DNA from: Streptantibioticus parmotrematis
GTDB lineage: Bacteria; Actinomycetota; Actinomycetes; Streptomycetales; Streptomycetaceae
Direction: 5' to 3'
DNA length: 64,000 nucleotides
Assembly (NCBI RefSeq): GCF_019890615.1
Contig: NZ_JAINVZ010000002.1
Coordinates: forward strand, 124,001-188,000
Position numbers and translations under genes: made by a program. Every line of letters starts with the position of its first letter. The stretch's first letter is position 1. Below are positions 1 through 64,000 of the stretch, piece by piece. The notes beneath the pieces were generated by a model. That model did no database searches. It had not been told where the DNA came from and saw nothing but the letters and a program-made list of their open reading frames with translations.

Positions 1-1029
1 CGTTCCCGTTACGTGGTGGTCGCGGCCGGTACGTACGGCACGCAGACGCTGCTGCACCGGATGCGGGACGAGGGACGCCTGCCCGGCATCTCGCCGCGGC
101 TGGGCGAGCTGACCCGGACCAACTCCGAGGCGCTGGTGGGCGCGCAGACCGTCGACCGCCGCTACCGCGAGCGCACGGGGGAGCGGCGCGCCGACTTCAC
201 CCGCGGCGTCGCCATCACCTCGTCCATCCACCCGGACGAGAACACCCACATCGAACCGGTCCGCTACGGCCGCGGTTCCAACGCGATGGGCGCGCTGTCC
301 ATCCTCCAGGTGCCGCACGGCGGACGGCTGCCGCGCTCCCTCGCCTTCCTCGCCAACTCCGCCCGCCACCCGGTGCTCACCGCGCGCTCGCTGTCCAACC
401 GCCGCTGGTCGGAACGGACCATCATCGGCCTGGTCATGCAGTCCCTCGACAACTCGCTGACCACGTACCGCAAGCGCGGCGGCGTCGGCAAGGGCCTGCT
501 CACCGCCCGGCAAGGCCACGGCGCGCCCAACCCCGACTTCATCCCCGAGGGCGCCGAGGCGGCCCGGCTGATCGCCGAGGACATCAACGGCTTCGCGGGC
601 AGCAACGTCGGCGAGCTCATGGGCACCCCGCTGACCGCGCACTTCCTCGGCGGCTGCCCGATCGGCGAGGACTCCGAGCACGGCGTCATCGACCCGTACC
701 ACCGCCTCCACGGGCACCCCGGCATCGCGGTCGTCGACGGCTCGGCGGTCTCCGCGAACCTCGGCGTCAACCCGTCGCTGACGATCACCGCGCAGGCGGA
801 ACGGGCGATGTCGCTCTGGCCGAACAAGGGCGAGGCGGACCCGCGCCCGGCCCAGGGCGAGGCCTACGAGACCGTCGCGCCCGTGCCGCCGCGCGACCCC
901 GCCGTCCCTGCGGACGCCTTCGGGGCGCTGGTGCTGCCGGTCCCGACGGTGCCGCCGAAGAAGCGGAGGAAGCAGGGGAAGCCAGAGGCGCCCGGGCGCG
1001 CGGAGACGCCCACGGACGCGGCGGAATAG
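1..1029 (+). CDS. GMC family FAD-dependent oxidoreductase, C-terminal part (5' end outside window)
   Basis: The frame is open from base 1 and 342 residues are visible. It is the C-terminal part of a GMC-type flavoenzyme, the group that includes cholesterol oxidase and choline/glucose dehydrogenases. The first visible residues, YVVVAAGTYGTQTLL, look like the end of the FAD-binding core. The GMC C-terminal signature is present: TAHFLGGCPIG near residue 214 carries the usual catalytic His, and ANLGVNPSLTI near 256-266 carries the usual Asn. After about residue 280 the chain is Pro/Ala rich and ends in a basic patch (PPKKRRKQGK) that is not part of the enzyme fold. The substrate cannot be told; a sterol or other alcohol is plausible by family. 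No signal sequence can be judged because the start is missing. Confidence 0.85.
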   Translation, partial: RSRYVVVAAGTYGTQTLLHRMRDEGRLPGISPRLGELTRTNSEALVGAQTVDRRYRERTGERRADFTRGVAITSSIHPDENTHIEPVRYGRGSNAMGALSILQVPHGGRLPRSLAFLANSARHPVLTARSLSNRRWSERTIIGLVMQSLDNSLTTYRKRGGVGKGLLTARQGHGAPNPDFIPEGAEAARLIAEDINGFAGSNVGELMGTPLTAHFLGGCPIGEDSEHGVIDPYHRLHGHPGIAVVDGSAVSANLGVNPSLTITAQAERAMSLWPNKGEADPRPAQGEAYETVAPVPPRDPAVPADAFGALVLPVPTVPPKKRRKQGKPEAPGRAETPTDAAE

Positions 1030-1540
1030 GCGTAGGCGCCCACGGAGGATGACGGCGCCCACGGACACGGCGAGGTGAGGCTCGCCGGAGGGGTGGCGTC
1101 CACCGGCGTCCCGCCGACTCACTCGATCGAGCGTCGTGAGCCCCGGGAACGCATGCGTACGAGTCGGGAACGCGTGCGTGTGGGTAGGGTGCATCGCGTG
1201 TTGTTCGCAGAGCGGCCGGGCCCAGGCGTCCCCGGGACCGACCGCCTCTTTGTGTGCGGCGACCGGGCTGCTGTCCCCTGCTGACCGGTCACCTCTGGCA
1301 CCGGGGCGAGGTCCCACGACGTGCAACCCAGGCACGCCTCATCGCCCCGGTGAACTCCACCCAGCTGCGCCTGAGTGGTCTCCACGCGTGGTTGTTTCCA
1401 TCCCGACCGCCCCTGGCTGGAACGGCACTCGGTCCAACGAACCGCCGCCCGGCCGGTCACGTGCCGTACGGGTGATGGGCCCCGAACGGGCTACCCGGCG
1501 CACCTCGTGCCGGGCCGCGCCGCCGCCGGGGCCCGTCGCG
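1030..1540. other. Intergenic region with a promoter-like repeat pair and a possible 28-codon leaderless ORF
   Basis: No family-level gene is recognisable here. The sequence CGGGAACGCATGCGT at 1144-1158 recurs with one change at 1165-1179, 21 bp on. It is followed by TAGGGT (1185-1190), which lies 7 nt before a GTG at 1198. That GTG opens a 28-codon ORF ending at 1284, whose product would start VLFAERPGPGVPGTDRL. The spacing is that of a leaderless actinobacterial promoter, so a small protein or regulatory leader is possible. I could not match the peptide to a family. Other frames across 1250-1475 read open but look non-coding. Confidence 0.4.
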
Positions 1541-1915
1541 TCAGACCCGGCCCCGGCACAGCTCCAGCAGCGTCATCGCCAGCGCGGTGCCCGGCTTGCC
1601 CAGCTCGTCGCTGTACGTCCCGATGATCTCCATTTCGCGTGCCAGGTTGACGCGTCGGCCGCCGGAGCCCAGGCGGGCCCGCTGGATGCCCTCGGAGACC
1701 GCGACCCGGTCCCGTACCAGCGCGAGGATCCGCCGGTCCAGGTCGTCGATCCGTTCCCGCGCGCCGGTGATCAGCGCCGCGGCCTCGTCGGTCCGCGCGC
1801 CGGTGTCGGCCGTCGCGACCGTGGTCGTCTCCGCGACCGTGGTCGTCTCCCTGGCCGCGCTTGTTTCCGTGGCCATGGCCGTGGCCGTGGTCGGCATCGT
1901 GGTCGTGGTGCTCAT
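1541..1915 (-). CDS. Chorismate mutase, AroQ-delta type
   Basis: Encodes 124 residues. Chorismate mutase converts chorismate to prephenate, the branch step to Phe and Tyr, in the cytoplasm. Residues about 48-124 hold the all-helical AroQ pattern: an RERIDDLDRRILALVRDR first helix, then SEGIQRAR, a basic GGRRVN turn, REMEIIGTY and a final LAMTLLELCRGR helix. The short length and the CRGR end resemble the actinobacterial delta subclass, known to be activated by DAHP synthase. The first 45 residues are Thr/Ala-rich low complexity with a repeated TTTVAET unit and are probably disordered. ATG at 1915 is chosen because GGGAG sits 7 nt upstream. The gene runs opposite to guaA, and its 5' leader (1916-2111) carries a probable attenuator, described separately. 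Confidence 0.88.
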   Translation of the reverse strand: MSTTTTMPTTATAMATETSAARETTTVAETTTVATADTGARTDEAAALITGARERIDDLDRRILALVRDRVAVSEGIQRARLGSGGRRVNLAREMEIIGTYSDELGKPGTALAMTLLELCRGRV

Positions 1916-1973
1916 GTCGTGGCTCCCGCCTGTGGTGCGGAGCCCCCGCCGTGCGTACGGTCGCGGAAACGCC

Positions 1974-2007
1974 AGGCGCCCCGGACCGAAACCGGTCCGG
2001 GGCGCCT
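1974..2007 (-). terminator. Perfect 15-bp hairpin in the chorismate mutase leader (candidate attenuator terminator)
   Basis: Bases 1974-1988 and 1993-2007 are exact reverse complements around a 4-base loop (GTTT on the transcribed strand). The stem is GC-rich, as usual for intrinsic terminators in this group, and is followed on the minus strand by GGCGTTTCC rather than a long U run. It starts 20 nt after the stop of a short aromatic-rich ORF and ends 58 nt before the chorismate mutase ATG. Upstream, TGTCTG over the leader stop can pair with CAGACA 10 nt later, giving a competing structure. The hairpin is visible in the sequence; its regulatory role is inferred. Confidence 0.7.
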
Positions 2008-2027
2008 GATGGGTGTCTGGGGTTCGT

Positions 2028-2099
2028 TCAGACAGCGTGACCATGGCAGCCGGGCCAGCCGGTGCCATAGGTAAACGCGAAACGCGTGCCGCTGAACAT
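2028..2099 (-). CDS. Putative aromatic leader peptide (23 aa) upstream of chorismate mutase
   Basis: A 23-codon ORF reads ATG at 2099 to TGA at 2028. It holds Phe at positions 2, 7 and 9, Tyr at 11 and Trp at 15, so five of 23 residues are aromatic. One Phe codon is TTT and the Tyr codon is TAT, both rare in this GC-rich genome. CATAAT at 2106-2111 (minus strand) lies 6 nt before the ATG, which fits a leaderless transcript starting at the ATG itself. The ORF is followed by a strong hairpin and then by chorismate mutase. This is the layout of ribosome-mediated attenuation, here sensing charged aromatic tRNAs. No other function is suggested by the peptide. Confidence 0.65.
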
Positions 2100-2234
2100 G
2101 CCGCCATTATGCCCGACGTCCGGGCGGCCCGGCCGCCCTTCCGGCAAGCCGCCCGCGGGGCTGCCCGCAAGCCCGGCCGGAGGGCCGCCCGCCCCCGGAA
2201 TCGGGCACCGATCCGGTAGCCGTCGTATCAACGG

Positions 2235-2240
2235 TAGAAT
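2235..2240 (+). promoter_or_regulatory. Possible -10 box (TAGAAT) for guaA
   Basis: TAGAAT lies 41-46 nt upstream of the guaA GTG in the divergent guaA/chorismate mutase region. No good -35 is seen at 17 bp. Upstream, 2101-2215 is very GC-rich with overlapping inverted repeats (CCGGGCGGCCCGG-type). The TAnnnT form and position are reasonable, but this is a guess from composition. Confidence 0.35.
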
Positions 2241-2280
2241 CGGGAACCGATCCCTTGTAGCAATCGCCGGAAGGCCGCCC

Positions 2281-3897
2281 GTGGCATCAGCGACCCCCGC
2301 CCCGCTCGACAACGCGACACCGGACACCCCGGACACCCCTGACGTCGTTCTCGTTGTCGACTTCGGAGCGCAGTACGCCCAGCTCATCGCCCGCCGCGTC
2401 CGCGAGGCCCGGGTCTACAGCGAGATCGTGCCGGGCACCATGCCGGTCGCGGAGATGCTCGCCAAGAAGCCGAAGGCGATCATCCTGTCCGGCGGCCCCT
2501 CGTCGGTCTACGAGGAGGGCGCGCCGCGGCTGGACCGCGCGCTGTTCGAGGCCGGTGTCCCGGTCTTCGGCATGTGCTACGGCTTCCAGCTGATGGCCAT
2601 CACCCTCGGCGGCTCGGTCGACAACAACGGCCGCCGCGAGTACGGCCGCACCCCGCTGCACGTCGCCAAGCCCGGCTCGACCCTGTTCGAGGGCACCCCG
2701 GACGAGCAGACCGTGTGGATGTCGCACGGCGACGCCTGCTCGGCCGCCCCCGAGGGCTTCACGGTCACCGCCTCCACCGACGAGGTCCCGGTCGCCGCCT
2801 TCGAGAACGACGCCCTGCGGCTCTACGGCGTCCAGCACCACCCCGAGGTCATGCACTCCACGCACGGGCAGCAGGTGCTGGAGCACTTCCTGTACCGGGG
2901 CGCGGGCCTGGAGCCCACCTGGACCACGCACAACGTCGTCGAGGAGCAGACCGCCGCGATCCGCGAGCAGGTCGGCACCAAGCGCGTCATCTGCGGCCTG
3001 TCCGGCGGCGTGGACTCCGCGGTGGCCGCCGCCCTCGTGCAGAAGGCCGTCGGTTCCCAGCTGACCTGCGTCTTCGTGGATCACGGTCTGCTGCGCAAGG
3101 GCGAGGCCGAGCAGGTCGAGAAGGACTTCGTGGCCGCCACCGGCGTGCAGCTGAAGGTGGTCGACGCGCAGGAGCGGTTCCTGGCCGCGCTCGCCGGGAA
3201 GACCGACCCGGAGGAGAAGCGCAAGATCATCGGCCGGGAGTTCATCCGGGTCTTCGAGCAGGCCGCCTCCGAGGTCGTCGCCGACGCGGGCGCGCACGGC
3301 GAGCAGGTCGAGTTCCTTGTGCAGGGCACCCTCTATCCGGACGTCGTGGAGTCCGGGGGCGGCACCGGCACCGCCAACATCAAGTCCCACCACAACGTCG
3401 GCGGCCTGCCGGAGGACCTCCAGTTCCGGCTGGTCGAGCCGCTGCGCAAGCTGTTCAAGGACGAGGTGCGCAAGGTCGGCGAGGAGCTGGGCCTGCCCTC
3501 CGAGATCGTCTGGCGCCAGCCGTTCCCCGGCCCCGGCCTCGGCATCCGCATCATCGGCGAGGTCACCCGCGACCGGCTCGACCTGCTGCGCGACGCCGAC
3601 GCGATCGCCCGCGAGGAGCTGACCGCGGCCGGTCTCGACCGCGAGATCTGGCAGTGCCCGGTCGTGCTGCTGGCCGACGTCCGCTCGGTCGGCGTCCAGG
3701 GCGACGGCCGCACCTACGGTCACCCGGTCGTGCTGCGCCCGGTCTCCTCCGAGGACGCGATGACCGCCGACTGGTCGCGGCTGCCGTACGAGGTGCTGGA
3801 GCGGATCTCGACGCGCATCACCAACGAGGTCGCCGAGGTCAACCGGGTCGTCCTCGACGTGACGAGCAAGCCGCCGGGCACGATCGAGTGGGAGTGA
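2281..3897 (+). CDS. guaA: GMP synthase (glutamine-hydrolysing)
   Basis: Encodes 538 residues, close to the usual length of about 525. It converts XMP, ATP and glutamine to GMP, the last step of guanine nucleotide synthesis. The class I glutamine amidotransferase half comes first: [15 protein letters not shown], the nucleophile Cys in VFGMCYGFQ, and the His-Glu pair in GVQHHPEV. The ATP pyrophosphatase half follows with the PP-loop [15 protein letters not shown]. The C-terminal dimerisation domain ends [11 protein letters not shown], the classic GuaA terminus. The frame is open back to 2086, but GTG at 2281 is preferred because GGAAGG lies 7 nt before it and the GATase fold starts about 22 residues later. 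A hairpin after the stop probably ends the transcript. Confidence 0.97.
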
Positions 3898-3914
3898 CCT
3901 CCCGTTTCGTCAAC

Positions 3915-3960
3915 GACCGCACCGTCGCTCATTCGTTTGGGCGGCGGTGCGGTCATTTGT
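3915..3960 (+). terminator. Terminator after guaA
   Basis: GACCGCACCG (3915-3924) pairs with CGGTGCGGTC (3945-3954) across a 20-nt loop, and the 3' arm is followed by ATTTGT. It begins 18 nt after the guaA stop and precedes a gene with its own ribosome site, so it most likely ends the guaA transcript. Confidence 0.7.
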
Positions 3961-4009
3961 GCTGGGTACGCTCGTCGTACGGCAGAGAATCCCGTCCATG
4001 GGAGGCACC

Positions 4010-4594
4010 ATGACCGCTGAGCCCGCCCGCGCCTGGCCGATGCCGCCGCAGGACGGCTACACCGTGGACGACCTGCTGACGTTGCCCGACCTCCCGCCGC
4101 ACACGGAGTTGATCGACGGGAGCCTGGTCTTCGTGAGTCCGCAGCGCAGTTTCCACAGCGACACCATCGACCTCCTGGTCGCTGGTCTGCGCGGCACAGT
4201 GCCCCCGGAGTACCGGGTGAAGCGTGAGATGACGGTCGTCATAGACCGCCGCAACGGCTTCGAGCCGGACATCTCCGTGCTGAGGGCCGAAGCGGTGACC
4301 GGCCGCACCCAGACCTATTACGAGGCATCCGCCGTGGTGCTGGCGGTGAAAGTGGTCTCACCGGACTCCGAGGCCAGGGACCGGGACACCAAGCCGCACA
4401 AGTACGCCGCCGCGGGAATCCCGAACTTCTGGCGAGTGGAGATGGCCCACCACAACGAGATGCCCACCGTCCACGTCTTCTCGCTGGCTCCAGCCACCCG
4501 GACCTATGTTCACCAGGGTGTTCACCACAGTCGGCTCAAGCTGACCGAGCCGTACGTCATCGACATCGACCTCACCGCCATCGACCAGCTCTGA
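4010..4594 (+). CDS. Uma2 family (DUF820) PD-(D/E)XK nuclease-fold protein, catalytic Glu replaced by Lys
   Basis: Encodes 194 residues. Uma2 proteins have a restriction-endonuclease-like fold, are abundant in Streptomyces and cyanobacteria, and their biological substrate is mostly unknown. The family landmarks are present: HTELIDG (about 31-37), the metal-binding Asp in FEPDISVL (Asp87), and DTKPHKYAAAGIPNFWRVE (about 126-144). The usual EVVSP strand reads VKVVSP here, so the acidic residue at position 114 is Lys (codon AAA). One G-to-A change from GAA would explain it, and catalysis may be lost. ATG at 4010 has GGAGG 4 nt upstream; earlier in-frame starts lack one. The gene stands alone between guaA and the aldolase gene. 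Confidence 0.82.
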   Translation: MTAEPARAWPMPPQDGYTVDDLLTLPDLPPHTELIDGSLVFVSPQRSFHSDTIDLLVAGLRGTVPPEYRVKREMTVVIDRRNGFEPDISVLRAEAVTGRTQTYYEASAVVLAVKVVSPDSEARDRDTKPHKYAAAGIPNFWRVEMAHHNEMPTVHVFSLAPATRTYVHQGVHHSRLKLTEPYVIDIDLTAIDQL

Positions 4595-4621
4595 CCCCTG
4601 GCCAAGCGGTGTACCTGGCGG

Positions 4622-4627
4622 TAACTT
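4622..4627 (+). promoter_or_regulatory. Candidate -10 box for the aldolase gene (leaderless)
   Basis: TAACTT is separated by 7 nt from the ATG at 4635, and no ribosome site precedes that ATG. This spacing puts the transcription start at the start codon. No clear -35 hexamer is seen. Confidence 0.4.
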
Positions 4628-4634
4628 CCGTCGC

Positions 4635-5441
4635 ATGACGGACACCAGCGCGCGCCACGCTCCCGAGCCGATACCCACCGACCAGCTCCAGTTCGCCCTG
4701 CCGCCGTCCTTCGGAGACGACGTCGCCGCCGAGCGCCAGTACCGCAAGGAACGCCTCACCGCCGCCCTCCGGCTCTTCGGGCGGTTCGGGTTCGAGGAGG
4801 GTGTCGCCGGGCACATCACCGCCCGCGACCCGGAGTTCACCGACCATTTCTGGGTCAATCCGTTCGGCATGTCCTTCAAGCACATCACCGTCAGCGACCT
4901 CATCCTGGTCAACCACTCCGGCCAGGTCGTCGAGGGCCGGTACCACGTCAACCAGGCCGCGTTCGCCATCCACAGCCAGGTGCACCGGGCCCGCCCCGAC
5001 GTGGTCGCCGCCGCGCACAGCCACTCCACGTACGGCCGCGCGCTGTCCGCGCTGGGCGAGCTGCTGGAGCCGATCACGCAGGACGTCTGCGCGTTCTACG
5101 AGGACCACGCGCTGTTCGACGACTACACCGGTGTCGTGGTGGACGCCGAGGAGGGGCGCAGGATCGCGGGGGCGCTCGGCCCGCACAAGGCGGTCATCCT
5201 GCGCAACCACGGGCTGCTCACCGTCGGCGACTCGGTGGACGCCGCGGCCTGGTGGTTCATCACGATGGAGCGCTCCTGCCAGGTGCAGCTGGCCGCGAAG
5301 GCGGCGGGCAAGCCGGTGCCGATCAGCCACGAGAACGCGGTCCACACCCGCGACCAGCTCGGCAACGACCTCGTCGCCTGGATCAACTACCAGCCGCTGT
5401 TCCAGCAGATCAGCCGCAGCGAGCCGGACCTGTTCACCTGA
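4635..5441 (+). CDS. Class II aldolase/adducin family protein
   Basis: Encodes 268 residues. The family includes zinc-dependent sugar-phosphate aldolases and epimerases (FucA, AraD) and non-enzymatic adducin-like proteins. The zinc ligands are visible as His128 and His130 in AAHSHSTYG and His192 in RNHGLLTVG. The usual acidic residue of the first FucA zinc motif is not obvious, so a decarboxylase or aldolase of unknown substrate is a fair description. ATG at 4635 lacks a Shine-Dalgarno site but follows a TAnnnT box by 7 nt. No pathway partner lies next to it, so the substrate cannot be inferred from context. Confidence 0.88.
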   Translation: MTDTSARHAPEPIPTDQLQFALPPSFGDDVAAERQYRKERLTAALRLFGRFGFEEGVAGHITARDPEFTDHFWVNPFGMSFKHITVSDLILVNHSGQVVEGRYHVNQAAFAIHSQVHRARPDVVAAAHSHSTYGRALSALGELLEPITQDVCAFYEDHALFDDYTGVVVDAEEGRRIAGALGPHKAVILRNHGLLTVGDSVDAAAWWFITMERSCQVQLAAKAAGKPVPISHENAVHTRDQLGNDLVAWINYQPLFQQISRSEPDLFT

Positions 5442-5595
5442 TCCGGTGGCGGAGCGCCGCCCGGCCGCGTCGGCCGGACGCACGGGCCTGTCAGGGGCGC
5501 GGGCCCGGCTGCGCCGGTCGGGCGTATCGCGTGAGCGGATGGCTCCCGTACCCCGTACACCCGGTCACACAGGTTGAATCGGAAGAATCGGTGAC

Positions 5596-6159
5596 GTGAT
5601 GACCGGAATCGACGCGATGAACCAGACGACCACGGGCTCCGACCCGAACCACCGCGGCGACGGCGGGCCGAGCGGACTGCGGGCCCTCGCCGTCCGCTAC
5701 GCCCTGCTGCCGCTGCGCGTCTTCCTCGGCGTGACGTTCGTCTACGCCGGCCTGGACAAGCTCACCACCCCGGCGTTCTTCTCCGGGAGCGGCCCCGACG
5801 CCCTGGTGACCACGCTGCACGCGGTGCGCGACAGCGCCGCCATACCCGGACTGGTCGACCTCGCGCTGAAAAGCCCGGCCGGGTTCGGCTACGCGATCGC
5901 GTTCGGCGAGCTGGCCGTGGGGCTCGGCACGCTGGTCGGGCTGCTGGGCCGGGTCGCGGCGGCGGGCGGCGCGCTGATCTCGCTGAGCCTGTGGCTGACG
6001 GTGAGCTGGTCCAGCACGCCGTACTACTACGGCAACGACCTGGCGTACCTGATGGCGTGGCTGCCGCTGGTCCTGGCCGGGGCGCCCTACCTGTCGCTTG
6101 ACGCGCTGATCGCCAAGCGGCGGCGGCACCGCGGGACGACCGCCGCCACGGACGCCTAG
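5596..6159 (+). CDS. DoxX family membrane protein
   Basis: Encodes 187 residues. Four hydrophobic segments follow a 35-residue polar N-terminus. LPLRVFLGVTFVYAGLDKL is the typical first DoxX helix with the conserved G..F..aG..Kl pattern, followed by YAIAFGELAVGLGTLVGLLG, then GGALISLSLWLTVSW, and a last helix before the basic tail AKRRRHR. DoxX/DoxD-like proteins are small quinone-linked or stress-associated membrane proteins; some pair with thiosulfate or superoxide systems. Two start codons are adjacent (GTG 5596, ATG 5599) behind GGAAG at 5581-5585; ATG 5617 is a weaker alternative. No redox partner gene is adjacent. Confidence 0.82.
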   Translation: MMTGIDAMNQTTTGSDPNHRGDGGPSGLRALAVRYALLPLRVFLGVTFVYAGLDKLTTPAFFSGSGPDALVTTLHAVRDSAAIPGLVDLALKSPAGFGYAIAFGELAVGLGTLVGLLGRVAAAGGALISLSLWLTVSWSSTPYYYGNDLAYLMAWLPLVLAGAPYLSLDALIAKRRRHRGTTAATDA

Positions 6160-6162
6160 GGT

Positions 6163-6438
6163 CTAGGACCGCTTGCGGCGGCGGCGTTCCCGTACCGCCT
6201 CCGTCGCCGCCGTCGTCGCGCCGGTCAGGGCCAGGCCGATGCCCAGGGTGGGCGCGAGCAGCCACGTTTCGGGGTGCCACAGCCCGGCCGCATCACAGCC
6301 GAAGGCGGCGGCGATGCCCAGGAAGAGCAGCCCGGCCACCAGGGACGCCGGTTCGAACCTCGGCCCGCGCTGGGCTTCGTCGTCAGACGCCGGTTCGAAC
6401 CTCGGCTCGCGCCGGGTCTCGTCGTCAGGACTGGTCAC
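6163..6438 (-). CDS. Small membrane protein with duplicated PRFEPAS segment
   Basis: Encodes 91 residues. The N-terminal 32 residues contain two copies of a PRFEPAS(D)DDE-type unit, encoded by two 42-bp tandem repeats. Two hydrophobic helices follow (about 34-52 and 58-77), then a basic tail, AVRERRRRKRS. The GTG start at 6438 lies inside the end of the upstream PspC gene (14-bp overlap), so the two are probably translationally coupled. I do not recognise the family. The position suggests an accessory of the PspC protein in the membrane. Confidence 0.65.
   Translation of the reverse strand: MTSPDDETRREPRFEPASDDEAQRGPRFEPASLVAGLLFLGIAAAFGCDAAGLWHPETWLLAPTLGIGLALTGATTAATEAVRERRRRKRS
6344..6427. 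repeat. Two 42-bp tandem repeats
   Basis: Bases 6344-6385 and 6386-6427 are direct copies with few mismatches. They encode the repeated PRFEPAS unit of the small membrane protein, and the second copy contains the stop codon of the PspC gene. Each copy contains GGTTCGAACC, which resembles a tRNA T-loop but is explained by the coding repeat. Confidence 0.85.
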
Positions 6439-7819
6439 GCAGCACCTCCAGCTCTCCGGTGCCCAGGCGCAGGTCGAGGGCGACCGTGCCGCCGGACGCG
6501 GTGCCGCTCGGGGGCGCGAGGGTGACGGAACGGTTCTGGTCGGGGGCGACGCGGACCTTGTGCGGGCCGTCGCCGATCCGCAGGTCGCCGACGCCGACGT
6601 GGGCGGTCAGCCGCACGGTGGCGTTCCGCGGCACCCGCACCTCCAGGCGTCCGGCGCCGACCGACACGGACGTCGCCGTCGTCGCGCCGTGCGGCGGCGC
6701 GAGCCCGGTCAGGTCGAGCTCCGCCTCGCCGGTGCCCAGGTCGTAGTGCGGCCGGACCTGGGCCGCGGTGGCGGGACGCCAGGTCACGTTCCCCCAGTGG
6801 GTGCCCACCGACGGCGGCACCAGCGAGGCACCGGCGAGCAGGACGCAGGTGAGCACCGCCCAGGTGATCGTGCCGCCCGCCCTGACCCCGGTGAAGGCGG
6901 CGGTGACGAGTCCGATGCCGAGCACCGACAGCGCGGCGACCAGCCCGGTCTCCAGGATCGTGCGCAGCGCGTGCCCGTGCCAGGTCGCGGTGATCCCGGT
7001 CCCGCAGGCGGCCACCGCGAGCAGGAAGGCGATCGCGCCGAGGTAGGACCGCCGGGGGCGGCCTGCCGTGGGCCGGTCCGCGTCGCCGTCCCGCTCCTTC
7101 TCGTACACGCTCTCGTACGTGCTCTCGTACGCGGAGGAACCAGCGCCCGGGCCTTCCTCCGGCCCCCACAGGTAGCGCGTCCCTCGCCCGTCCGAGCCGC
7201 CGCCCGCGGGCCCGTACGCGTCGGACTTGTCGAACGACACCGTGCCCGCGCTGGTCGTCCGCCACCACGAGGGCGTCGCGGTCGGCGGCGGCTGTGCGGC
7301 CGGTGGCGCGTCGGCGACCTGCGCGGCCCCGCCCGCCACGGAACCCTCGGCGTCGCCCTGCCCGGCGGCCGGCATCGTCCTGCGCCGGTACGACCAGTAG
7401 ACGGCGCCCACGGTGGCGGCGGCCAGGCACAGTGAGAACCCCTGGTTGTCGCCGTTGTCGATGGTGGACAGGAACAGCCCGGAGCCCACCAGCGTGCACA
7501 GCACGGCGGTCAGCGAGCCGCCCTCCAGACGTCCCGACAGCAGCCTGCGCAGCTCCGTCTCGTCCTCGCCGTCCATCGGGATCAGCAGCCAGCCGATGCC
7601 GTACGAGATGAGGCCGATGCCGCCGGTCAGGGCGAGGACGGCGATCACGACGCGGAAGACGACCGGGTCGATGCCGAAGTACCGGCCCAGGCCGCCGCAC
7701 ACGCCGCCCAGCACCTTCGGGCGGCGGCTGCGGGTCAGCAGCCTGCGCGGCGGTCCGGCGTCCCGCCCGGGCCCGGAGGCGTCGGGGGAGGCGGCCTCCC
7801 CGGTCGTGTGGTCCGTCAT
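6425..7819 (-). CDS. PspC domain membrane protein with C-terminal adhesin-like beta domain
   Basis: Encodes 464 residues. A PspC domain occupies about residues 27-90 (SRRPKVLGGVCGGLGRYFGID, then the helix VVFRVVIAVLALTGGIGLISYGIGWLLIP). More hydrophobic segments follow near 110-145. A long polar linker includes a YESTYESVYEKE stretch, then two or three helices (about 265-340), and a C-terminal beta-rich region with repeated glycine/valine strands (GAGRLEVRVP, GVGDLRIGDG, GTGELEVL). PspC domains occur in phage-shock and envelope-stress systems. The gene faces a PspC-containing histidine kinase across 241 bp, so both probably belong to one envelope-stress response. ATG at 7819 is preferred by position; no strong ribosome site is seen. 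Confidence 0.85.
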   Translation of the reverse strand: MTDHTTGEAASPDASGPGRDAGPPRRLLTRSRRPKVLGGVCGGLGRYFGIDPVVFRVVIAVLALTGGIGLISYGIGWLLIPMDGEDETELRRLLSGRLEGGSLTAVLCTLVGSGLFLSTIDNGDNQGFSLCLAAATVGAVYWSYRRRTMPAAGQGDAEGSVAGGAAQVADAPPAAQPPPTATPSWWRTTSAGTVSFDKSDAYGPAGGGSDGRGTRYLWGPEEGPGAGSSAYESTYESVYEKERDGDADRPTAGRPRRSYLGAIAFLLAVAACGTGITATWHGHALRTILETGLVAALSVLGIGLVTAAFTGVRAGGTITWAVLTCVLLAGASLVPPSVGTHWGNVTWRPATAAQVRPHYDLGTGEAELDLTGLAPPHGATTATSVSVGAGRLEVRVPRNATVRLTAHVGVGDLRIGDGPHKVRVAPDQNRSVTLAPPSGTASGGTVALDLRLGTGELEVLRDQS

Positions 7820-7950
7820 GCGCCCATCGTGCCGGGTGGGGGAGGGTGACCGGTATCCGTGAGGACCCTGGCGGGACCCTGATCCGGGATCGGGGTGGGC
7901 CCCCGGGGGAGCGGCTGGGCGGCCGGGGCCGGGCGGGAGCGGCCGTGAGG

Positions 7951-7996
7951 CGGGCCCGCGGAACGACAGGCGGCGGGCCCGCGGAACGGCAGGCGG
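7951..7996. promoter_or_regulatory. Two 23-bp tandem repeats between divergent PspC and histidine kinase genes
   Basis: Bases 7951-7973 and 7974-7996 are identical except for one base; each contains GCCCGCGGAACG. The repeat length is about two helical turns, so a dimeric regulator would meet both copies on the same DNA face. The site lies between the PspC gene (start 7819) and the kinase (start 8061). A natural guess is an autoregulatory site for the adjacent LuxR-type response regulator; GGAAC also resembles an ECF -35 element. Confidence 0.45.
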
Positions 7997-8060
7997 GGTC
8001 CGGGGTTCTCCGGGGACAACCCTGATGCCGCGACGCCCGCCGCCGTGTGACCATCGAGGC

Positions 8061-9335
8061 ATGTCAGCCACGTCCGCGCCCGCGCCGCCCGCCGGGCCCG
8101 CCCGCGACGCCTCCGACGACCCGCCCCCGCCGCGGCTCTACCGCAGCTCCGAGGGCCGGATCATCGGCGGCGTCGCGCGCGGGCTCGCCGGGCACCTGGG
8201 CCTGCCGGTGACGTGGGTGCGCGTGGTCTTCGTCATCCTGGCCATGTTCGGCGGGCTCGGCGTGCCGCTCTACGCGGTCTTCTGGTTCGTGGTGCCGCTG
8301 GGCATCGGCGGCGTGGACGCGGCGAAGGAGCCCTGGGACGCGCGGTCCTGGCTGGCCGGGCGCAGGCCCGATCGCGGCTCGGTCCTCGCGCTGGTGGTGA
8401 TGCTCGCGGGACTCGCGGTCGTGGTGGACAACCTCCACCTCGGCGTCGCCAACGCCTACGTCTGGCCGATGCTGCTGATCGGCGCGGGCGTCGCGCTGGT
8501 GTGGCGGCAGGCGGACAACGCGCGGCGCGCCCGCTGGGTCGAGATGAGCCGGGGCAAGCGCTTCTGGCCGCTGGCGCGCGGCGTGGGCGGCGTGATCCTG
8601 GTGGCCGCCGGGGTCACCGCGTTCCTCGTGCTCCAGGGATCGGCCCGCCACCTCGGCGCGATCGTGCAGGCGTCGCTGGCCGTGCTGGTCGGCATCGCGC
8701 TGCTCGCCGGACCGTACGTCGTGCGCATCACCCAGGACCTGTCCGACGAACGCATGATGCGCATCCGCGCGCAGGAACGCGCCGAGGTCGCCGCCCACGT
8801 GCACGACTCCGTGCTGCACACCCTCACCCTGATCCAGCGCAACGCCGACGACGCCCGCGAGGTGGCCCGGCTCGCCCGCGCCCAGGAACGCGAGCTGCGC
8901 GCCTGGCTGTACCGGCCCGAGGGCACCGGCCGCGAGGACGAGCCGGACACCCTGGCCGACGCCGTGCGCCGCGCCGCCGCCGAGGTCGAGGACCACCACG
9001 GGGTGCCGGTCGAGGTGGTGTGCGTGGGGGACTGCCCGCTGGAAGGCGCGCTCGGCGCGTTGATGCAGGCGGCGCGTGAGGCGATGGTCAACGCGGCCAA
9101 GTACGGTGGCGACGGGCCGGTGCAGGTCTACGCGGAGGTCGAGGACGGCCGCGTCTTCGTCTCGGTGCGCGACCGCGGTCCCGGCTTCGACCTGGACGCG
9201 GTGCCCGACGACCGCATGGGCGTGCGCGAGTCGATCATCGGCCGCATGCGGCGCAACGGCGGCGAGGCACGGCTGCGCGCCGCGCCCGGCGGGGGAACGG
9301 AAGTCGAGTTGGAGATGGAGAGGTCGGCGGCATGA
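8061..9335 (+). CDS. Sensor histidine kinase with N-terminal PspC domain
   Basis: Encodes 424 residues. A PspC domain lies at about 30-90 (RSSEGRIIGGVARGLAGHLGL), followed by membrane helices near 100-125, 130-150 and 175-225. The kinase core is of the NarL/DesK type: the phosphoacceptor His248 sits in AAHVHDSVLHTLTLIQRNA. The ATPase domain has an N-box (REAMVNAAKYGG) and G-box (VSVRDRGPGFDLDAV), then GGGTEVELEM. It should autophosphorylate and pass phosphate to the response regulator whose ATG overlaps its stop (ATGA). The PspC domain suggests that it senses membrane stress. ATG at 8061 gives a normal N-terminus; the upstream 36 bp have no better start. Confidence 0.93.
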   Translation: MSATSAPAPPAGPARDASDDPPPPRLYRSSEGRIIGGVARGLAGHLGLPVTWVRVVFVILAMFGGLGVPLYAVFWFVVPLGIGGVDAAKEPWDARSWLAGRRPDRGSVLALVVMLAGLAVVVDNLHLGVANAYVWPMLLIGAGVALVWRQADNARRARWVEMSRGKRFWPLARGVGGVILVAAGVTAFLVLQGSARHLGAIVQASLAVLVGIALLAGPYVVRITQDLSDERMMRIRAQERAEVAAHVHDSVLHTLTLIQRNADDAREVARLARAQERELRAWLYRPEGTGREDEPDTLADAVRRAAAEVEDHHGVPVEVVCVGDCPLEGALGALMQAAREAMVNAAKYGGDGPVQVYAEVEDGRVFVSVRDRGPGFDLDAVPDDRMGVRESIIGRMRRNGGEARLRAAPGGGTEVELEMERSAA

Positions 9336-10030
9336 CCGAGGAAACCCAGGGGACCCAGGGGCAGGCGGCCCGTCAGGTGCGGGTCGTGCTCGTCGACGAC
9401 CACCGGATGTTCCGCACCGGGGTGCAGGCGGAGATCGGCGAAACGTCGCGCACCGGCGTGGAGGTCGTGGGCGAGGCGGCCGACGTCGACCAGGCCGTCA
9501 CGGTGGTCACCGCCACCCGGCCCGACGTCGTCCTGCTCGACGTCCACCTGCCGGGCGGCGGGGGCGTCGAAGTGCTGCGCCGCTGCGCGCCGTTGATGGG
9601 CGACGCGGACCACCCGGTGCGCTTCCTCGCGCTGTCGGTCTCGGACGCGGCGGAGGACGTCATCGGCGTGATCCGCGGCGGCGCGCGCGGCTACGTGACG
9701 AAGACGATCACGGGCCCGGACCTGGTCGACAGCGTCTTCCGGGTGGCGGACGGCGACGCGGTGTTCTCCCCGCGCCTGGCGGGCTTCGTCCTCGACGCGT
9801 TCGCCTCGACCGACGCGCCGCCGGTGGACGAGGACCTCGACCGCCTGACCCAGCGCGAACGCGAGGTGCTGCGGCTGATCGCGCGGGGCTACGCGTACAA
9901 GGAGATCGCCAAGCAGCTGTTCATCTCGGTCAAGACCGTCGAGTCCCACGTCTCGGCGGTCCTGCGCAAGCTGCAGCTGTCCAACCGGCATGAGCTGACG
10001 AGGTGGGCGACGGCGCGACGGCTGGTGTGA
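9332..10030 (+). CDS. LuxR/NarL family response regulator
   Basis: Encodes 232 residues. The receiver domain starts at VRVVLVDDHRMFRTG and has the phosphoacceptor Asp70 in VVLLDVHLPGG; the conserved Lys is in GYVTKTITG. A LuxR-type helix-turn-helix follows at about 165-225 (LTQREREVLRLIARGYAYKEIAKQLF, then KTVESHVSAVLRKLQL). The start overlaps the kinase stop by 4 bp, so the two are co-translated. Target genes probably include the divergent PspC operon, where a 23-bp tandem repeat lies. It is a cytoplasmic DNA-binding regulator. Confidence 0.95.
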   Translation: MTEETQGTQGQAARQVRVVLVDDHRMFRTGVQAEIGETSRTGVEVVGEAADVDQAVTVVTATRPDVVLLDVHLPGGGGVEVLRRCAPLMGDADHPVRFLALSVSDAAEDVIGVIRGGARGYVTKTITGPDLVDSVFRVADGDAVFSPRLAGFVLDAFASTDAPPVDEDLDRLTQREREVLRLIARGYAYKEIAKQLFISVKTVESHVSAVLRKLQLSNRHELTRWATARRLV

Positions 10031-10048
10031 ACGCGGACCTGTAAGGGG

Positions 10049-10516
10049 CTAGGGGCTCAACTCCCGCCCGTTCTCGGGGGCTTCGGGCTGAACGGGCGGG
10101 TCGGGCGCCGCGAGTTCGAACCACACCGTCTTCCCGACGCCGTACGGTCTCGGCTCCACGTCCCACGCGTCCGCCAGCGCCTCCACCAGGGCGAGCCCGC
10201 GCCCCGACTCGTCCTCGTCGCCCGCCTCGCGCCGTTTGGGCCACGCGTCACCCGCGTCCGACACTTCTACGCGCAGCCGCCCGCCGCTCAGCACACACCG
10301 CACGCCGATCTCCCGGCCCGGCGAACTCCTCGCATGCGTACACGCGTTGGTCACCAGCTCGCTCACCAGCAACACGGCGGTCTCGATGGCGTCCTCCGCC
10401 AGCTTCCAGTCGTGCGCCCGCGCACGCAGGAGCGCACGGGAGCGCCCGGCGCTGCGGGGTGTGCGCGGGAGCCGCCATTCACATTCACTTGTTCGAGGGG
10501 AAGTTACTGCATTCAC
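10049..10516 (-). CDS. ATP-binding protein, RsbW-like anti-sigma/HATPase_c_2 domain
   Basis: Encodes about 155 residues from GTG 10516. The chain is a single GHKL ATPase domain: LLVSELVTNACTHA (N-box, about 60-73), VEVSDAGDAW (G1 box), GRGLALVEALAD (G2 box) and a C-terminal GKTVWFELAAP strand. Streptomyces has dozens of such stand-alone RsbW-like ATPases, often beside XRE/DUF397 pairs, as here, and their partners are mostly unknown. The start is uncertain: no ribosome site precedes the GTG, and the frame is open back to 10597. It is convergent with the response regulator and divergent from the XRE gene. Confidence 0.82.
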   Translation of the reverse strand: MNAVTSPRTSECEWRLPRTPRSAGRSRALLRARAHDWKLAEDAIETAVLLVSELVTNACTHARSSPGREIGVRCVLSGGRLRVEVSDAGDAWPKRREAGDEDESGRGLALVEALADAWDVEPRPYGVGKTVWFELAAPDPPVQPEAPENGRELSP

Positions 10517-10539
10517 ATCACATACGGTGCGTGTCTGGT

Positions 10540-10583
10540 CGTACGGTCCGGAGTAACGGCTCGTGTACGGCGACGACCGTACG
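10540..10583. promoter_or_regulatory. Repeated TACGG motifs and inverted repeat upstream of the XRE gene
   Basis: CGTACGGT (10540-10547) and ACCGTACG (10576-10583) form an inverted repeat with a 28-bp spacer. ATACGGTG near 10522-10529 and GTGTACGG at 10564-10571 add two more copies of the core. They fill the region between the divergent HATPase and XRE genes, where the XRE protein or a relative could bind. Confidence 0.35.
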
Positions 10584-10615
10584 CGTGAGGTACGCACGGA
10601 GGGTCAGACGATGCG

Positions 10616-11428
10616 ATGAACGACTCCGAACCGCCGATGGCCTGGCGCTACTGCGGCAGCCAGATCAAACTCTGGCGCGAGAAGGCGGGCGTCACACGGG
10701 ACAAGCTCGCCCAGACGGCGAGCTACGAGTACGAGACGATCAAGTCGATGGAGACGGGCAGGAGGAGGCCGACGCTGCGCGTCCTCCAGGTGGCGGACGA
10801 GCTGTGCGGGGCGGGAGGGTTACTGCTCGCCGCGCAGGACTACCTGAAGCCGGAGAAGTTCCCGGCGCGGTCGCGGGAGTTCATGCTCATCGAGGCGGAA
10901 GCGATCACCATCCACTCGTACGAGGCGCTGCTGATCCCGGGCTTGCTCCAGACGGAGGCGTACGCGCGAGCGTTGATCAACGAGAGTTGTCCGCCTCGGG
11001 ATGACGAGACCATTGAGGCGCGGATCGCCGCACGGCTGCAACGACAGGGAAAGTTGACGTGCAAGCCACTCACCCATTGCAGCTTCGTGCTCTACGAGGG
11101 GTCATTGCGATCCCTCGTCGGCGGCCGGGCAGTGATGAAGGAGCAACTGCTGCGGCTAGTCGAGCTGGGCAAGCTGCGCAACGTCTCCATCCAGGTTCTC
11201 CCGGTCGACAAGGGGGCCAACTCGGCAGCACTCGACGGTTCGTTCGTCCTCCTGGAAACGGCCGATCACGAGCACTACGCGTACATCGAGAGCCAGGACA
11301 CGAGCACCCTGTACTCCGATCCTGACAGACTGAGTTCGCTGAGCCAGCGCTATGGCATGATCCGCATGCAGGCCCTCAACGTAGAGGCGTCGGCGGAGTT
11401 CATCAGCAAGCTGGCGGAGGAACTATGA
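10616..11428 (+). CDS. XRE family helix-turn-helix protein with DUF5753 domain
   Basis: Encodes 270 residues. The N-terminal HTH is at about 15-65 (IKLWREKAGVTRDKLAQTAS, YETIKSMETGRRRPT). The rest is the DUF5753 domain (YEALLIPGLLQTEAYARALI, QVLPVDKGANSAALDGSFVLLE) typical of Streptomyces WhiJ/AbaA-like regulators. In such loci an XRE-DUF5753 protein is followed by DUF397 proteins and neighbours an RsbW-like ATPase, exactly as here. Some are linked to development and antibiotic control. GGAGGG lies about 13 nt before ATG 10616. The stop overlaps the next start (ATGA). Confidence 0.93.
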   Translation: MNDSEPPMAWRYCGSQIKLWREKAGVTRDKLAQTASYEYETIKSMETGRRRPTLRVLQVADELCGAGGLLLAAQDYLKPEKFPARSREFMLIEAEAITIHSYEALLIPGLLQTEAYARALINESCPPRDDETIEARIAARLQRQGKLTCKPLTHCSFVLYEGSLRSLVGGRAVMKEQLLRLVELGKLRNVSIQVLPVDKGANSAALDGSFVLLETADHEHYAYIESQDTSTLYSDPDRLSSLSQRYGMIRMQALNVEASAEFISKLAEEL

Positions 11429-11613
11429 GCACCGAACTGGCCTGGTTCAAGTCGAGTTACAGCGACTCTCACGGCGGCAACTGCGTCGAAATCGCCCCTT
11501 GCGCCAATGCCATCCGCGTGCGTGACTCGAAGGACAAGTCCGGGCCGCAGCTCGCCTTCTCGCGTGACGCGTGGGCCGCGTTCGTGGAGTTCGCTGCGAC
11601 TCAGTCCGCGTAG
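11425..11613 (+). CDS. DUF397 domain protein
   Basis: Encodes 62 residues, a single DUF397 domain: WFKSSYSDSHGGNCVEIAP, IRVRDSKDKSGPQL, and WAAFVEFA at the end. DUF397 proteins are small partners of XRE-DUF5753 regulators in streptomycetes; the related WhiJ-locus proteins are thought to modulate DNA binding by the regulator. The start overlaps the XRE stop by 4 bp, so they are co-translated. Confidence 0.93.
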   Translation: MSTELAWFKSSYSDSHGGNCVEIAPCANAIRVRDSKDKSGPQLAFSRDAWAAFVEFAATQSA

Positions 11614-11628
11614 TCCGTAGGAGGGGCC

Positions 11629-12006
11629 ATGGCCGGCGGGTTAGCGTGGTTCAAGTCGAGCTACAGCGACTCGGAGGGCGGTGCCTGCGTCGAAGTCGCC
11701 TTGTCGTGGCGGAAGTCGAGCCACAGTGACGACCAAGGCGGCGCCTGCGTAGAGGTCGCCCTCCCGTGGCAGAAGTCGAGCCACAGCGACTCGCAGGGCG
11801 GCGACTGCGTGGAAGTCGCGCTTCCGTGGCAGAAGTCCAGCCACAGCGACTCCCATGGCGGCGCCTGCGTCGAAGTCGCCGCCTGCGCGGCCATGGTTCA
11901 CGTACGTGATTCCAAGGACCCCGAAGGGCCCCGCCTCGCGTTCATGCCCGACGCCTGGGCCGCGTTCGTCACGTTCGCGTCGGCCCGGGCGTCGTGCGAC
12001 GGCTGA
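11629..12006 (+). CDS. DUF397 protein with fourfold repeat of the N-terminal motif
   Basis: Encodes 125 residues, twice the usual DUF397 length. The motif W-x-KSSxSDxxGGxCVEVA occurs four times at 20-residue spacing (starting about residues 7, 27, 47 and 67). It is followed once by the C-terminal half (VHVRDSKDPEGPRLAFMPDAWAAF). The DNA carries matching 60-bp tandem units. AGGAGGGG lies just upstream of ATG 11629, 15 bp after the previous DUF397 gene, so both are in the XRE operon. Normal DUF397 proteins have one copy, so this is an expanded paralogue, perhaps offering several binding surfaces to the XRE partner. Confidence 0.88.
   Translation: MAGGLAWFKSSYSDSEGGACVEVALSWRKSSHSDDQGGACVEVALPWQKSSHSDSQGGDCVEVALPWQKSSHSDSHGGACVEVAACAAMVHVRDSKDPEGPRLAFMPDAWAAFVTFASARASCDG
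11647..11886. repeat. Four 60-bp tandem repeats inside the DUF397 gene
   Basis: Four in-frame units of 60 bp lie head to tail, each encoding W-x-KSSxSDxxGGxCVEVA plus a two- or three-residue linker. Copies three and four are the closest to each other. The periodicity is exact with no frameshift, which points to duplication kept under coding selection. Confidence 0.85.
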
Positions 12007-12089
12007 CGCTGTGAGGTGAGTCGGCGGGTGCACGTCGGGCTCGGGCGACCCCGGCGCGACCGGCCCCCTCGGCACGGCGGACTCTCCCG

Positions 12090-12872
12090 TCACATGGTCA
12101 GGTCCAGCCATTCCCCGACGGCCAGCGTGTGCGCGCGTTGGCCGGCATACGTGCGCAGTTCACTCTCCGGGTCGGCGACCTCGACGTAGCCCGCGATCTT
12201 GTCCGGCTGCTCCGGCTCGTAGTGGATCGGGACCGCGTACCGGGCGTCGAGGATCTCCGCCGCCGCGGCTGCCTGCCTCGGGTCCAGCGCGGCAGGCAGC
12301 GGGCTCGGCGGCTGGAGGTGCGGCGCGTCGACGACGGCTCCGTTGGCGGGCAGGAACACCGCGTCGAACGGACTGAACCGGCGCGCGATGAGCCACCAGT
12401 AGCCGTGGAACATCGTGTCGCCGCCGTGGAAGACCCGCTGTCCGTCGGCCTCCACCACCCAGTTCAGCTGGGGGTCGCCCAGCCCGTCCACGGCCGGGAC
12501 GGCGGTGACGCGGAACGGCCCGATCTCACGGGTGGACCAGACGTCGACGACAGTGGCCGCCAGCCGGTGCCGGGTCAACTCGCCCTCAGCCAGCAACGTC
12601 GTCATGTTGTCCACGTCATCACCGGGGCCAGGAGCCGGTCGCAGCACCGGCGCTCCCGGTACCAGCACCTCCGCGAGCGCGGGCGCGTCGGTGTGATCCC
12701 GGTGCAGGTGGGTGACCAGCGCGACGTCGACCTTCCCGGTCGGCGCCGCCAGCCACTCGCCGGGCTTCCACGCCGTGAACAGCGGCGAGATGTCCCGCAC
12801 GTAGTCGATCACCAGTCGCTTGCCGCCGGCCTCGATCTCCAGTCCTGCCCAGCCCAACCGTCGCACTCGCAT
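12090..12872 (-). CDS. MBL fold metallo-hydrolase
   Basis: Encodes 260 residues. The metallo-beta-lactamase fold binds two metals: His55, His57, Asp59 and His60 in THLHRDHTD, the later Asp in FHGGDTMFHG, and the C-terminal His in VPIHYEP. The overall layout (MRVRRLGWAGLEIEAGGKRLVIDY) is that of the YycJ/UlaG-like L-ascorbate-6-phosphate lactonase and beta-lactamase-fold group, with unknown substrate. ATG at 12872 has AAGGAG 6 nt upstream. It is divergent from a TetR regulator across 104 bp holding palindromes, so it is probably the regulator's target. Confidence 0.9.
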   Translation of the reverse strand: MRVRRLGWAGLEIEAGGKRLVIDYVRDISPLFTAWKPGEWLAAPTGKVDVALVTHLHRDHTDAPALAEVLVPGAPVLRPAPGPGDDVDNMTTLLAEGELTRHRLAATVVDVWSTREIGPFRVTAVPAVDGLGDPQLNWVVEADGQRVFHGGDTMFHGYWWLIARRFSPFDAVFLPANGAVVDAPHLQPPSPLPAALDPRQAAAAAEILDARYAVPIHYEPEQPDKIAGYVEVADPESELRTYAGQRAHTLAVGEWLDLTM

Positions 12873-12920
12873 CCCGTACTCCTTGGTCTCGTTAATTGGT
12901 CTCGGTGACGGCGGCAAAAT

Positions 12921-12967
12921 TAGCGTACGGACGTTCTCCAAGTAAATAGCGGACGCTCGTACGCTAT
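12921..12967. promoter_or_regulatory. TetR operator candidates between MBL and TetR genes
   Basis: TAGCGTACG (12921-12929) is the exact inverse of CGTACGCTA (12958-12966). A tighter dyad, ATAGCG-N10-CGCTAT, spans 12946-12967, a typical TetR operator size of 22 bp. It overlaps TATGCT (12965-12970), a -10 box 6 nt before the TetR ATG at 12977, so binding would repress TetR itself and the divergent MBL gene. Confidence 0.55.
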
Positions 12968-12976
12968 GCTCGTCGC

Positions 12977-13579
12977 ATGTCGCCACGCCGCTCAGTAGCC
13001 GAAGCGCAGGCCACGAAGGGCCGGATCCTCAGCCGTGCCGCTGAGATCGCCTCCGAGGAGGGGCTGGACGGCATCACCATCGGACGGCTCGCTGAGGCGC
13101 TGGAGATGAGCAAGTCCGGGGTGCACAAGCACTTCGGCACCAAGGAGTCGTTGCAGATTTCCACGCTGGACAAGGCGTTCGTGGACTTCTGGCACCGGGT
13201 GGTCGAGCCCGCGCTGGGCGAACCCCCGGGCCTGCGGCGGCTGCGCGCGGTGTGCGCCAACTCCGTGGGCTATCTGGAAGCGCCGCTGCTGCCCGGCGGC
13301 TGCCTGATGACCGCGGCGCTCACCGAGTACGACGGCCGCCCCGGCCGGGTCCGCGACGCGGTGGCCGAAGTGTGGTCGCGTTGGCGGGAACAGCTGCGGG
13401 CGGACCTGGCCGCGGCGGTGGAGAACGCCGAACTGCCTGCCGGGTTCGACATCGACCAGGCACTGTTCGAGATCGTCGCCGCCGGACTGGCGCTGAACGC
13501 GGCCATGCAGCTCCAGCACGACCGGTCGGCCGCGGGCCGGGCCCGCTTCGCGATCGAACGGGCGTTGAAGCAGTCCTGA
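12977..13579 (+). CDS. TetR/AcrR family transcriptional regulator
   Basis: Encodes 200 residues. The N-terminal DNA-binding domain is clear: ILSRAAEIASEEGLDGITIGRLAEALEMSKSGVHKHFGTKESLQ at about residues 17-60. The C-terminal ligand domain begins near 70 and contains PLLPGGCLMTAALTEYDGRPG, a Gly/Cys pattern seen in the TetR_C group found beside lactonases and hydrolases. The ATG follows TATGCT by 6 nt and lacks a ribosome site, so it is probably leaderless. It likely controls the divergent MBL hydrolase and itself. Confidence 0.93.
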   Translation: MSPRRSVAEAQATKGRILSRAAEIASEEGLDGITIGRLAEALEMSKSGVHKHFGTKESLQISTLDKAFVDFWHRVVEPALGEPPGLRRLRAVCANSVGYLEAPLLPGGCLMTAALTEYDGRPGRVRDAVAEVWSRWREQLRADLAAAVENAELPAGFDIDQALFEIVAAGLALNAAMQLQHDRSAAGRARFAIERALKQS

Positions 13580-13586
13580 CCGCGCG

Positions 13587-13607
13587 TCAGGCCGTTCACC
13601 GGCCTGA
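13587..13607 (+). terminator. Short hairpin after the TetR gene
   Basis: TCAGGCCG (13587-13594) pairs exactly with CGGCCTGA (13600-13607) around TTCAC, 7 nt after the TetR stop. There is no U run. It is a probable terminator. Confidence 0.5.
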
Positions 13608-14087
13608 GAGTTGTCGTCAAATGGCACGCCCTCATCAGGAGTGAGGCGAGGGCGGGGCCAGAACTTCCCGACGGCCTCGACGCGGCCGCGCCGCCGGACC
13701 GGCGATCACGCGGTACGACCGTCGAAAACCGTCGCCCAGCGAGCCGCCGTGGCCGTGCCCTGGCCGCGCGGACGCTGTTCTGGCGGCCGCCATCGGCCCC
13801 GACCTCGGTGAAGACCGGTCCGATCAACGTGCCCCGGGCGGCGGGCACGTCGCCGCGGTACGGACGACGAGCGCTCACCCACCGCGCCCGGCGGGCTCCG
13901 ACGCCGCCCGTCGCAAGAGCACCCCGAACCACCAACTGCCGGGATCAAAGGGCCTCTCGCGGGCCTCTCGCGGAGACCGACTCACAAAACCACGTCCCGA
14001 GCGACTCCCACAGCCGTCCTCAAAAAGCCTTGACCTACTATTGAGTAATAGTCGGCCGAGAGGTGTGGACCGCTATACCCCTTAGTT

Positions 14088-14113
14088 CGTCAAGTTTCCG
14101 AAAATCCTTGACG
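14088..14113. promoter_or_regulatory. 26-bp inverted repeat upstream of the polysaccharide lyase gene
   Basis: CGTCAAG (14088-14094) and CTTGACG (14107-14113) are exact inverses around a 12-nt centre that contains TTTCCGAAA. The site is 148 nt before the lyase start, in an AT-richer region. A sugar-responsive repressor (LacI, GntR or ROK type) is a reasonable guess; none is encoded next door. Confidence 0.4.
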
Positions 14114-14261
14114 ATTCCCCTTTTTCGTTCCCGGGTTGCCTGGACGGTCAACAAAACGTGACCCGGCGAATTGATTGCCGGTTCCTGTCGCCTTCTGGTA
14201 GAAACTGGCGCCGTCGGAGATCCCGGCCGTTCAGCAATCCCCCCACAACCCTGGAGGTCTC

Positions 14262-15008
14262 GTGCCGACGCATGCCCGCAGGAAACCGCGAATCCCCTTG
14301 TTCGCCGTCGCAGCCGCCGCGGTGGCCGTACTGGCGGCCAACACCTGGTCGGCCGAGGCGTCCGAGGTGTGGAACGGTGACGCCTCGCAAGGCACGAAGG
14401 TGTTCGGCAACCTCGACTGCGCGTCGCCGGGGAGCGTCACCCCTGTCGCCGGAACCGACGGACACGGAACGGTCTTCCGCTACACGAAGGCGGTCGGCGT
14501 CTACCGCTGCGAGTCGCGCGGTATACGGGTCGACGGCTCCCGGTACCAGTTCGCCGACAGTCATACGTACTGGTTCGGCTGGCAGCAGAGGTTCGCCGTC
14601 GTGCCCACCGGGAGCGACTGGGTGCCCTGGCAGTGGAAGTCCTATCCGGACGCGGAGCAGGACTACCCCCTGCTGATGACCGTGAGCGACGGCAAGCTCA
14701 ACCTCGTCTACGTCGGCCCGGGCCAGGGCTGGAAGTACATCTGGTCCAAGCCGGTCACCGCCTACGACTGGAACCGGGTGGCGATCGGCATCCACACGTC
14801 CTCCTCCGCCTCCGCCGGCAGCGTCGAGCTGTACTACAACGGAGTCAGGCAGACCTTCACCAACGGCTCCACCAACTACACCGGCCGCACCTGGGACTCC
14901 GCCAACGAACCGAAATGGGGCGTCTACGACCGCGGCGACACAACGCATCTGCTCACCAACTGGGTCGACGGTCTCAAGCTCGGAACCACCTACGCCGACG
15001 TGAGCTGA
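14262..15008 (+). CDS. Secreted polysaccharide lyase-like protein (heparin/glucuronan lyase fold)
   Basis: Encodes 248 residues. A signal peptide is clear: basic MPTHARRKPR, hydrophobic PLFAVAAAAVAVLAANTW, then a likely cut after SAEA. The mature part is rich in Trp, Tyr and Gly and has beta-jelly-roll features seen in the polysaccharide lyase family of heparin lyase I and glucuronan lyase: SHTYWFGWQQRFAV, DWVPWQWKSYPDAEQDYP, VELYYNGVRQTF and KWGVYDRG. It probably cuts a uronic-acid polymer outside the cell; the exact substrate is not clear. GTG 14262 has GGAGG 4-5 nt upstream. The gene stands alone, with two dyads upstream suggesting substrate-controlled expression. Confidence 0.75.
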   Translation: MPTHARRKPRIPLFAVAAAAVAVLAANTWSAEASEVWNGDASQGTKVFGNLDCASPGSVTPVAGTDGHGTVFRYTKAVGVYRCESRGIRVDGSRYQFADSHTYWFGWQQRFAVVPTGSDWVPWQWKSYPDAEQDYPLLMTVSDGKLNLVYVGPGQGWKYIWSKPVTAYDWNRVAIGIHTSSSASAGSVELYYNGVRQTFTNGSTNYTGRTWDSANEPKWGVYDRGDTTHLLTNWVDGLKLGTTYADVS

Positions 15009-15149
15009 GCGGTCGCTCTGCCCGGTATTCGCTCCTGGAACTCGGGGCAGAGCCCGAACACCGGATTTCTGCCGCATTAAGCGGAAATCGCGGAACCCGG
15101 GGGGCGGTTCAGCGGTGACGTCACGTGGTGAACCCCCTTTTCGCGGCGC

Positions 15150-15227
15150 CCGAGGCTGCCATCATCGCCGGGGCCAAGGCTGGAGAGAAACAGCCGTCCG
15201 GCGGCCTGATGGCAGCCTCGGTCTTTT
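15150..15227 (+). terminator. Long structured hairpin (15-bp perfect outer stem) followed by TCTTTT
   Basis: Bases 15150-15164 and 15207-15221 are exact reverse complements. Inside, CGCCGG pairs with CCGGCG, and GGCTG with CAGCC around GAGAGAAA, so most of the 72 nt folds as one rod. TCTTTT follows the 3' arm. It lies 141 nt after the lyase stop and 186 nt before the sigma factor start. A terminator is the simplest reading; a structured small RNA or leader of the sigma operon is also possible. Apart from this, 15009-15407 holds no recognisable gene. Confidence 0.6.
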
Positions 15228-15407
15228 CCGGCGACAGGTTCGACGACAGGTTCAACGACGGGCGAGACGACACCGAGAGGCGTCCACTCCGTAGCCGGGG
15301 ACTTCGGCGTGAGACGTACGGTCGTCGCTGCGCGGTTACGTGAGGACCCTCACACCGATTCCACCTGACCGGTGTCGACCTGGCGGCCCCCGGCGGGCGT
15401 ATCCCTG

Positions 15408-15932
15408 GTGAAGCGAGAGATCCGGGAGTGGCCGTTGACCGTCGAGGAGTTCGAAGAGTTCTACGCCCAGACGGTGACGCGGCTCACGGGCCAGCTGTAC
15501 GTGATGACCGGCGATCTGCACGAGGCGCAGGACGTGGTGCAGGAGGCGTTCGTCAGGGGCTGGAGCAGGCGTCGGCAGCTCGACCGGGACGGGCGGCCCG
15601 AGGCGTGGATCCGTACGGTCGCCTGGCGTATGGCGGTGAGCCGGTGGCGCTTCGGGCGCCGGTCGGCCGACGCCTGGAAGCGCAGCGGCGCCCCGCCCCA
15701 CGTCGAGGGGCCGGGGCCGGAGCAGCTGGCGCTGGTGGAGGCGTTGCGCGAACTGCCCGCCCAGCAGCGGCGGATCATGACCCTGCACTACCTGTGCGAT
15801 CTGATGGTCGAGCAGATCGCCGGTGAGACGGGGCTTTCGGTGAGCACCGTCAAGACGCACCTGAGCCGGGGCCGGACCGCGCTCGCCCACCGCATGCAGG
15901 ATCCGCGCGTCGAGGAGGCCCCCGGTGCCTGA
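15408..15932 (+). CDS. SigE-family (SigE70) RNA polymerase sigma factor
   Basis: Encodes about 174 residues from GTG 15408; the frame also has a GTG at 15372 (12 residues more) and neither has a ribosome site. Region 2 is TVEEFEEFYAQTVTRLTGQLYVMTG, then DLHEAQDVVQEAFVRGW and RPEAWIRTVAWRMAVSRWR. Region 4 is ALRELPAQQRRIMTLHYLCDLMVEQIAGETGLSVSTVKTHLSRGR. Such ECF-like factors direct RNA polymerase to stress or development genes in actinobacteria. The next gene overlaps it by 8 bp and encodes a single-span membrane protein, the usual place for a regulatory partner. Confidence 0.9.
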   Translation: MKREIREWPLTVEEFEEFYAQTVTRLTGQLYVMTGDLHEAQDVVQEAFVRGWSRRRQLDRDGRPEAWIRTVAWRMAVSRWRFGRRSADAWKRSGAPPHVEGPGPEQLALVEALRELPAQQRRIMTLHYLCDLMVEQIAGETGLSVSTVKTHLSRGRTALAHRMQDPRVEEAPGA

Positions 15933-16347
15933 GCCCCAGGACCCGTTGCGGTCCCTCTTCCAGCAGGCGGCCCAGGCCGGGCAGGCCCGTACCGTCGCGC
16001 CACCGGTCGCGTACATCACCGGGCGGGCCGAACGGGCGCGGCGACGGCTCGTCGTCCTCGCCGCGGTCGTCTGCGTGCTCCTCGCCGGGGGAGCGGCCAC
16101 CGCGGTCACGCTGCTGCCGCACCGGCCGGCCCTGGAAGTCCCGGCGACCAGTCCCTCGCCCTCGCTGAGCGGCAGCCCGACGCGGACGCCCACGTCGTCG
16201 AGTACGGGCGATCCGACCGCGCCGGGAACGGGAGCCCCGACCGCGCCGACCAGCGGGCAACCGGTACGCACGACGCCGCCCTCCGCCCCGTCCACCGGCC
16301 CCCGGTCCACGTCCACCGCGCCCGGGTCCGCCACCACCGCCCCCTGA
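15925..16347 (+). CDS. Single-pass membrane protein, possible sigma factor partner
   Basis: Encodes 140 residues from GTG 15925, overlapping the sigma gene by 8 bp. The first 40 residues are cytoplasmic-like (PLRSLFQQAAQAGQARTVAPPVAYI, then RAERARRR). One membrane helix follows (LVVLAAVVCVLLAGGAATAVTLL, about 41-63). The outside part is a Pro/Thr/Ser-rich tail. The layout matches small anti-sigma-like proteins encoded after SigE-family factors, but there is no zinc-binding HxxxCxxC motif. The tail could span the cell wall. Confidence 0.75.
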   Translation: MPEPQDPLRSLFQQAAQAGQARTVAPPVAYITGRAERARRRLVVLAAVVCVLLAGGAATAVTLLPHRPALEVPATSPSPSLSGSPTRTPTSSSTGDPTAPGTGAPTAPTSGQPVRTTPPSAPSTGPRSTSTAPGSATTAP

Positions 16348-16423
16348 TCGAAGCCACCGCAGTCGTGACCCAGTGGGTCGTCCCTGGATCACGCATGCCT
16401 CCGTACATCCTGAGGAGCCCGAT

Positions 16424-17668
16424 ATGTGCGCGATGTCGCCCACCGCGCGGGAGCACGCACCGGCCGCCCCGAAGCGCCCCGCCGCACCGGGACCACCGCA
16501 CCGGCGCCTTCCCGAACGCCCGCGCCTTCCCGGTCGGCCGCGCCTCGGCCCGGCCGACCGGGACGTGCTCTGGCTGTACCTGCTGACCCGAATCGGCATC
16601 TGGATCACCGCCTACAGCGTCCGATGGCTGTTCCCGGCCGACCCCGGCACCCGTAGCCCCGGTCCGCTCCTCGCGCCGTTCCAGCAGTGGGACTGGGTCC
16701 ACTTCCTCGACATCGCCCGCGACGGCTACTTCCCCGGCGGCGCGGGTCCCTGGCAGAAGGGCTGGGACAACCGGGAGGCGTTCTTTCCCGGCTTCCCGCT
16801 CCTGCTCCGCGCCGTCCACGTCCTCGTCCCCGACTGGACTCTCGCCGGGCTACTGATCTCCTTCGTCGCGGGAGCCGTCGCCGTGGTGGCCCTGGCGCGC
16901 GTCGCCCGCCTGCACCTGCCCGAGCCCGACGCCGGGCGGCGCACGGTACTGATCTTCCTGCTCTCCCCCTGCGCGATATTCCTGGCCGTCGGCTACACGG
17001 AAGCCCTCTTCCTCGCCCTCGCGCTGCCCGCCTGGCTCGCGGCCCGGCACCGCGACTGGCCCCTGGCGGCCGCACTGGCGGCCCTGTCGACCGCGGTACG
17101 CGTCAGCGGCCTGTTCCTCGCCGCCGCGCTCGCCCTGGAGTTGCTGCTCTCCGTCCGCGCCCGCCGGGACCTGCGACCGCTGCCCTGGCTGGCCCTGCCC
17201 GCCGTACCGGCGCTGCTCTACGGCTGGTACCTGCACGCCCGTACCGGCGACTGGATGGCGTGGCAGCACGCCCAGGAACGCGGCTGGTACCGCACGTTCC
17301 ACACACCCTGGGACGCCTGGAGCACCACCTGGCACAACGCGTTCGGCCACGCCCAGACCACCGGCTACGCCTTCATGTTCCAGGCCGAACTCGTCGCCAT
17401 GGTCGTCGGCGTGCTCCTGCTCGGCCTCCTGATACGTGAACGCCGCTGGCCGGAAGCCCTCTACATCGGCCTCAACCTGTGCGCCCTGGGAACGTCCTAC
17501 TGGTACATGTCCATCCCGCGCGCCACCCTCCTGTGGTGGCCCCTGTGGACCGCCCTGGCCTCCCGGGGCCTGCGCTCCCCCCGCTTCCACACCGCCTGCC
17601 TCAGCCTCACCGTCCCCCTGACCACGGTCTTCGCCCTCACGTACCTGTCAGGACGCTGGGCGGGCTGA
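16424..17668 (+). CDS. PIG-V-like mannosyltransferase family membrane protein
   Basis: Encodes 414 residues. After a 45-residue Pro/Arg-rich head come about nine to ten membrane helices. QWDWVHFLDIARDGYF contains the acidic D-x-x-H/D loop expected after the first helix of GT-C glycosyltransferases, and REAFFPGFPLLLRAV is the PIG-V/GPI-mannosyltransferase-II signature. Actinobacterial members use polyprenyl-phosphate mannose outside the membrane. ATG at 16424 has GAGGAG 8 nt upstream. It follows the sigma/partner pair by 76 bp and may share a transcript. The acceptor is unknown; glycoprotein or glycolipid mannosylation is likely by family. Confidence 0.85.
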   Translation: MCAMSPTAREHAPAAPKRPAAPGPPHRRLPERPRLPGRPRLGPADRDVLWLYLLTRIGIWITAYSVRWLFPADPGTRSPGPLLAPFQQWDWVHFLDIARDGYFPGGAGPWQKGWDNREAFFPGFPLLLRAVHVLVPDWTLAGLLISFVAGAVAVVALARVARLHLPEPDAGRRTVLIFLLSPCAIFLAVGYTEALFLALALPAWLAARHRDWPLAAALAALSTAVRVSGLFLAAALALELLLSVRARRDLRPLPWLALPAVPALLYGWYLHARTGDWMAWQHAQERGWYRTFHTPWDAWSTTWHNAFGHAQTTGYAFMFQAELVAMVVGVLLLGLLIRERRWPEALYIGLNLCALGTSYWYMSIPRATLLWWPLWTALASRGLRSPRFHTACLSLTVPLTTVFALTYLSGRWAG

Positions 17669-17694
17669 CGCCTCAGGCGCGAGGAGTCGGTGGA

Positions 17695-19038
17695 TTACGC
17701 GGTCGCGGAGGCGGGCAGCGGCTCCGCCGCCGCGCACAGGGCGCTGTGCTTGCGGAAGGACGCCAGTTTGCTGACCACCTGCAGGGCGTTCGCCACCACC
17801 AGCGCGGACCACAGCGCCCGCAGACCGCCCGACTCGGCGACCGGCACGGCCACCACGCCCAGCAGCCCGAACCACAGGAGCGTCCACGTCAGGCTCGGCC
17901 GCGTCACCCTCAACCCGACCAGGCCGAAACCGGAGACCGCCTGCAACGCGTCCGTCGCCACCGAGGCCAGCAGCAACGGCAACAAGGCCATGACGCCGGC
18001 CAACACCACATGGTCGGAGCTGAAGACGGACACGACCTGGTGCCGCCACCCCACCAGGACGATCCCGAAGAACGCCGCCGCGCCCAGCGCCAGCACCGCG
18101 CCCACGGCGACGATCCGCCGCACCGCCGCGACCTCGTGGCCCCGAGCCGCGACCGCCACGGTCCGCGCCACGGCCTGGCCCACCGCGACCGCCGCGGTGT
18201 ACATCACGTTGGACAGCGACACACAGACGATCTGCACCGCGGCGTCAGCCGTGCCGATCCGCGCCGCGGCGAACGTCAGCACGCCCATCACCACGAACTT
18301 CACCAGCACCGTTCCGGCCAGCGGCAGCGCCACGTCGGCCAGTCGCCGTACCTCGGGCAGGTCGGGCCTTCCCGGCCGCAGCCGCGTTCCCCTCATCGCG
18401 GGATGCCGCATCAGGGCCGCCTTCGCCACGGCGCGGGCGACCACCGTGGACGTCAGCATGGCGATGCCCGCCCCGGTCAGGCCCAACGGCGGGAGCGGTC
18501 CGGCGCCGCGCACCAGCAGCAGCGAAAGCCCCACCCCGATACCGGTGTTGAGCAGCCCGACCTTCATCACCACCCGGGCCCGCCCCAGGCCGATCAGCAC
18601 GGTCGACGTCGTGGTCCCGAGCGCGGTCGCCACCACGCTGCCCACCAACAGGTAAGGGAAGACGCCCAGATGATCGAGCGTCGCCCTCGGCGTCCCGGTC
18701 ATCTCACCGATCAACGGCACCGCGCCCACCACGAGCGCCCCCAGCGTGCCGACCGCGTAGCCGAGCCACATCGCGTTGCGCACCACCGGCAGCAGGGCCT
18801 CGGGGTCGTCCTTGTGCGCGGCCACGAACGGCAACACGCCGCGCTCCGCCCCCTGCATCATCGACATCACGGGGTTGAACACGGCGATCGTCACGGAGAA
18901 CGCGGCCAGTGAGGCCGTGGCGTAATGCCCCAGCAGCGCCGTGTCCACCAGCGCGGCGGCCGACGAGGCGATCATCGTCACGTACAGCGGCCCGGCGGTC
19001 GCCAACAGCGCCCACCAGGGCCCACGTCGCCGCGTCAC
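17695..19038 (-). CDS. MATE family efflux transporter
   Basis: Encodes 447 residues with about 12 membrane helices in two MatE halves. Landmarks are PLYVTMIASSAAALVDTALLGHY and FNPVMSMMQGAERGVLPFVAAH in the first half, and ALPLAGTVLVKFVVMGVLTFAAARIG in the second. MATE proteins expel cationic drugs or metabolites with Na+ or H+. The start is GTG 19038, with GGGAGG 6 nt upstream, rather than the open frame to 19071. The gene converges on the mannosyltransferase gene with a 26-bp gap. No biosynthetic cluster is adjacent, so the cargo is unknown. Confidence 0.9.
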   Translation of the reverse strand: MTRRRGPWWALLATAGPLYVTMIASSAAALVDTALLGHYATASLAAFSVTIAVFNPVMSMMQGAERGVLPFVAAHKDDPEALLPVVRNAMWLGYAVGTLGALVVGAVPLIGEMTGTPRATLDHLGVFPYLLVGSVVATALGTTTSTVLIGLGRARVVMKVGLLNTGIGVGLSLLLVRGAGPLPPLGLTGAGIAMLTSTVVARAVAKAALMRHPAMRGTRLRPGRPDLPEVRRLADVALPLAGTVLVKFVVMGVLTFAAARIGTADAAVQIVCVSLSNVMYTAAVAVGQAVARTVAVAARGHEVAAVRRIVAVGAVLALGAAAFFGIVLVGWRHQVVSVFSSDHVVLAGVMALLPLLLASVATDALQAVSGFGLVGLRVTRPSLTWTLLWFGLLGVVAVPVAESGGLRALWSALVVANALQVVSKLASFRKHSALCAAAEPLPASATA

Positions 19039-19153
19039 GGCCGCCTCCCGTTCCCGAGCACCGCGCACCACCGTAGCCCCCGGCTCACCGCCCCCGCCGG
19101 GATTCGGCCGGGTCGTGCCAGGGGGTGGGCGCGGGGCCCCGGAGGGGCCTGGT

Positions 19154-19159
19154 TAGGCT
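19154..19159 (+). promoter_or_regulatory. Candidate -10 box (TAGGCT) of a leaderless gene
   Basis: TAGGCT ends 7 nt before the ATG at 19167, which has no nearby ribosome site. This is the common leaderless arrangement in actinobacteria. Confidence 0.45.
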
Positions 19160-19166
19160 CGCCGGC

Positions 19167-19520
19167 ATGGACGTGCTCACCCACCTGTTCGTCGGGCTCC
19201 ACATCATCGGCATCGCCGCCCTGCTCGGCGGCGTGCTCACCCAGATGAAGGCGATGCGCGGCGGCGAGGCCCGCGTCGTGCCCGCGATGCTGCACGGCGC
19301 GCTGACCATGCTGGTCACCGGCATCGTGCTGGTCGGGCTGAGCGACGCCCAGCACGTCCACCTCAGCGTGCCGAAGATCGGGCTGAAGCTCGCGTTCCTC
19401 GTGGTCATCCTGGGCCTGGTCTACGTCAAGCGGGACGAGGAGACCGTCGAGAAGGGCGTGGTGGCGACGGTCGGGGCGCTGACCGTCGCCAACATCTTCA
19501 TCGCCGTGCTGTGGACCTGA
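19167..19520 (+). CDS. Small integral membrane protein
   Basis: Encodes 117 residues with four hydrophobic helices: about 5-20 (LFVGLHIIGIAALLGGVL), 38-56 (HGALTMLVTGIVLVGLSD), 68-83 (KLAFLVVILGLVYV) and 95-115. Short charged loops (KRDEETVEKG) join them. I do not recognise a named family; similar short four-helix proteins are common next to pcrA in Streptomyces. A DUF-type membrane component is the best description. Confidence 0.8.
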   Translation: MDVLTHLFVGLHIIGIAALLGGVLTQMKAMRGGEARVVPAMLHGALTMLVTGIVLVGLSDAQHVHLSVPKIGLKLAFLVVILGLVYVKRDEETVEKGVVATVGALTVANIFIAVLWT

Positions 19521-19554
19521 CGCCTCCGGCGCCCCACCCCGGCCCTCCGGCCCC

Positions 19555-20691
19555 CTACGCCGGGCGCGTCACCCCGTAGATCGGCATCTCCGTGACCGGC
19601 TGGACGTCCACCACCGCGCCCGTGTGCGGGGCCTGGATCATCTGGCCGTCGCCGATGTACATCGCCACGTGGCTGATGTCGCTGTAGTAGAAGACCAGGT
19701 CGCCCGGCTGCATGTCGTCGACGGAGACACGGGTGCCGACCTTGACCTGGTCCCAGGTCGTACGCGGCAGCGTCACGCCTGCCGCCGCCCAGGCCGCCTG
19801 GGTCAGGCCCGAGCAGTCGTAGGAGTTCGGGCCCGTCGCGCCCCACACGTACGGCTTGCCGAGCTGCGCCCTGGCGAACGCGATCGCCTTGGCCGCCTTC
19901 GCCGCGAACGACGCGTCGGAGGACCCGCCGGACGACGAGCCGCCGGACGACGAGCCCGACGACGAGCCGGAGGACTGCTTCGCCCGCTCCCTCTGCTCCG
20001 CCGCCAGCTTCGCCGCGGTCCGCGCCGCCGCCTCCTCGCGCTGCTTCTGCAACGCCGCGAGCTTCGCCTTCTGCTGCGCGGTGAGGCTGTTGAGGAGGGA
20101 CTGCGCCTGCGCGAGCTTCTTCTGCACGGTCGCCTTGTCGCCCGCCAGCTTCTGCTGCGAGAGCGTGAGCGCCCGCACGCCGCTCGCGGCACGGGCCCGG
20201 GCGCCGGAGGTCTTCGCCTGCTGGGTCTCGTAGTCCGACAACGCCCGCTGCTGCCGCTGGGTCATGCGGTCGAAGGTGTGCGTCTGCTCGAACAGCTGCT
20301 GGGGGTCGGAGGCGAGCAGGAACTGCGCCGTCTGCCCGAGCCCTCCGGTGCGGTACTGGGCGTCGGCCAGCTGCCCGAGCGTGCGCCGGGCGTCGTTGAG
20401 CCGCTGGGCACCCTGGGCGAGCTGGTCGAGCAGCGCGTCGGCCTTCTGCCGCTGGGTGGCGGTGTTCTGCGCGGCCTGGTCGTACTGGTCGCTCGCCACC
20501 TCCGCCTGGTGATTGAGGGAGTCCACCTGGGCCTGCACCTGCGCGATGGTCGGCTGGGGCTTCGCCGGGGCGGCCGAGGCGTTCTCGCCGAGCAGGGTGA
20601 CGGTCGCCAGCGCGGCGGAGGTGACGCAGATCGCCGCGCGGGGCCCGGGTATCGCGGCGATGCGGGGGGACGGTTTGCGGTGCGACGCCAT
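19555..20691 (-). CDS. Secreted NlpC/P60 peptidoglycan hydrolase with coiled-coil N-terminus
   Basis: Encodes 378 residues. A signal peptide ends near Ala41 (NASAAPAK). Residues about 45-235 form a long coiled coil (QVDSLNHQAEVASDQYDQAAQ, LTAQQKAKLAALQKQREEAAAR), as in RipA/FtsX-dependent hydrolases. A Ser/Gly linker (240-258) leads to the NlpC/P60 domain with catalytic Cys293 in YDCSGLTQAAW, His in DISHVAMYIGDG and His in QAPHTGA. It cleaves cell-wall stem peptides. ATG 20691 has GGAAGGAG 8 nt upstream. The 320-bp region to pcrA has direct repeats; I looked for but did not find a c-di-AMP riboswitch. Confidence 0.93.
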   Translation of the reverse strand: MASHRKPSPRIAAIPGPRAAICVTSAALATVTLLGENASAAPAKPQPTIAQVQAQVDSLNHQAEVASDQYDQAAQNTATQRQKADALLDQLAQGAQRLNDARRTLGQLADAQYRTGGLGQTAQFLLASDPQQLFEQTHTFDRMTQRQQRALSDYETQQAKTSGARARAASGVRALTLSQQKLAGDKATVQKKLAQAQSLLNSLTAQQKAKLAALQKQREEAAARTAAKLAAEQRERAKQSSGSSSGSSSGGSSSGGSSDASFAAKAAKAIAFARAQLGKPYVWGATGPNSYDCSGLTQAAWAAAGVTLPRTTWDQVKVGTRVSVDDMQPGDLVFYYSDISHVAMYIGDGQMIQAPHTGAVVDVQPVTEMPIYGVTRPA

Positions 20692-20875
20692 GGACGGCGC
20701 TCCTTCCGTGGACCGCCCGCCGGTGGCTTGTTCCGCGGGTGGCGGCCGTTGGCGTACGCCGGATCGGGGCCCCGGAAGGCGGAGGCGTACCGCACCGGCA
20801 CTGCGCCGGTGGTGGGGGACGGCCGCCTTGGCCGAGCACGCTAGCGAACGCGCGGGGCGGATGTGAAGCCTGAGA

Positions 20876-20906
20876 CGTGATCTGTCCGAAATGCTTTCGT
20901 GATCTG
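20876..20906. promoter_or_regulatory. Direct repeat CGTGATCTG x2 between NlpC/P60 and pcrA genes
   Basis: CGTGATCTG occurs at 20876-20884 and 20898-20906, 22 bp apart (two helical turns). It sits about 185-215 bp before the NlpC/P60 ATG and 106-136 bp before pcrA. Tandem sites on one DNA face suit a response regulator or CRP-like dimer pair. It could control the hydrolase, whose promoter should lie just downstream on the minus strand. Confidence 0.45.
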
Positions 20907-20979
20907 CGGCACGTGGGGCGCGAGCCATCCGCGGCACGTCCTACGCGAGCGGCACCCGGATCCCGGGAGGCGCCGCGGG

Positions 20980-21002
20980 CTGTCAGTGCCGCCGCCTAGA
21001 CT
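20980..21002 (+). promoter_or_regulatory. DNA-damage type promoter (RecA-NDp / PafBC motif) for pcrA
   Basis: CTGTCAGTG-N8-TAGACT matches the consensus TTGTCRGTG-N8-TAnnnT except for the first base. The -10 box ends 9 nt before the pcrA ATG at 21012. In mycobacteria this promoter is activated by PafBC after DNA damage, independently of LexA. A DNA-repair helicase is a sensible target. Confidence 0.7.
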
Positions 21003-21011
21003 CGTACGACG

Positions 21012-23522
21012 ATGAGCAGCCTCTTCGACGACAACTTCCTCGCCTCGTTCGAACCGCCCGCGGACGAGGCGCCTCCGCCACCGGACGACGACGCCCACGT
21101 GTCCCACGACGGCGCGCGGCCCGCGGACCACGACGCGCCGGACGACCTGTTCGGCGGTCGCTTCGACGTGCCCGCGCCCCGGGACGCGCACTACCGTGAC
21201 GGTGTGGCCCGCCCCGTCGTCGACCCGGCCGCGCTGCTCGAAGGGCTGAACGAGCAGCAGCGCGCCGCCGTCGTCCACTCCGGCTCGCCCCTGCTCATCG
21301 TCGCCGGCGCGGGCTCGGGCAAGACCCGCGTGCTCACCCACCGCATCGCCCACCTGCTGGGCGACCGCGGCGTCCATCCCGGCCAGATCCTCGCGATCAC
21401 GTTCACCAACAAGGCCGCGGGCGAGATGAAGGAGCGCGTCGAGCAGCTCGTCGGCCCGCGCGCCAACGCGATGTGGGTCTCCACGTTCCACAGCGCGTGC
21501 GTGCGCATCCTGCGCCGGGAGAGCAAGCACCTGGGCTTCACGTCCAGCTTCTCGATCTACGACGCGGCCGACTCCAAGCGCCTGATGGCCCTGGTCTGCC
21601 GCGACCTGGACCTCGACCCGAAGACGTACCCGCCGAAGTCGTTCAGCGCGAAGGTCTCCAACCTCAAGAACGAGCTGATCGACGAGGAGAGCTTCGCGGC
21701 GCAGAGCGAGAACGGTTTCGAGAAGAAGCTCGCCGAGGCCTACGCGCTCTACCAGGCCCGCCTGCGCGAGGCGAACGCACTGGACTTCGACGACATCATC
21801 ATGACGACGGTCAACCTGCTCCAGGCGTTCCCCGACATCGCCGGGCACTACCGCCGCCGCTTCCGCCACGTCCTCGTGGACGAGTACCAGGACACCAACC
21901 ACGCCCAGTACACGCTGGTGCGCGAGCTGGTCGGCACGCCCGCGACGCTGGAGCCGGACCCCGCGGTGCCGCCGCAGGCCGCCGACCCGGACGACGCGAT
22001 GGCCGAGCTGTGCGTGGTGGGCGACGCCGACCAGTCGATCTACGCGTTCCGCGGCGCGACCATCCGCAACATCCTCCAGTTCGAGGAGGACTACCCCGAC
22101 GCGACCACGATCCTGCTGGAGCAGAACTACCGCTCCACGCAGAACATCCTGACCGCCGCCAACGCCGTCATCGAACGCAACACCAGCCGCCGCCCGAAGA
22201 ACCTGTGGACCGAGGCCGGCGCGGGCGCGGTGATCACCGGCTACGTCGCCGACACCGAGCACGACGAGGCGCAGTTCGTCGCCGAGGAGATAGACCGTCT
22301 CACGGACGCGGGCCACGCCAAGCCGTCGGACGTCGCGGTCTTCTACCGGACCAACGCGCAGTCCCGTGTGTTCGAGGAGATCTTCATCCGCGTCGGCCTG
22401 CCGTACAAGGTCGTCGGCGGCGTCCGCTTCTACGAGCGCAAGGAGGTCAGGGACGTCCTGGCCTACCTGCGCGTGCTGGCCAACCCCGAGGACACCGTCC
22501 CGCTGCGCCGCATCCTCAACGTGCCCAAGCGCGGCATCGGCGACCGCGCCGAGGCGATGATCGACGCGCTGGCGCTGCGCGAGCGGATCTCCTTCCCGCA
22601 GGCACTGCGCCGGGTCGACGAGGCGTACGGCATGGCCGCGCGCTCGGCGAACGCGGTGCGCCGCTTCAACGAGCTGCTGGAGGAGCTGCGCACGATCGTG
22701 GAGTCCGGCGCGGGCCCGGCCACCGTCCTGGAGGCGGTCCTCGAACGCACCGGCTACCTGGCCGAGTTGCAGGCGTCCACCGACCCGCAGGACGAGACCC
22801 GGGTGGAGAACCTCCAGGAACTCGCCGCCGTGGCCCTGGAGTTCGAGCAGGAACAGCCCGAAGGCACCCTCGCGGACTTCCTGGAACAGGTCGCCCTGGT
22901 CGCCGACTCCGACCAGATCCCGGACGAGGGGGAGGAGGGCGAGAGCGGTGGCGTCATCACGTTGATGACCCTGCACACCGCCAAGGGCCTCGAATTCCCG
23001 GTGGTGTTCCTGACCGGCATGGAGGACGGCGTCTTCCCGCACATGCGCGCCCTCGGCCAGACCAAGGAGCTGGAGGAGGAACGACGGCTGGCGTACGTCG
23101 GCATCACCCGTGCCCGCGAGCGGCTGTACGTGACGCGGTCGGCGATGCGCAGCGCCTGGGGCCAGCCCGCGTACAACCCGCCGTCGCGCTTCCTGGAGGA
23201 GATCCCGCCGACGCTGATCGACTGGAAGCGCACCGGTGGTTCGGCCCCGTCGCCGAAGGTCTCGCCCGGGTCGTCGGTGCTCGCCTCCGGCGGGCGCGGT
23301 GGCGGCGGCACGTCCTCGCGGTTCGCGACACGGCGTGCGGGCGCGCGGGAACGCGAGGTGGTCGCGCTGGCGGTCGGCGACCGCGTCACCCACGACTCGT
23401 TCGGCCTCGGCACGGTCGTCGCCGTCAAGGGCAGCGGGGACAACGCGGAGGCGACGGTGGACTTCGGCGGCGAGAAGCCGAAGCGGCTGCTGCTGCGGTA
23501 CGCGCCGGTCGAGAAGCTGTAG
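21012..23522 (+). CDS. pcrA: UvrD/PcrA-type ATP-dependent 3'-5' DNA helicase
   Basis: Encodes 836 residues. The superfamily 1A motifs are in order: LNEQQRAAV (Q motif), VAGAGSGKTRVLTHRIAHL (Walker A, about 97-115), FTNKAAGEMKERV (Ia), VDEYQDTN (Walker B), VVGDADQSIYAFRGA (III), EQNYRST (IV), LMTLHTAKGLEFPVVFL (V) and RLAYVGITRARERLYV (VI). The first 65 residues are acidic low complexity, as in actinobacterial PcrA. The C-terminus has the PcrA tudor-like RNA polymerase-binding region (VGDRVTHDSFGLGTVVAVKG). It acts in nucleotide excision repair and replication restart. It has a damage-type promoter, and the last codons lie in a 25-bp tandem duplication. Confidence 0.96.
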   Translation: MSSLFDDNFLASFEPPADEAPPPPDDDAHVSHDGARPADHDAPDDLFGGRFDVPAPRDAHYRDGVARPVVDPAALLEGLNEQQRAAVVHSGSPLLIVAGAGSGKTRVLTHRIAHLLGDRGVHPGQILAITFTNKAAGEMKERVEQLVGPRANAMWVSTFHSACVRILRRESKHLGFTSSFSIYDAADSKRLMALVCRDLDLDPKTYPPKSFSAKVSNLKNELIDEESFAAQSENGFEKKLAEAYALYQARLREANALDFDDIIMTTVNLLQAFPDIAGHYRRRFRHVLVDEYQDTNHAQYTLVRELVGTPATLEPDPAVPPQAADPDDAMAELCVVGDADQSIYAFRGATIRNILQFEEDYPDATTILLEQNYRSTQNILTAANAVIERNTSRRPKNLWTEAGAGAVITGYVADTEHDEAQFVAEEIDRLTDAGHAKPSDVAVFYRTNAQSRVFEEIFIRVGLPYKVVGGVRFYERKEVRDVLAYLRVLANPEDTVPLRRILNVPKRGIGDRAEAMIDALALRERISFPQALRRVDEAYGMAARSANAVRRFNELLEELRTIVESGAGPATVLEAVLERTGYLAELQASTDPQDETRVENLQELAAVALEFEQEQPEGTLADFLEQVALVADSDQIPDEGEEGESGGVITLMTLHTAKGLEFPVVFLTGMEDGVFPHMRALGQTKELEEERRLAYVGITRARERLYVTRSAMRSAWGQPAYNPPSRFLEEIPPTLIDWKRTGGSAPSPKVSPGSSVLASGGRGGGGTSSRFATRRAGAREREVVALAVGDRVTHDSFGLGTVVAVKGSGDNAEATVDFGGEKPKRLLLRYAPVEKL

Positions 23523-23564
23523 GGCTGACGCGGGCCGGGAGCTGTAGGGCTGAGGCGGGCCGGG
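23515..23564. repeat. 25-bp tandem duplication over the pcrA stop codon
   Basis: Bases 23515-23539 recur at 23540-23564 with one mismatch. The first copy contains the last codon and TAG stop of pcrA, so the duplication arose over the gene end. No function is suggested; it spaces pcrA from the convergent M23 gene. Confidence 0.7.
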
Positions 23565-23580
23565 GAGTTGCCGCAGGCCT

Positions 23581-24528
23581 TCAGCGGGGGTCGAGGCCGT
23601 GGGCGAGGAGCCAGGGCAGCGGGTCCACCGGCGCGCCGCCGTGCGGCCGCACCTCGAAGTGCAGGTGCGGCCCCGTGGTGTTGCCGGTGTTGCCGGAGTA
23701 CGCGATGACCTCGCCCGCCCGGACCGCGCCCGAGGCGACCCGCGCCGCGCTCAGGTGGCAGTACCAGGTCTGCGTGCCGTCCGGCGCGGTCAGTTCGACC
23801 ATGTTCCCGTACGACGGATTCCACTTGACGCGCACCGTGCCGTCGGTGACCGCCCGCACCGGCGTGCCGGGCTCCACGGGGAAGTCGATGCCGGTGTGCA
23901 TCGACAGCCAGTGCGCGCCGGTCTCGCCGAAGTACGCGCTCAGGCCGCGCTGGACGACGGGCAGGACGTCGTGGGGTGCGTCCTGCGTCTGACGCTGCTT
24001 CAGGGCCGCGCGCTGACGGGCCCGGTCGGCGGCGGGGACGGCGGTGCGAGCGGCGGCTCCTGAGGCGGTCGTGGCGGAGGCCGTAGCGGGGGTCGTCGCA
24101 TCGGCGCCGTCAACGGCGCGTTGGTGGGCGGCGGTTGACGCGGCGTCGGTACGCGAGTGGCCGCCGCCGTGCTGCCCGGCCGCGAAACTGCTCACCGCCG
24201 CCGCGGCCACCCCCAGCAGGGCGACCGAGGGCACCGCCACCGTCAGCAGGGTGAACCGCTTCGGCGGCGCCTTGCGACGCCGTCCACCGGCCCGCCCGCG
24301 GGCCCGATGCCGATGCCGGACGGGACCGCGGGCCGGGGAGCCGGGGACCTCCGAGGCGCTGGAGGCGGCGGGGTCGGCGGGGCCGGGCCGGGCGGTGGCG
24401 GGGTCGCCGTACGGGCTCCCGTACGACGCGGAACGCGGTTCGCCGTACGCGTACGCGTGCTGCCCGTCGTGACCACCGGGCAACGGGCCGAAAAGCGGAT
24501 CGTGTTCACGATCGTCCACCGTCGACAT
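23581..24528 (-). CDS. M23 family metallopeptidase, membrane-anchored cell wall endopeptidase
   Basis: Encodes 315 residues. A polar N-terminus of about 90 residues (Tyr/Gly/Pro rich, then a basic RHRHRARGRAGGRRRK) leads to one membrane helix (FTLLTVAVPSVALLGVAAAAVSSFAAG). A Thr/Ala-rich linker follows, then the LytM/M23 domain: HTGIDFPVEPGTPVRAVTDGTV, GNMVELTAPDG and HLHFEVRPHGG, which give the zinc ligands H..D and HxH. It should cut peptidoglycan crosslinks outside the membrane. ATG 24528 is used; AAAGAG touches it and no ideal ribosome site is seen. It converges on pcrA. Confidence 0.92.
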   Translation of the reverse strand: MSTVDDREHDPLFGPLPGGHDGQHAYAYGEPRSASYGSPYGDPATARPGPADPAASSASEVPGSPARGPVRHRHRARGRAGGRRRKAPPKRFTLLTVAVPSVALLGVAAAAVSSFAAGQHGGGHSRTDAASTAAHQRAVDGADATTPATASATTASGAAARTAVPAADRARQRAALKQRQTQDAPHDVLPVVQRGLSAYFGETGAHWLSMHTGIDFPVEPGTPVRAVTDGTVRVKWNPSYGNMVELTAPDGTQTWYCHLSAARVASGAVRAGEVIAYSGNTGNTTGPHLHFEVRPHGGAPVDPLPWLLAHGLDPR

Positions 24529-24641
24529 CTCTTTCGCGTCGGCGTCATGACAATGATCGGCGACTGTATACCGGCACGGCCGAACCCGACAATGCGGGGA
24601 AATTTCGGGCATACGCGCGAGGCGTGCGAGTGAGGGGCGGA

Positions 24642-25586
24642 TCAGGCCGCGTCCACTGCCTCCGAGGCGTCGGAAACGCTCCGCAAAGCCTGTCGAACCC
24701 CCGCCACGACCTGCGCGTTCACCGCCATCGCGAGATGACCGACGCCCTGCACGCCGACGTTCTCGATGATCAGATCCGGGTGGTCGAGCCGCGCGGATTC
24801 CGTGGGCGTCATGATGGGGTCGGCATCGCTCCAGAACGCGACGAACCGCGTACGGCAACCGGGCGCGGGAAGCGCGAGTTCGGCCATGAGCGCGGAACGC
24901 GGCCGCATCTGCCGCACGACCGGATGCGGGTCGGCGAACGGCACGGCGCGCGTCCCGGCGTGCGGCGTCGCCAGCGTGACCAGCGTCCGCACCCGGACGT
25001 CACCGCCGAGCCGCTGCGCGTAGTACCGCCCGATCAGCCCGCCGAGGCTGTGCCCGACGAGGTCGATGCGCGCACTGCCGGTGCGCTCGCACAACTCCTC
25101 GACGTGGCGCCCGAGCAGCGCGGCCGCGTGCCGCACGTCGCTGGTCAGCGGCGAGTAGTTGAGCGCGCTCACCTGCCGCCAGCCGTGCCGGCGCAGGTTG
25201 CGGCGCAACGGGGTGAAGACGGAACGGTTGTCCACGAACCCGTGCAGCAACAGCACCGGCAGCTGCCCGTCCGCGCCCACCGGTCCGTTCCCCGGCGGGA
25301 GGTCCGCGACGGGAACGGGCGTGGGCACGGGGCCGGTGAGCGGCGTGTGGGCGGGGCCGGACGGGCCGGTCGGCGGTGCCGTCCGAGGCGGTGCGGTGCG
25401 CTGTCGCGGCACGGACGCTGCCGCAGGGGCCGGGGACTCCTGGAACACACCCGTCGGATAGAGCAGCAGGTGCCGCGCGAGCACCGCCACCTCCGTCATC
25501 GTCACCCGGGCCGTGGCGGCCATGCGCCCCAACCCGTACGGACACCCGGTGTCGTCGGTCGTCGTGCTCGGGTCGCTGCTGTCCAT
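24642..25586 (-). CDS. Alpha/beta hydrolase, triacylglycerol lipase/EstA-like
   Basis: Encodes 314 residues. The oxyanion strand is PVLLLHGFVDNRSVFTPLRRNLRRHG. The nucleophile Ser is in LVGHSLGGLIGRYYAQ, the acid is probably Asp in FWSDADPIMTPTES, and the His is in VQGVGHLAM. The mid part TLVTLATPHAGTRAV is typical of bacterial lipases. Residues about 25-110 are Pro/Thr-rich and contain one hydrophobic stretch (ARVTMTEVAVLARHLLLYPTGV), possibly a membrane anchor. ATG 25586 has GGGGAGG 7 nt upstream. It probably hydrolyses lipid or ester substrates; the natural one is unknown. Confidence 0.88.
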   Translation of the reverse strand: MDSSDPSTTTDDTGCPYGLGRMAATARVTMTEVAVLARHLLLYPTGVFQESPAPAAASVPRQRTAPPRTAPPTGPSGPAHTPLTGPVPTPVPVADLPPGNGPVGADGQLPVLLLHGFVDNRSVFTPLRRNLRRHGWRQVSALNYSPLTSDVRHAAALLGRHVEELCERTGSARIDLVGHSLGGLIGRYYAQRLGGDVRVRTLVTLATPHAGTRAVPFADPHPVVRQMRPRSALMAELALPAPGCRTRFVAFWSDADPIMTPTESARLDHPDLIIENVGVQGVGHLAMAVNAQVVAGVRQALRSVSDASEAVDAA

Positions 25587-26003
25587 GGCCTGCCTCCCCG
25601 TGCGGCGTACGCGGGCGGCATCGTCTCCGTACGCCCTTGAGGGCAGCCGTAGGGCAGGCGTGAGCGGCTCGGCGGACGGCCGGGCGGATGGCGTGCCGAC
25701 GCGAGAGGTGGCGGTCGGCGGCCCGGTCGCGCCGCCGTGCCGGGCGGCTGACGGCACGGCGGCGCGGGGCCTGGCTGCGGCTCCCCTGGCGCGCGCGGCC
25801 CCCTCGCCACGGGAGTCCGGCTGTGGCGTGACGCCGGATCACCGAGGGCGGGACTCGGGCCTGGCGCGCCGTGAATATGTCCCACGTGTGATTTCCCCCT
25901 CCCCCCGTGCCGCGAAACTGCCGCGTGCGGGATGCTGGGGGATAACGTTCGTTCACAACGTGAGCCCGATGGCAGCGATGGCACGGCAGGCATGGAGGCA
26001 GTG
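25587..26003. other. Intergenic region upstream of icmB
   Basis: No gene is supported here. It must hold the promoters of the lipase gene (minus) and icmB (plus). GATAAC (25941-25946) is a possible -10 for icmB, about 57 nt before its ATG. It overlaps an inverted repeat ACGTT-N7-AACGT (25945-25961), a possible operator. The rest is GC-rich without clear structure. Confidence 0.35.
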
Positions 26004-26417
26004 ATGGGTGTGTCGGGTCCGATCCGCGTGGTGGTCGCCAAGCCGGGGCTCGACGGCCACGACCGCGGCGCCAAGGTCATCGCCCGCGCGCTGCGGGACG
26101 CGGGCATGGAGGTCATCTACACCGGCCTGCACCAGACGCCGGAGCAGATCGTGGACACCGCGATCCAGGAGGACGCCGACGCGATCGGCCTGTCCATCCT
26201 GTCCGGCGCGCACATGACGCTCTTCGCCAAGGTCATCGAACTGCTCGGCGAGCGCGACGCCCGCGACATCCAGGTCTTCGGCGGCGGCATCATCCCCGAG
26301 GCGGACATCCCCCCGCTCAAGGAGCTGGGCGTCGCCGCGATCTTCACCCCCGGCACGACCACCGGCGACGTCGTGACCTGGGTCCGCGAGAACGTCCGCC
26401 AGCCCGCGGGGGCGTAG
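26004..26417 (+). CDS. icmB: Isobutyryl-CoA mutase small (B12-binding) subunit
   Basis: Encodes 137 residues, the size of streptomycete IcmB. It is a free-standing cobalamin-binding domain of the methylmalonyl-CoA mutase type. The base-off/His-on motif is [11 protein letters not shown] (Asp17-x-His19-x-x-Gly22), followed by [12 protein letters not shown] and [12 protein letters not shown], which cradle the nucleotide tail. With the large subunit IcmA it interconverts isobutyryl-CoA and butyryl-CoA, feeding polyketide and fatty acid precursors. No large subunit lies in this window, as expected, since icmA and icmB are usually apart in Streptomyces. GGAGG lies 5 nt before ATG 26004; GTG 26001 is an alternative. 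Confidence 0.9.
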
Positions 26418-26527
26418 CCCGCACCCGGCCCGCCTTTCCGGGCAGGGGCCGGTGGGGCCACGCCCGGCCGGCACCCCGCGCACCGCCCCGGCACAGCACT
26501 GCCCCGGCGCGGCACCGCCCCGGCGCC

Positions 26528-28312
26528 CTACGCGTCCGGGGCCAGCTCCGCGTACATCGCTGCCCGCAGCCGCAGCGTCCCCACCAGGCGCTGGAACGCC
26601 TCCGACCAGTAGCCCCCGGCGCCGGGCGAGCCGTCCGGCGGTTCCTCGGGTATCGCGGTGAGCGGCTCCAGCCGGTCCGCCTGTGCCGGGTCGAGACAGC
26701 GCTCCGCCAGGCCCATCACCCCGCTGAAGCTCCACGGATAGCTGCCCGCCTCCCGGGCGATGTCCAGCGCGTCCACCACCGCCCGGCCCAGCGGTTCCGC
26801 CCACGGCACCGCGCACGCCCCCAGCAGCTGGAACGCCTCCGACAGCCCGTGCGCCGCGATGAACCGCGTCACCCACGCCGCCCGCTCCTCGTGCGGCAGC
26901 ACCGACAGCAGCTTCGCCGGATCGCCCACCACCGACGCCGTGCCGCCCGCGTCCGCCCGCTCCGGCGGTGGCCCGAGCAGCGCCCGCGCCCAGTCGGCGT
27001 CCCGCTGCCGCACCGCGGCCCGGCACCAGGCGGCGTGCAGGTCCGCCTGCCAGTCGTCGGCCACCGGCAGTGCCACGATCTCCCCGGGCGCCCGCCCGCC
27101 CAGCCGCTCCGTCCATATGCCCAGCGGCGCGGCCTCCACCAACTGCCCCAGCCACCAGGCCCGTTCGCCCCGGCCGGACGGCGGCTTGCGGGCCACCCCG
27201 TCGCGTTCCATCGCCGCGTCACACTCGTGCGGCGCCTCCACCACGACGCGCGGACCGACCCCCGTACGGTCCAACGCCACGCAGCTGATCGCCCGCGCCC
27301 CCATCCGCCCGGCCAGCGCGGAACCCGGCAGACCCGCCAGCAACTCCGCCGCCGTCGCCCGCACGTTGCGGCTGCGGTCGGCGAGCGCCTGCTCCAGGAA
27401 CGGCTCGTCGTCCGCCGACAGCCGCTCCCGCAACGAGTCCAGGAACATCAGCCGGTCCTCGGCCCGCTCCTTCGCCCACGTCGAACGCAGCAACGCCAGC
27501 CCCTCGGCCGAATCGCGCTCCCGTATCGAGGTCAGCACCGCGACCCGCTCCGCGAACAGCCCCTCCTCCCACAGCCGTCGTGCCGCCTCCGGCTCGTCCG
27601 CCGCCCGCCCCGCCGCGCCGCGACCGCCGGAACGCAGCGCGAACCGCCAGTCCGGGTTCAGTTCCGCGAGCCACAGCCCGCGCGGCCCGGCCAGCGCCAG
27701 CGCGTCGGGCCGCAGGTCGGTCCTGGCCCGCGCCGCGTCCAGCAACGCGGGCAGCGCGGCGTCCGGCGCGCGGTAGCCGTGGGCCGTGGCCGCCGCCAGC
27801 CACTGCGGCAGCAACTCCGCGAGCGCCGGAGCCGTCCCGCGCCGGCCCCCGCCGCCCGAACCCCCGGCGCCCACGCGGTCGCTGAGCAACATGGTGAGCC
27901 GGTCCCGGGCCGCCGCGGGCAGCGGCGGCCGGGGGTCGTGCTGCGCGGGCACGGGACGCGGCGCGGCGGTCGGCGGCCGCAGGCCCGCGCGTCTGCGTAC
28001 GGTCTCCACGGCTGCGGCGTCCAGCAGCGCACGGGCCGGATCGTCACCCGCGCCGTCCAGGCGGGAGGCCGCCCGCCGGTCCGTCCCGAGCAGGGCGGCG
28101 GACAACAACTCCTCCCAGGAGGGGAGGGGTCGGTCTCGGCTCTCGCGGACCTCCGGTGCGTCCCGCCCACCCGGCGCGGTGCGAGCGCCCGGCCGCCGAC
28201 CGGACGCGGGCCCGCCCGGCGGCCCGGACCCCGCCGACCTCCCGGGCTCCTCAGGATGCGCGCTGCCCGTGTCGGCCCCGGTCGCGGGTGGACGCGGTGT
28301 CGTCAGTGCCAT
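26528..28312 (-). CDS. DUF5691 family protein
   Basis: Encodes 594 residues, helical and soluble. After a disordered Pro/Gly-rich head (about 1-60), PSWEELLSAALLGTDRRA marks the DUF5691 start. A HEAT-like stretch follows near 285-345 (LFAERVAVLTSIRERDSAEGLALLRSTW, DRLMFLDSLRERLSADDEPFLEQALADRSRNVRATAAELLAGLPGS). The enzyme role is unknown. In Streptomyces it accompanies SWIM, MoxR, DUF5682 and vWA genes, as here, and is probably a scaffold for them. ATG 28312 has GGGGGAGAG 7 nt upstream. The region before it holds three copies of a palindrome. Confidence 0.8.
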   Translation of the reverse strand: MALTTPRPPATGADTGSAHPEEPGRSAGSGPPGGPASGRRPGARTAPGGRDAPEVRESRDRPLPSWEELLSAALLGTDRRAASRLDGAGDDPARALLDAAAVETVRRRAGLRPPTAAPRPVPAQHDPRPPLPAAARDRLTMLLSDRVGAGGSGGGGRRGTAPALAELLPQWLAAATAHGYRAPDAALPALLDAARARTDLRPDALALAGPRGLWLAELNPDWRFALRSGGRGAAGRAADEPEAARRLWEEGLFAERVAVLTSIRERDSAEGLALLRSTWAKERAEDRLMFLDSLRERLSADDEPFLEQALADRSRNVRATAAELLAGLPGSALAGRMGARAISCVALDRTGVGPRVVVEAPHECDAAMERDGVARKPPSGRGERAWWLGQLVEAAPLGIWTERLGGRAPGEIVALPVADDWQADLHAAWCRAAVRQRDADWARALLGPPPERADAGGTASVVGDPAKLLSVLPHEERAAWVTRFIAAHGLSEAFQLLGACAVPWAEPLGRAVVDALDIAREAGSYPWSFSGVMGLAERCLDPAQADRLEPLTAIPEEPPDGSPGAGGYWSEAFQRLVGTLRLRAAMYAELAPDA

Positions 28313-28400
28313 GGCTGCTCTCCCCCTTCTGATCGTGTCGTTCTGCATCAGGGCTCACGCTGTCGATCCCGTGAGCGCGGTCGTGCCCGTGCGTGCCCTA

Positions 28401-28489
28401 CGCGGTCACGACCGCGCGCGCCGTGCGCGGTCTCGCGGTCACGACCGCGCGGTTGACGCCTGCGCCTCAGTCACGCGGCCACGACCGCG
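28401..28489. promoter_or_regulatory. Three copies of the palindrome CGCGGTCACGACCGCG
   Basis: The 16-bp dyad (arms CGCGGTC/GACCGCG) occurs at 28401-28416 and 28434-28449, and with one change at 28474-28489. They lie between the SWIM gene end (28557) and the DUF5691 start (28312), both on the minus strand. They may be operators for DUF5691 or a set of transcript-end hairpins. They are short enough that both readings stand. Confidence 0.5.
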
Positions 28490-28556
28490 TGGTGGCCCCT
28501 GCGCCTCGCCGGACGGCATCGCGGCGGCCGACCCCCGTACGGCTGCCGCGCGGCGC

Positions 28557-29987
28557 TCACAGCCGTACCGGGTCGCCCGGGGCCTGCGGTGACCAGGCCG
28601 TCAGGGGCGTGAAGCCGCGATGGCCCAGCGAGCCGAAGACGGTGACCGGGGTGCCGCCCGAGACCGCGGCCAGGCGCCACAGGCCCGGGCGGTCCAGGCG
28701 CCGGGGATCCACGGGCAGCGCCGAGTCGCCCTCCGCGTCGGCCAGTTGCCAGCCGTGCGCTGTCGGCACCGGCACGACCGGGCCCAGCACGACCGGCCAC
28801 TCGTCCAGCCACGGATCGGCGCGCAATGCCTCCCCGTACGCCCCGAGCGCGTCGCCGACCGCCACTGCGGGCGGTATTCGGCCCGGCTCCGGCGCACCGT
28901 GCTGAGGTCCGAGCGCGGCGCGCAGCGGGACGGCGCCGGGGTGGTAGGCGAGTTCGGCGTCGACGATCCGGCCGACCGGCAGCGACAGCTCAGGCGTCCG
29001 GCCCGTCGCGCCGAACCCCAGCAGCAGCGCGGCACGCCCTCGTTCCGCAGCGAGCAGCCATATCCGCCGGGTCGTCAACTGCCCCTCCAGCGCATCCTGC
29101 TGGGACAGCACCAGCCAGCGGTCCCGCACGGTCGGGCCGGCCAGCAGCTCCGCGGTGTCCGCGGTGAAGCCGACCCGGGTGCGGACGGTGGCCGCCAGGC
29201 CCTCGGGCAGCCCGTCGCACCCCAGGTAGCCGCGGGCCAGCAGGTGCAGCAGGCTCTGCTCCTCCAGCAGCCGCGTCGGCCAGTCCCCGCCGGAACCCGG
29301 TATCACCGCCAACTCTCTTGTCCAGGAGGCCAGTCCGGGAGCCTGGGCGTCCATCATGCGGGCTGCCACCTCCTGCCAGATCCGGCGGTCCTCGTGGCCC
29401 GCGGAGGCCAGGCCCGACCGCAGGCTGTCGGCCAGTCGCTGGTCCAGCTCCGCCGCCCCGGCCGCCACCCGGGACGCCCTGCGCTCCGCCCTGCGCCGGG
29501 CCGCCGCCGGATCGGCCACCTCGGCCCTGGGCGTGCGGCGCCGCGTCGCCGTGGCCTGACGCCCCGCCCGCCACTCCCGCACCCAGTCCGGCGGCTCGGC
29601 CGCCGCGACGCCGCCCTCCCGTCCCTGGGACCACAACAGGAGCAGGCCCAGGGCGTGTTTGCACGGGAACTTGCGGCTGGGGCAAGAACACTTGAACGCG
29701 GGAGCGGTAACGTCCACGACCGTGCGGTACGGGGTCTTGCCGCTGCCCGCGCACAGGCCCCAGACCATGAGGACGCCGCCGCCCGGCTCCCCGTCTTCCC
29801 CGTCCGCGCGTGCCGCCTCGACGCCCTTGGCCGTGCCCTCGCCGCCCGGCGGCGCGCACCCCTCCGACAGGCCCGTGCCGGACCACGGGCCGGGCACGCC
29901 GAGCTTGGTGCCCGCCTTGCTTGACGCGGCGTCAGGAGCGAGTGCGAGCACTTGCCCGGCCGACCACCGCTGTTCGGTGTCCTCCAT
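28557..29987 (-). CDS. SWIM zinc finger family protein
   Basis: Encodes 476 residues. The SWIM motif CxC-x6-CxH is at Cys100, Cys102, Cys109 and His111 (FKCSCPSRKFPCKHALG). SWIM domains bind zinc and nucleic acid or protein. The rest is a long mostly helical region (RIWQEVAARMMDAQAPGLASWTREL, LLEEQSLLHLLARGYLG) and a beta-rich C-terminus, with no other known motif. The ATG follows TAGCGT by 7 nt and has no ribosome site, so it is leaderless from a DNA-damage type promoter. It is divergent from the MoxR operon, and a gap of 244 bp separates its end from DUF5691. Confidence 0.88.
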   Translation of the reverse strand: MEDTEQRWSAGQVLALAPDAASSKAGTKLGVPGPWSGTGLSEGCAPPGGEGTAKGVEAARADGEDGEPGGGVLMVWGLCAGSGKTPYRTVVDVTAPAFKCSCPSRKFPCKHALGLLLLWSQGREGGVAAAEPPDWVREWRAGRQATATRRRTPRAEVADPAAARRRAERRASRVAAGAAELDQRLADSLRSGLASAGHEDRRIWQEVAARMMDAQAPGLASWTRELAVIPGSGGDWPTRLLEEQSLLHLLARGYLGCDGLPEGLAATVRTRVGFTADTAELLAGPTVRDRWLVLSQQDALEGQLTTRRIWLLAAERGRAALLLGFGATGRTPELSLPVGRIVDAELAYHPGAVPLRAALGPQHGAPEPGRIPPAVAVGDALGAYGEALRADPWLDEWPVVLGPVVPVPTAHGWQLADAEGDSALPVDPRRLDRPGLWRLAAVSGGTPVTVFGSLGHRGFTPLTAWSPQAPGDPVRL

Positions 29988-29994
29988 GTCCGCA

Positions 29995-30017
29995 ACGCTA
30001 CGAGCGGCCACTGACAA
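29995..30017 (-). promoter_or_regulatory. DNA-damage type promoter (RecA-NDp / PafBC motif) for the SWIM gene
   Basis: Read on the minus strand, TTGTCAGTG-N8-TAGCGT is an exact match to TTGTCRGTG-N8-TAnnnT. The -10 box ends 7 nt before the ATG at 29987, so the transcript should be leaderless. It is 39 bp from a divergent copy that faces the MoxR operon. Confidence 0.75.
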
Positions 30018-30055
30018 TCGGTTCTGACCTGCGGTTTCACCGGTCCGGAGAGGCG

Positions 30056-30078
30056 TTGTCAGTGGTCGGGTGCAAGGT
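30056..30078 (+). promoter_or_regulatory. Near-match DNA-damage promoter for the MoxR operon
   Basis: TTGTCAGTG-N8-CAAGGT matches the consensus except for the first base of the -10 box. With the divergent copy at 29995-30017 it would let one activator switch on both arms of the cluster. The 5' UTR would be about 90 nt. Confidence 0.6.
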
Positions 30079-30105
30079 GGATTCGCAGGCGGCCCACGGG
30101 GGTTG

Positions 30106-30139
30106 GACGAGGGCCGTGCTGCCCGCGCACGGCCTCGTC
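30106..30139 (+). other. Hairpin in the 5' UTR of the MoxR operon
   Basis: GACGAGGGCCGTGC (30106-30119) pairs with GCACGGCCTCGTC (30127-30139) around a 7-nt loop, with one bulged G. It lies between the promoter and the ATG at 30177. It may be an attenuator or only an RNA-stability element. Confidence 0.45.
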
Positions 30140-30176
30140 CGGGCGCGGCCGTTTCCACATTTGTCAGGGGGACGTC

Positions 30177-31427
30177 ATGTCGGACAACAGGGTCGGAGAG
30201 CCGGAGAACAGGGCCCAGGGACCAGGGGCCAGGGCCGAGGAATCAGAGATCAGGGCGGACGAGGCGGCGGTCGCCAGGGCGGGGGGACCGGTGGCCGGGG
30301 CGGAGGAGTCGGCCGCCAGGGCGGAGGGAGCAGGGACCGGGGCGGAGGAAGAGGTTCTCAGGCCGCACGCCGAGGACGCCTTCGCGTACGAGCTGAAGGC
30401 GCTGGCCGCCGCCGACGACCGCCCGCGCCCGGCGCGTTGGAACCTCTCGCCGTGGGCCGTCGCCACCTATCTCCTGGGCGGGGTGCTGCCGGACGGCACC
30501 GCGATCTCGCCCAAGTACGTGGGCCCGCGGCGGATCGTCGAGGTCGCCGTGACCACGCTCGCCACCGATCGCGCGCTGTTGCTGCTGGGAGTGCCGGGGA
30601 CGGCCAAGACCTGGGTGTCGGAGCACCTCGCGGCGGCCGTCAGCGGCGACTCGACGCTCCTGGTGCAGGGCACCGCGGGCACGCCGGAGGAGGCGATCCG
30701 GTACGGCTGGGACTACGCCCGGTTGCTCGCCCACGGGCCCAGCCGGGACGCGCTGGTGCCCGGTCCCGTCATGCGGGCGATGTCGGGCGGCGGCATCGCG
30801 CGCGTCGAGGAACTGACCCGCATCCCGGCCGACGTGCAGGACACGCTGATCACGATCCTCTCCGAGAAGACGCTGCCGATACCGGAGCTGGGCCAGGAGG
30901 TGATGGCGGTACGCGGCTTCAACCTGATCGCCACCGCCAACGACCGCGACCGCGGGGTCAACGACCTGTCCAGCGCGTTGCGCCGACGCTTCAACACGGT
31001 GGTGCTGCCGCTGCCCGCCACGGTCGAGGACGAGGTGGACATCGTCGCCCGTCGCGTCGACCAGATGGGGCGCGCCATCGACCTGCCCCAGGCCCCGCCC
31101 GGCGCCGACGAGATCCGCCGCGTGGTCACCGTCTTCCGCGAACTGCGCGACGGCGTCACCGCGGACGGCCGCACCAAGGTCAAGTCGCCCTCCGGGACGC
31201 TGTCCACGGCCGAGGCGATCTCGGTCGTCACCGGCGGCCTGGCCCTCGCCGCCCACTTCGGCGACGGGGTGCTGCGCTCCGCCGACGTGGCCGCGGGCAT
31301 CCTCGGCGCCGTCGTCCGCGACCCGGCCGCCGACCGTGTCGTCTGGAACGAGTACCTGGAGTCCGTGGTCCGCGAGCGCGACGGCTGGAAGGACTTCTAC
31401 CGGGCCTGCCGGGAGGTGAGCGCATGA
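30177..31427 (+). CDS. MoxR-type AAA+ ATPase
   Basis: Encodes 416 residues. The first 60 residues are low complexity with repeated RAE/ARA units, in purine-rich DNA. The AAA+ core follows: Walker A LLGVPGTAKTW (about 136-146), the Walker B-like strand GGGIARVEELTRIPADVQD, sensor 1 in LIATANDRDRGVNDLSSALRRRFN with the arginine finger, and a C-terminal lid. MoxR ATPases remodel protein complexes together with vWA-domain partners, and one is encoded two genes downstream. GGGGGA precedes ATG 30177. The stop overlaps the DUF5682 start by 4 bp. It is probably DNA-damage induced. Confidence 0.92.
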   Translation: MSDNRVGEPENRAQGPGARAEESEIRADEAAVARAGGPVAGAEESAARAEGAGTGAEEEVLRPHAEDAFAYELKALAAADDRPRPARWNLSPWAVATYLLGGVLPDGTAISPKYVGPRRIVEVAVTTLATDRALLLLGVPGTAKTWVSEHLAAAVSGDSTLLVQGTAGTPEEAIRYGWDYARLLAHGPSRDALVPGPVMRAMSGGGIARVEELTRIPADVQDTLITILSEKTLPIPELGQEVMAVRGFNLIATANDRDRGVNDLSSALRRRFNTVVLPLPATVEDEVDIVARRVDQMGRAIDLPQAPPGADEIRRVVTVFRELRDGVTADGRTKVKSPSGTLSTAEAISVVTGGLALAAHFGDGVLRSADVAAGILGAVVRDPAADRVVWNEYLESVVRERDGWKDFYRACREVSA

Positions 31428-33904
31428 CCACCCCGAAGCCCCCGTCCCCCCGGCCTCCCCGGTCGCCGGACGACGCGGTGCGGCTGCTGGGCGTACGGCA
31501 CCACGGGCCCGGCTCGGCCCGCGCCGTACGGTCCGCGCTCGATCAGTACGACCCGCAGGTCGTGCTGATCGAGGGGCCGCCCGAGGCGGACGCGGTCGTG
31601 GACATCGCGGCCGACGAGGGCCTGCGCCCGCCGGTGGCGCTGCTGGCGCACGCCGCCGACGAGCCCGCGCGGTCCGCGTTCTGGCCCTTCGCGGAGTTCT
31701 CGCCGGAGTGGGTGGCGATCCGCTGGGCGCTCGAGCGCGGCGTCCCGGTCCGCTTCATCGACCTGCCCGCGTCCAACTCCCTCGCGATGGGCGGTGGTTC
31801 GGCGGGCGCGGGACCGGACGAACCGGCGGGGGTGGCTCCCGACGAGGACGCTGCAACCGAGGACCCCGTTCGCATCGACCCCCTCGCCGTGCTCGCGCAG
31901 GCCGCCGGGTACGACGATCCGGAGCGATGGTGGGAGGACGCCGTCGAGCACCGCGGAGGCGTGGACGACGGCGGTGACGCGCTCGCGGCGTTCGAGGCGG
32001 TGGCCGAGGCCATGGGGGAGTTGCGCGAGCGGTACGGCGACGGCGGGCATCCGCGCGACGCGGTCCGCGAGGCGCACATGCGGTTGCGGCTGCGGGAGGC
32101 GCGACGCGCGTACGACCGTACGGCGGTGGTGTGCGGCGCCTGGCACGTGCCCGCGCTCGCCGCCCGTACGACCGTGGCCGCCGACCGCGCGGTGCTCAAG
32201 GGGCTGCCCAAGGTGAAGGCCGAGGTCACCTGGGTGCCGTGGACGCACCGGCGGCTGAGCCGGGACAGCGGGTACGGCGCGGGGATCGACTCGCCCGGGT
32301 GGTACCGGCACCTGTTCGGCTGCCGGGACCGGCCGGTGGAGCGGTGGATGACCAGGGTCGCGGGGCTGCTGCGGGCGGAGGACCGGCAGGTCTCCAGCGC
32401 GCACGTCATCGAGGCGGTCCGGCTCGCCGGGACGCTGGCGGCGATGCGCGGGCGTCCGCTGGCCGGACTGGGCGAGACGACGGACGCGGTGCGGGCGGTG
32501 ATGTGCGAGGGCTCGGACGTCCCGCTGGCGCTGATCCGTGAACGGCTCGTGGTCGGCGACGAGATGGGGGAGGTGCCCGACTCCGCGCCCGCCGTCCCGC
32601 TCGCCCGCGATCTCGCCCGGCAACAGCGCGCGTTGCGGCTCAAGCCCGAGGCCGCCGACCGCGAACTCGATTTCGACCTTCGCAAGGACACGGACGCGGG
32701 CCGCAGCAGGCTGTTGCACCGGTTGCGGCTGCTGGGCGTGGAGTGGGGCGCGCCCACGCGTTCGCGCACCGCGGGCACGGGGACGTTCCGCGAGACGTGG
32801 CGGCTGAGCTGGGAGCCGGAGTTGACGGTCCGGGTGGCCGAGGCGGGCGTGTGGGGGACGACCGTGGAGTCCGCCGCCGTCGCGAAGGCCGAGGACGTGG
32901 CGGCGGCCGCCGCGACGTTGGCCGAGGTGACCGGGCTCGCCGAGCGGTGCCTGCTGGCCGCGTTGCCGGACGCGCTGCCGACCGTGATGCGGGTCCTCGC
33001 CGACCGGGCCGCGCTCGACGCGGACGTGATCCACCTCGCCGAGGCGCTGCCCGCGTTGGTGCGTTCCGTACGGTACGGGGACGTGCGCGGGACGGACTCC
33101 GGCGCGCTGCGGGAGGTCGCCGAGGGGATCGCGGTCCGGGTCTGCGTGGGGCTGCCGCCCGCCTGTGCGGGACTAGACGACGACGGCGCGGCCGGGACGC
33201 GTCCGCACCTCGACGCCGTCCACGCGGCGGTGGGCCTGCTGACCGGGGCCGGTGACGCGTTGCGGGAGCGCTGGGCCGGGACGTTGCGCGCGCTCGCCGA
33301 ACGGTACGGCGGCGTACCGGGGTTGATACGCGGGCGGGCGGCCCGGCTGCTGCTGGACGACGGGCTGCTCGACGCGGAGCGGGCCGCGCGGCTGATGGGC
33401 CTCGCGCTGTCGCCGGGCACCGAGCCACGGCAGGCGGCGGCCTGGGTGGACGGCTTCCTGTCCGGCGGCGGCATGTTGCTGCTCCACGACGAACGGCTGC
33501 TGGGGCTGGTGGACGCCTGGCTGTCGTCGGTTCCGGCGGAGGCGTTCACGGATGTGCTGCCGTTGGTGCGCAGGACGTTCGCCGGGTTCGAGTCCGGAGT
33601 GCGGCGCGGGGTGGGCGAGTTGGTGCGGCGCGGGTCCGGGTCGCCTGGTGGCTCGGCGAAGGCTCCGGGCGCCGCGATGGGCTTCGGTGCCGGGCTGGAC
33701 CTGGCGCGCGCCGATGCCGTGCTGCCCACGCTCAGGCTGCTGCTGGGGACCGCCGCGCAGGCGCCCGTGCCGGCCGCCGCACCGGAGCCTGTGCCGGCCG
33801 CCGCGCCGGATCCAGCCCCGGCCGCAGGCCCGTTGCCCGCACTCGCCGGGGCCCCCGCCGCGGGCGCCACCACCATTCACGACGACGCAGGAGGCTCCGA
33901 ATGA
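31424..33904 (+). CDS. DUF5682 family protein, EreA/TraB/ChaN-like fold suspected
   Basis: Encodes 826 residues. The N-terminal 250 residues carry motifs in the order seen in the TraB/PrgY/EreA/ChaN superfamily: GVRHHGPGSARAV (about 23-35), VVLIEGPPEAD (47-56), and VVCGAWHVPAL (about 234-245) with an upstream EAHMRLRLREARRAY helix. This suggests a metal- or acid-dependent hydrolase. The rest is long, mostly helical, without known motifs, and ends in a Pro/Ala-rich tail. It sits between the MoxR and vWA genes with 4-bp overlaps on both sides, so the three are made together. The superfamily assignment is my inference from motifs; the DUF assignment is more certain. Confidence 0.8.
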   Translation: MTTPKPPSPRPPRSPDDAVRLLGVRHHGPGSARAVRSALDQYDPQVVLIEGPPEADAVVDIAADEGLRPPVALLAHAADEPARSAFWPFAEFSPEWVAIRWALERGVPVRFIDLPASNSLAMGGGSAGAGPDEPAGVAPDEDAATEDPVRIDPLAVLAQAAGYDDPERWWEDAVEHRGGVDDGGDALAAFEAVAEAMGELRERYGDGGHPRDAVREAHMRLRLREARRAYDRTAVVCGAWHVPALAARTTVAADRAVLKGLPKVKAEVTWVPWTHRRLSRDSGYGAGIDSPGWYRHLFGCRDRPVERWMTRVAGLLRAEDRQVSSAHVIEAVRLAGTLAAMRGRPLAGLGETTDAVRAVMCEGSDVPLALIRERLVVGDEMGEVPDSAPAVPLARDLARQQRALRLKPEAADRELDFDLRKDTDAGRSRLLHRLRLLGVEWGAPTRSRTAGTGTFRETWRLSWEPELTVRVAEAGVWGTTVESAAVAKAEDVAAAAATLAEVTGLAERCLLAALPDALPTVMRVLADRAALDADVIHLAEALPALVRSVRYGDVRGTDSGALREVAEGIAVRVCVGLPPACAGLDDDGAAGTRPHLDAVHAAVGLLTGAGDALRERWAGTLRALAERYGGVPGLIRGRAARLLLDDGLLDAERAARLMGLALSPGTEPRQAAAWVDGFLSGGGMLLLHDERLLGLVDAWLSSVPAEAFTDVLPLVRRTFAGFESGVRRGVGELVRRGSGSPGGSAKAPGAAMGFGAGLDLARADAVLPTLRLLLGTAAQAPVPAAAPEPVPAAAPDPAPAAGPLPALAGAPAAGATTIHDDAGGSE

Positions 33905-35226
33905 CCGCGACGCGAAACGCCGTACCGGAGGCGGCCGTCGAGGCCCCCGTGGCGGACGGTGACGAACGGCTGCGCCGGTGGCGGCTGGTGCTGGGCGGCG
34001 GGGAGGCGGACGGCACGGGCTGCGTGCTCGGTGGCCGTGACGCCGCGATGGACCGCACGCTCGCCGCGTTGTACGGCGGCGGGGCGGAGGGCGGCTCCGG
34101 GAGCGAACGGGCCGCCGGGCTCGGGGGTTCGGCGCCGCGGGTCGCCCGCTGGCTCGGCGACATCCGCACCTACTTCCCGTCGTCCGTGGTCCAGGTGATG
34201 CAGCGCGACGCGATCGAACGGCTCGGGCTGTCCGCCCTGCTGCTGGAACCCGAGATGCTGGAGGCCGTCGAGGCGGACGTGCACCTGGTCGGCACGCTGC
34301 TGTCGCTGCACCACGCGATGCCGGAGACCACCAAGGCGACGGCCCGCGTGGTCGTCGACAAGGTGGTGCGCGACCTGGAGCGGCGGATCGCCACCCGCAC
34401 CCGTTCGGCGCTCACCGGAGCGCTCGACCGGTCCACCCGCGTCAACCGCCCCCGCCACCGGGACATCGACTGGGACCGGACCATCCGCGCCAACCTGCGC
34501 AACTACCTGCCCGAGTACCGCACCGTCGTGCCCGAGCGGCTGGTGGGCCACGGGCGGGCGGCGCGCGGCGTGACGAAGGACGTCGTGCTCTGCGTCGACC
34601 AGTCGGGGTCGATGGCGTCGTCGGTGGTGTACGCGTCGGTGTTCGGCGCGGTGCTCGCGTCGATGCGGTCGATCGCGACGAAGCTCGTGGTCTTCGACAC
34701 CTCCGTGGTGGACCTCACCGATCAACTCGACGACCCGGTGGAGGTGTTGTTCGGCACGCAGCTGGGCGGCGGCACCGACATCAACCGCGCCCTCGCCTAC
34801 TGCCAGACGCTCATCACCCGTCCCGCCGACACGATCGTCGTCCTCATCAGCGACCTGTACGAGGGCGGCATACGCGACGAGATGCTGGCGCGGGTGGCGG
34901 CGATGAAGGCGGCCGGCACGCAGTTCGTCGCGCTGCTCGCGCTGTCCGACGAGGGCGCGCCCTCCTACCTACGACCGGCAGCACGCGGCGGCGCTCGCCG
35001 CGCTGGGGGCGCCCGCGTTCGCCTGCACGCCCGACCTCTTCCCCGACGTGATGGCGGCGGCCATCGAGAAGCGCCCGCTGCCGGTGCCGGACCCGGAACT
35101 GGACGGCACGCCGCTCACGACGGAGCACTGACGCCGGGCGCCTGCGGCTCCGGGCCGCCGACGCCCGGTGACGGACCGCGCATAGACGGACCGCGCATAG
35201 CGGACATGACCCCGCATCAGCCGTAA
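33901..35226 (+). CDS. vWA domain protein, C-terminus altered by a 4-bp frameshift
   Basis: The open frame gives 441 residues. The vWA domain starts near 226 with a full MIDAS set: DQSGS (Asp233, Ser235, Ser237), Thr in GGGTDINRAL (about 292) and Asp in VLISDLYEGG. The helical first half matches vWA proteins that work with MoxR ATPases. After SDEGAPSY (about residue 356) the protein turns into Arg/Gly/Pro-rich sequence. CTAC is duplicated at 34965-34972. Removing one copy restores a natural end (DRQHAAALAALGAPAF, then DLFPDVMAAAIEKR) that stops at 35131. So either this strain has a frameshift or the sequence has an error. The start overlaps DUF5682 by 4 bp. Confidence 0.82.
   Translation: MTATRNAVPEAAVEAPVADGDERLRRWRLVLGGGEADGTGCVLGGRDAAMDRTLAALYGGGAEGGSGSERAAGLGGSAPRVARWLGDIRTYFPSSVVQVMQRDAIERLGLSALLLEPEMLEAVEADVHLVGTLLSLHHAMPETTKATARVVVDKVVRDLERRIATRTRSALTGALDRSTRVNRPRHRDIDWDRTIRANLRNYLPEYRTVVPERLVGHGRAARGVTKDVVLCVDQSGSMASSVVYASVFGAVLASMRSIATKLVVFDTSVVDLTDQLDDPVEVLFGTQLGGGTDINRALAYCQTLITRPADTIVVLISDLYEGGIRDEMLARVAAMKAAGTQFVALLALSDEGAPSYLRPAARGGARRAGGARVRLHARPLPRRDGGGHREAPAAGAGPGTGRHAAHDGALTPGACGSGPPTPGDGPRIDGPRIADMTPHQP
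34965..34972 (+). other. CTAC duplication causing a frameshift in the vWA gene
   Basis: The bases read CTACCTAC between a codon for Ser and GACCGG. With a single CTAC the frame continues for 52 normal, well-folded-looking residues to TGA at 35129-35131. With two copies the frame runs into low-complexity sequence to 35226. The downstream frame keeps strong GC third-position bias, which shows that it was coding until recently. Confidence 0.75.
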
Positions 35227-35322
35227 GCCGGAGAGAGGGGTTGCGCCGACCCCCGTCGCGCGTGCAAGGATCGAACCCGTCACCCGGAACGTGTGTCATC
35301 CGTACGGGAAGGTCCCCCCACT

Positions 35323-36141
35323 GTGCTGCCCCCCGCCCTCGCATTGCCCGCTGCCGTCGTGCGTCCGCGCACCACGGTCGCCCGGCGCGCGCTGTGGGTG
35401 GCGCTGCTGCTCGGGGGGTTCCTGGCCCTCGCTTTCGTCTGCGGAGGGAAGGCGCACGCGGACACGCCGGGCAACCAGCCCGCGCGCCCCGCTGCCACCA
35501 CCCTCCCCGGCGCCGCCACGCTGCCCGACCGGCCGCTGACGGCCGATCAAGCAGCTGGGAACGTCGCGGGTCAGGCCACGCGGGACGTGAACTCGTCCGC
35601 TGATCGGGCGGGTTCGGGCGTGCGCGGCACGGTGGCGGCGGCCACCAGGACCGCGCGACCGCTGAACGGCCTGGCCGGCTCCGTCCGTGCCACGGCGGGC
35701 CGGGTCACCGCGCCCGTCGTCCGGGTGATCGGCGACGTGAACGCCGGTCACCACGGGTCCGGGCACGGGGGTGCAGCAACCTCGGGCGGGACCGTACGGC
35801 ACCGCGGTGCCGGGCGTCCCGGCGTGGTCCGCGGCGGCGCCTTCGCGTCGCAGGTCAGCGGGCCGCAGGCCTACGACGTGATGGCGCACGGCGCCGCCCA
35901 CCCGTTCCCGCTCGCGGGATCGAAGGCGGCACCCCAGCAGGCCCCGGGGCACGCCCCGGCGCCCTCGGACCGCTCCGGACACCCCGTCGAGGGTGACGGC
36001 GCGGCCCACCACACGGGTGACGGGCACGCCGACCTCTTCGGGTGCGGCGTGCGGTTCCCCCTGAACGCGGCCGCCCCGGGCGCCGCGCACGGTCCGGCGC
36101 CGCTTCGGCGGGCGTCGGACGTCTCCGTACAGCCGGACTAG
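35323..36141 (+). CDS. Secreted low-complexity protein
   Basis: Encodes about 272 residues from GTG 35323, with GGGAAGG upstream; GTG 35293 would add 10. A signal peptide is likely: RRALWVALLLGGFLALAFVCGGKAHA, then DTPG. The mature part is Ala/Gly/Pro/His rich, with no known domain. Landmarks include SVRATAGRVTAPVVRVIGDVNAGHH, HAADLFG-like DGHADLFGCGV and a His-rich centre. I do not recognise the family. It may be an export or wall-associated protein like the next one downstream. Confidence 0.55.
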   Translation: MLPPALALPAAVVRPRTTVARRALWVALLLGGFLALAFVCGGKAHADTPGNQPARPAATTLPGAATLPDRPLTADQAAGNVAGQATRDVNSSADRAGSGVRGTVAAATRTARPLNGLAGSVRATAGRVTAPVVRVIGDVNAGHHGSGHGGAATSGGTVRHRGAGRPGVVRGGAFASQVSGPQAYDVMAHGAAHPFPLAGSKAAPQQAPGHAPAPSDRSGHPVEGDGAAHHTGDGHADLFGCGVRFPLNAAAPGAAHGPAPLRRASDVSVQPD

Positions 36142-36581
36142 GCGGCACCGGCCCGGCCCACCCGCGCACGTAGACGACGCCGCGCGGCGAGGGCGGGCGA
36201 GCGGTGTCTCTTCGGCGTCAGCCCTTCCGACGTCAGCCCCTCCGGCGTTCAGCCTGTCCGGCGCTCACCACGGCCGCCTCGCGGTGGCCCCCATGGTTCG
36301 TCGTGCGGGCAGGTGGTCGCCGTGCGGCTGACCTCGGTCGCCCACGGCAGGCGAAACGGCCTACAGGCCGACGCCCGCGGCTGGCGAAACGGCCCACGGG
36401 CCGATCCGGAGCGCGCCGCCCCGCTCGTACCCCGTCGCGTCGTCCGAACCCCCGCGTCACGTGAGCCGGACCGGCCCCACCCACCGGTTCCCCCTCGCGT
36501 CACCTTTACCTGACGCTCCATCAATTCCGTTCGCTCACACGTGAGTCGATGCGGACCACATCATCAAGGAGCACCATCTCC
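36142..36581. other. Intergenic region with two GGCGAAACGGCC repeats
   Basis: No convincing gene is present in these 440 bp. GGCGAAACGGCC occurs at 36350-36361 and 36383-36394, and each copy leads into a small GGCC-N4-GGCC hairpin. The last 40 bases hold AAGGAG for the next gene; no clear promoter is seen. Confidence 0.35.
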
Positions 36582-37874
36582 ATGCGTACGAGCATTCGTC
36601 GTGCCGTAGTCGTCGTCGCTGCCGCGGGCGGCATCTGGGGCCTCGGCAGCGTCGCCGCCAACGCCGCCACCCTTCCGGCCGTCCCCGGCACCGGCGGCAC
36701 CAGCGGCGCCGTCGGCACCGCGACCGGGGCCGTCTCCGGCGTGACCGGCACCCTGCCCGCCTCGCACACCCTGACCGGTACCGCCTCCGGCGCCCTGAGC
36801 GGCGCGACCGGTGCCGCCTCCGGCGCCGTGGGCACCGTGTCCGGCACCGCCGGAAGTGTCGCGGACCCGTCCGGCGCGGTCGGCACCACCCTCGGCACCG
36901 TCCAGGGCCTCACCGGCGGCGGTCAGGTCGAACAGCCGCAGGCCAAGAACGCCACCGGCGACGCCCTCGGCCGCCTCGGCGCCGTCAAGTCCGTCCACGT
37001 GCCGGACACCACCGGCGCCTCGGGCGTCGCGGGCGTCGCGGGCGTCGCCAGGAAGCTGCCGGTCGGCTCCGTCACGGGCGCGCTGCCGAAGGACCCGGCG
37101 GGCGCCGCGTCCGGCGTCACCGGCACCGCGAGCGGGCTGACCGGCGGGACGGGCCACATTCCGGCGCTGCCGGCCGACCCGGGCAACGCGGCCGACGTCG
37201 CCAACGGCGTTCTCGCGGCGGGCACCCGGCTGGACACCCTGACCCGGATCGCCAAGTCCGCGCAGCTCACCCAGGCCCTGCCCGGCACCGGCATCGGCAC
37301 CGGCACCGGCCAGGTCACGTCGCAGGTACTGCCGCCGGTCGCGCAGGGCGCGGTGAACGACGTCCTGCCGGTCGCGCAGGGCGCGGTGAACGACGTCCTG
37401 CCGGTCGCGCAGGGCGCGGTGAACGACGTCCTGCCGGTGACCCTGAGCACGGTGGGCAACGTGCTGCCCGTCGCCCAGGGCGCGGTCGGCGGCGTCGGCA
37501 CGCTCGCGCAGGGCGTGGCCGGTCAGGCCGTCCCGCTCGCCGACGGGGTGACGGCGGGCGTCGTGCCGCTGGCGCAGGGTGCCGCGGGCACCGTCGCCCC
37601 CAGCGCCCTGGCCACCGGCACCGGCGCCGTCAACGGGGTCCGCTACACCGTGACGGCGGTGCCGGTCGGCGGCGTGGCGTCCGGGGTGACCGGCCCGGTC
37701 GGCGGCGCGACGGCGATCCCGTCGCTCCCGGCCCTGCCGTCCCTGCCCGCGACCGGCGCGCTTCCGACGGCCGGTGTCCCCACCGCGGGCCTGCCGCAGC
37801 TGCCGACGGCGGGCGTCCCCACGGCCGCGCTGTCGCAGCTGCCGACCGCCACCTCGCTGCCGCTGAACGTCTGA
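36582..37874 (+). CDS. Secreted Gly/Ala/Val/Thr-rich repeat protein
   Basis: Encodes 430 residues. The signal peptide is RRAVVVVAAAGGIWGLGSVAANA, with cleavage before ATLP. The mature protein is built from degenerate short repeats: SGAVGTATGAVSGVTG-type units at the start, then AQGAVNDVLPV units, three of which are identical and encoded by 33-bp tandem repeats. The C-terminus repeats LP-x-LP and AGVPTAGLPQLPT. There are no Cys residues and no LPxTG anchor. It resembles abundant streptomycete surface or matrix proteins of unknown role. AAGGAG lies 10 nt before ATG 36582. Confidence 0.8.
   Translation: MRTSIRRAVVVVAAAGGIWGLGSVAANAATLPAVPGTGGTSGAVGTATGAVSGVTGTLPASHTLTGTASGALSGATGAASGAVGTVSGTAGSVADPSGAVGTTLGTVQGLTGGGQVEQPQAKNATGDALGRLGAVKSVHVPDTTGASGVAGVAGVARKLPVGSVTGALPKDPAGAASGVTGTASGLTGGTGHIPALPADPGNAADVANGVLAAGTRLDTLTRIAKSAQLTQALPGTGIGTGTGQVTSQVLPPVAQGAVNDVLPVAQGAVNDVLPVAQGAVNDVLPVTLSTVGNVLPVAQGAVGGVGTLAQGVAGQAVPLADGVTAGVVPLAQGAAGTVAPSALATGTGAVNGVRYTVTAVPVGGVASGVTGPVGGATAIPSLPALPSLPATGALPTAGVPTAGLPQLPTAGVPTAALSQLPTATSLPLNV
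37338..37436. repeat. Three identical 33-bp tandem repeats
   Basis: Units 37338-37370, 37371-37403 and 37404-37436 are identical and encode VAQGAVNDVLP. Perfect identity suggests recent slippage expansion. Copy number probably varies among strains. Confidence 0.93.
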
Positions 37875-38365
37875 GCGCCTGAGCAGTGCCCCGACCCCGG
37901 GCGGCCCGGACGTGTGACCACTCCCCCCACGCGTCCCGGGCCGCCCGGCCCTGCGGCACATCCGCCCCGGCCTTGCCGTAGACCAGTCCTGCCGCGGAAC
38001 CGGCTTCGCCGCGCCCGTAGAACCGGCCCCGCCGCCCCGCGGAAACGCCCCTCGGCGGCCCGCGTTCCCCCCGCCATCCGCCCGTAGCGCGCACGCCACA
38101 CCCGCGCCACACCCGTGTACGGTCCGCGTCACCCCTCGCGTACGACCCGTCGCTCTGTGACCGTTCTCACCGCCCGGGTGTTCCCTGGAATTTAGACCCT
38201 TGCCTGAGGCAGGGATAACCTGCGATGCGGACATGCCGCGTATTTGGCCGACGTGTGCGCCCTCTCACCGATCGCGTAGTCACGCTGCCGCTCACGGCAC
38301 GCCCACGCAGACACCAAACCGCGATCACAGACCGCGATTCCAGAGAAACTAAGGGACGGACGCGC
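37875..38365. other. Intergenic region upstream of sucC
   Basis: Besides the terminator, this 491-bp stretch must hold the sucCD promoter. CCCTTGCCTGAGGCAGGG (38198-38215) is a near-perfect dyad with one bulged T, followed at once by ATAACC. It could be an operator over the promoter. CGCGAT repeats about 13 bp apart occur in the leader near 38318-38338. A ~150-nt 5' UTR is likely, and I recognise no known riboswitch in it. Confidence 0.4.
37897..37948 (+). terminator. Terminator after the secreted repeat protein gene
   Basis: CCGGGCGGCCCGG (37897-37909) and CCGGGCCGCCCGG (37936-37948) pair perfectly over 13 bp with a 26-nt loop, starting 22 nt after the stop. There is no U run. Confidence 0.6.
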
Positions 38366-39538
38366 GTGGACCTGTTCGAGTACCAAGCGAGGGACCTCTT
38401 CGCCAAGCACGGCGTACCCGTGCTTGCCGGTGAAGTCATCGACACCCCGGAAGCCGCGCGCGAGGTGACCGAGCGTCTCGGTGGCCGTGCGGTCGTCAAG
38501 GCCCAGGTCAAGACCGGTGGCCGTGGCAAGGCGGGCGGCGTGAAGCTGGCCGCCGACCCGGCCGACGCCGTGGAGAAGGCCGGGCAGATCCTCGGCATGG
38601 ACATCAAGGGCCACACCGTTCACAAGGTGATGCTGGCCCAGACCGCGGACATCGCGGCGGAGTACTACGTCTCCTTCCTGCTGGACCGCACCAACCGCAC
38701 CTTCCTCGCCATGGCGTCCGTCGAGGGCGGCATGGAGATCGAGGAGATCGCGGTCAGCAAGCCCGAGGCGCTCGCGAAGATCCCGGTCGACGCGATCGAG
38801 GGCGTCACCGACGCCAAGGCCCGCGAGATCGTCGCCGCGGCGAAGTTCCCGGCCGAGATCGCCGGCGAGGTCGCCGAGGTCCTCAAGAGCCTGTGGAAGG
38901 TCTTCATCGAGGAGGACGCCCTCCTCGTCGAGGTCAACCCGCTGATCAAGTCCGGCGAGGGCAAGATCATCGCGCTCGACGGCAAGGTCTCACTGGACGA
39001 GAACGCCGCCTTCCGCCAGCCGGAGCACGAGGCGCTGGAGGACAAGGCCGCCGCCAACCCGCTGGAGGCAGCGGCCAAGGCCAAGGGCCTCAACTACGTC
39101 AAGCTCGACGGCGAGGTCGGCATCATCGGCAACGGCGCCGGTCTCGTCATGAGCACCCTGGACGTCGTCGCGTACGCCGGTGAGCGGCACGGCAACGTCA
39201 AGCCCGCCAACTTCCTCGACATCGGTGGCGGCGCCTCCGCCGAGGTCATGGCGAACGGCCTGGAGATCATCCTCGGCGACCCGGACGTCAAGTCCGTCTT
39301 CGTCAACGTCTTCGGCGGCATCACCGCCTGTGACGCGGTCGCCAACGGCATCGTGCAGGCCCTGGAGCTGCTGAAGTCGCGCGGCGAGGACGTCACCAAG
39401 CCGCTCGTCGTCCGCCTGGACGGCAACAACGCGGAGCTGGGTCGCAAGATCCTCACCGACGCCGACCACCCGCTCGTGGAGCGCGTGGACACCATGGACG
39501 GCGCGGCCGAGCGCGCCGCCGAGCTGGCTGCGAAGTAA
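38366..39538 (+). CDS. sucC: Succinyl-CoA synthetase (ADP-forming) beta subunit
   Basis: Encodes 390 residues, the normal length. It forms the nucleotide-binding half of the TCA enzyme that makes succinate and ATP/GTP from succinyl-CoA. The ATP-grasp domain starts [19 protein letters not shown], with [18 protein letters not shown] as the nucleotide loop and [20 protein letters not shown] as the metal-binding part. The C-terminal CoA-ligase-like domain has [13 protein letters not shown] and [12 protein letters not shown] 38366 has GGGACGG about 6 nt upstream; the upstream open frame is non-coding. It is followed by sucD after 20 bp in one operon. Confidence 0.97.
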
Positions 39539-39558
39539 GGGACGAGGACAACCACACC

Positions 39559-40443
39559 ATGGCTATCTTCCTGACCAAGGACAGCAAGGTCATCGTCCAG
39601 GGCATGACCGGCTCCACCGGCATGAAGCACACCAAGCTCATGCTCGGCGACGGCACCAACGTCGTCGGTGGCGTCAACCCCCGCAAGGCCGGCCAGAAGG
39701 TCGACTTCGACGGCACCGAGGTACCGGTGTTCGGCTCCGTCAACGAGGCCATGGAGGCCACCGGCGCGGACGTCACCGTCATCTTCGTCCCGGAGAAGTT
39801 CACCAAGGACGCGGTCGTCGAGGCCATCGACGCCGAGATCCCGCTGGCCGTCGTGATCACCGAGGGCATCGCGGTGCACGACAGCGCCGCCTTCTGGGCG
39901 CACGCCGGTGCCAAGGGCAACAAGACCCGCATCATCGGCCCGAACTGCCCCGGTCTGATCACCCCGGGCCAGTCCAACGTCGGCATCATCCCGGGCGACA
40001 TCACCAAGGCCGGCCGCATCGGCCTGGTCTCGAAGTCCGGCACGCTGACGTACCAGATGATGTACGAGCTGCGCGACATCGGCTTCTCCAGCGCGGTCGG
40101 CATCGGCGGTGACCCGATCATCGGCACCACCCACATCGACGCGCTCAAGGCCTTCCAGGACGACCCCGACACCGACCTGATCGTCATGATCGGCGAGATC
40201 GGCGGTGACGCGGAGGAGCGCGCGGCGGCGTTCATCAAGGAGAACGTGACCAAGCCGGTCGTCGGCTACGTCGCGGGCTTCACCGCCCCGGAGGGCAAGA
40301 CCATGGGCCACGCCGGCGCCATCGTCTCCGGCTCCTCCGGCACCGCGCAGGCGAAGAAGGAGGCCCTGGAGGCCGCGGGCGTCAAGGTCGGCAAGACCCC
40401 GTCCGAGACCGCCCGCCTCGCCCGCGCCGCGCTCGGCGCCTGA
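39559..40443 (+). CDS. sucD: Succinyl-CoA synthetase alpha subunit
   Basis: Encodes 294 residues, full length. The CoA-binding Rossmann domain is at the start ([33 protein letters not shown]). The [11 protein letters not shown] loop is present, and the phosphohistidine is in [16 protein letters not shown]. It binds CoA and carries the active-site His phosphate, while SucC binds nucleotide. ATG 39559 lies 20 bp after sucC. A strong hairpin 120 bp after the stop ends the operon. Confidence 0.97.
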
Positions 40444-40563
40444 ACGCCGACGACGCTTCGCTCAGGCGTCCGAGGGCGCCCGACGCCCGACGCGCGCCGC
40501 TGAGGCGTCAGAGGACGCCCGTACGGCCGTGAGGCTCGTGCGGGCACCCCTCGTGCTCGTGAC

Positions 40564-40605
40564 CGAAGGCCCGGTTCCCGCCGTTCGTGTGGGACCGGGC
40601 CTTCG
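40564..40605 (+). terminator. Terminator after sucCD
   Basis: CGAAGGCCCGGT (40564-40575) and ACCGGGCCTTCG (40594-40605) form a perfect 12-bp stem with an 18-nt loop. The GAAGGCCCG...CGGGCCTTC form recurs at 49068-49108 and is a common terminator in this group. Confidence 0.8.
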
Positions 40606-40638
40606 TCATGCCCGCAACCGTGCCGTGGGGCTCGCGCC

Positions 40639-40707
40639 GGTACGAACGACACGTCGCCGATGGGGTACGAACGACACCTCGACCGACCGGGTGCGAACGA
40701 CACGTCG
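40639..40707. promoter_or_regulatory. Three 18-bp iterons, 25-26 bp apart
   Basis: GGTACGAACGACACGTCG occurs at 40639-40656, 40664-40681 (one change) and 40690-40707 (one change). They are direct, regularly spaced, and end about 54 bp before the likely DUF6350 start. Each has a GACAC core, the motif bound by the sporulation regulator WhiA, though the base before it is C, not the usual T/A. The set looks like operators for the membrane protein gene. The rest of 40444-40760 holds only the sucCD terminator. Confidence 0.5.
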
Positions 40708-40760
40708 ACCAATCGGCGGCTACCGGGATGAACCGGGCATTGTCGGCATCATGGCTCGAC

Positions 40761-42200
40761 GTGACCCAGCTCGCCTCGCCCCCGCCGTCCGCCCGGTACA
40801 CGCCGCCGCTGCGGGAACGCGCCGTACGCCGTGCCCCCGAGGCGGTCGTGGCGCTGCTGGGCGGGGTGGTCGCGGCGGGGCTCGGGCTCGGCGCGATCGC
40901 CGTGCTGGTGCTGCTGATGTGGATCACCTCGCCCTATCCGGACGGCGGCCCCGGCGACGCGCTGCACGTCGCGGCGGCCCTGTGGCTGCTGGCGCACGGC
41001 GCCCGGCTGCTGCGGCCGGACGCGCTGACCGGCGGCTGGGCGCCGGTCGGGGTCACACCCGCGCTGCTGCTCGCGCTGCCGGTCTGGCTCGTCCACCGCG
41101 CGGCGGCGCACGCCCTTTCCGAGGACGAGCCGGACGACGACGCCGCCACGGGAGACGTCCACGGGGCCCATGACGCCGGGGACGCCGACGGCGCCGACGA
41201 GGGAAGCGGCCCCGGCCTCGTTCGGGGACCGCACCGCTCCTGGTCCGGGCGTCCGCGCCTGCTGGGCCCGGTCGGTACGACGGCCTGGCTGGTCGGCGGG
41301 TATCTGCTGGTCGCCGTGCTGGTCGTGTGCTGCGCCCAGGTCGGGCCGCTGCGGGCCGAACCGCTCTGGGCGCTGCTGCGCGTGCCCGTGGTTGCCGCCT
41401 GCGCGGGCGCGTCCGGCGCCTGGACCGCCTGCGGGTGCCCGCCGCTCGCCCTGCCCCGGCGGCTGCGCGGGTGGTCGTACGAGATCGCGGTGGCCGTGCG
41501 CGCGGGGCTGGCCGGGGCGGTGGCGCTGGCGGGCGGCGGCGCGCTGCTGGTCGCGATCGCCCTGGGCTGGCACGCGCACGCGGTGGGCGACGCCTTCACC
41601 GGGCTCACCAACGCGCTGTCCGGCCGTTGCGCGGTGCTGCTGCTGGCGGCCGCGCTCGTGCCGAACGCCGCCGTGTGGTCGGCCGCGTACGCCCTGGGCC
41701 CCGGTTTCGCGGTCGGCCTGAACAGCGCCGTCAGCCCCGCCGGAGCGCACGGCTACCCGCCGGTGCTGCCGCGCTTCCCCCTGCTGGCCGCGCTGCCGCA
41801 CGGAAGCTCGGCGGTCGCCTGGGCCGCGCTGGCGGTGCCGGTGTGCGCCGGGGGAGTGGTGGCGTGGTTCGTGGGCCGGGCCGCGGTGGGAGACGGCTGG
41901 ACGGTGGGGCGGATCGCGGGGGCCTGCTGCGGGGCGGCGGTGGTGTGCGGGGGCGTGCTGACGGTGGCCACCTGGTTCACCGCCGGGCCGATGGGGGTGG
42001 ACACGCTGGCGCGCTTCGGCCCGGACGGCTGGCTCACCGGGGGCGCGGCGGCGGCGTGGACCGCGGCGATCGCGCTGCCGGGGGCGTTGGGCGCGTGGTG
42101 GTGGCACCGCCGTGAGCCGAAGGCGCCGGTTGAGAGCGCTGAGGATCGGGCCGCGTCCGCCGAGGGCGCGGGGGGTCAGGCCGAGACCCCGCGCCCCTGA
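40761..42200 (+). CDS. DUF6350 polytopic membrane protein (PerM-like)
   Basis: Encodes about 479 residues with roughly ten membrane helices, for example APEAVVALLGGVVAAGLGLGAIAVLVLLMW, LLGPVGTTAWLVGGYLLVAVLVVC and GWTVGRIAGACCGAAVVCGGVLTV. The conserved ITSPYPDGGPGDALHVAA and NAAVWSAAYALGPGFAVG stretches are those of DUF6350, the actinobacterial family that includes PerM-like proteins linked to cell division. An acidic loop (DEPDDDAATGDVHG) and a polar tail are cytoplasmic. The start is uncertain: GTG 40761 (VTQLASPPP) fits homolog length as I recall; ATG 40728 is also open. Three iterons lie upstream. Confidence 0.82.
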   Translation: MTQLASPPPSARYTPPLRERAVRRAPEAVVALLGGVVAAGLGLGAIAVLVLLMWITSPYPDGGPGDALHVAAALWLLAHGARLLRPDALTGGWAPVGVTPALLLALPVWLVHRAAAHALSEDEPDDDAATGDVHGAHDAGDADGADEGSGPGLVRGPHRSWSGRPRLLGPVGTTAWLVGGYLLVAVLVVCCAQVGPLRAEPLWALLRVPVVAACAGASGAWTACGCPPLALPRRLRGWSYEIAVAVRAGLAGAVALAGGGALLVAIALGWHAHAVGDAFTGLTNALSGRCAVLLLAAALVPNAAVWSAAYALGPGFAVGLNSAVSPAGAHGYPPVLPRFPLLAALPHGSSAVAWAALAVPVCAGGVVAWFVGRAAVGDGWTVGRIAGACCGAAVVCGGVLTVATWFTAGPMGVDTLARFGPDGWLTGGAAAAWTAAIALPGALGAWWWHRREPKAPVESAEDRAASAEGAGGQAETPRP

Positions 42201-42247
42201 CGCCGGAGGTCAGCGGCCCGCCGCGCTCGGCTCTGTTCCCGCCGCGC

Positions 42248-43222
42248 TCAGCCCTGGTTGCCGAAGACCGCCCGCAGCGGCTTGGGCAGCAGATGGCTGC
42301 ACGACTGCCGGGCGGGCGTGGTGAGGGCGTCGTTCACGCAGGTGTAGTAGTCGCGGTAGGCCAGCTGGAACGAGAACGTCGCCGCCACGATCGCCAGCGT
42401 GACCGCCGCCGCGACGATCCCGCTCACCGCCGCCGTGAACTGCGGGCGGTACGCCCCGGCGCCACCCTGCGACCCGGCCTGGGACGCCGGTCGGCCCTGC
42501 TCCGCCGGGGCGGGCGACTGCCACGCGGACAGCGCACGTTCCCGCGTCGCCTGGTCGGCCTGCCCCGCCTTCCCGGTCTGCCCGTCCTGCCCCGCCTGTC
42601 CGGCGGCGGCGGGCGGCTTGGCCTTGCCGCGCAGCGCGCTGATACCCCAGTACAGCGCCAGCGCGCCCAGCAGCAGCGCCAGCTGCGGTACGCCGAACAG
42701 CGCGAAGAACAGCCCCCACATCCCGCCCAGCAGCGCGTACCGGGCCCGCCGCTGCACCGGGTCGGTCACGTCGAAGCGCGGCCCCTGCTGCTGGCGCGTC
42801 GGCCGCCCGGGTCCCTGCCCCGGCCCTGGCCCCTGCCCCTGTCCGCCGCCGAACGGCCCCCCACCGAAGGGGCCGGAAGGACCGCTGCCCCGGCCGGGCT
42901 CGGGCTGGTGGCTGCTCCAGCGGTCGCCCTGCGGCCGGTCACCCCGGTCGCCGGAGTGCTCATCGTTCTCGTTGTTCTCGTCGTCGCCGCGGTCGGGCTG
43001 CCGCGGCTGCCACGGCCGGCCGGGCGCATCCTTGGGCGGCGCGGCGAACGGGTTGTCCTGCCCGGAACCGGACTCCCGCCCGGAACCGGAGTCCTGCCCG
43101 GGATCCGAACCACCGGGGGAGGACGGGGTCCGCCGCTCGCGCAGCGCCGGGAGCGCGACCGGAGTGGTCCCCGCGCCGCGCGTGATGGTGATCCGGCCGC
43201 TGCTCATCGTTGCTCGCGCCAT
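42248..43222 (-). CDS. Membrane protein with long Gly/Pro-rich N-terminus
   Basis: Encodes 324 residues. It begins MARATMSSGRITITRGAGTTPVALPALRERR, an ordered strand-rich start, followed by about 100 residues of Gly/Pro/Gln/Asp low complexity. Two hydrophobic segments (YALLGGMWGLFFALFGVPQLALLLGALALYWG and FTAAVSGIVAAAVTLAIVAATFSFQLAY) flank a Gln/Ala linker. The end YYTCVNDALTTPARQSC has two Cys that may form a disulfide outside the membrane. I do not recognise the family; it is a conserved neighbour of purN in Streptomyces as I recall. ATG 43222 is used; ATG 43207 is possible. Confidence 0.75.
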   Translation of the reverse strand: MARATMSSGRITITRGAGTTPVALPALRERRTPSSPGGSDPGQDSGSGRESGSGQDNPFAAPPKDAPGRPWQPRQPDRGDDENNENDEHSGDRGDRPQGDRWSSHQPEPGRGSGPSGPFGGGPFGGGQGQGPGPGQGPGRPTRQQQGPRFDVTDPVQRRARYALLGGMWGLFFALFGVPQLALLLGALALYWGISALRGKAKPPAAAGQAGQDGQTGKAGQADQATRERALSAWQSPAPAEQGRPASQAGSQGGAGAYRPQFTAAVSGIVAAAVTLAIVAATFSFQLAYRDYYTCVNDALTTPARQSCSHLLPKPLRAVFGNQG

Positions 43223-43479
43223 GCCCTGCCGTCTGCTCCTCGTCCCGCCTGCGCGGCCGTGGTCCGGCCGTCGGCCCCGTCGGCCCCTCTGCCCGAAGGG
43301 CGGTCGGCCCCCGGTACTGAGACGCTACCGGGCGGTGCCGCCCCAGTGCCTGCGGGGGCCGTTCGCCGTGCCGGTATCGTTGCTGACGGTCGGCGCCTTC
43401 GTAGGGTTCCCCGGATCCCGCGACCCCTTCGGTTCGTACGACCACACAAACACACGGTCCCACGAGAAGGAACCCACCC

Positions 43480-44124
43480 GTGGCCTCCGCCGGTTCCCCC
43501 GGAAGCACCCCCGCCCGCCCCGCCCGTCTCGTCGTGCTGGTCTCCGGCTCGGGGACCAACCTCCAGGCCCTGCTGGACGCGGTCGCCGCCGACCCCGGCT
43601 ACGGCGCGACGATCGTCGCCGTGGGCGCGGACCGGGACGGCATCGCGGGCCTGGAACGCGCCGAGCGCGCCGGGCTGCCGACGTTCGTACGCCGGGTCAA
43701 GGACCACCCGGACCGGGCGGCCTGGGACCTCGCGCTGGCCGAGGCGGTCGCCGCGCACCAGCCCGACCTGGTCGTCTCGGCCGGGTTCATGAAGATCGTC
43801 GGCAAGGAGTTCCTGGCCCGGTTCGGCGGGCGCTTCGTCAACACCCACCCCGCGCTGCTGCCCGCGTTCCCCGGGGCACACGGCGTGCGTGACGCGCTCG
43901 CCTACGGCGCCAAGGTCACCGGCTGCACCGTCCACTTCGTCGACGACGGCGTCGACACCGGGCCGATCATCGCCCAGGGCGTGGTCGAGATCCGGCCCGA
44001 GGACGACGAAAGCGCACTGCACGAGCGCATCAAGGAAGTCGAGCGCCGTCTGCTCGTCGATGTCGTGGGACGTCTCGCCCGCGACGGTTACCGCATCGAG
44101 GGAAGAAAGGTCATCGTCCCGTGA
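43480..44124 (+). CDS. purN: Phosphoribosylglycinamide formyltransferase
   Basis: Encodes 214 residues. It transfers the formyl group of 10-formyl-THF to GAR in purine synthesis. Signature motifs are [17 protein letters not shown] (phosphate loop), [24 protein letters not shown] with the catalytic Asn-His, and [19 protein letters not shown] with the Asp. GTG 43480 has AAGGA about 8 nt upstream. Its stop overlaps purH by 4 bp, so the two enzymes that use formyl-THF in purine synthesis are co-translated. Confidence 0.96.
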
Positions 44125-45731
44125 GTACCCCCGACAGCCCCGTGAGCCCCGACCGTCCCGCCGCCGGCTTCGCGGACTCCCGCCGCCCGGTGCGCCGCGC
44201 CCTGGTCAGCGTCTACGACAAGACCGGCCTGGAGGAGCTGGCCCGCGGACTGCACGCGGCCGGCGTCGAGCTGGTCTCCACCGGCTCCACCGCCGCCCGC
44301 ATCGCCGGGGCCGGGGTGCCGGTGACCGCCGTGCAGGACCTGACCGGCTTCCCCGAGTGCCTCGACGGCCGGGTCAAGACGCTGCACCCGCGCATCCACG
44401 CCGGCATCCTGGCCGACCTGCGCCTCGACGCCCACCGCGAGCAGCTGGCCGACCTCGGCGTCGAGCCGTTCGAGCTGGTCGTCGTCAACCTCTACCCGTT
44501 CCGGCAGACCGTCGCCTCCGGCGCGTCGCCCGACGAGTGCGTCGAGCAGATCGACATCGGCGGCCCCTCGATGGTCCGCGCCGCCGCCAAGAACCACCCC
44601 TCGGTCGCGGTTGTCGTCAACCCCGAGCGTTACGCCGACGTGCTCACCGCCGTCGCGGCCGGCGGCTTCGACCTGACCGCCCGCAAGCGGCTGGCCGCCG
44701 AGGCGTTCCAGCACACCGCCGCCTACGACGTGGCAGTGGCCAACTGGTTCACCACCGCGTACGCGCCCGAGGAGCCCGCCGCGCCGCTGCCGGAGTTCAC
44801 CGGCACCGCCCTGGAGCGCGAACGCGTCCTGCGCTACGGCGAGAACCCGCACCAGGCCGCCGCCCTCTACACTGACGGCCGCCCCGGCGGGCTCGCCAAC
44901 GCCGAGCAGCTGCACGGCAAGGAGATGTCCTTCAACAACTACGTGGACATCGAGGCCGCCCGGCGCGCCGCGTTCGACCACGACGAGCCGTGCGTCGCCA
45001 TCATCAAGCACGCCAACCCGTGCGGCGTGGCGATCGGCGCGGACGTCGCCGAGGCGCACCGCAAGGCGCACGCCTGCGACCCGGTCTCCGCGTACGGCGG
45101 CGTCATCGCCGTCAACCGCCCGGTGACGGCGGCGCTCGCCGAGCAGGTCGCCGAGATCTTCACCGAGGTCATCGCGGCCCCCGCCTACGAGGACGGCGCG
45201 GTCGAGGTGCTGGCGCGCAAGAAGAACATCCGCGTCCTGCGCGTCGAGGGCACCCCCGCCCAGCCCACCGACCTGAAGCTGATCTCCGGCGGTGCCGTCG
45301 TCCAGCACACCGACGTCTTCCAGGCCGAGGGCGACGACCCGGCGAACTGGACGCTCGCCACCGGCGAGGCGCTGTCCGCCGAGGGCCTGCGGGAGCTGGC
45401 CTTCGCCTGGCGCGCCTGCCGTGCGGTGAAGTCCAACGCGATCCTGCTGGCCAAGGACGGCGCGACCGTCGGCGTCGGCATGGGCCAGGTCAACCGCGTC
45501 GACTCCGCCCGGCTCGCCGTGCAGCGCGCCGGCGCCGAGCGGGCCGCCGGTTCCTACGCGGCGTCCGACGCGTTCTTCCCGTTCCCCGACGGCTTCGAGG
45601 TGCTGGCCGAGGCGGGCGTGACCGCCGTCGTCCAGCCCGGCGGCTCGGTGCGCGACGAACTGGTCGTGGAGGCGGCGAAGAAGGCGGGCGTCACGATGTA
45701 CTTCACCGGGACGCGGCACTTCTTCCACTGA
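44121..45731 (+). CDS. purH: Bifunctional AICAR formyltransferase/IMP cyclohydrolase
   Basis: Encodes 536 residues, slightly longer than E. coli PurH at 529. The N-terminal MGS-like cyclohydrolase domain has [36 protein letters not shown] and [16 protein letters not shown]. The AICAR transformylase domain has [23 protein letters not shown] (catalytic Lys-His), and the end [29 protein letters not shown]. It makes IMP in two steps from AICAR and 10-formyl-THF. GTG 44121 overlaps purN by 4 bp. Confidence 0.97.
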
Positions 45732-45790
45732 TGGCGGTGGACGTCTTCCACCGATGAGGGCGGCGGTGTCGCGCCGTTGACCATCGCCCG

Positions 45791-45840
45791 CGCGGGCGGC
45801 GGCTGTTCGGCCCTTCCGGGGTCAACGGGCGCCGCCCGCG
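45791..45840. terminator. Shared terminator between purH and the YkuD-like gene
   Basis: CGCGGGCGGCG (45791-45801) and CGCCGCCCGCG (45830-45840) form a perfect 11-bp stem around 28 nt. It begins 59 nt after purH and overlaps the end of the convergent gene (stop at 45822), so it may serve both. Confidence 0.6.
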
Positions 45841-46580
45841 ACCGCGTCGCCGGTGATGGCGATGACGGGGCGGCGGGCCGGGTCGAGCCAGCGCAGGATG
45901 CCGGTCAGGACCGGTTCCGGTACGGCCACGCAGCCCGCCGTCGCACCGTGCTGCGGCCCGAGGTCGTGCAGGAAGATGCCCGCGCCGCGGCCCGGTACCG
46001 CGGGGTCGGTGTTGAAGTCGACGACCACCGCGTTGTGGTACTGCACCGGGTAACCGGCCAGGTGCTCGCTGGCGTGCGGTCCCGACTCGGTGAGCGGGAA
46101 GCCGCCCTGCGACGCGCGGCGCATGCGGTTGTAGTAACGGGAGCCGGGATCCTCCACCCACCAGTCGTCCGCGGTGACCTGGTGGTACGGCAGCGCCGTC
46201 CCCGGATCGGGGCCCACCCCGAAGGCGTGCGTGAGGCGGTAGACGCCGGTGGGCGTGGTGTCGGTGCCCTGCACGCGCGTCGCGCCGTCGGTGACCCCGT
46301 TCGCGCCCACGCGGGCGCCCGCCGTCGCGCTGACCTCGTGCCAGCCCGCGCCGGTGCGCTGCCAGGCGGTCACGGTGGCGTACGAGCCGTGCGCCGCGAC
46401 GGCGACGACCTGGCCCGCGCCGCCCACCTCGCCCGCGTCGACGGGCCCCGGCGGCGGGCACCGGCCGCCCGCCGTGAGCAGCGGCAGCAGCGACGCCACC
46501 AGCGCCGCCCACAGCCGTGGTGCCCGGCGTCCCCGCCGCGTTCGTCGTTCTGGCCGCTCCGGCCGGTCCGCGCGCGTCAT
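45822..46580 (-). CDS. Secreted L,D-transpeptidase (YkuD)-like protein
   Basis: Encodes 252 residues. A basic head ([17 protein letters not shown]) and a hydrophobic segment ([17 protein letters not shown]) form a signal or anchor. The C-terminal part has the catalytic pattern [18 protein letters not shown], close to HxxxxxxxTxGCxxxP of the YkuD family, preceded by GIFLHD and VVVDFNTDP. Proteins of this subset may be L,D-transpeptidases or murein-binding relatives. The ATG follows CATACT by 7 nt with no ribosome site, so it is likely leaderless. Confidence 0.82.
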
Positions 46581-46615
46581 CGCCGCCAGTATGCGGACGC
46601 GCCGCCCCGACCCCC

Positions 46616-46661
46616 GGCAGGACACGGCGAAGGCCTCCGGCAGGACACGGCGAAGGCCCCC
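46616..46661. repeat. Two 23-bp tandem repeats
   Basis: Bases 46616-46638 and 46639-46661 are near-identical (GACACGGCGAAGGC core). They lie between the YkuD-like gene start and the RDD gene end. They may be remnants of terminator arms; no function is evident. Confidence 0.6.
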
Positions 46662-46714
46662 GCCCGGGCCGGAACGGGTCCGGGGAGCAGAGGCCTCCGG
46701 CCGGCCCTGACGGG

Positions 46715-47494
46715 CTACTTCTTGATGACGAGCGTGCCGGCCGCGCGGTCGTGCCAGCCCTGGAGCTTGCCGCTGCTGTCGAAGAAGGGCGAGATGTACA
46801 CCAGCAGCGCGCCGACGTAGCACAGGAAGATGCCGACGACCGGGATGATGTACCGCACGAAGCCGCTGCCGAGGCCGGGCACCTGCCCGTTGGCCTCCTT
46901 GACGACCTTGAGGCCGAGCGCCATCTTGCCCAGCGTCGCGCCGAGGAACGAGATCATCAGCCACTCGTAGAGCAGCGCGAATATCGCGAACACGGCCATG
47001 AAGCCCAGCATCGCCGCGACGGCGCTGCCGCCGGCGGCCGCCTGGTCGTGCACGCACTGGCTGTACGCGTCGGTCGTCGGGTCGTAGCCCGAGCAGTCCT
47101 TCACCTTGTGTGCGATGCCCAGCACACTGGCCAGCCCCGCGAACATCGCGATGCCCATGACGACGGAGGTCACGAGCCCGTCGAGCAGCCGGGCGAGGAA
47201 CCGCTGGCCCATCGTGGCCACCTGGACGGTGCCCAGGTAGGCGATGTTGACGTAGCCGCTGTTGGCCTGGACGGTGCCCGGCGGCTGCTGCGGGTAGCCG
47301 TACGACGCGGCGTTCGGGTCGTAGCCCTGCTGCGGGTATCCGTACTGCGGCTGCCCCTGTTGCGGGTAGCCGTACTGGGGCTGGCCCTGCTGCGGGTAGC
47401 CCTGCGGGGGCTGAGGGGGCTGACCCTGCTGGGGGTAGCCGTACTGCGGAGGCTGCTGGCCGTACGGGTCGCTGGGGCCGGGCGGGTAACTCAC
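46715..47494 (-). CDS. RDD family membrane protein with Tyr/Pro/Gln repeats
   Basis: Encodes 259 residues. Residues 1-80 are repeats of QQGQPQYGYP. The RDD domain follows: TMGQRFLARLLDGLVTSVVMGIAMFAG (with the Arg...Asp pair), FAIFALLYEWLMISFLGATLGKMALGLKVV, and a third helix VRYIIPVVGIFLCYVGALLVYI, ending HDRAAGTLVIKK. RDD proteins are poorly understood, with some linked to Na+/H+ transport. GTG 47494 has GAAGGA 7 nt upstream. It is divergent from folD. Confidence 0.9.
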   Translation of the reverse strand: MSYPPGPSDPYGQQPPQYGYPQQGQPPQPPQGYPQQGQPQYGYPQQGQPQYGYPQQGYDPNAASYGYPQQPPGTVQANSGYVNIAYLGTVQVATMGQRFLARLLDGLVTSVVMGIAMFAGLASVLGIAHKVKDCSGYDPTTDAYSQCVHDQAAAGGSAVAAMLGFMAVFAIFALLYEWLMISFLGATLGKMALGLKVVKEANGQVPGLGSGFVRYIIPVVGIFLCYVGALLVYISPFFDSSGKLQGWHDRAAGTLVIKK

Positions 47495-47731
47495 TGGCAA
47501 GTCCTTCGAGCCGTGGAGCGGAGAAACGGGGACGGCCGGACGCAAGAAGACATCAGGACTCCTACCGCCCCGCACCCCCGTGGCCCAGCTGCCCCATCGT
47601 CTTAGCACAAGACATGCCATGTCCAGACAGCTACGGTCGCCGCAGGTCCCTTGCGGTGAAATGCGCGTTTTGCCGACCGGTGCGGTGTCCTGATTGGTAC
47701 ACCGCGCGCCCCATCCGGGACACTGGGGGGC

Positions 47732-48601
47732 ATGACCGCCCAGATTCTCGATGGCAAGGCCACCGCCGCCGCGATCAAGTCCGAACTCGCCGCCCGCGTC
47801 GAGTCGCTCAAGGCCCGGGGCGTGACGCCCGGCCTCGGCACCATCCTGGTCGGCGACGACCCCGGCAGCCACATCTACGTGGCGGGCAAGCACCGCGACT
47901 GCGCCCAGGTCGGCATCGCCTCCATCCAGCGCGAACTGCCGGGCGACGCCACCCAGGAGCAGATCGAGGCGGTCGTCCGCGAGCTCAACGACGACCCGGC
48001 CTGCACCGGCTACATCGTCCAACTCCCGCTCCCCCGGGGCATCGACACCAACCGGGTGCTGGAACTGATGGACCCGGACAAGGACGCCGACGGCCTGCAC
48101 CCGATGAGCCTGGGCCGTCTCGTTCTCGGCCAGACCGGCCCGCTGCCGTGCACCCCCAACGGCATCGTCGAGCTGCTGCGCCGTCACGACGTCGCCATCA
48201 ACGGCGCCAACGTCGCCGTCGTCGGACGCGGCATCACCGTCGGCCGCTCCATCGGCCTTCTGCTGACCCGCCGTTCGGAGAACGCCACCGTCACGCTCTG
48301 CCACACCGGCACCCGTGACCTGGCGGCTGTGCTGCGCCAGGCGGACATCGTGGTGGCCGCCGCCGGGGTGCCGCACCTGGTCAAGCCGGAGGACGTCAAG
48401 CCGGGCGCCGCGGTGCTGGACGTCGGTGTCAGCCGGGACGAGGAGGGCCGGATCGTCGGCGACGTCCACCCCGGGGTGCGCGAGGTGGCGAGCTGGATCT
48501 CGCCGAATCCGGGCGGCGTGGGCCCGATGACCCGCGCCCTGCTCCTGCAGAACGTCGTCGAAGCGGCCGAACGCGCGGCCGCCGCGGGCCATGCCGGCTG
48601 A
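47732..48601 (+). CDS. folD: Bifunctional 5,10-methylene-THF dehydrogenase/cyclohydrolase
   Basis: Encodes 289 residues, normal length. It converts 5,10-methylene-THF to 10-formyl-THF in two steps and supplies purN/purH. Motifs are [17 protein letters not shown] (catalytic Lys in YVxxK), [13 protein letters not shown], and [17 protein letters not shown]. The NADP loop is [16 protein letters not shown], and the end is [22 protein letters not shown] 47732 is preceded by GACACT 7 nt away, and GGGGGG also touches the start. The DUF3017 gene overlaps its last 11 bp. Confidence 0.96.
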
Positions 48602-48995
48602 GCCGGCCGACGGGAAGGCCGGGTTCCCGCAGACCACCGACACCGCGCGGCCCGAGGGCGGCGGCCGCGCGGTCGGCGGCGAGCACTCCGCGCCGGTACG
48701 GCAGTGGCCGCTGCTGACGGTGCTGGGCGGCGTGGCGCTGGGGCTGGCGATCACCGGCGCGGGCGCCTTCCGGCCCGGGCTGATCGTGGTCGGCGCCTCG
48801 TTGCTGCTGGGGGCGCTGCTGCGCTGGCTGGTCCCCTCGGTGGGCATGCTGGCGGTGCGCAGCCGCTTCACCGACCTGATCACGTACGGCGTCCTGGGCG
48901 CCGCGATCGTGCTGCTGACGCTCATGGCGCAGCCCAACCCCGTGCTGCACCTGCAGTTCCTCGATCACCTGCTGCGCTTCGCCGTGCGCCGCTGA
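48591..48995 (+). CDS. DUF3017 membrane protein
   Basis: Encodes 134 residues. After a 35-residue polar head come three helices: [41 protein letters not shown] and [23 protein letters not shown]. This matches DUF3017, an actinobacterial family found beside folD. The start lies inside folD (11-bp overlap), so it is translationally coupled. Its function is unknown. Confidence 0.88.
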
Positions 48996-49067
48996 GGCGC
49001 CGGGGTGCGCGGGCGCTGGGGCGTCGCGGTCACCGGTCGACGGCCCTCGCGGCGAACAAGCCGCATC

Positions 49068-49108
49068 CGAAGGCCCGTTCCCTTCCCGGCGAAGGGGGCG
49101 GGCCTTCG
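49068..49108. terminator. Strong terminator after folD-DUF3017
   Basis: CGAAGGCCCG (49068-49077) pairs with CGGGCCTTCG (49099-49108); inside it, CCCTTC pairs with GAAGGG, giving one long rod. It starts 73 nt after the DUF3017 stop. The rest of 48996-49311 is GC-rich with no recognisable gene. Confidence 0.8.
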
Positions 49109-49311
49109 CCATGCTGTGCCGCCTGCGGTTCGCCGCACCCTCGGCGTGCCCTTCCGCCGCGCCGTCCCGCCGCGCTGCGGGACCCGGGCGATCGCCCTGT
49201 ATCTGGCCGGATCTCGGCCCAACGGGAAGGTTTTCCGAAACCAATCTGACCTGTATGCCGTCGCCTTGGGTAGTCATGGTGGGACACCACGCTACGAACG
49301 GGGGAATCGAC

Positions 49312-49590
49312 ATGGCAGGCTGTCGCCAGTTACCGCACGCGATGTCCGTCGCGTCCGAAGGGACCGCACGCACGCTCACCGGGGACAGGACGTACGTGCC
49401 ACGGCCACGCTCGCCGCTGCCCGGACCGCAGGAGCGCCCGTGCCAGGACCCGGTGCTCGCCGACCGGCGCACCCGACGAAAGCGGGCGGTCATCGCCGGA
49501 CTCCTCGCCACCGCCATCCTCGGCGGCGGACTCGCCAGCGGCCTCGAACACTCCTGTCCGCCGCCCGCGCACACCACGCGGACCCCCTAG
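49312..49590 (+). CDS. Small single-pass membrane protein
   Basis: Encodes 92 residues. A polar N-terminal part (MAGCRQLPHAMSVASEGTAR, then RPRSPLPGPQERPCQDP) is followed by a basic RRTRRKR and one helix, AVIAGLLATAILGGGLASGLE, near the C-terminus. The short outside tail has Cys and Pro (HSCPPPAH). GGGGGA lies 6 nt before ATG 49312; the frame is open from 49111 but that part looks non-coding. The family is unknown. It lies between folD-DUF3017 and mdh, alone. Confidence 0.55.
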   Translation: MAGCRQLPHAMSVASEGTARTLTGDRTYVPRPRSPLPGPQERPCQDPVLADRRTRRKRAVIAGLLATAILGGGLASGLEHSCPPPAHTTRTP

Positions 49591-49715
49591 AGCGCCTCCA
49601 GCGGTCGGCCATGCGCCGGGCTGTGAACGGCCGCCCCGGCCCGGGACGGAGTGGGACGCACCACACCCTCCCGGCGATCCCGGGCGGCCGCCGTCCGATA
49701 GCCTGACGGCGGTTC

Positions 49716-49729
49716 TCTCGGCGTCGAGA
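49716..49729. promoter_or_regulatory. Palindrome TCTCGGCGTCGAGA upstream of mdh
   Basis: A 14-bp near-perfect palindrome lies 102 nt before the mdh start. The same sequence with one base different, TCTCGGCGCCGAGA, occurs 2 kb away at 51724-51737 before the DUF4360 gene. The two may bind one dimeric regulator. Confidence 0.5.
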
Positions 49730-49734
49730 GATGA

Positions 49735-50820
<1,086 letters not shown>

Positions 50821-50874
50821 CCTCGAGGGCCTGAGCGCGTTCCACACTACTCGTGTCCGGGGCGTGACCCAGAG

Positions 50875-50919
50875 TTATCCACAGGTGGGGTCGGCAGCCC
50901 GCCGCCAGGCTTTTCCACA
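50875..50919. promoter_or_regulatory. Two DnaA-box-like sites downstream of mdh
   Basis: TTATCCACA (50875-50883) is the exact E. coli-type DnaA box, and TTTTCCACA (50911-50919) differs by one base. They are 36 bp apart in a 126-bp gap. Such AT-rich 9-mers are rare in this genome. The second falls in the loop of the mdh terminator. A DnaA-titrating or coincidental pair is possible. Confidence 0.45.
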
Positions 50920-50936
50920 GGCCTGGCGGCGGGCTG
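50895..50936. terminator. Perfect 16-bp terminator between mdh and DUF4360
   Basis: CAGCCCGCCGCCAGGC (50895-50910) is the exact inverse of 50921-50936, around a 10-nt AT-rich loop. It sits 75 nt after mdh and 10 nt from the end of the convergent DUF4360 gene, so it probably serves both. Confidence 0.8.
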
Positions 50937-50946
50937 TCGCGCGTGG

Positions 50947-51603
50947 TCAACTCGTCGGGCAGGTGGCCCAGTCGAGGTGGTAGATCGTGGTCAGGCTGCC
51001 GTCGGTCGAGTCCATGGTCATGAAGCTCGTGCTCGACGGGTCGGAGGACCCGGCGGTGACGTTGAGCTGGGTGTTGATGTTGAGGTTGCGGGTCTCCCCG
51101 CACGGCGCGTAGACGAGGGAGGCGATGCCGGTGACGTCGGAGGCCTGCCAGTCGTCGTCCATCGGGCCGGAGAAGGAGTGCGTGGCGCTGCTGGTCTGCG
51201 ACTCGCCCTGGAAGTAGTAGTTGGCTCTCTCCTGGGCACTGGCGCCGCTCGCCAGATAGGCGTAGCCGCGGTAGTCGGCCTCCGCGATGGCGTACGTGAG
51301 CCCCTGCGGGGCGTTGACTCTGACGTCGAGCTGGCAGTTCTTGCGGAAGTCGGTGGGCGCGGCGCCGCCGCCGGTCTGGGCGAGGTAGCTGCTGTAGCTC
51401 ACGGTGAACGCCGTGTCGTCCGGCGAGACGGCCACCGCCGCGGTCCCGGCCGGGCAGCCCGAGCCGTTGACGCTGACGAGCCCGACCGTGAACGACGGCG
51501 GCGGGACGTCGCCGATGGGCCACACCTGCGCGCTGTGGGCGCCGATCAGCGACGACGCGATGAGCGACGCGGCCGCCCCGCCTATGGCTAACGCACCGAG
51601 CAT
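50947..51603 (-). CDS. Secreted DUF4360 protein
   Basis: Encodes 218 residues. The signal peptide is MLGALAIGGAAASLIASSLIGAHSA, followed by the mature VWPIGDVPPPSFTVGLVSVNGSGCPAGTAAVAVSPDDTAFTVSYSSYLAQTG. This matches DUF4360, a small secreted beta-rich family with about four Cys (SGCP, NCQL, PCGE, TCPTS) in likely disulfides. The role is unknown. ATG 51603 has GAAGGG about 10 nt upstream. A perfect 14-bp palindrome shared with mdh lies 121 nt before the start. Confidence 0.88.
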   Translation of the reverse strand: MLGALAIGGAAASLIASSLIGAHSAQVWPIGDVPPPSFTVGLVSVNGSGCPAGTAAVAVSPDDTAFTVSYSSYLAQTGGGAAPTDFRKNCQLDVRVNAPQGLTYAIAEADYRGYAYLASGASAQERANYYFQGESQTSSATHSFSGPMDDDWQASDVTGIASLVYAPCGETRNLNINTQLNVTAGSSDPSSTSFMTMDSTDGSLTTIYHLDWATCPTS

Positions 51604-51723
51604 GGGGACGTTTCCCTTCGATCGCTGCCGCAGGTCAGACAGGCGGAACCGGTGGGTGGAGCCCGTGGGTGGGGCCGGTGGACCGGATCCGCCGCCTGAC
51701 TGAGGCATGCCAAATGGTGGGTG

Positions 51724-51737
51724 TCTCGGCGCCGAGA
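51724..51737. promoter_or_regulatory. Palindrome TCTCGGCGCCGAGA upstream of the DUF4360 gene
   Basis: A perfect 14-bp palindrome 121 nt before the DUF4360 start and 152 nt after the end of the MocR gene. It is 13/14 identical to the mdh site at 49716-49729. The rest of 51604-51888 holds nothing else recognisable. Confidence 0.5.
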
Positions 51738-51888
51738 GGATCCACACGATAGGGCCGCGTCCGGCGGCCTCGACAGAGCGGGATCCGGCCGAACGTCCGG
51801 CTTTCTCGCGGGGGTTGGGCGGCCGGTTCTCGCCGTGACGGGGAGTGAGGGCGGGGGGTCGGTTCCGTGTGAATCGGGCCCGGCCGCC

Positions 51889-53361
51889 CTACCCCGCCAG
51901 CACCGCGCACAGCCTCTCCAACGCGCCGGTGAAGGCGTGTTCCGGAGGGCTGCCGTAACCGATGACCAACGCGGGGCCGGCCGCGTCCACCGTGCCGTAG
52001 TAGCTCTTGCCGGCCAGCGCCAGGTCCAACCGGGCCGCACGCGCGACGAGTTCCGCTTCGGACGGGGAGCCCGGGGGCAGTTCCACCACTGCGTGCAGTC
52101 CCGCCGCGATGCCCGACACCCGCACGTGCGGGACGTGTTCGGCCAGCGCGGCCACCAGGCGGTCGCGCCGACGGCGGTAGTGCAGCCGCATCCGCCGCAC
52201 ATGGCGGTCGTACGCCCCCGAGGTGATCAGCTCCGCGAGCGTCAACTGGTCGAGTACGGGGGAGTGGTGATCGGCCAGCCGCTTCTCCGCCACGACCGGC
52301 TCCAGAAGCCGCGCCGGAAGCGCCAGCCAGGCCAGCCGGAGCCCCGGCACCAGGCTCTTGCTCGCGGTGCCCGCGTAGACGACCGCCGACGGATCGAGGC
52401 CCTGCAACGCGCCGACCGGTTGCCGGTCGTAGCGGAACTCCCCGTCGTAGTCGTCCTCGACGACCACTCCTCCCGTCCTGCGGGCCCACGCCACCACCTC
52501 GCCCCGCCGCGCCGGTGAGAGCGGGACGCCGGTCGGGTACTGGTGCGAGGGCGTGAGCAGGACGGCGTCGGTGTCGCCCAGGGCGTCCACCCGGGCGCCG
52601 TCCGCGTCCACCGGAAGCTCGTACGTCGTCAGCCCCGCCCGGCGCAGCACGGTGCGGGTGTCGGGGAAGCCCAGCGCCTCGACGGCGATGCGCCGCCCAC
52701 CGCGCGACGTCCCGCGACCAGAGGGCGGCGCGCCGCTGCCGGCCGCCAGAGCCCTGCCCAGCAGCCCCACCGCCTGGACGAACCCGGTGCACACCACCAT
52801 GAGATCGGGGTGCGCGCGCACGCCCCGCGCACGCGACAGATACCCGGCGAGGGCCTCGCGCAGTTCCGGGCGGCCTCGCGGGTCGGTGTAGCCGAACGCT
52901 TCGTTCGGCGCGCGGTTCAGCGCCTGCCGGGCAGCGGCGAGCCAGGCCGAGCGGGGGAACGACGACAGGTCCGGCGAGCCCGGCCGCAGGTCGTACTGCC
53001 TGCGTTGCGCGAGCGTGGCCGTCTCCGACAAGCCGTGCTCCGCGGCGTGCAGTGAGGCGTCGACCAGCGTGCTCGCCGGTACGGGCGGTTCGGGGCAGGC
53101 CCGCCCGGCGACGCGCGTGCCGGATCCCTGCCGCGCCGTCAGCCAGCCTTCCGCGACCAGTTGCCCGTACGCGTCGGCGACCGTGTTGCGCGCGATCCCC
53201 AGGTCCTTCGCCAGCGTGCGCGACGAGGGCAGCCGGGTGCCGGGCGTAAGACGGCCCTCCCGTACGGCAGCCCGCAGCGCCCCTTCGAGCCCGGCCCGCA
53301 GACCGCCGCCGCGGGACAGCTCCAGATGCAGGTCGACGCCGTGATTGGCCCGCTCGTCCAT
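51889..53361 (-). CDS. MocR/PdxR-type GntR regulator with aminotransferase domain
   Basis: Encodes 490 residues. The N-terminal GntR winged helix is at about 20-85 (LRAGLEGALRAAVREGRLTPGTRLPSSRTLAKDLGIARNTVADAYGQLVAEGWL). The type I PLP-aminotransferase fold follows: LLTPSHQYPTGVPLSPARR, VVEDDYDGEFRY, and the PLP Lys in YAGTASKSLVPGLRLAWLA. MocR proteins sense PLP or amino compounds and usually control the divergent gene, here an AhpD-like protein 50 bp away. ATG 53361 is at the natural N-terminus. Confidence 0.94.
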   Translation of the reverse strand: MDERANHGVDLHLELSRGGGLRAGLEGALRAAVREGRLTPGTRLPSSRTLAKDLGIARNTVADAYGQLVAEGWLTARQGSGTRVAGRACPEPPVPASTLVDASLHAAEHGLSETATLAQRRQYDLRPGSPDLSSFPRSAWLAAARQALNRAPNEAFGYTDPRGRPELREALAGYLSRARGVRAHPDLMVVCTGFVQAVGLLGRALAAGSGAPPSGRGTSRGGRRIAVEALGFPDTRTVLRRAGLTTYELPVDADGARVDALGDTDAVLLTPSHQYPTGVPLSPARRGEVVAWARRTGGVVVEDDYDGEFRYDRQPVGALQGLDPSAVVYAGTASKSLVPGLRLAWLALPARLLEPVVAEKRLADHHSPVLDQLTLAELITSGAYDRHVRRMRLHYRRRRDRLVAALAEHVPHVRVSGIAAGLHAVVELPPGSPSEAELVARAARLDLALAGKSYYGTVDAAGPALVIGYGSPPEHAFTGALERLCAVLAG

Positions 53362-53368
53362 GCCTCAA

Positions 53369-53377
53369 GTGGACCAC
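53369..53377. promoter_or_regulatory. GTGGACCAC dyad between MocR and AhpD-like genes
   Basis: The only obvious dyad in the 50-bp divergent region. MocR proteins usually bind paired direct repeats in such gaps; CAAGTGGAC (53366-53374) and CAATGGCTG about 22 bp on are possible half-sites. It overlaps the region upstream of TAGGGT (53399-53404), the -10 box 7 nt before the AhpD-like ATG. Confidence 0.4.
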
Positions 53378-53411
53378 AGCACCGAGCCAATGGCTGCCTA
53401 GGGTGGGAGGT

Positions 53412-53921
53412 ATGACGACGACAGCGAACACCACCGAAACCCTGGAGCACGCCACCGACGCCCCGGTCCCCGCCGAGCCGCAGCGCATGCGGCTGCCGAA
53501 GCTCGCCCCGGACTTCTACGCCGCGATGCGCGCCCTGGACGAAGCGGCTGGCGACGGCCTGGACCCCGTCGTCAGCGAGCTGATCCGCATCCGCGCCTCA
53601 CAGCTGAACGGCTGTGCCTTCTGCCTCGACATGCACACCCGTGACGCCCGCGCGCTCGGCGTCGGCGACCGCAAGCTGACCGGCGTCGCCGTGTGGCGCG
53701 ACACGCCCTTCTTCAGCGCACGCGAACGCGCCGCGCTGGCCCTGGCCGAGGCCATCACGACCCTGGGCGAGCACGGCGTCCCCGACGAGGTCTACGACGA
53801 GGCCGCCCGCGTCTTCGACGAGGCCGAGCTGAGCCGGCTGATCGCGATGTCCATCACGATCAACGCCTGGAACCGCATCGGGGTCACGACCCGGATGTCG
53901 CCGCCGGCGCGCGAGTCCTGA
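53412..53921 (+). CDS. Carboxymuconolactone decarboxylase family (AhpD-like) protein
   Basis: Encodes 169 residues. The AhpD-type redox motif is LNGCAFCLDMHTRDARALG (CxxC-x3-H at about 64-71), with a following RERAALALAEAITTLGEHGVP. Members act as alkylhydroperoxide reductases or lactone decarboxylases. In actinobacteria such proteins are often divergent from MocR regulators, as here. ATG 53412 follows TAGGGT by 7 nt, so it is likely leaderless, though GGGAGG is also present. Confidence 0.92.
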   Translation: MTTTANTTETLEHATDAPVPAEPQRMRLPKLAPDFYAAMRALDEAAGDGLDPVVSELIRIRASQLNGCAFCLDMHTRDARALGVGDRKLTGVAVWRDTPFFSARERAALALAEAITTLGEHGVPDEVYDEAARVFDEAELSRLIAMSITINAWNRIGVTTRMSPPARES

Positions 53922-53976
53922 GGCCGCTCGCGCGAAGCCCTGCCGAGGTGGGTAATCCGCCGTCGGCGTACGGGCG

Positions 53977-53999
53977 TTGTCAGACCCCTCTGGCAGGAT
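53977..53999 (+). promoter_or_regulatory. Near-match DNA-damage promoter for the NADAR gene
   Basis: TTGTCAGAC-N8-CAGGAT follows the pattern TTGTCRGTG-N8-TAnnnT with two changes in the first block and one in the -10. The -10 ends 6 nt before ATG 54006, as in the SWIM gene promoter. The spacing fit supports function. Confidence 0.5.
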
Positions 54000-54005
54000 C
54001 CAGGC

Positions 54006-54632
54006 ATGAACGGGAACCAGGCCCCCGTCGGGGCCGCCGAGGGGAGAACGACAGGGGCGATGGAGCCGCACGAGGTCCGTGACCGCGCGGAGTTGTCGGC
54101 GCTGGTGGCCCGGGGCGTGCGCCCGAAGTACCTGATGTTCTGGGGGCACCGGCCGTCGCGGGACGGTGGCGTGGGGCCCGGCTGCCTCAGCCAGTGGTGG
54201 CCCGCGCCCTTCGAGCTGGACGGCGTCCGCTACGCCAGCGCGGAACACCACTGGATGATGGCCGGCAAGGCGCGGCTGTTCGGTGACGAACGGGCCCGAA
54301 TACGTGTTCTGGCGGCGCGCACTCCCGCCGAGGCGAAGAAACTGGGTCGCGACGTGACCGGTTTCGACGAGGACGAATGGGCGCTGCGCCGTTGGGAGTT
54401 GGTGGTCGGGGGGAACGTGGCGAAGTTCGGCCAGGATCCCGCGCTGCGCGCCTACCTGCTGGGGACGCGTCAGCGGGTGCTGGTCGAGGCGAGCCCGCTC
54501 GACCGGGTGTGGGGGATCGGCCTCGCCGCGGACGACGAGCGCGCGGCGGACCCGGACGGCTGGCGCGGCCTCAACCTGCTCGGGTTCGCCCTGATGGAGG
54601 CCCGTGCCAGGCTCGCGGAGGACGAAGCCTGA
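54006..54632 (+). CDS. NADAR family protein (DUF1768)
   Basis: Encodes 208 residues. The NADAR core is complete: YLMFWGHRP, CLSQWWPAPFELDGVRYASAEHHWMMAGKARLF, RRWELVVGGNVAKFGQDPALRAYLLGT, then EASPLDRVWGIGL and WRGLNLLGFALMEAR. The family is tied to NAD/ADP-ribose chemistry. YbiA and riboflavin-pathway members cleave N-glycosidic bonds, and some NADARs reverse guanine ADP-ribosylation on DNA. A damage-type promoter fits a repair role. The start is ATG 54006, probably leaderless. Confidence 0.92.
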   Translation: MNGNQAPVGAAEGRTTGAMEPHEVRDRAELSALVARGVRPKYLMFWGHRPSRDGGVGPGCLSQWWPAPFELDGVRYASAEHHWMMAGKARLFGDERARIRVLAARTPAEAKKLGRDVTGFDEDEWALRRWELVVGGNVAKFGQDPALRAYLLGTRQRVLVEASPLDRVWGIGLAADDERAADPDGWRGLNLLGFALMEARARLAEDEA

Positions 54633-54735
54633 CGCGGTGCGCCGGGCAGGCCTGACGCGGCGCGCCGGGTGGCCCTGACACGGGTGCGCCCGGGCGGCGG
54701 CCCGGCACGCCCCTGACGCGGCCCCGGCACGGCTT
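54629..54735. repeat. Degenerate ~24-bp repeats after the NADAR gene
   Basis: The unit CTGACGCGGTGCGCCGGG recurs with changes about four times from the NADAR stop onward (near 54631, 54652, 54675 and 54714). Similar decaying repeats follow other genes here. They may act as weak terminators; no gene is present. Confidence 0.5.
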
Positions 54736-54813
54736 TGCGGCGGGGCGTCTCGGCAGGTCCTCGGTGGCTCGTCGCGTGGCGGCGGCCGCCTCAGTCCACC
54801 GGACGGCGGGCGG

Positions 54814-55395
54814 TCAGTCCTCCCACCGCATGAGCAGGCCCGCCTCCATGACCTCCTTCAGCGACGGCGCCTTCTCGTCCTTGGGGGACATCAGCGGCTG
54901 TTCCGTGTACCCCCACGGCAGCGCCAGATCGGGGTCGAGCGGGTCGATGTCGATCTGCGTGCCGGGCACGAACGTGCTGGAGAGCACGTAGCAGATACAG
55001 GCGTCGTCGGTGAGCGTGATGAACCCGTGGCCCACGCCCTCCGGCACGTACACCGACCGTCCGGACTCCGCGTCCAGCACGTTGCTCGCGTACCGCCCGA
55101 AGGTCGGCGAGCCCACCCTCAGGTCGACCACGAAGTCGCGCAGCGTGCCGCGCACGCAGGTGACGTACTTCGCCTGGCCCGGCGGGTTCGTCACGCTGTG
55201 GATGCCGCGAAGGGTGTTGCGGCGGGAGACCGAGTAGTTGATCTGGCGGGGCTCGAAGGCGTGGCCGAGCACCCGCTCGAACTCGTCGGTGCGCATGGAC
55301 TCGTAGAACGTGCCACGGTCGTCGACGATCTGGTCCGGTGTGATGACGTAGGTCCCGGGAACCTCAAGCTCGGCGAAGTGCACGACTTCCCCCAC
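54814..55395 (-). CDS. dTDP-4-dehydrorhamnose 3,5-epimerase family protein
   Basis: Encodes 193 residues, the normal RmlC size. The cupin fold has RNTLRGIHSVTNPPGQAKYVTCVRGTLRDFVVDLRVGSPTFG, with the catalytic His in RGIH, and VYVPEGVGHGFITLTDDACICYVLSS. The usual GlHyQ loop reads GIHSVTN, so the substrate may be an altered sugar, as in antibiotic-sugar 3(5)-epimerases. No other rml genes are nearby. GTG 55395 has GGAG 6 nt upstream. Confidence 0.88.
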   Translation of the reverse strand: MGEVVHFAELEVPGTYVITPDQIVDDRGTFYESMRTDEFERVLGHAFEPRQINYSVSRRNTLRGIHSVTNPPGQAKYVTCVRGTLRDFVVDLRVGSPTFGRYASNVLDAESGRSVYVPEGVGHGFITLTDDACICYVLSSTFVPGTQIDIDPLDPDLALPWGYTEQPLMSPKDEKAPSLKEVMEAGLLMRWED

Positions 55396-55612
55396 CCCTT
55401 TCTCCGAAGGTTAAGAGCGCTTCCAGGCGTGTGCCGGAGCGCCGCGCTCCTGCGGTCGTCAACTCGCGCATAACACAAGGAGCCTAGGGACCGGGCCATG
55501 GAGCCCCGCTCGACTGTGCGACGACCCCGCGGCGCCACCCTCGCCCTCCAAGGCCGGCGCACGCGGCCCGGTTCCGCCCCGTGACCTCGGGCGCGTCGCT
55601 CTCGCGGGGCGA

Positions 55613-55635
55613 TTGTCAGTGGTCGCTGCCAAGCT
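55613..55635 (+). promoter_or_regulatory. Near-match DNA-damage promoter for the VOC gene
   Basis: TTGTCAGTG-N8-CAAGCT matches the consensus except for the first base of the -10 box, the same change as at the MoxR promoter. The 5' UTR would be about 50 nt. Confidence 0.55.
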
Positions 55636-55693
55636 GGAGGAGAAGCGGGACGAGAGCCGGGAGACCCGGATCGAGAGCCGAGGAGTGTTCACC

Positions 55694-56485
55694 ATGCTCA
55701 CCACGCGATACGTGCCGGGAGCGCCCAACTGGGTCGACCTCGGCACGCCCGACACACAGGCCGCCGCCGAGTTCTACGGCGAGCTGTTCGGCTGGGTCTT
55801 CCGCTCGGCCGGGCCCGAGGCGGGCGGCTACGGGATGTTCACCCTGGACGGCGCCACGGTGGCGGCCGTGGGACCGCTGACCGAGGAAGCCGCCACCTCG
55901 GCCTGGACGCTGTACTTCACCACCGCCGACGCGGACGCCACGGCCAAGGCGGTCGAGCAGGCGGGCGGGCAGATCCGCTCGGGGCCGTACGACGTCTTCA
56001 CGGCGGGCCGGACGGCGGGGCTCACCGACCCGACGGGGGCGGAGTTCGCCGTCTGGCAGCCCGGCGGCACCAAGGGTCTGGACGCGGTCACCGACCCGGG
56101 CACGCTGTGCTGGACGGAACTCCACAGCACCGACCCGGCCCGGGCGAAGGACTTCTACGCCTCGGTCTTCGACTGGGACGCCCAGGAGTCGCCGATGGAG
56201 GGGTTCACGTACACGGTCGTCAGCCCCACGGGGGCGGGTGCCGAGGCGGCGCACGGCGGCATCATGCCGGTCGCGGAGAACCTCGTGGCGGCCGGGACAC
56301 CGTCCGGCTGGCGGCCCTACTTCGAGGTCGCCGACGCGGACGCGGCCGCCGCGACGACGGGCGCCCGGGGCGGAAGCGTGATCATGCCTCCGGAGGAGAT
56401 ACCCGGCGTGGGCCGCTCCGCGGTCCTGGCGGACCCGTTCGGCGCGCTGTTCGCGGTCATCACGAGCGCCCCGGCGGCGGCGTAG
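55694..56485 (+). CDS. VOC family protein with two glyoxalase-like domains
   Basis: Encodes 263 residues as two tandem VOC modules: PNWVDLGTPDTQAAAEFYGELFGW (about 10-120) and LCWTELHSTDPARAKDFYASVFDW (about 137-255). Landmarks include GLTDPTGAEFAVWQP and AVLADPFGALFAVI. The superfamily covers glyoxalase I, fosfomycin and bleomycin resistance proteins; actinobacterial double-VOC proteins like this are mostly uncharacterised. GAGGAG lies 8 nt before ATG 55694. The damage-type promoter upstream hints at toxic-compound binding. Confidence 0.92.
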   Translation: MLTTRYVPGAPNWVDLGTPDTQAAAEFYGELFGWVFRSAGPEAGGYGMFTLDGATVAAVGPLTEEAATSAWTLYFTTADADATAKAVEQAGGQIRSGPYDVFTAGRTAGLTDPTGAEFAVWQPGGTKGLDAVTDPGTLCWTELHSTDPARAKDFYASVFDWDAQESPMEGFTYTVVSPTGAGAEAAHGGIMPVAENLVAAGTPSGWRPYFEVADADAAAATTGARGGSVIMPPEEIPGVGRSAVLADPFGALFAVITSAPAAA

Positions 56486-56613
56486 CCCGCGCCTCCGCCC
56501 ACGTCCGACGGCCAGTTGCGCCAACGCCGCCAACGGACCGGGGTCGCCCACGCCCGCGTCAACGCGGCCCGCGTCAACGCCGCTCGTGCCCGCGTCGACC
56601 GCGCCCGCCTCGC

Positions 56614-57549
56614 CTAAGCCGAAGTCCCGCCTCCGGTGCCCCCGGTGCCCCCGGTGCCCCCCGTGCCTCCGGTGTCCTCGGACGTCGCCGAAGCCCCCGT
56701 GTCCCGGGGATGGGGCTCCGCTCCGCCCTCGCCGAATCGGGCCAGCGCCAGCGCGCCCACGACCGCCAGGGCGTAGCCCGCGATGGCGAGACCCGCCAGG
56801 CCGTCGCGGGTGCGGTCGCCGAGGGCCAGGACGCCGACCAGCGCCGGGCCGATCGTCTCGCCGATCACCATGCCCGCGGTGGCCACGGTCACCGAGCCGT
56901 GCTGCAACGCGGTCGTCAGCAGCAGGAACGCGGTGCCGCCGCCCAGCAGCACGGCGTAGGTCGCGGGATTGGTGAGCAGGTCGGTGATGCCGAAGTCGGG
57001 GATCAGCCGCACCGCGACGGTCACCACGCCGAAGCCGAGCCCCGCGCCCAGGCCCAGCGCCGCCGACCGTGCCCGGGCCGGCAGGCGGGCCGCGGCGAGG
57101 CCGGCGACGAGTACCAGCGCGGCCGCGCCCAGCGTGCCCCACCGCAGCGCCGGTCCGCCGGTGCCGTGGCCCTCCGCGCCGGAGGCCGCCGCCAGCAGCC
57201 CGAGGCCGAGGCAGACGACGAGGACGGCGCCCCATTCCGCCCTGCCCAGCGACACCTTCAGCATCCAGGAGGCCACCACCGCCGTCACCGCGAGGCTCGC
57301 GGCCAGCGCCGCGCCGACCGCGTAGATCGGCACGGAACGCAGCGCGACCAGTTCCAGGAGGAAGCCCGCCCCGTCGAGCGTGAGCCCGAGCACGTACCAG
57401 CCCTGCCGTACCGCGCGCATCACCAGGCGCGGATCGACGCCCGCGGAGTCGTCCGCGGAGGCCGCGCGGCGGGCGGCCACGGCCTGGAAGACGGAGGCGG
57501 TGCCGAAACAGACGGCGGAACCGAGAGCACAGAGCAGACCAAGTAGCAC
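56614..57549 (-). CDS. DMT/EamA-type transporter
   Basis: Encodes 311 residues with about ten helices: LLGLLCALGSAVCFGTASVFQAVAAR at the start, then LTLDGAGFLLELVALRSVPIYAVGAALAASLAVTAVVASW and AVLLGGGTAFLLLTTALQHGSVTVATAGMVIGETIGPALVG. The tail is a TGGTGGTGG repeat. It resembles the drug/metabolite transporter superfamily; cargo unknown. The start is GTG 57549, 7 nt after TAGAGT, so it is leaderless; the longer open frame upstream is coded by non-coding minisatellite repeats. Confidence 0.88.
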   Translation of the reverse strand: MLLGLLCALGSAVCFGTASVFQAVAARRAASADDSAGVDPRLVMRAVRQGWYVLGLTLDGAGFLLELVALRSVPIYAVGAALAASLAVTAVVASWMLKVSLGRAEWGAVLVVCLGLGLLAAASGAEGHGTGGPALRWGTLGAAALVLVAGLAAARLPARARSAALGLGAGLGFGVVTVAVRLIPDFGITDLLTNPATYAVLLGGGTAFLLLTTALQHGSVTVATAGMVIGETIGPALVGVLALGDRTRDGLAGLAIAGYALAVVGALALARFGEGGAEPHPRDTGASATSEDTGGTGGTGGTGGTGGGTSA

Positions 57550-57556
57550 GCCCCGG

Positions 57557-57562
57557 ACTCTA
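57557..57562 (-). promoter_or_regulatory. -10 box (TAGAGT) for the DMT transporter
   Basis: TAGAGT on the minus strand ends 7 nt before GTG 57549. It decides the start codon, because nothing else supports the 67-residue longer frame. Confidence 0.5.
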
Positions 57563-57688
57563 CGGGCCCGCCCCGCCCGGAGCCGATTTCCCGCCGCCTG
57601 CCGCCCGCTGCTGCCGCCCGCCACGCGCGCCGCCGCCGCTGCCGCCCGCACCCCACCCGCCGCTGCCGCCCCCACCCCGCTGCCCACC

Positions 57689-57748
57689 GTCGGGAAGCCC
57701 ACCGCCGGGAAGCCCACCGTCGGGAAGCCCACCGCTGGGAAGCCCGCC
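57689..57748. repeat. Four 15-bp tandem repeats
   Basis: The units at 57689, 57704, 57719 and 57734 are 15 bp each, with core GGGAAGCCC and one to three differences between copies. Copies one and three are identical, as in a tandem duplication of a 30-bp pair. Confidence 0.85.
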
Positions 57749-57907
57749 ACCCTCCGCCGTCGTCAGCCACCGCCGCCCCGGCCCACCCCGCCCCGGCCCA
57801 CCCCGCCCCGTCCCGTCGCCCGCGCCCCCTTACGTGAGATCCTGTTCGCGGCGTACAACGGCATTGACGTGCGGCGGAAGTACGGGAGCGGGGAGAGCGG
57901 CGGCGGC

Positions 57908-60178
57908 ATGACGGGACTGAGGCGGCAGGGACCAACCGGCTGGTGGGATCGGTTCGGCGCCTCCGATCCTGGGCTGTTGCGGTTGATGGCCGGGTTGCGC
58001 ACGGTGGCGTCGATCGTGCTGGCGCTGGCGGTGCTGGCCGCGTTCGGGGCGCCCGCGCCGTTGCTGGTGGCCGGGGCGATGGCCGCGATGGTGGCGACGT
58101 TCGCGATCAGCGAGCGGGTGCCGAAGGACCAGGCCCTCACGCTGGCGTTGGGGTTCCCCACGGCGGTCGCGGCGGTCTCGCTGGGCGCGGTGCTCAACCA
58201 GTACGTGGTCGCCGGTGACCTGTTCTTCATCGCGTTGATCTTCACCGCCGTGTACGTGCGGAGGTTCGGCGACCGGGGCACCGCGCTCGGCCTGATCGGG
58301 TTTCAGATCTACTTCGTCTCGCTGTTCGTGCACGCCCGGGTCGGGATGCTGCCGGAGCTGACGGGCACGCTGGCGGCGGCCTTCCTGGGGGCGGCGGTCG
58401 GGCGGTTCGTGCTGGTGCGGGCGACGCCGGAAGGGGTGCTCGACCGGTTGCGGCACGCGTTCCGGGCGCGGTTGGCGCAGGTCGTGCTGATCGAGGCGGA
58501 GCTGGTGGGCGAGGCGGCCGCCGACCGCGTGGAGAAGACCGTCGACGACCTGCGCCGCCAGACCGCCCGGCTGCACGAGTGCGCGTTGATGATCCAGGGG
58601 CGGCTGGACGACGGCACCCGGGACGCCGCCTCCGCCGCGCTCCTGCAACGCCGCATCGCCGACGCCGAGATCGCCGCGGAACGCCTCGGCCTGATGCTGA
58701 TGAAGGCCCGCGACTACGAGGGCGCCGACACCCTCACGCTGCACCTGCCGGACGCCTCCGCGCTCACCGCGCCGACCGACAGCCCGATCGAGGACGCCAC
58801 GACGCAGCGGCTGCGCCGCGACCTCGCCGGGCTGCACCTGCTGATCACCCGGCTCGGCCCAGGCGCCCCCGGCACCGCGCTCACCGTCATCCGCAACCGG
58901 CTGTTGTCCTACCGCGACGAGGAGAACCTGCCGGACGCCCCGCTCGCCGTGCAGGACGTCTTCCGCTGCGTCGGCGAGGCGGCCCGCGCGGTGCTGGGAC
59001 TGCGGCTGGCCATCAACGACGGCGTGGACGACGAGTCCGACGACGCGCCGGAGACGACGCGTTCGCGTGAGGAGTTCGAGGCGGAGGGGCTGTCGATCGC
59101 CGCCGAGGAGGCGGGCGACGAGGACGAGCAGCCGCACGGCCTGGACCGGCCGACGACCCGGGCCGCCTGCCAGGTCGCGGTCGGCTCCGCGCTGGCCATC
59201 GTGGGCGGCGAGTTCCTGTCCTCGCAGCGCTGGTACTGGGCGGTGCTGACCTGCTGGGTGGTCTTCCTCAACACCTCCTCGACCGGCGAGATCGTGGTCA
59301 AGGGCTACCGCCGGGTGCTGGGCACGGTGTGCGGCGTCGTCGCCGGTGTCGGGCTGGCCGGGCTGGTCGGCCACCACACCTGGACCGCGTTCCTGCTGGT
59401 GCTGCTGTGCGTGTTCGGGATGTTCTTCACCGCGCCGCTGTCGTACGCGCTGATGTCGTTCTTCGTCACGGCGATGCTCGGCCTGCTCTACACGCTGCTC
59501 AACACCTACAGCGCCGCCGTGCTGGTGCTGCGGATCGAGGAGACGGCGCTGGGCGCCAGCTGCGGGATGATCGCCGCGCTGATGGTGCTGCCGGTACGTA
59601 CCGGCGAACGCACCGACCAGCAGCTGCGCGCCGTCCTGGAACGGCTCAGGGACGTCAGCACCGCGGCCGTGGCCCAGCTCAGCGGCGGCACGCCCGTCGA
59701 TCTGCTGGACATGGCACGGGACCTGGACACCGCGCTGGACGAACTGCGCCGTTCCACGCGGCCGTTGACGCACCCCATCACGCCGTTGCGGGTGCGCAGG
59801 CGCACCGCGCGCTACGTGGTGGCGATGCTGGAGACGTGCGCCTACCACGCGCGTTCGCTGGCGGCCACCGCCGAACTCGTGCCCGACAGCACCAGGATCG
59901 CCGCCGACCCCCGGCTGGCGGGGGCCGTGCGGCGCATCCACGACAACCTCGACGTGCTCACCGCGTACCTCACCGACGAGCAGGCCACCGGCGAGGTCGA
60001 GTCGGGCGCGAGCATCGCCGCCATGCTGGAGGGACCGCAGGCGGCGGGCCCGCGCCCCGGCACGGTCACCTTCCGCGTGCTGCGCCACCTGCAACGGCTC
60101 GACGAGGGCGTGATCGGCCTGGCCCGCCCCCTCGGCGTCCCGGTGGCGGGCACGGAACGACGCCGGACCGCCGCGTGA
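57908..60178 (+). CDS. FUSC family membrane protein (aromatic acid exporter-like)
   Basis: Encodes 756 residues in the double layout typical of FUSC/YccS proteins. The first membrane block is at about 25-175 (MAGLRTVASIVLALAVLAAFGAPAPLL, FIALIFTAVYVRRFG), then a soluble helical region to about 420, and a second membrane block at about 420-560 (QVAVGSALAIVGGEFLSSQRWYWAVLTCWVVFLNTSS, YALMSFFVTAMLGLLYTLLNTY). A helical C-terminal domain ends at 756. FUSC proteins export organic acids or help lower intracellular toxicity. ATG 57908 has GGGGAG about 12 nt upstream. The open frame before it is repeat DNA. Confidence 0.9.
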   Translation: MTGLRRQGPTGWWDRFGASDPGLLRLMAGLRTVASIVLALAVLAAFGAPAPLLVAGAMAAMVATFAISERVPKDQALTLALGFPTAVAAVSLGAVLNQYVVAGDLFFIALIFTAVYVRRFGDRGTALGLIGFQIYFVSLFVHARVGMLPELTGTLAAAFLGAAVGRFVLVRATPEGVLDRLRHAFRARLAQVVLIEAELVGEAAADRVEKTVDDLRRQTARLHECALMIQGRLDDGTRDAASAALLQRRIADAEIAAERLGLMLMKARDYEGADTLTLHLPDASALTAPTDSPIEDATTQRLRRDLAGLHLLITRLGPGAPGTALTVIRNRLLSYRDEENLPDAPLAVQDVFRCVGEAARAVLGLRLAINDGVDDESDDAPETTRSREEFEAEGLSIAAEEAGDEDEQPHGLDRPTTRAACQVAVGSALAIVGGEFLSSQRWYWAVLTCWVVFLNTSSTGEIVVKGYRRVLGTVCGVVAGVGLAGLVGHHTWTAFLLVLLCVFGMFFTAPLSYALMSFFVTAMLGLLYTLLNTYSAAVLVLRIEETALGASCGMIAALMVLPVRTGERTDQQLRAVLERLRDVSTAAVAQLSGGTPVDLLDMARDLDTALDELRRSTRPLTHPITPLRVRRRTARYVVAMLETCAYHARSLAATAELVPDSTRIAADPRLAGAVRRIHDNLDVLTAYLTDEQATGEVESGASIAAMLEGPQAAGPRPGTVTFRVLRHLQRLDEGVIGLARPLGVPVAGTERRRTAA

Positions 60179-60259
60179 CGGACACCGGGTGCCGAAACGC
60201 GAATCGTTGCTCGGCGGACGCCGACCGCCGAACGCCAACCGCCGCCCAGGAGGCGCCCG

Positions 60260-61522
60260 TTACGCCCCCAGCACCTCGCGCAGCTGCGTGAGCCCCCAGT
60301 CCAGGTCCTCCTTGGAGATCACCAGCGGCGGCGCGAGGCGGATCGTCGAGCCGTGGGTGTCCTTGACCAGCACGCCGCGTTCCATCAGCGCCTCGGAGAC
60401 CTCGCGGCCGGTGTCGTGGCCCGGTGCGATGTCCACGCCCGCCCACAGCCCGCGTCCGCGCACCGCGTCGACCGTGCCGCCGCCCACCAGCGCGCCCAGT
60501 TCCGCGTGCAGGTGGTCACCGAGTTCCGCCGCGCGCTGCTGGAACTCGCCGGTGCGCAGCATCGCGATGACCTCCAGGGCGACCGCGCAGGCCAGCGGGT
60601 TGCCGCCGAACGTCGAACCGTGCTCGCCGGGCCGGTAGACGCCCAGCACCTCGGCGGAGGAGACGATCGCGGAGACCGGGACCACGCCGCCGCCCAGCGC
60701 CTTGCCCACCACGTACATGTCGGGCACCACGCCCTCGTGCTCGCAGGCGAAGGTGCGTCCCGTCCGGCCGAGTCCCGACTGGATCTCGTCCGCGACGAAC
60801 AGCACGCCGCGCTCGCGGGTGATCCGCCGCACGCCCGCGAGGTAGCCCGGCGGCGGGACCAGGACGCCCGCCTCGCCCTGGATCGGCTCCAGCAGCACGG
60901 CCACCGTGCGCTCGTCGATCGCGGCCTCCAGCGCCGCCAGGTCGCCGTACGGCACCACGTCGAAGCCCGGCGTGTACGGGCCGAAGTCGGCGCGGGCCTC
61001 CTCGTCGGTGGAGAAGCTGATGATCGTCGTGGTGCGCCCGTGGAAGTTGTCGGCGGCCACGACGATCCGCGCCTGGCCGTCCGGCACGCCCTTGACCCGG
61101 TAGCCCCACTTGCGGGCGGTCTTCACGGCCGTCTCGACCGCCTCGGCGCCGGTGTTCATCGGCAGCACCGACTCCATGCCGCACAGCTCGGCCAGCTGCT
61201 CGCAGAAGTCGCCGAACCGGTCGTGGTGGAAGGCGCGCGAGGTGAGCGTGACGCGGTCCAGCTGGGCCTTGGCGGCGTCGATCAGCCGCTGGTTGCGGTG
61301 GCCGAAGTTGAGCGCCGAGTACCCGGCGAGCATGTCGAGGTAGCGGCGGCCCTCGACGTCGGTCATCCAGGCCCCCTCGGCGGAGGCGACGACCACCGGC
61401 AGCGGGTGGTAGTTGTGCGCGCTGTACGCGTCGGCCCGGCTGATCAGCGCAGCGGATGAAGCGGGGGAGGCGTGCGGGTCCTGCGGGGCGGCCGCTGTCG
61501 GCTGCGTCGGCTGCGTGGTCAT
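60260..61522 (-). CDS. rocD: Ornithine aminotransferase
   Basis: Encodes 420 residues of class III PLP aminotransferase. It converts ornithine and 2-oxoglutarate to glutamate-5-semialdehyde and glutamate. Landmarks are YLDMLAGYSALNFGHRNQRLIDAAKAQL, NTGAEAVETAVKTARKWGY, the PLP-binding FVADEIQSGLGRTGR, the Lys in VVGKALGGGVVPVSA and STFGGNPLACAVALEVI. The YSALNFGHRN and STFGGNPL stretches are typical of ornithine aminotransferase. ATG 61522 has GGAGAA 7 nt upstream. It is divergent from glyA. Confidence 0.92.
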   Translation of the reverse strand: MTTQPTQPTAAAPQDPHASPASSAALISRADAYSAHNYHPLPVVVASAEGAWMTDVEGRRYLDMLAGYSALNFGHRNQRLIDAAKAQLDRVTLTSRAFHHDRFGDFCEQLAELCGMESVLPMNTGAEAVETAVKTARKWGYRVKGVPDGQARIVVAADNFHGRTTTIISFSTDEEARADFGPYTPGFDVVPYGDLAALEAAIDERTVAVLLEPIQGEAGVLVPPPGYLAGVRRITRERGVLFVADEIQSGLGRTGRTFACEHEGVVPDMYVVGKALGGGVVPVSAIVSSAEVLGVYRPGEHGSTFGGNPLACAVALEVIAMLRTGEFQQRAAELGDHLHAELGALVGGGTVDAVRGRGLWAGVDIAPGHDTGREVSEALMERGVLVKDTHGSTIRLAPPLVISKEDLDWGLTQLREVLGA

Positions 61523-61825
61523 GGCGTTCTCCGATCGTGCGCAGGATGACCTGCTCGCGCGCGCAGGCGTGACCTGCTCGGGCGTCCGGCGGGGGTGGCC
61601 TCTTTCTATCGTCCGCCCGCGGGCCGGGGAAGAAAGCGCGCATTCCGGGTTATCGATAGGGCGCAAGAAAATCCCGATGGTTAGAGTGGCGACGGGCCGT
61701 GACTGGCGCGCTGGGATGGGACCGACCATCGGGGAGCGGCCCGGGAAGCGAGTGCCGTGCGCCTGGGCCGACCGACCGTTCGTACACGTCCGTGAAGCAC
61801 GCACGTAAGACCGCCGGAGGATCCC
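61523..61825. other. Divergent promoter region of rocD and glyA
   Basis: A 22-bp unit with TGACCTGCTCG repeats near 61540 and 61562. CTATCG (61606-61611) and CGATAG (61653-61658) form a long-range inverted repeat. TTATCGATAG adds a local palindrome. TAGAGT (61682-61687) is a likely -10 for glyA. A 138-nt glyA leader follows; I see no known riboswitch in it. Confidence 0.4.
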
Positions 61826-63277
61826 ATGGCACCAGAGCCGACCCCGCGCTCCACCGAGTCCACCGCCTTCCGCGCCGCCCTCGACGTCATCCGTGACGTC
61901 GAGCCGCGCGTCGCCGACGCCATCGGCGCCGAGGTCGAGGACCAGCGCTCCTCCCTCAAGCTGATCGCCAGCGAGAACTACGCGTCCCCCGCCGTGTTGC
62001 TGGCCATGGGCAACTGGTTCAGCGACAAGTACGCCGAGGGCACCGTCGGCCGCCGCTTCTACGCGGGCTGCCGCAACGTCGACACCGTCGAGTCGCTCGC
62101 CGCCGAGCACGCCCGCGAACTGTTCGGCGCCGAGCACGCCTACGTGCAGCCGCACTCCGGGATCGACGCCAACCTCGTCGCGTTCTGGTCGGTGCTCTCC
62201 CAGCGCGTCGAGAGCCCCGCGCTGGAGAAGGCGGGCGTGCGGCAGGTCAACGAGCTGACCGACGCCGACTGGGCCGCGCTGCGCGCCGACTTCGGCAACC
62301 AGCGGATGCTGGGCATGTCGCTGGACGCGGGCGGCCACCTCACCCACGGCTTCCGGCCCAACATCTCCGGCAAGATGTTCGACCAGCGCTCCTACGGCAC
62401 CGACCCGGCGACCGGGCTGCTGGACTACGACGCGCTGCGCGAGACCGCCCGCGACTTCCGGCCGCTGATCATCGTCGCCGGCTACTCCGCCTACCCCCGG
62501 CTGGTGAACTTCCGGATCATGCGGGAGATCGCCGACGAGGTGGGCGCCACGCTCATGGTCGACATGGCGCACTTCGCGGGGCTGGTCGCCGGAAAGGTGC
62601 TCACCGGCGACTTCGACCCCGTGCCGCACGCGCAGATCGTGACCACGACCACCCACAAGTCGCTGCGCGGGCCGCGCGGCGGCATGGTGCTGTGCCAGAG
62701 CGAGCTGGCCGAGCACGTCGACCGGGGCTGCCCGATGGTGCTGGGCGGGCCGCTGCCGCACGTCATGGCAGCCAAGGCGGTCGCCTTCGCCGAGGCCCGC
62801 CGCGCCGACTTCTGCGACTACGCCCAGCGCGTCGTCGACAACGCCCGCGCGCTCGCCGACGGCCTGCTCAGGCGCGGCGCCAAGCTGGTCACCGGCGGCA
62901 CCGACAACCACCTCGTGCTGCTGGACGTGACCGGCTACGGGCTCACCGGACGGCAGGCGGAAGCGGCGCTGCTGGAGTCCGGCATCGTCACCAACCGCAA
63001 CTCCGTCCCCGGCGACCCCAACGGCGCCTGGTACACCTCCGGCGTCCGCCTGGGGACGCCCGCGCTCACCACCCGGGGGCTCGGCACGGCGGAGATGGAC
63101 GAGATCGCGGCGCTGATCGACACCGTGCTCGGCTCCGCGCAGCCCGGGCTGACCTCGGGCGGCAAGCCGTCGAAGGCGCAGCACGTGCTGGAGGAGGGCG
63201 TGGCCCTGCGGGTCGCCGCCCGCGCCGCGGAACTGCTCTCCGGCTTCCCGCTCTACCCGGGCGTCGACCTGAGCTGA
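61826..63277 (+). CDS. glyA: Serine hydroxymethyltransferase
   Basis: Encodes 483 residues, about 65 more than E. coli GlyA. It makes glycine and methylene-THF from serine, feeding FolD. Motifs are [35 protein letters not shown], and [12 protein letters not shown]. The PLP Lys is in [15 protein letters not shown] and the substrate Arg is in TRGLGTAEM. The extra length is mainly a segment near 130-180 ([33 protein letters not shown]), seen in actinobacterial GlyA2-type proteins. GGAGG lies 4-5 nt before ATG 61826. A hairpin follows. Confidence 0.96.
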
Positions 63278-63353
63278 CCCGCCGCACCCGGGGCCCCGGA
63301 CACCCGGAATCCCTGACGCCCGGGACCCCCGACGCCCGGGACCCCTCAGGCCC

Positions 63354-63390
63354 GCACGGCCGCCGCGCGAGAAGGAGCGCGCGGCCGTGC
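63354..63390 (+). terminator. Terminator after glyA
   Basis: GCACGGCCG...CGCGC (63354-63368) pairs with GCGCG...CGGCCGTGC (63377-63390), with one bulge and an 8-nt loop. It lies 77 nt after glyA and 33 nt before trpS. GACGCCCGGGACCCC repeats sit just upstream. Confidence 0.65.
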
Positions 63391-63411
63391 CGGGCGGGGC
63401 CCGGGACCTGA

Positions 63412-64000
<589 letters not shown>

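Follow-up and report, generated by a model that had tools for sequence, protein, structure and literature searches.

A YehL-type MoxR/vWA/DUF5682 cassette with paired DNA-damage-type promoters in Streptantibioticus parmotrematis

The window analyzed here is a 64,000-nt stretch of the Streptantibioticus parmotrematis genome. A Pfam scan of the window identified five genes, encoding SWIM, DUF5691, MoxR, DUF5682 and CoxE-type vWA proteins, arranged around two divergent promoters; the five-gene cluster proposed in a preliminary description of this DNA was thereby confirmed, each Pfam family being found at its proposed place. The features of the cassette are as follows.

26528..28348, minus strand: DUF5691 protein, 606 aa from the ATG at 28348 (PF18944, E 4.8e-176)
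28557..29987, minus strand: SWIM zinc-finger protein, 476 aa, from the leaderless ATG at 29987 (Pfam SWIM, E 1e-5)
29995..30017, minus strand: RecA-NDp/PafBC-type promoter of the SWIM arm, TTGTCAGTG-GCCGCTCG-TAGCGT, an exact motif match
30056..30078, plus strand: RecA-NDp-like promoter of the MoxR arm with a CA-type -10, TTGTCAGTG-GTCGGGTG-CAAGGT
30177..31427, plus strand: MoxR AAA+ ATPase, YehL-type (AAA_5, E 1.4e-36; phmmer to E. coli YehL, E 3e-69)
31424..33904, plus strand: DUF5682 protein (PF18934, E 5.2e-296; YehM homologue, E 7.6e-31)
33901..35131, plus strand: CoxE-type vWA protein (VWA_CoxE, E 1.3e-52; YehP, E 4.9e-66), frame broken near 34967

The two promoters read TTGTCAGTG-N8-TAGCGT (minus strand, 30017-29995) and TTGTCAGTG-N8-CAAGGT (plus strand, 30056-30078), and their 5' ends were 39 bp apart, as had been claimed. 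The earlier statement that both arms carry the block with 8-bp spacing to a -10 box also held, except that the MoxR arm has CAAGGT instead of the TANNNT form. The SWIM arm matched exactly the PafBC/RecA-NDp consensus TGTC[AG]G-N10-TA-N3-T, which is the same as that in PMC8151990. The TA-N3-T -10 was not found in the MoxR arm, where CANNNT was present in 44 of the 44 divergent relatives; because its upstream block is exact but its -10 is CANNNT, this arm was named RecA-NDp-like and was not assigned as a strict regulon member. Translation of the SWIM protein was reassigned from the open reading frame start at 30158 to the ATG at 29987, located 7 nt past the -10 and leaderless, and the same 7-nt spacing was observed in the SWIM arm of 23 of 40 family members. 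The cassette has the promoter architecture and leaderless start of recA and uvrB in the source genome, whereas its MoxR arm always carries a CANNNT -10. It was not listed as a PafBC/RecA-NDp regulon member in the literature found.

Occurrence of the motif in the 7.4-Mb source genome was compared with that of a reversed control. The exact TA form was present in 14 copies versus 0 for the control, the TA form with one mismatch in 82 versus 3, and the CA form in 9 versus 0, indicating that these promoter motifs occur beyond chance. Genes whose identities were read from the sequence as recA, uvrB, ogt-like, ruvC and rarA-like were preceded by the motif, and two adjacent WYL open reading frames (C23:194029-195204) represent a candidate PafB-PafC pair, as expected. 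A near-motif was also observed at a pcrA-like gene near the cassette.

Among 44 divergent Streptomycetaceae loci, the motif was found in the MoxR arm of all 44 and in the SWIM arm, hence as twin promoters, of 39, with information content concentrated in the motif across the promoter regions of family members. It also preceded SWIM in 12 of 19 further actinobacterial loci from four lineages, including Nocardiopsidaceae and Streptosporangiaceae. The paired DNA-damage-type promoters that had been proposed are therefore real and conserved through Streptomycetaceae. The motif was not found in Micromonosporaceae, Mycobacteriales or Micrococcaceae loci or in other phyla, so that the expected presence of the motif ahead of orthologues held for the Streptomycetaceae arms but failed in several other actinobacterial lineages and phyla. 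Some Streptomycetaceae genera have the cassette genes on one strand, with the motif absent. In three of the four C-type relatives (L071-L074), the motif appeared to lie further upstream, at a distance of about 0.4-0.7 kb. No convincing SOS box was detected upstream of 18 non-actinobacterial loci, with one alpha-type pattern in a Massilia, and the actinobacterial upstream regions lacked the LexA-type GAACN4GTTC, apart from one site inside L167, which is probably a chance occurrence.

The promoter logic of the cassette is well supported. That DNA damage would switch on both arms in Streptomyces-like bacteria is supported, short of proof. Because the motif is absent in several actinobacterial families and in other phyla, the damage link is lineage-specific, and it therefore cannot define the general function of the cassette.

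SWIM, DUF5691, MoxR, DUF5682 and vWA genes were found as a single operon in the same order in at least eight bacterial phyla. Linkage in Streptomyces had been stated in the preliminary description and was confirmed, the cassette being syntenic and near-universal in Streptomycetaceae with no variable effectors seen, but it is not a Streptomyces speciality. DUF5691 was present in 118 of 121 Streptomycetaceae genomes, and all five genes move together, plasmids included. Homology by phmmer was detected between MoxR, DUF5682 and vWA and E. coli YehL (3e-69), YehM (7.6e-31) and YehP (4.9e-66), respectively, so that a YehL-homologous MoxR adjoins DUF5682 and a CoxE-type vWA, as in a YehL-type system. 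The cassette SWIM protein and YehQ both contain Pfam SWIM, with no pairwise match at E 10. The E. coli yehLMPQ cluster resembles the cassette in having MoxR, DUF5682 (YehM) and CoxE-type vWA (YehP) in the same order together with a SWIM-domain protein (YehQ). It differs in that its SWIM gene is last whereas that of the cassette is first, DUF4132 (yehI) is nearby, DUF5691 is absent, and no SOS box was found upstream. SWIM-DUF5691 fusions occur among cassette relatives and DUF5682-vWA fusions in a sister system, and a Streptomyces Yeh-type relative combines WGR-DUF4132 with MoxR-DUF5682-vWA and has the exact motif ahead. Judged from sequence, the YehL-type cassette is ancient and widespread, and the one described here is its form in actinobacteria.

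The MoxR protein has the Walker A motif GVPGTAKT, and the DE of its Walker B is replaced by EE (GGIARVEEL), a feature kept in orthologues; its solved sequence relatives are NorQ and midasin. The MIDAS site of the vWA protein is intact (DQSGS, GGGTD, SDLYEG), with all the DxSxS, T and D metal-site elements. In the source strain the vWA frame is shifted near 34967 by a 4-bp CTAC tandem duplication (CTACCTAC), and the conserved family tail (YDRQHAAALAALGAPAFACTPD...) runs on in another frame to 35131; since the frame breaks near 34967, the listed end at 35226 is an out-of-frame artefact. The frameshift sits near the C-terminus. A MoxR AAA+ protein with a CoxE-type MIDAS vWA co-chaperone is likewise found in NorQ-NorD, CoxD-CoxE and RavA-ViaA, whose gene partners and client are other than those of the cassette.

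The DUF5682 protein consists of an N-terminal TraB/EreA-like alpha/beta domain and an alpha-helical repeat (alpha-solenoid) C-half in the AlphaFold2 model (pLDDT 88.3, pTM 0.83). Across 44 sequences, the motifs GxRHH, E, REAxMR and CGAxH were invariant, corresponding to residues G9, R11-H13, E36, R201-E202-M205, G224-A225 and H227. The motif order suggested earlier, that of the TraB/EreA/ChaN superfamily (GxxH ... E ... R(E/D/N)xxM/W ... GAxH; PF01963, PF05139), was borne out, and structure and profile comparisons lent it weak independent support. The best profile match, aligned over the catalytic-type motif, was TraB (P 0.0017, with the controls at 0.058 or above), whereas the EreA profile gave no significance. 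Fold comparison of the full-length protein gave a divided result: the top BFVD structure match was a TraB protein (probability 1.00, E 0.008, TMt 0.39), but Foldseek against the PDB returned nothing significant, with helical repeats dominating the matches. The protein fell outside PF01963 and PF05139 in the Pfam scan and gave no significant PDB match; at about 760 aa it is far larger than members of the superfamily, and its C-half is made of helical repeats. A relation of DUF5682 to TraB/EreA is thus supported by motifs and model but not proven. No paper on DUF5682 was found in the literature search.

The zinc ligands of the SWIM protein (CxCx6CxH: C100, C102, C109 and H111) were invariant in 42 orthologues. 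The protein was modelled alone, since fused and single SWIM/DUF5691 proteins did not align properly with each other, and the AlphaFold2 model (pLDDT 90.6) predicted a beta-rich, OB-like C-half. Its top PDB matches by Foldseek were HIN, RPA, LEF-3 and SSB, all at E of at least 0.067 and not significant, so that the OB-like assignment has weak evidence behind it. The conserved domain of DUF5691 covers residues 80-602, and its HEAT-repeat signal was weak (Pfam HEAT, E 0.067, under the cut-off). No literature pairing SWIM with MoxR or with DNA damage was found.

The gene content, order and promoter conservation of the cassette lead us to propose, tentatively but as a reading with nearly as much for it as against it, an ATP-driven machine that regulates a hydrolase-like enzyme, is guided by a nucleic-acid-binding protein and belongs to the damage regulon of these lineages. 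In most Streptomycetaceae the cassette is split into two divergent arms, each of which would be read from a promoter of the PafBC (RecA-NDp) type, an arrangement proposed to raise the parts together upon single-stranded DNA build-up. The SWIM protein, with its zinc finger and predicted OB-like half, would recognize nucleic acid, and DUF5691, sometimes fused to it, would be its helical scaffold. In DUF5682 a hydrolase-like domain of the TraB/EreA superfamily would sit on an alpha-solenoid, and the MoxR AAA+ ring and MIDAS vWA adaptor would spend ATP on activating or remodelling DUF5682 or the complex that it forms with the target. We infer the DNA targeting and the activase role of MoxR/vWA. 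Weighing against this reading are the absence of the motif in several actinobacterial families, in other phyla and in the one-strand Streptomycetaceae genera, the divergent -10 of the MoxR arm, the frameshifted vWA of the source strain, and the lack of significance in the PDB fold searches and the EreA profile comparison. The more specific idea of a new class of DNA-damage effector, in which an ATP-driven MoxR/vWA machine would deploy a TraB/EreA-like hydrolase where an OB/SWIM (or WGR) sensor of nucleic acid marks the site, the class being conserved over at least eight phyla and placed under a twin PafBC switch in Streptomycetaceae, is doubtful.

Characterized MoxR-vWA pairs (RavA-ViaA, NorQ, CoxD) mature other complexes (PMC3893208), and the solved relatives of the cassette MoxR include NorQ. 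The cassette might accordingly mature an unrelated client, such as a metalloenzyme or large complex, with DUF5682 as a non-hydrolase cofactor-binding or chaperone subunit and the damage promoters as a late, lineage-specific capture, consistent with the absence of the motif beyond some actinobacteria. No conserved metalloenzyme client was present within the cassette or sampled flanks, however, the five genes travel as a set, also on plasmids, and DUF5682 shows no variation at its catalytic-type residues; we consider this maturation role rather unlikely. Less probable again is a DNA-repair complex that works directly on damaged DNA or on DNA-stalled proteins, clearing or remodelling nucleoprotein through SWIM/OB contact and MoxR force, in which DUF5682 may be a peptidase stripping protein from DNA. 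The promoter class shared with recA, uvrB and ruvC, the nearby pcrA-like gene and the accessory WGR domain in one relative point in this direction, as do the response of Deinococcus DUF4132/WGR proteins to DdrO depletion and the description of E. coli MolR in the LexA regulon (PMC8533742), but nuclease, helicase and ligase were absent from the cassette in the Pfam scan, the motif is limited to some lineages, and the OB match of the SWIM model was not significant.

The cassette shares the MoxR and vWA core with the ternary conflict systems described in PMC7159879, but the Pfam scan found no VMAP, iSTAND, FtsH, beta-propeller or fused effectors in it. Membership in these systems was set aside, as no third component was found by Pfam and bpMoxR was under its cut-off. 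The SiwR paper (PMC10693628) is not about the cassette. A relative of the ternary conflict systems, with DUF5682 as an effector primed by phage-induced DNA damage, is very unlikely, even with predicted conflict systems being powered by MoxR-vWA pairs and Yeh-type versions occurring on plasmids, one beside restriction-modification genes. Neither the five cassette proteins nor ten sampled flanking proteins gave a convincing PADLOC match, no relative was found in viral contigs, and the locus is syntenic and near-universal in Streptomycetaceae; the defence role named among the earlier suggestions was not borne out.

According to a 2022 study, the PafBC motif seemed to lack conservation in S. venezuelae, and whether Streptomyces has a RecA/LexA-independent response was left undecided (PMC9380542). 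In the source genome, from the streptomycete family, the motif is strongly enriched, and it is conserved ahead of the cassette family-wide, which bears on that question. Should DUF5682 prove to be a TraB/EreA-type hydrolase, a large family without a function would gain a candidate activity. The cassette also offers a regulatory foothold on an E. coli 'y-gene' cluster without assigned function, and a testable system in laboratory Streptomyces.

The five reading frames claimed for the locus are real and correspond to the Pfam families DUF5691, SWIM, AAA_5 (MoxR), DUF5682 and VWA_CoxE. The paired divergent promoter blocks, with 39 bp between their 5' ends, were likewise borne out:

30017-29995, minus strand: RecA-NDp promoter of the SWIM arm, TTGTCAGTG-N8-TAGCGT
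30056-30078, plus strand: RecA-NDp-like promoter of the MoxR arm, TTGTCAGTG-N8-CAAGGT

The SWIM gene starts at ATG 29987, 7 nt downstream of the -10, giving a leaderless message, and the same 7-nt gap was found in 23 of 40 relatives. The vWA reading frame is disrupted near 34967 by a tandem duplication, CTACCTAC (CTAC), which affects 34960-35131 and leaves the conserved C-terminal tail (YDRQHAAALAALGAPAFACTPD...) out of frame to 35131. The equivalent tail is in frame in 41 related sequences, and the frameshift is either an assembly or sequencing error or a genuine lesion in the source strain.

The motif is not a chance pattern, since its counts across the 7.4-Mb genome far exceeded the reversed-pattern controls: 14 versus 0 sites for the exact form with a TANNNT -10 (TA form), 9 versus 0 for the CANNNT (CA) form, and 82 versus 3 with one mismatch allowed. 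Exact sites lie upstream of recA, ruvC, a rarA-type ATPase gene and others, and one lies ahead of uvrB, divergent from an ogt-type gene (identities from translated sequence). The architecture is identical to that of the M. tuberculosis PafBC motif, TGTC[AG]G-N10-TA-N3-T (PMC8151990), and activation of PafBC by ssDNA has been reported (PMC11804915). The genome encodes a pair of neighbouring WYL proteins, which fits the expectation for PafB and PafC and makes them candidates for these, and PafBC control of the cassette is likely. In S. coelicolor, SCO6735 was shown earlier to have a RecA-NDp promoter and to be induced by UV (PMC5087735). Our data for Streptomycetaceae disagree with a study of S. 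venezuelae, in which the PafBC motif did not seem to be conserved (PMC9380542).

The near-matches (about 80; contigs including C6, C8 and C23; loci L001-L014) constitute a candidate PafBC regulon. Within the window, a one-mismatch site, CTGTCAGTG-N8-TAGACT (20980-21002, plus strand), lies 9 nt ahead of the ATG of a putative PcrA/UvrD-like helicase starting MSSLFDDNFLA. A second CA-type site, TTGTCAGTG-N8-CAAGCT (55613-55635, plus strand), lies upstream of a glyoxalase/bleomycin-resistance-fold protein at 55697.

The neighbourhood is conserved in the family, as the preliminary description stated for Streptomyces: 118 of 121 Streptomycetaceae genomes encode DUF5691, and flanking genes on either side, including sucC/sucD-like genes, are common to all eight relatives examined. 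Among 44 Streptomycetaceae loci with divergent arms, the motif was found at the MoxR arm in 44 and at the SWIM arm in 39, the -10 being invariably CA and TA, respectively. Information content of the promoter alignment peaks in the motif and is low in the flanks. Conservation of both gene order and promoter is directly observed. A distinct subclass, TTGTCAGTG-N5-GTGCA-NNN-TGG, occurs at the MoxR arm and further loci in many Streptomycetaceae genomes, with no reversed-control matches in 122 genomes.

Outside Streptomycetaceae, the cassette is a single co-directional operon. The motif was found near the SWIM start in Nocardiopsidaceae (3/3), Streptosporangiaceae and relatives (4/7), Pseudonocardiaceae (2/4) and Kribbellaceae (3/5), the latter two with one mismatch and a CA -10, against a chance expectation of 0.007-0.016 per equal stretch. 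It was absent in Micromonosporaceae (0/7), Mycobacteriales (0/7) and Micrococcaceae (0/3); other-phylum loci were also negative (0/16), and no convincing SOS box was found upstream of 18 non-actinobacterial loci. Some other Streptomycetaceae genera carry DUF5691 and DUF5682 on the same strand and lack the motif, which suggests that the inversion giving divergent arms originated inside the family.

The SWIM-DUF5691-MoxR-DUF5682-vWA order was found in Actinomycetota, Cyanobacteriota (with an Obscuribacterales MAG), Planctomycetota, Pseudomonadota, Bacteroidota, Chloroflexota, Armatimonadota (Chthonomonas) and Deinococcota. Of 296 genomes sampled over Actinomycetota as a whole, only 21 contained DUF5682. 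In several Micromonosporaceae and one Isosphaeraceae MAG, a single reading frame spans SWIM and DUF5691. A sister arrangement, DUF4132, MoxR, DUF5682, vWA and SWIM, corresponds to E. coli yehI-yehL-yehM-yehP-yehQ; it is also present in Iodobacter and, in shuffled order, in Sinorhizobium. One Streptomyces genome (locus L070:1939-12700) encodes WGR-DUF4132, MoxR, YehM-type DUF5682 and vWA, with an exact RecA-NDp motif upstream. A second actinobacterial system (loci L063, L065-L069) has a DUF5682-vWA fusion adjoining MoxR, and a third (loci L071-L074) consists of an unknown gene X, vWA, MoxR and a distant DUF5682; three of the four loci have a RecA-NDp site about 0.4-0.7 kb upstream.

The defence role raised earlier is disfavoured: PADLOC gave no convincing match among the five cassette proteins or ten sampled flanking proteins, no relatives were found in viral contigs, and the cassette is a syntenic core locus, although copies on plasmids exist and would allow such a role outside this locus.

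The cassette proteins MoxR, DUF5682 and vWA have YehL, YehM and YehP, respectively, as their E. coli homologues; seven MoxR subfamilies are recognised, YehL among them (PMC3893208). MoxR retains Walker A, with a conserved EE replacing the Walker B DE, and the vWA MIDAS is intact. The SWIM zinc ligands (CxCx6CxH) are invariant; its model (pLDDT 90.6) is beta-rich in the C-half, with HIN, RPA, LEF-3 and SSB OB-folds as best PDB matches, none significant (E >=0.067).

The suggested EreA/TraB motif order of DUF5682 was confirmed by invariant GxRHH, E36, REAxMR and CGAxH, which follow one another as in TraB and EreA proteins. Its confident AlphaFold2 model (pLDDT 88.3, pTM 0.83) shows an alpha/beta domain at the N-terminus and an extended helical repeat. 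In fold comparison with Foldseek, PDB returned helical repeats only, none significant; among viral models a member of the TraB family was the clear top match (E 0.008, probability 1.00). Profile comparison supported TraB (P 0.0017; reversed and unrelated controls 0.058 or worse), pairing REAHMRLRLREAR..VVCGAWHVPA with YbaP QRNLAWRDKLRAM..VVAVGALHLYG, and was not significant for EreA. A relation of DUF5682 to TraB/EreA is likely, short of proof.

As a set, the genes form a variant of a cluster that is known but uncharacterised. Among the non-subscription papers searched, there appears to be no earlier report of the twin damage promoter, of its conservation or of the TraB/EreA assignment. Depletion of DdrO in Deinococcus elicits a response of DUF4132/WGR proteins, and MolR of E. 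coli has been described in the LexA regulon (PMC8533742), a parallel, if indirect, connection with damage. MoxR-vWA pairs are ATP-driven activators of other proteins (PMC3893208, PMC7159879). Because DUF5682 is the constant neighbour of such a pair, the simplest model, which we infer together with DNA contact and substrate, is that MoxR-vWA would act as the activase of a TraB/EreA-like hydrolase, DUF5682, while SWIM/DUF5691 (or WGR/DUF4132) would provide the scaffold contacting nucleic acid.
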